Translations under genes and position numbers: made by a program
The notes under the pieces: model-generated
The model's database searches: none
Seen by the model: only the letters and a program-made list of their open reading frames with translations
Told to the model about the DNA's origin: nothing
In this document: positions 1 through 10,159 of the stretch, one piece after another
Layout: every line of letters starts with the position of its first letter
How positions within the stretch are numbered: the first letter of the stretch is position 1
Origin: a bacterium
GTDB taxonomy: Bacteria; Patescibacteria; Paceibacteria; UBA9973; UBA2103
Direction of reading: 5' to 3'
NCBI GenBank assembly: GCA_021812925.1
Contig: JAKAMK010000020.1
Coordinates: 1 to 10,159, forward strand
Length of the DNA stretch: 10,159 nt

Positions 1-1
1 G

Positions 2-430
2 AATCCGCGCGCACTCTTCGGCGGCGGGCGCTACGACCGGCTCGTCGCACTCTTCGGCGGCGACCCCATCCCCGCCGTCGGCTTCGCGCTCGGCGACGTG
101 ACCTTGGCGGACTTCATCGAAACGCATGGCCTTACGCTTAATACCGGCGCGCGGCTCCCGGAGCTCTACCTCGGCACGCCGGCGCCGGGAGACATTCCGG
201 AAGCGCAGGCGTTCGCCGACACCTTGCGTGCCGAAGGCACGCGCGTCTTCGTGAATCTCACCGAGAAATCGCTCGGCGACCAGGTGAAAGACGCCGTGAA
301 GCGCGGCATCCCCTACTTCGCAGCCTACGGCGCCGACGAGGTGGCGAACAACGCCGTGCGCGTGAAGACCTTAGCGACCAGCGAGGAGACCGCACTTGAA
401 GTATCCGCTATCCCTAATTTCGTTCGGTAA
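2..430 (+). CDS. hisS: Histidyl-tRNA synthetase, C-terminal part (5' truncated by window edge)
   Basis: Class II aminoacyl-tRNA synthetase that charges tRNA-His in the cytoplasm. The frame is open from base 2; 142 codons of the 3' end are present. Residues 7-12 read GGGRYD, the HisRS-specific histidine-binding motif (HisA), followed by LVALFGG and the motif 3 region PAVGFALGDVTL (about residues 24-35). The remainder (about 50-142) resembles the HisRS anticodon-binding domain: beta strand ELYLGTP, then LRAEGTRVFV, then the SLGDQVKDAVKRGIPY helix and the YGADEV turn. The canonical motif 3 has an arginine (GxER) that contacts ATP; here that position reads GDVT, so the arginine is absent. HisZ, the ATP-phosphoribosyltransferase regulatory paralogue, is an alternative, but the intact GGGRYD and the anticodon-binding domain favour a divergent HisRS. 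The stop TAA overlaps the ATG of the next gene, which suggests translational coupling. Confidence 0.88.
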   Translation, partial: NPRALFGGGRYDRLVALFGGDPIPAVGFALGDVTLADFIETHGLTLNTGARLPELYLGTPAPGDIPEAQAFADTLRAEGTRVFVNLTEKSLGDQVKDAVKRGIPYFAAYGADEVANNAVRVKTLATSEETALEVSAIPNFVR

Positions 431-1020
431 TGCACTACATCGTTTTTGACATCGAAAGCATCTCGAAGAGCGGCTTTAACGCACGTGGTCGCGTGGACGT
501 AGAAGACCAGGAGCTGACCCTGCTTGCGCTCTACGACTCTGAAGACGATTCGTACAAGTCCTACCTGCGCGAAGAATTGCCCGAGCTCTGGCCGCTCCTC
601 GAGCGCACCGACCTCTTGATAGGTTACAACTCCGACAATTTCGATATCCCGCTCTTAAACCGCTACTACCCCGGCGACCTCGGGCACATCCGCTCGCTCG
701 ATCTCATGGCTGAAGTGTACGAAACCCTGGGCCGGCGCCTGCGGCTGCAGTCGCTCGCTGAAGCGACCTTGGGCAAAGGCAAGAGCGGCGACGGCCTCAA
801 AGCGCAGGAGTGGTGGGCCGAAGGAAAGATAGAGAAGGTACGCGAATACTGCATTCAAGACGTAAGAGTCACGAAAGAGCTCTTCGATTACGCCCTCGCG
901 CATGGCGTACTCAAATACAAGGACCTGCGCGAGAAGCGCGACATCAAGCTCGACACGACCCACTGGCTCCTTGGCGTGGGCACGACCGCACCGGCCATAA
1001 CCCACACGCTTAAGCTCTAA
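430..1020 (+). CDS. DnaQ-fold / RNase H-like 3'-5' exonuclease (DEDD superfamily)
   Basis: A predicted 196-residue stand-alone 3'-5' exonuclease. The three exonuclease motifs are visible: ExoI as VFDIES with D7 and E9, ExoII as IGYNSDNFDIPLL with D72, and ExoIII as EYCIQDV with Y140 and D144 (the DEDDy pattern). This resembles the YprB/PolB-exonuclease-like RNase H family (RNase_H_2 type) rather than the polymerase III epsilon subunit. All four metal-binding acidic residues appear to be present, so it is probably active on DNA or RNA ends; the substrate is not evident. The start is the ATG at 430, which overlaps the hisS stop (TAATG), with no Shine-Dalgarno sequence; re-initiation by ribosomes finishing hisS is the likely start mechanism. 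The next gene begins 5 bases after its stop, so the three genes are probably one transcript. Confidence 0.87.
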   Translation: MHYIVFDIESISKSGFNARGRVDVEDQELTLLALYDSEDDSYKSYLREELPELWPLLERTDLLIGYNSDNFDIPLLNRYYPGDLGHIRSLDLMAEVYETLGRRLRLQSLAEATLGKGKSGDGLKAQEWWAEGKIEKVREYCIQDVRVTKELFDYALAHGVLKYKDLREKRDIKLDTTHWLLGVGTTAPAITHTLKL

Positions 1021-1025
1021 CTGCC

Positions 1026-1709
1026 ATGAAGCCGTCTACCACTATCCCGCTCGCCATCGTTATCGGCGGCATCATCGTTGCCGCCGCAGTCTACTTTTCC
1101 GTACAACGCGCCGAGCCGTCTACGAGCTCAGGTCAGGGGAATCCCGCAGCCGTCCGTCCTGTAGACGTGAGCGACCACATCCTCGGTAACCCGGCCGCGC
1201 CCGTGAAGATCGTCGAGTATGCCGACTTCGACTGCGAGTACTGCAAGGGATTCGACACGACGCTCCATTCGGTCATCGCAAACGATGCGGGTAAGGGCCA
1301 GGTGGCATGGGTATTCCGCGAGTTTCCACTCACGGAGATTCACCCGACCGCTCTCGAGCAGGCTCGTGCCGCCGAGTGTGCTGCCAAGGTCGGGGGTAAT
1401 GAGGCGTTCTGGAAGTTCGCCGACCTTCTCTACCAGAACCAACCCGCAGACCCTCAGAACTATGGCGCGTATGCCGCACAAGCAGGCATCGGGAGCGACA
1501 CGTTCGCGACCTGTATTGAAAACGCGTCTTCGACCGTGGATGCCGCTATAGAGGCCGACCGTGCGAACGCACTCGCGTCCGGCGCGCTCGGCACGCCGTA
1601 CTCGCTCATTCTCGTCGCTGGCCAGGCACCGGTCGTCATGGATGGCGCCTACAGCTACGCCGCCGTCGAACAGCTCGTGGAGCAAGCACTGCAGTCCGCC
1701 GGTAACTAG
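1026..1709 (+). CDS. Membrane-anchored DsbA-like thiol:disulfide oxidoreductase
   Basis: A 227-residue thioredoxin-fold protein predicted to act outside the cytoplasmic membrane, oxidising or isomerising disulfides in exported proteins. Residues 8-26 (about PLAIVIGGIIVAAAVYFSV) form a hydrophobic signal-anchor. A low-complexity linker (about 27-45) follows, then a DsbA/thioredoxin_4-type domain starting at ILGNPAAPVKIVEYADFDC. The active site is C70-E-Y-C73, and the cis-proline loop is T190-P191 in LGTPYSLIL; FREFPL near 98 is typical of this family. Two extra cysteines (C118, C163) could form a structural disulfide. There is no convincing signal peptidase site, so it is more likely anchored than released. 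No Shine-Dalgarno sequence precedes the ATG. Its TAG stop (1707-1709) is interlocked with the TAG of the convergent helicase gene. DsbA-like proteins with an anchor are also annotated as thioredoxin-domain or disulfide-bond formation proteins; the exact partner cannot be told. Confidence 0.9.
   Translation: MKPSTTIPLAIVIGGIIVAAAVYFSVQRAEPSTSSGQGNPAAVRPVDVSDHILGNPAAPVKIVEYADFDCEYCKGFDTTLHSVIANDAGKGQVAWVFREFPLTEIHPTALEQARAAECAAKVGGNEAFWKFADLLYQNQPADPQNYGAYAAQAGIGSDTFATCIENASSTVDAAIEADRANALASGALGTPYSLILVAGQAPVVMDGAYSYAAVEQLVEQALQSAGN
1116..1139 (+). repeat. Possible degraded copy of a TTCGACAAGCTCAGG-type short interspersed repeat
   Basis: The linker of the DsbA-like protein encodes PSTSSGQG from a stretch containing GAGCTCAGGTCAGGG. 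This resembles a short palindromic repeat that I recall from some bacterial genomes, which reads STSSGQ when it falls in frame. Only one copy is visible here and it has at least two mismatches to the remembered form, so this is a weak call. Confidence 0.2.
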
Positions 1710-4510
1710 TCCTTGAAGAGCTCGAGGAGCGCGTCGTATTCGCTCGCTTCTCCCTTGTGCCACTTTCCTTCGCGCAACTCGCGCACCATGCCGTCGAAGG
1801 CATCGAGCGCTGCTTCCTGCCCTTCCTTGCCGAGCGTAATCGGTACCCGTTTCAATCCGTCTTCCGAGATGCCGATGAGCACCGCTCCCGTAACCGGCTC
1901 CCCATCCGCGGCAAGCAGCGCTGCGTAGAGCGCAAGCTGGCGAACGTACTCCTCGTTCTTGGCGGAGACCGTGCTGCCGGTCTTGAAATCCGCGACCACG
2001 CGCTCGTTCCCGTCCTTGAACACCGCGTCTATCTTCCCAGAAAGCACGACCGGCTCGCCATCCACCTCGCGGGTCATCGAGAAGCTTTGCTCGATATGGA
2101 GTGGCGCACCGAGGCCCGGCAATCCTTCTCGAGAAGCGTCGAGGGAACGTCGCGCCTCGATGCGCAGCTTGTCGAACGTCGCGTCACGCGGAAGAAGCGA
2201 GCGCGCGAACGTGCTCTCAAGCGCCGCATACGCCGCTTCAAGTGGCTCGCCAGCAAGGAGCACGGCAACCGCCGCGTGCACGGCAGAACCGTACGTAAGT
2301 GCTTGCGCGGGCGGCTCCTTGATGCGTAGCACGCGTCGAGCAAAGAACGTCGGCGGTGACTTGATGAACTCGTTTACCGCCGAGGGCGAGATGCCTTCGC
2401 TTACGAGGTACGCGTGGGTGAGTTCCTCGACCTTTGCGGGCGCGTCGATAGCGCAGTGGAGGAGCGGCAACGCCTCGCCCGCCGCTTCCGTTTCCGGGAG
2501 ATTAAGCGGCACAAGACCCGTGAGCGCCCGCTCGCGCCCCGTGGCGCTCTCGTGCGCATACGAGAGGTATGCGTGATCCTTCGCGCGCGTGAGCGCCACA
2601 TAGAAGAGGCGGCGCGCATCGTCAAGCGATTGCGTATGCTCGAACGGCGACGGGATCATGCTGGCCTTCCCTCCTTTTTCCCAGGCCTGTTCGGTCGCGT
2701 CCGGGATGACAACCTCGGCGAATTCCATGCCTTTCGCCTTGTGCACAGTGATGACCGTCACGAACCCTTCGCGCTCGGTTACCGAGACCTTAACGGGAGA
2801 AAGGCCATGTTCGCGCGCCGACAGGAGCGCCTCCATGACCTCTCCGAGACGCGCTCCTTCCGAGAGGAGCGCTGCCTCCTCGAGGTGCTGCATGAGCTTG
2901 CGCACGAGCGCGATGTCGTCGAGATGCTCGGCGTGCGAGAGCAGGTACTCGCGCGCGCCGCTTTCAGCGAAGAGCAAGGAAAAGCATGCAGCGGCAGGCA
3001 AGGAGAGGCTCGCCTTAAGCGCGCGGTCGAGCACCTGTGCGACCTCCGGATACTCTTTCGTGAGGCGCGGCCGGAGGTCCTTATCGCTCGTGGTACGCAG
3101 GAACACCGCGCGCTCCTCTACGGCTATCGGCCACCACGGAGCCAAGAGCGCCTCCCGGAGGCTCCCGGTACGCGTGGGGTCGCCCACGTAGGTGAGGAGC
3201 GCGAACAAGGCGCGCATGACAGGCGTGCCGGTGAGCGAGAGGTCGCCTGCCCGGAGCGTCGCGATGCCCTTGGCGCGAAGCGCCTCGGCGAATACGTCCG
3301 CGGTATCGTTCGTGCGCGCGATGACCGCTATCTCGTGCGCCGGTACGCCCGCAGCTATCCGCGCCTCGATGAGCGTCGCTACCTTCGTACGCTCCTCGAG
3401 CGGGTCCTCTGCAGTGAGCACGGTGACCGCTTCCTTCCCTTTCCCGCGCACTGCTGAAAGCCGCACGTGCTCCCCGGTATCCGCGATGACTTCGTGCGCC
3501 GTGTCGAGGATGCTCTGATACGAACGGAAGGACGACGTGAGTGCGATGGTCGTCGTGCGCGGAAATAGTTCCGTAAAGCTCGAGAAACCTCCGAGGTCCG
3601 CTCCCTGGAACCGATAGATGGCCTGTTTCTCGTCTCCCACGACGAAGAGGTTCGGATGGTCGTCATAGGCGAACAGCTCGAGGAGCTTGTGCTGCAGCGC
3701 GTTCGCATCCTGGTGCTCGTCGGCAAGCACGTACTGGTACCGCTCCTGCAAATCTGCACGTAATTCTTCGTTCGCCCCGATAGCACGGATGGTGCCCGCG
3801 AGCAGGTCCGCGAAGTCTTCGAGTCCGTGTTCGTCTTTGAGTTCCTGGTATTTCTCGAAGACGCGCGCGGCTTCCTCCACTTTATCGAATCGGGCCACCT
3901 TCTCGAGCCCCGCCTTCGTAAGCTCGCCCGCCTTCTCACCGCGCTTGTACTGAAGCGACTCGTCGGAAGCGAGTGCGCGCGCCGCCTCTTTCCCCCACGT
4001 GCGGTACGCCTCAAGCGAGACGTCCTCGCGCACGAGATTGTCATAGAGACGCGCCAAGTCTCCGAGATACGTGTACGGCGCCTTGGCAGGACGCAAGGTA
4101 TCGATAGCTGCCTGGTCGATGGCTGCGCGCATGAGGAGCGTCCCTTCCACGTCGCCCATGAGCCGCCGCTCGCCCTTGTCTATGAATGCTTCCGGGTATT
4201 CGGCGCGCACGAGTTCTGCGAACCCGTGGAAGGTCGTGACGGTCACTTTGCGCGCTGCTTCGCCCACGACGCCGGCAAGCCGGCGTCGCATCGTACGCGC
4301 AGCCGAATCGGTGAACGTGAGCGCGAGAATGGCATCCGGCTTCGCTTGCGTCACGCGCAGGATGTTCGCGATGCGCAGCGTGAGCACGTGCGTCTTCCCC
4401 GTGCCCGGGCCCGCAAGCACCATGACCGGCCCTTCGACCGTATCCACCGCCTGCTTCTGTTCAGGATTGAGCCTCGTATACGCGTCCTCGAACGCCTTGG
4501 TCGTCGGCAT
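1706..4510 (-). CDS. UvrD/Rep-family DNA helicase with C-terminal RecB-like PD-(D/E)XK nuclease domain
   Basis: An ATP-dependent 3'-5' SF1A helicase fused to a nuclease (934 residues), probably acting in double-strand-break end processing or recombinational repair, a one-chain counterpart of AddAB/AdnAB. Helicase motifs in order: Q-motif LNPEQKQAV (14-22), Walker A GPGTGKT (34-40), LTFTDSAA (64-71), TTFHGF (92-97), Walker B DEHQD (264-268), motif III VGDEKQAIYRFQGA (291-304), motif IV-like SSFRS (326-330), motif V TVHKAKGMEF (588-597) and motif VI LFYVALTRAK (635-644). The nuclease domain (about 700-870) shows GSAVH with H745, GKIDAVF with D828, VADFKTG with D841 and K843, and Q858-x3-Y862, the RecB signature. 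The iron-sulfur cysteines of AddB-type nucleases are absent. The ATG at 4510 is preferred over an upstream in-frame extension to 4642 because similarity begins at residue 5-15 and the extension crosses the promoter region. Its last codons converge on the DsbA-like gene. Confidence 0.93.
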   Translation of the reverse strand: MPTTKAFEDAYTRLNPEQKQAVDTVEGPVMVLAGPGTGKTHVLTLRIANILRVTQAKPDAILALTFTDSAARTMRRRLAGVVGEAARKVTVTTFHGFAELVRAEYPEAFIDKGERRLMGDVEGTLLMRAAIDQAAIDTLRPAKAPYTYLGDLARLYDNLVREDVSLEAYRTWGKEAARALASDESLQYKRGEKAGELTKAGLEKVARFDKVEEAARVFEKYQELKDEHGLEDFADLLAGTIRAIGANEELRADLQERYQYVLADEHQDANALQHKLLELFAYDDHPNLFVVGDEKQAIYRFQGADLGGFSSFTELFPRTTTIALTSSFRSYQSILDTAHEVIADTGEHVRLSAVRGKGKEAVTVLTAEDPLEERTKVATLIEARIAAGVPAHEIAVIARTNDTADVFAEALRAKGIATLRAGDLSLTGTPVMRALFALLTYVGDPTRTGSLREALLAPWWPIAVEERAVFLRTTSDKDLRPRLTKEYPEVAQVLDRALKASLSLPAAACFSLLFAESGAREYLLSHAEHLDDIALVRKLMQHLEEAALLSEGARLGEVMEALLSAREHGLSPVKVSVTEREGFVTVITVHKAKGMEFAEVVIPDATEQAWEKGGKASMIPSPFEHTQSLDDARRLFYVALTRAKDHAYLSYAHESATGRERALTGLVPLNLPETEAAGEALPLLHCAIDAPAKVEELTHAYLVSEGISPSAVNEFIKSPPTFFARRVLRIKEPPAQALTYGSAVHAAVAVLLAGEPLEAAYAALESTFARSLLPRDATFDKLRIEARRSLDASREGLPGLGAPLHIEQSFSMTREVDGEPVVLSGKIDAVFKDGNERVVADFKTGSTVSAKNEEYVRQLALYAALLAADGEPVTGAVLIGISEDGLKRVPITLGKEGQEAALDAFDGMVRELREGKWHKGEASEYDALLELFKD

Positions 4511-4520
4511 ATCGTAGCTC

Positions 4521-4529
4521 AGTGTACCA
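4521..4529 (-). promoter_or_regulatory. Extended -10 promoter candidate for the helicase gene
   Basis: On the - strand the sequence reads TGGTACACT, an extended -10 (TGn plus TACACT), ending 10 bases before the helicase ATG. I see no good -35 at 16-18 bases spacing, as expected where an extended -10 compensates. Transcription from it would begin about 3-4 bases before the ATG, giving a nearly leaderless mRNA, which fits the absence of a Shine-Dalgarno sequence. This is a pattern match only. Confidence 0.35.
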
Positions 4530-4595
4530 CTACCCCACGCCCGAGCCTTCGCCCGGACCACGGCATAAACGCTCGCTTTCCTGGGTATAACCCCC

Positions 4596-4624
4596 TTGCA
4601 CGAAGGCCTAGGCAGGCGTAGGAT
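4596..4624 (+). promoter_or_regulatory. Sigma70-like promoter candidate for the 4682 gene
   Basis: TTGCAC (4596-4601), a 17-base spacer and TAGGAT (4619-4624) resemble -35 and -10 boxes with ideal spacing but imperfect hexamers. The predicted start is near 4631, leaving a leader of about 50 bases. The spacer contains the 8-base palindrome GCCTAGGC (4606-4613), which could be an operator half or chance. Confidence 0.35.
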
Positions 4625-4625
4625 T

Positions 4626-4654
4626 GCCCCTGTTGGCGTCAAGGGGGCGCCAAT
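4626..4654 (+). promoter_or_regulatory. Leader hairpin upstream of the 4682 gene
   Basis: TTGGCG (4633-4638) can pair with CGCCAA (4648-4653) over a 9-base loop. GCCCC (4626-4630) can alternatively pair with GGGGC (4644-4648), so the two helices exclude each other. The structure ends 17 bases before the ribosome binding site. It is small and could be incidental. Confidence 0.25.
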
Positions 4655-4671
4655 TCACATGCAGTAGGCTT

Positions 4672-4677
4672 GGGAGG
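4672..4677 (+). promoter_or_regulatory. Shine-Dalgarno GGGAGG deciding the start at 4682
   Basis: GGGAGG lies 4 bases before the ATG at 4682. The spacing is short but acceptable, and it selects this ATG over the in-frame TTG at 4670, which would overlap the motif. It is the only strong anti-16S match seen in front of any gene in the window. Confidence 0.6.
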
Positions 4678-4681
4678 CCAC

Positions 4682-5266
4682 ATGTCGAATACAGTTGCAG
4701 ATGCTCTTTTCTTTTCGATCTCGGACCTCGAACTCTACAAGAAACTCGAATCTCTGAGCCAGGAGTACTTTCCTGACCAGACCTTTGCGTTTCTCGGCAG
4801 CACGTTCGAGGATGCGGCAGACTGGCGTCCTGGGCAAAAGGGCGGTCTTCTGCCGACCTCACGCCTCTTGTGGCGTTGGGTTCACATGAATGAGCGCACG
4901 GAACGCATCTATATTCCCGCCATCAAGAGCGGTAAATTCGATGCGGTCTTCGTGCACGAACTCGGGCGCGAAGCACGGATGTATGCCATCCGGCATCGCG
5001 ACTGCCCGCAGACGCTGCGCTTCCACAAATCACTCGTGGAACAGCGCCTCGTCTCGCAAGGCGGCAAGCCACCGGACGCCTACATCGCCGTCCGTCCGAC
5101 GAACCCGCGTATCGTGAAGGCGGATATGGAATATTTCGCCGACCCGAAACAACGCATCCACTACCTCGAGACGCATTCCGTCACGGAACAGCTTGAAGAG
5201 ATGATAGCGTTCCTCGTGAATGAAATCGCTGCGCGCAGACGCAGCATACGAGTGGCTGTCGCGTGA
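4682..5266 (+). CDS. Hypothetical protein, soluble, unrecognised family
   Basis: A 194-residue protein that I do not recognise. It has no signal peptide, membrane segment or repeat. The sequence is mixed alpha/beta in character and rich in charged and aromatic residues. It has an acidic N-terminal helix (SISDLELYKKLESLSQEYF), a tryptophan pair in a basic segment (SRLLWRWVHMNERTERIYIP), a central GKFDAVFVHELGREARMYAIRHRDCP stretch split here by HEL-x-R-E, and a long C-terminal helix ending in a basic tail (AARRRSIRVAVA). HELGREA is not an HExxH metalloprotease motif, so I draw no enzymatic conclusion. The gene stands alone between the divergent helicase and the convergent hydrogenase-like operon, with its own promoter, leader and Shine-Dalgarno. 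Its first 120 bases are about 47% GC, below the flanking genes, and its initiation signal differs from theirs, which could mean recent acquisition or high expression. Coding status is supported by length, Shine-Dalgarno and terminator placement. Confidence 0.78.
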   Translation: MSNTVADALFFSISDLELYKKLESLSQEYFPDQTFAFLGSTFEDAADWRPGQKGGLLPTSRLLWRWVHMNERTERIYIPAIKSGKFDAVFVHELGREARMYAIRHRDCPQTLRFHKSLVEQRLVSQGGKPPDAYIAVRPTNPRIVKADMEYFADPKQRIHYLETHSVTEQLEEMIAFLVNEIAARRRSIRVAVA

Positions 5267-5289
5267 ACATGCCGGATCGAAAAGGAACA

Positions 5290-5318
5290 GGCCCGCCTGG
5301 CACATTGCCGAGCGGGTC
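5290..5318. terminator. Bidirectional-type terminator hairpin between convergent genes
   Basis: Bases 5290-5302 pair with 5306-5318 over a CAT loop, a 13-position stem with one mismatch and two G-T wobbles and a core of CCCGC against GCGGG. The + strand side is followed by TTTCC and the - strand side by CTGTTCCTTTT, so both T-tracts are weak but present. It lies 23 bases after the + strand hypothetical gene and 26 bases after the end of the - strand operon, where one shared terminator would be expected. Confidence 0.6.
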
Positions 5319-5344
5319 TTTCCATACCTTTTGACCGGAAAATC

Positions 5345-6883
5345 TTAGAGGTCCGTACCCGAGTAGGAGAGGCTGAGGCTCTTATTGCAGAGCGGGAAAT
5401 CGGGGACGATGTTGCCTGGGCCTATCTCGCCGAAGAGTGGCCAGTTCGAGAACGACGGATCGCTTATAGCGAGACGCTCGATGGTGCCGCCCTCGCCGAT
5501 ACGTACGAAATCCATGATGGTGCCGCGGAAACTTTCCGCCCAGCCGAGCGCTTCGCCCGCTTTTGCAGTAACTTTCACGACCGTCTCCCCTGCTGGAAGA
5601 TCCGCAAGCACCGCGCGGATGAGACGGAGCGATTCAGCGACTTCGCGCGTACGCACTCGGAAGCGCGCAGCGACGTCGCCTGCGCTCTCGGTGACGATCT
5701 GAGGCGCGAAATCTGCATATGCTGCATAGGGGTGGTCGAGGCGCGCGTCGAGCGCGACGCCCGAGGCACGCGCCGCGATTCCGCGCGCGCCGTAGGCGCG
5801 CGCGGCCTCCGCACTAAGCACTCCGGTAGTCTCGAAACGCTCCATGAGGCCGTCGCTTCCGAACGCGATGTCGAGAATCGCCTCGAGCTCACGCTCGCTC
5901 TTCGCAAGCTGCGCGAGGAGCTCTTCCGCTCCACGCACGCTCACATCGTGCGCGCCACCGAGTACGACCGCGCCACGGAGATACCGGTGGCCGACGAGCG
6001 TCTCGAACGTGCGGCGCAATTCCTCAAGCATGCGGAAACCCTGTGCGGCCATGAACGAGAAGCCGGTGCCGTTGCCGGCCATGTTGCCGATGTCGAAGAG
6101 GTGCGCACCCACGCGCTCGAGCTCGTTCCAGAAAACCCGGAGCCGCTTCGCGCGCTCGGTAATCTTCGTACCCGTCGCGCGCTCCACTGCTTCCGCGTAC
6201 GCGAGCGTGTGGCCCACGACCATGTCTCCCGACACGCGCTCTGCAAATGCGAACGCCTCCTCGGGCGTCTTCCCCTCGACGAGCTTCTCGACGCCCTTGT
6301 GCTTGAAAAAGAGTTTGCCTTCGAGCGTGAGGATGCGCTCGCCGCGCACATTGAAACGGAAATGCCCGGGTTCGATAATGCCAGCGTGTATAGGCCCGAC
6401 CGGAATCTCGTACACGCCCTGGCCGGCGACCGCGTGCATGGGGTACGGCTCGTTCGCGTGCGTGAGCTTCGTGTCCCACGCGAAGTCCTTGCGCAAGGGG
6501 TACATCTCGGCCGGGATATTCTCGTGATGCTCAAGACGACGCCAGTCAGGATGCCCTTCCGCTTTGACACCGAACTGATCAGACATGAGACGCTCGAACC
6601 AATGCGCCGCCATCACCGTGCGCGTGAGCGATGGGTACGACGGTGCATCGGCGGAGAGCACCGAGCGAAGCGTCAGGAACCCATCACCCGGGACCGAGAA
6701 GACTGCATGCACCGCGAAGCCCCCCGCAGCCTGCGTGCGCTCGTCGGTCGCATACATGAGCGCGAGTGGCGCGCCTAGGGCTACTGCACGCGTCGAAAGC
6801 GACGCGAGCTCGACTGCCGGCACCTCTATTGGCGCAGCCGCGTACGCGAGCCCGAGTTCATTGCAAAGCGTTTCGATAGTCAT
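5345..6883 (-). CDS. hyfG: Group 4 [NiFe]-hydrogenase/complex I-type large subunit (HyfG/HycE, NuoCD-like) lacking the Ni-binding cysteines (Ehr type)
   Basis: The 512-residue large subunit of a membrane-bound complex, on the cytoplasmic side. Residues 1-140 form a NuoC/30-kDa-like domain ending in AEMYPLRKDF. Residues 150-512 are the NuoD/HycE-like domain with IPVGPIHAGIIEPGHFRF (160-177), KLFFKHKGVEKL (190-201) and NELERVGAHLFDIGNMAGN (253-271). In true hydrogenases the L1 motif is RxCGxCxxxH and the L2 motif is CxxC near the end. Here L1 reads R216-V-S-G-D-M-V-V-G-H225 and L2 reads S506-Y-S-G-T-D511, so all four nickel ligands are replaced. The protein also stops right after L2, with no extension for a maturation endopeptidase. 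This matches energy-converting-hydrogenase-related (Ehr) subunits; H2 chemistry is therefore unlikely and the substrate is unknown. It starts 12 bases after the hyfF stop without a Shine-Dalgarno and is the last gene of the operon. The symbol marks homology to HyfG, not hydrogenase activity; ehrL might be more apt. Confidence 0.93.
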   Translation of the reverse strand: MTIETLCNELGLAYAAAPIEVPAVELASLSTRAVALGAPLALMYATDERTQAAGGFAVHAVFSVPGDGFLTLRSVLSADAPSYPSLTRTVMAAHWFERLMSDQFGVKAEGHPDWRRLEHHENIPAEMYPLRKDFAWDTKLTHANEPYPMHAVAGQGVYEIPVGPIHAGIIEPGHFRFNVRGERILTLEGKLFFKHKGVEKLVEGKTPEEAFAFAERVSGDMVVGHTLAYAEAVERATGTKITERAKRLRVFWNELERVGAHLFDIGNMAGNGTGFSFMAAQGFRMLEELRRTFETLVGHRYLRGAVVLGGAHDVSVRGAEELLAQLAKSERELEAILDIAFGSDGLMERFETTGVLSAEAARAYGARGIAARASGVALDARLDHPYAAYADFAPQIVTESAGDVAARFRVRTREVAESLRLIRAVLADLPAGETVVKVTAKAGEALGWAESFRGTIMDFVRIGEGGTIERLAISDPSFSNWPLFGEIGPGNIVPDFPLCNKSLSLSYSGTDL

Positions 6884-6895
6884 AGCAAAAAAGAA

Positions 6896-8371
6896 TTAGA
6901 GGATGGATGCCGCGACGTGCGCGATGACGGGGAATGCGGTGCCTGCGAAGAGCGCGGCGCCGAAGCAGACGATGAGGAGCGCGTGGAGCGCCATCGCCGC
7001 GTGGGCGCTGTTCCAGCGTTCAGGCTCGATCGCGTGCTCTACCGCGGCCGTCTCGCGCGCGAACAGGAACGGGAAGAATGCCTTCGCGAAGCCGATGAAG
7101 ACGAGCACGAGCGCGAAGAGCACCGGTACGACGAGGAGCGGATGGAGCGCAAGCGCGTTGCCCGCGAGCAGGAGTTCGCTCATGAATAAGGGCGAAGGCG
7201 GTACGGCAAGCAGCATGAGGAGGCCGATGAGGAAGAAGCCTGCGGTGTACGGAAGCGCTCGGACGACTCCGCGCACGCGGTCGAACTTCGTGCTCTTGAA
7301 AGAGAGCAGGATATTCCCCGCCCCGAAGAAGAGCATCGGCTTCGCGAGCGTATGGCCTATGAGGTGGATGAGCGCGATTATCGCGCCCGGTGCGCCGAGA
7401 CCGAGCGCGAATGTCGTGAGACCCATGTGCTCGATAGACGAGTACGCGAGGAGGCGCTTGTAGTCTGCCTGCACGAGGATGAAAAGCGCCGATACGAAAG
7501 TCGTGAGCGCGCCGAACGAGAGCAGGAGCGTCGCGGTGTAGGAGGAGCCGCCGAGCGAGAGGTCGGTGAGGCCCTTGAAGCGCAGGACGGCGAAGAGCGC
7601 GGTCGTGAGCAGGATGCCCGAGAGCATGCCGGAGATGGGCGACGGCGCGCTCGAGTGCGCGTCTGGGAGCCACGCGTGCATCGGCACGAGGCCGACCTTC
7701 GTACCGTAGCCGACCACGATGAACGCGAACGACAGGCGCATGAGCGCGCTCGGGAGCGTATGCGCCGCGGCGAGCAGGTTCGAAAAACTGAGTGCGGAGA
7801 TACCGGTAAGACCGCCTGCGGACGCAGCCGCGTAGGTAAGCACGACACCCATGAGTCCGAGCGCGATACCGGTCGAGCAGAGGATGAGGTACTTCCAGGC
7901 CGCCTCGAGCGCGCCCGGTCGCTGGTAGAACGCGACCAAGAGCGCGGTCGTGAGCGTCGTCGCCTCGAGCGCGACCCACATGAGCCCAAGGTTGTCGGAG
8001 ACGACGACCACGAGCATGGAGAGCACGAAGAGCGCGGCGAGCGAGCCGTAGTGCCGCGCCTGGGAAGGCGTCACGACGCCTTCATGCCCTTCTTCCGAGA
8101 GGTAGGACACGCTCGAGAGTGCCGCCGTCCATCCGACGAACGTGATGAGAAGGACAAGTAGCCCCGCAAGCGGGTCGAGGTACCAGAGACCGCCCGCGAC
8201 CATAGGCGCGCTCGTGAGCGCCGGAAGACCGACGAGAAGCCCGAGCAAAAACACGACCGAGCTGCCGAGAAACGAGAGCAGTGCGGCACCGCGCACCGTG
8301 CGCGCGTAAAACGGCACGAGGGCGGCGAGGAGGGCTGCACTGATGAGGTAGGTTGTGTACATGGAACTCAT
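6896..8371 (-). CDS. hyfF: HyfF-like antiporter subunit (NuoL/M/N family) of the Ehr/hydrogenase-4-like complex
   Basis: A polytopic membrane protein (491 residues, about 13-14 hydrophobic segments) homologous to Mrp-type cation/proton antiporters and complex I NuoM/NuoN; it is expected to move H+ or Na+ across the membrane. Hallmarks seen: E136 in MWVALEATTL (the TM5 glutamate), K225 in YGTKVGLVPMHAWLPDAH, the SPISGMLSGILLTTALF segment (244-260), K305 in QADYKRLLAYSSIEHMG, and H336/H340 with K344 in IHLIGHTLAKPMLFFGAGNIL. The ion-translocating charges are thus retained although the partner large subunit lost its Ni site. The length is close to HyfF (about 525). Two ATGs are possible, 8371 (used here) and 8362; the first is inside the left arm of the inverted-repeat element and the second begins one base outside it. 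An in-frame TTG at 8401 is rejected. There is no Shine-Dalgarno at any of them. Confidence 0.93.
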   Translation of the reverse strand: MSSMYTTYLISAALLAALVPFYARTVRGAALLSFLGSSVVFLLGLLVGLPALTSAPMVAGGLWYLDPLAGLLVLLITFVGWTAALSSVSYLSEEGHEGVVTPSQARHYGSLAALFVLSMLVVVVSDNLGLMWVALEATTLTTALLVAFYQRPGALEAAWKYLILCSTGIALGLMGVVLTYAAASAGGLTGISALSFSNLLAAAHTLPSALMRLSFAFIVVGYGTKVGLVPMHAWLPDAHSSAPSPISGMLSGILLTTALFAVLRFKGLTDLSLGGSSYTATLLLSFGALTTFVSALFILVQADYKRLLAYSSIEHMGLTTFALGLGAPGAIIALIHLIGHTLAKPMLFFGAGNILLSFKSTKFDRVRGVVRALPYTAGFFLIGLLMLLAVPPSPLFMSELLLAGNALALHPLLVVPVLFALVLVFIGFAKAFFPFLFARETAAVEHAIEPERWNSAHAAMALHALLIVCFGAALFAGTAFPVIAHVAASIL

Positions 8372-8382
8372 TTCGAAAATAA
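8363..8382 (+). repeat. Left 20-bp terminal inverted repeat
   Basis: Reads GGAACTCATTTCGAAAATAA on the + strand, the exact reverse complement of 8534-8553. It includes the 8-base palindrome TTTCGAAA. On the operon strand it contains the candidate hyfF start ATG at 8371. Confidence 0.95.
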
Positions 8383-8528
8383 TGGCGAGCGGAAACGGCA
8401 AAAACCCGTCGCGAGGGTCAATGAGGGCGTTTTGGCGTACTCGAAGTACGACAAGGCGGCCGAAGCAGGGCCGCAGCAGGGTTTTTGCCGTTTACGCTGC
8501 CAAGCATTTGGATGGTCGTGCATACTAG
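8382..8528 (+). CDS. Possible 48-residue basic small ORF inside the inverted-repeat element
   Basis: An ATG at 8382, on the last base of the left repeat, opens 48 codons ending in TAG five bases before the right repeat, antisense to the operon. The peptide is strongly basic (about a dozen Arg/Lys, for example SMRAFWRTRSTTRRPKQGR) with an aromatic-containing tail FAVYAAKHLDGRAY. It has no Shine-Dalgarno. Because the same bases form a nested inverted repeat and two hairpins, the open frame may be a by-product of GC-rich structured sequence. It is listed because it fits the element boundaries so closely. Confidence 0.2.
   Translation: MASGNGKNPSRGSMRAFWRTRSTTRRPKQGRSRVFAVYAAKHLDGRAY
8384..8501. 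repeat. Nested inner inverted repeat with two central hairpins
   Basis: AAACGGCAAAAACCC (8393-8407) is the exact reverse complement of 8479-8493. The pairing extends outward to 8384 and 8501 with one mismatch and one bulge. Within the 71-base interior lie a 6-bp stem with a CGA loop (8436-8450) and a 6-bp GC stem with a 7-base loop (8456-8474). Together with the outer repeats this predicts a long branched fold of either strand. Confidence 0.85.
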
Positions 8529-8533
8529 TGCGG

Positions 8534-8553
8534 TTATTTTCGAAATGAGTTCC
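8534..8553 (-). repeat. Right 20-bp terminal inverted repeat
   Basis: Reads TTATTTTCGAAATGAGTTCC on the + strand, perfectly complementary to the left arm at 8363-8382. It begins one base after the hyfE stop codon on the operon strand. Confidence 0.95.
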
Positions 8554-8554
8554 C

Positions 8555-9199
8555 TTAGCCGATGAGTTCGTTCAGGAATTCGGTCTCGAGAGACGCATGC
8601 TCGCGATGCGCACGACGCGCAAATGCGAGCACGAGCACGAAGAGTACCGAGAGGTCGAACAGGATGCCGAGCTCGACTAGGAGCGGCATGCCTCCCGTGA
8701 GCGCGAGCCCGAGCGTGAAGACGCCGTTCTCGACCACGAGGAAGCCTGCGGCGAGCCCGACCATGTCCTTGCGCGACACGAGCATGATGAACCCTATAAA
8801 GAGGAGCGCTATCGAGGACGCGAGCACGACATGGGAGACGCCCGAGAGCGCCACGGTGCGCGCGATGTAGCCTGCGAAGAAGATGGCGAGGAGCGAGGCA
8901 AAGGCGAGCGTCGTCGGGCGCAAAAATGACGCGAGACGCTCGCTCATGCCGTGTGCGCGCACGGTCTCGACGAGCCAACGCGGGATGAGGCCTCCCTTGA
9001 GCACGAGGATGACCGCCGCGACTGCGTACGCCGCGAGGTCGTGGTGCACCGCCGCGAAAAGCGCGACGGCGACAGCGAGCAGGACGCCCTGGAGCGAGTA
9101 GAGCGTGAAGAGCGTCTTCAGGCGCATGCGGCTCGCCATGAGGAAGGCGGTCACGGCCATCCCGGCAACGCACGTCTGCATGAGGAAAGTGAGTTCCAT
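8555..9199 (-). CDS. hyfE: HyfE-like membrane subunit (NuoK-related) of the Ehr/hydrogenase-4-like complex
   Basis: A 214-residue integral membrane protein, practically the same length as E. coli HyfE (216). About seven hydrophobic segments are visible; the C-terminal half carries the NuoK-like part. Conserved points: LYSLQGVLLAVAV (33-45), the cytoplasmic amphipathic stretch LKGGLIPRWLVETVR (67-81), the membrane glutamate E157 in VVENGVF, and E176 in PLLVELGILFDL. Buried glutamates of this kind are part of the proton path between the large subunit and the antiporter subunits in complex I and its relatives. The ATG at 9199 is chosen because the upstream in-frame extension to 9370 lies wholly inside hyfC and is not hydrophobic. 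It starts 11 bases after the hyfC stop, without a Shine-Dalgarno, and is followed by the inverted-repeat element. Confidence 0.92.
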   Translation of the reverse strand: MELTFLMQTCVAGMAVTAFLMASRMRLKTLFTLYSLQGVLLAVAVALFAAVHHDLAAYAVAAVILVLKGGLIPRWLVETVRAHGMSERLASFLRPTTLAFASLLAIFFAGYIARTVALSGVSHVVLASSIALLFIGFIMLVSRKDMVGLAAGFLVVENGVFTLGLALTGGMPLLVELGILFDLSVLFVLVLAFARRAHREHASLETEFLNELIG

Positions 9200-9210
9200 A
9201 AGCCGGTTAG

Positions 9211-10152
9211 TTATATGAAGATGCGCATGAGCACGAGCGCGAAGCCGACGAGCGCCACGATGAGCGCGAGCGAGAGGTACTCCTGCATGCGATAGAAGCG
9301 CATCTTCACGATGGTCGACTCGATGAGCGCCACGAGGAACGCGGCGAGCACGAAGCGCACGACGAACCACACGACCGTCGCAATAAGCGAGAACGCGCCC
9401 GCATGCACGAGCCCGAACGGCAAGACGAGCGCCATGAGGAAGAGGCCGAGCACGGTCAGTTTCACCGCCGAGGCGAACTCGAGGAGCGCGAGGTATGGCC
9501 CAGAGTACTCGAGCACCATCGCTTCGTGCACCATCGTGAGCTCAAGGTGCGTCGCCGGGTTGTCGACCGGATACCGCGCGTTCTCCGCGAGCGTGACGAG
9601 GAGTAGTGCGACGAGCGCGAGAATGAGCGGGAGCACGGTCACGTGCCACGAGCCGCTCGCGAGGTGGCCGACGATCGCGTCGAGGCTCCATACGCCCGAG
9701 GCCGCCGCGATGGTCGCGAGGCTCACATAGAGCGCCGGCTCGACCAAGGCAGCAATAGTCATCTCACGGGAGGCACCCATGTTGCCGAAGGTGCTCGCCG
9801 TATCCATGCCGCCCATGACGAGGAACGCGGAGCCGAGCGCCATGACGCCTCCCACGAGGAAGAGGTTCGAGAGCGCGTCGGGGATGACGCCGAACGCAAG
9901 CGAAGGGATAGCGAACGCGAGGAAGACCGCGGTCGCAGCGACCACGAACGGCACGAGTCGGAACACCCACGAGCTGTAGCGGGAGATGGTCATCTCCTTC
10001 TTGAACAACGAGAGGAGCGCGAAGTACGGCAGGAACGGAGACGCGCCCTTGCGATTCTGGAAACGCGCTTTCATGGTGCGCACGAGCCCGAGCATAAAGG
10101 GCGCGAGGAGGAGCGTAAGGACACCCTGAACGAGGAAAAGGGCCGTGTTCAT
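9211..10152 (-). CDS. hyfC: HyfC/HycD-like membrane subunit (NuoH homologue) of the Ehr/hydrogenase-4-like complex
   Basis: A 313-residue polytopic membrane protein at the junction between the peripheral redox arm and the ion-pumping arm, homologous to complex I NuoH and formate hydrogenlyase HycD. Diagnostic segments: the first transmembrane helix followed by VRTMKARFQNRKGASPFLP (24-42), LFKKEM (49-54), MDTASTFGNMGASREMT with LVEPALY (116-142), and DNPATHLELTMVHEAMVLEYSG (197-218), which in this family lines the quinone-like cavity and proton path with several Glu/His residues. About eight hydrophobic segments are present and the length is normal for the family. The ATG at 10152 is preceded by only 7 bases of window, so upstream genes (probably a HyfB/NuoL-like and a small subunit) cannot be seen. 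Confidence 0.94.
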   Translation of the reverse strand: MNTALFLVQGVLTLLLAPFMLGLVRTMKARFQNRKGASPFLPYFALLSLFKKEMTISRYSSWVFRLVPFVVAATAVFLAFAIPSLAFGVIPDALSNLFLVGGVMALGSAFLVMGGMDTASTFGNMGASREMTIAALVEPALYVSLATIAAASGVWSLDAIVGHLASGSWHVTVLPLILALVALLLVTLAENARYPVDNPATHLELTMVHEAMVLEYSGPYLALLEFASAVKLTVLGLFLMALVLPFGLVHAGAFSLIATVVWFVVRFVLAAFLVALIESTIVKMRFYRMQEYLSLALIVALVGFALVLMRIFI

Positions 10153-10159
10153 AGCGCGA

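Follow-up and report, generated by a model that had tools for sequence, protein, structure and literature searches.

Transposons of the IS630 family duplicate a TA at their target, those of the IS5 family/PIF-Harbinger prefer TNA/TWA targets, and intervening sequences are a known kind of insertion in bacterial 23S rRNA genes. The bacterial MITEs RUP, Correia/NEMIS, and ERIC are about 100 to 200 bp in size, have terminal inverted repeats with TA at the termini, and are associated with a target duplication; they form a long stable stem-loop when transcribed and are occasionally fused in frame to genes, according to the accessible part of one review (PMC2229807), which also reports the proposal that RUP uses an IS630 transposase. 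Harbinger-related elements are described with duplications of 0, 2, or 3 bp in the accessible part of PMC12730594. The sequence compared here with these systems is a 191-bp element (8363 to 8553, minus strand, read in the direction of the hyf operon) located between hyfE and hyfF on a 10,159-nt stretch of patescibacterial DNA (hereafter the window).

The element is delimited by a perfect 20-bp inverted repeat, with the left terminal repeat at 8534 to 8553 and the right at 8363 to 8382 (both minus strand), which on the operon strand form the 5′ and 3′ arms, respectively, of an outer stem (P1). By a simple calculation with uniform composition, 2.8 × 10−6 such repeats within 300 bp are expected in 10,159 random bases. 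Between the arms on the same strand are (i) a side loop, P2 (8504 to 8531), which is closed by two covarying pairs and varies in sequence and length among copies; (ii) the inner stem P3, with its 5′ strand at 8480 to 8502 and its 3′ strand at 8383 to 8406; and (iii) a small apical hairpin (8436 to 8450), which reads CGTACTTCGAGTACG on the operon strand and corresponds in position to hairpin P5 of an alignment of 28 copies. A nested perfect 15-bp repeat (8393 to 8407 and 8479 to 8493), which the 5′ strand of P3 overlaps, is included in a 31-nt arm pair (8377 to 8407 and 8479 to 8509) that is 81% complementary. On the minus (coding) strand, the hyfE stop codon TAA (8557 to 8555) is followed by a single base (8554) and then by the element, which ends 0 bases from the hyfF ATG (8362 to 8360). 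Both inverted repeats, as well as the full occupation of the spacer from one base after the hyfE stop to the hyfF ATG, had been claimed in the preliminary description and were confirmed.

The genes around the element are on the minus strand, and the hyf names are used by similarity because the matches are below curated cut-offs. The upstream gene (8555 to 9199; start codon approximate) is hyfE-like, for a hydrogenase 4 membrane subunit, and the downstream gene (6896 to 8362) is hyfF-like, encodes 488 aa, and has a start ATG that abuts the element; a NuoH-like gene (9211 to 10152) and a NuoCD/HyfG-like gene (5345 to 6883) are also present. The right arm of the element contains an ATG (8370 to 8368) in frame with hyfF, reading MSS-MYTT..., and the hyfF start may thus lie three codons earlier, inside the right arm, in which case HyfF would be longer by three residues. 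Two database proteins, P0001 and P0002 (78% identical), start at the MYTT methionine, directly after the element, which would therefore be situated after the upstream stop and before the probable native start of hyfF. NiFe hydrogenases have paired cysteines at two large-subunit motifs; at these places the HyfG/NuoCD-like large subunit has ERVSGDMVVGH and DPSFSNWP. With the paired cysteines replaced, the complex encoded in the window may be an Ehr-like relative instead of a hydrogenase.

Related sequences were detected in other Patescibacteria by BLAST, by a covariance model, and by a terminal-repeat pattern, and all three revealed dispersed copies. The best BLAST match of the window element was in genome G046 (78% identity over element positions 2 to 190, 189 bases, E-value 3.4 × 10−36), which has four long copies (one of these, L091, without its left end) as well as short deleted pieces; further matches were at 76% and 74% identity in G005 and 72% in G056. 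A plain nucleotide search found the element in 3 of 105 genomes of the family of G005. The covariance model (R1), built from nine copies, was run on 397 genomes of the order and identified 39 with copies, including the centre genome G046, with a best E-value outside G046 of about 5 × 10−26, and had matches in 2 of 379 genomes of a phylum-wide sample, one of which was the centre genome G500. Because the window was itself among the nine sequences used in training, its score with the model carries no weight as evidence, unlike the BLAST matches; the per-genome copy numbers from the 397-genome search are lower bounds, as at most six candidates were scored in each genome. The terminal-repeat pattern had matches in 10 of 14 genomes, and the reversed-pattern control had none in all 14. 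Each full copy yields two matches, and the highest numbers were found in G500 (15 + 21, total 36), G635 (15 + 12, total 27), G515 (13 + 7, total 20), and G733 (7 + 9, total 16); the sequence around 20 of the end-pattern places was examined. From 106 model matches, 83 copies were used for the analysis of flanks, frames, orientation, and strand folding, with the other 23 being opposite-strand echoes, matches cut by the end of a locus, short or weak second copies, and L091 with its missing left end. The 83 copies are 159 to 241 bp in length (median 186). As far as the samples reach, the family looks to be mainly within one order; viral contigs had no exact match to the two terminal sequences, phages had only two short weak matches (36 bases, E-value 0.6), and plasmids had none.

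Short forms were also detected. Four copies of 74 to 75 bp in G500 consist of the outer stem and side loop only; in three of them, which lie at different places, the loop is near-identical and the deletion junction is shared, and the fourth combines this junction with a different loop. The occurrence of this short form at different places indicates that the short form itself has spread, and the terminal repeats therefore seem to be enough for spread. Other repeats were observed in these genomes as well. In G002, the end GAACTCATTTCA was found at eleven places, six of which have both ends exact, a size of about 90 to 120 bp, and a different interior. Elements of about 150 to 160 bp in G184 (L179 and L180) have the same GAACTCATTTCAA ends and another interior, and the L180 element provides ATGAGTTCT in frame to the start of a DNA polymerase I-like gene (named by eye). 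Additional insertions are present in some G515 copies (L274, L275, and L246), including a kind that contains GTCGACAGGGATATTGTCGACACC-like units. Another hairpin repeat, about 100 to 120 bp long with the ends ATCCCGTTAGA, was observed in G782 (L297 to L322), where it accounts for 8 of the 40 strongest inverted repeats in 338 kb, and the same stretch has further palindromic elements.

The flanks of the copies were examined for direct repeats. An exact 3-bp direct repeat flanks 28 of the 83 copies (16 TAA, 8 TTA, and one each of TCA, TGA, AAA, and ATT), compared with a mean of 8.2 and a maximum of 19 in 10,000 random re-pairings of the flanks. Among 17 element pairs found by the terminal pattern alone (one of which, L284, is the same copy as L224), 14 have identical 3-base flanks, a number reached in 19 of 10,000 shuffles. 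A two-base match was found at 23 of the 83 copies and was TA in 20 of these; a TA repeat is less telling because it is palindromic and could as well belong to a longer inverted repeat. At 33 of the 83 copies there is no repeat of either 2 or 3 bp, and no direct repeat was seen at the window copy, whose flanks are AGG and CAT.

Sites that lack the element were found as well. In five of five relatives (L001 to L004 and L072), the distance from the hyfE stop to the hyfF start is −4 to 13 nt and the element is absent; these are the closest genomes with DNA, with HyfF only 50% to 59% identical. Judged from these junctions, the element was presumably no part of the ancestral hyfE-hyfF junction. An additional empty site is provided by the 23S rRNA genes. 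Two copies, L206:1501-1685 in G782 and L215:1501-1684 in G747, lie at different positions inside bacterial 23S rRNA genes, and the corresponding site in G747 lacks the G782 copy, with junction bases that differ too much for a duplication to be read. The strand that folds better is, in both copies, the strand present in the rRNA. Such a 23S rRNA match was found for only 2 of the 83 copies. To judge from these two insertions, transcripts apparently tolerate the hairpin. In L206, the end of the rRNA match is also overlapped by a group I intron match, and a different insertion of about 120 nt is present where L215 has its element.

Overall, the family displays the features of a MITE: its members are short, are without a supported coding frame, have terminal inverted repeats, and are dispersed in many copies (as counted in the related genomes rather than in the window's own), and a target duplication is found at the family level (28 of 83 and 14 of 17) though not at the window copy. 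We therefore consider it highly probable that the 191-bp sequence belongs to a patescibacterial family of MITE-like mobile elements that are non-autonomous.

Folding of the element was examined on both strands, and in each case the structure was far more stable than that of shuffled sequence. The predicted RNA fold was −84.2 kcal/mol (z-score −9.2) for the minus strand and −99.6 kcal/mol (z-score −9.9) for the plus strand, and the minus strand with DNA parameters had a z-score of −10.0; 0 of 200 shuffles were as stable in any of the three runs. The fold shared by the copies is composed of the outer stem P1, the side loop P2, the inner stems P3 and P4, and the small hairpin P5, and thus extends beyond a simple palindrome. 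In the nine-copy alignment, 20 of 48 pairs were doubly changed with pairing kept, as were 32 of 57 pairs in the 28-copy alignment (A4), which was hand-picked from the 83 copies as alignable with the GAGCC type and includes some copies that start with GAACC. Double-change cells numbered 47 versus 12.7 in shuffles for the nine copies and 169 versus 46.1 for the 28 copies (0 of 500 shuffles as high in either case). When the pairing partner was slid by 1 to 3 columns these counts were at most 10 and 36, respectively, a comparison that favors the proposed structure because the structure was derived from the same alignments. By a weaker measure, further pair types in the 28 copies numbered 61 versus 56.2, with 20 of 500 shuffles as high, and all of these statistics rest on copies that are related to one another. 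Within the 28 copies, 95.6% of P1 cells were paired and P5 had a G-U pair in 21 copies. Differences between arms were likewise matched: two copies in G005 have differing arms, each of which matches or nearly matches its own partner, and several arm versions were found by the terminal-repeat pattern among the copies of G500. The copies thus have in common one multi-helix hairpin fold that is kept by compensatory changes in the ends and the interior alike. The extension of compensatory change from the ends into the multi-helix interior was unexpected, as a passive MITE needs no conserved interior fold, and this finding counts against a simple MITE reading.

These paired changes are most directly read as selection acting on a folded single strand, and the copying of arms in replication could contribute. 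An account of the fold only, which is compatible with a mobile element, is that the paired changes arose by template switching across the palindrome during replication and not by selection; we regard this as possible but rather doubtful. In agreement with this account, there is no preference for mismatches that the operon strand would read as G-T wobbles: stems P1 to P4 of A4 had 10 G-T and 37 A-C mismatch cells (with A-C being G-T on the other strand), and A2 had 5 and 8, respectively. However, the excess of A-C over G-T could equally reflect selection on the opposite strand. Furthermore, the asymmetric parts of the structure (the one-sided P2 loop, the internal loops, and P5) are conserved, which argues against a pure perfecting of the palindrome, as this would erase them. 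The evidence as to strand is split. Over all 83 copies there were 82 G-T and 132 A-C mismatch cells, with A-C in excess in 47 copies, G-T in 17, and ties in 19, and the reverse strand was the better-folding strand in 78 of the 83; the mismatches of P5 (24 G-T and 8 A-C in the 28 copies) point opposite to this better-folding strand. For the window copy, composition accounts for most of the gap in stability between the strands (z-scores of −9.2 and −9.9). Tentatively, the asymmetric interior may itself be selected, either as a folded single strand during movement or as a transcribed hairpin that has a function in trans or folds out to protect the host transcript, rRNA included.

A less favorable case can be made for a cis-acting structured RNA that is maintained for its regulation of hyfF, whether through translation, stability, or processing. 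The very stable fold on both strands and the compensatory changes across the whole of it would agree with such a role, as would the finding that an ATG in the right arm opens a downstream frame of 123 to 503 codons in 11 of 36 copies (the window, L084, L090, L177, L198, L201, L202, L217, L231, L249, and L263), compared with 6 of 42 for an outward ATG in the left arm (98 to 449 codons). Some of the arm-started frames are RpiB-like, PyrH-like, or ABC-transporter-like, as named by eye, and such frames fit the insertion of an element into the short gaps of compact genomes. Arguing against a regulatory role, the element is missing from the junction of all five relatives, and its copies adjoin different genes, two of them being inside 23S rRNA genes. 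Same-direction neighbors numbered 26 in forward and 18 in reverse orientation (P = 0.29), based on crude longest-ORF gene calls by which the neighbor of the window element itself was mis-called. No Rfam family matched at threshold: the best score in window positions 8200 to 8700 was 20.1 bits against a threshold of 41.4, and in eight loci with copies the only match was a tRNA elsewhere in L179. The covarying structure expected of a regulatory RNA is present, but in copies from many sites and not from the hyfE-hyfF site, and we judge regulation of hyfF to be improbable as the reason for the element's presence. The preliminary description had proposed either a MITE-like element or a structured RNA that partitions expression within the operon. 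Mobility is borne out by the dispersed copies, flank repeats, and empty sites, and structure by the compensatory changes; the partitioning of expression is not supported, as the element is not conserved at this junction, has differing neighbors, and displays no orientation bias by the crude gene calls. Thus, both alternatives were partly right, in that the element is mobile and its fold is conserved, and other copies and covariation, whose joint lack had been named as counting against either alternative, were both found.

Transposases that might move the element were sought among carrier genomes by use of PF13358, PF01609, PF13359, and the exact end pattern. The IS630-type domain PF13358 was found in 0 of 7 and 2 of 40 carrier genomes, the DDE_Tnp_1-type domain PF01609 in 4 of 23 genomes, and the DDE_Tnp_4-type domain PF13359 in 3 of 44. 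None of the IS630, IS5-like, and IS982-like transposases was a matching partner among the six loci with readable ends (L264, L265, L268, L269, L271, and L295), where other ends are present. No autonomous partner with the same ends was detected among the carrier genomes searched, which are incomplete and in which ends were readable at these six transposase loci. Among the matches listed for the 14 genomes searched by exact end pattern, a single inverted pair 0.7 to 3 kb apart was found, spanning 912 bp in G515 (L274); within it, two elements, one of them short and degenerate at its right end, flank a coiled-coil-like frame, and no transposase frame was seen. At L266, an IS982-like gene was observed at the contig end beside a short stretch that resembles a remnant of the element.

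Also considered was a REPIN-like element, mobilized as a single-stranded hairpin by a Y1 transposase of the RAYT type. Y1 transposases were present in seven of seven genomes tested, a RAYT-like gene of G005 is 302 bp from a copy that is the strongest inverted repeat nearby, and the only detected copy in G056 is about 1.3 kb from a RAYT-like gene, with a GAPDH-like frame between. However, the expectation that the ends of the element are the palindromes flanking the RAYT gene failed: three of the four RAYT-like genes, those of G056, G002, and G046, are flanked by short palindromes of their own that are unrelated to the element ends, and near the G005 gene only the element copy, at 302 bp, was seen. 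In addition, no copy was detected within 10 kb of the RAYT-like genes of G046 and G002. To our knowledge, flanking direct repeats are not expected of REPINs, and the family has them. Overall, this route is very improbable. The RAYT-like genes at L126, L127, and L131, in three genomes, were each observed with different flanking short palindromes, pointing to what may be separate REP families in Patescibacteria. Least credible of all is a micro-protein frame within the element (in the window copy, 51 codons that end at an ATGA overlapping a hyfF start): similar readings were seen by eye in the window, G005 (L084), and G056 copies, and an ATG precedes one open frame in 13 of 26 GAG-type copies, yet no single frame is preferred, with the three frames open in 29, 25, and 27 of 50 GAA-type copies (with an ATG in 12, 8, and 6) and in 3, 22, and 20 of the GAG-type copies (with an ATG in 1, 4, and 13), where two frames are equally open and the copies closely related (7 of the 83 copies were without an anchor), and the candidate found no support.

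In the MITE-like reading, a transposase supplied in trans would have used the terminal repeats to insert the element into the gap of a few bases between hyfE and hyfF in this lineage. In the transcript of the hyf operon, the element would form a protruding hairpin that brings the hyfE stop and the hyfF ATG together at its base, and with the coding sequences on both sides intact the insertion would be tolerated. Any effects on the translation of hyfF or on message stability would likely be side effects and not its purpose. These findings show that small non-autonomous DNA has spread in the small, compact genomes of Patescibacteria, with copies in a tenth of the 397 genomes of one order and about 20 or more in at least one genome, based on the 15 and 21 end matches of G500. 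With paired changes in ends and interior, it becomes possible to test directly if selection acts on MITE hairpins, and on which of the two strands. The copies that lie within 23S rRNA genes or abut start codons show how insertions of this kind survive in essential or operonic genes.

When compared with the described systems, the family is most readily set beside RUP, Correia/NEMIS, and ERIC, with which it shares size, ends, TA, duplication, stem-loop, and in-frame fusions, as far as these are covered in the accessible part of PMC2229807; a mainly intergenic position, roughly checked here, is a further likeness. Unlike these MITEs, to which our searches found no sequence link, the family includes a class with 3-bp duplications (TTA/TAA), and its multi-helix interior is kept by compensatory change across an order. 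In the main text of two reviews, as far as accessible, the word "compensatory" (PMC2229807 and PMC10969869) and the word "covariation" (PMC10969869) are absent. The 2- to 3-bp duplications fit the IS5 family/PIF-Harbinger, again within the accessible part of PMC12730594; however, the element has no transposase gene, and the readable DDE_Tnp_4 locus (L271) has unrelated terminal repeats. An IS630-like element of G782 has an end, TAGAACGTTCTTAAAATAA, that faintly resembles TAGAACCCATCTCAAAAATAA, a resemblance that needs a gap, is AT-rich, and serves as a lead only, while PF13358 is limited to the 2 of 40 genomes noted above. As with REPIN/RAYT systems, hairpin repeats are dispersed in genomes that carry Y1 transposases; the ends, the flanking direct repeats, and the separate palindromes of most RAYT-like genes set the family apart. 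The two 23S rRNA copies resemble intervening sequences in being hairpin insertions in bacterial 23S rRNA genes, but only these 2 of the 83 copies had such a match. In the accessible literature on Patescibacteria, CPR, Parcubacteria, and structured MITEs, in which subscription journals are thinly covered, no such element is recognized, and as far as these sources go (PMC2229807, PMC3196728, PMC12730594, and PMC10969869) the family is a new one among MITEs. Its distinguishing features are the conserved multi-helix interior and the two copies in 23S rRNA genes.
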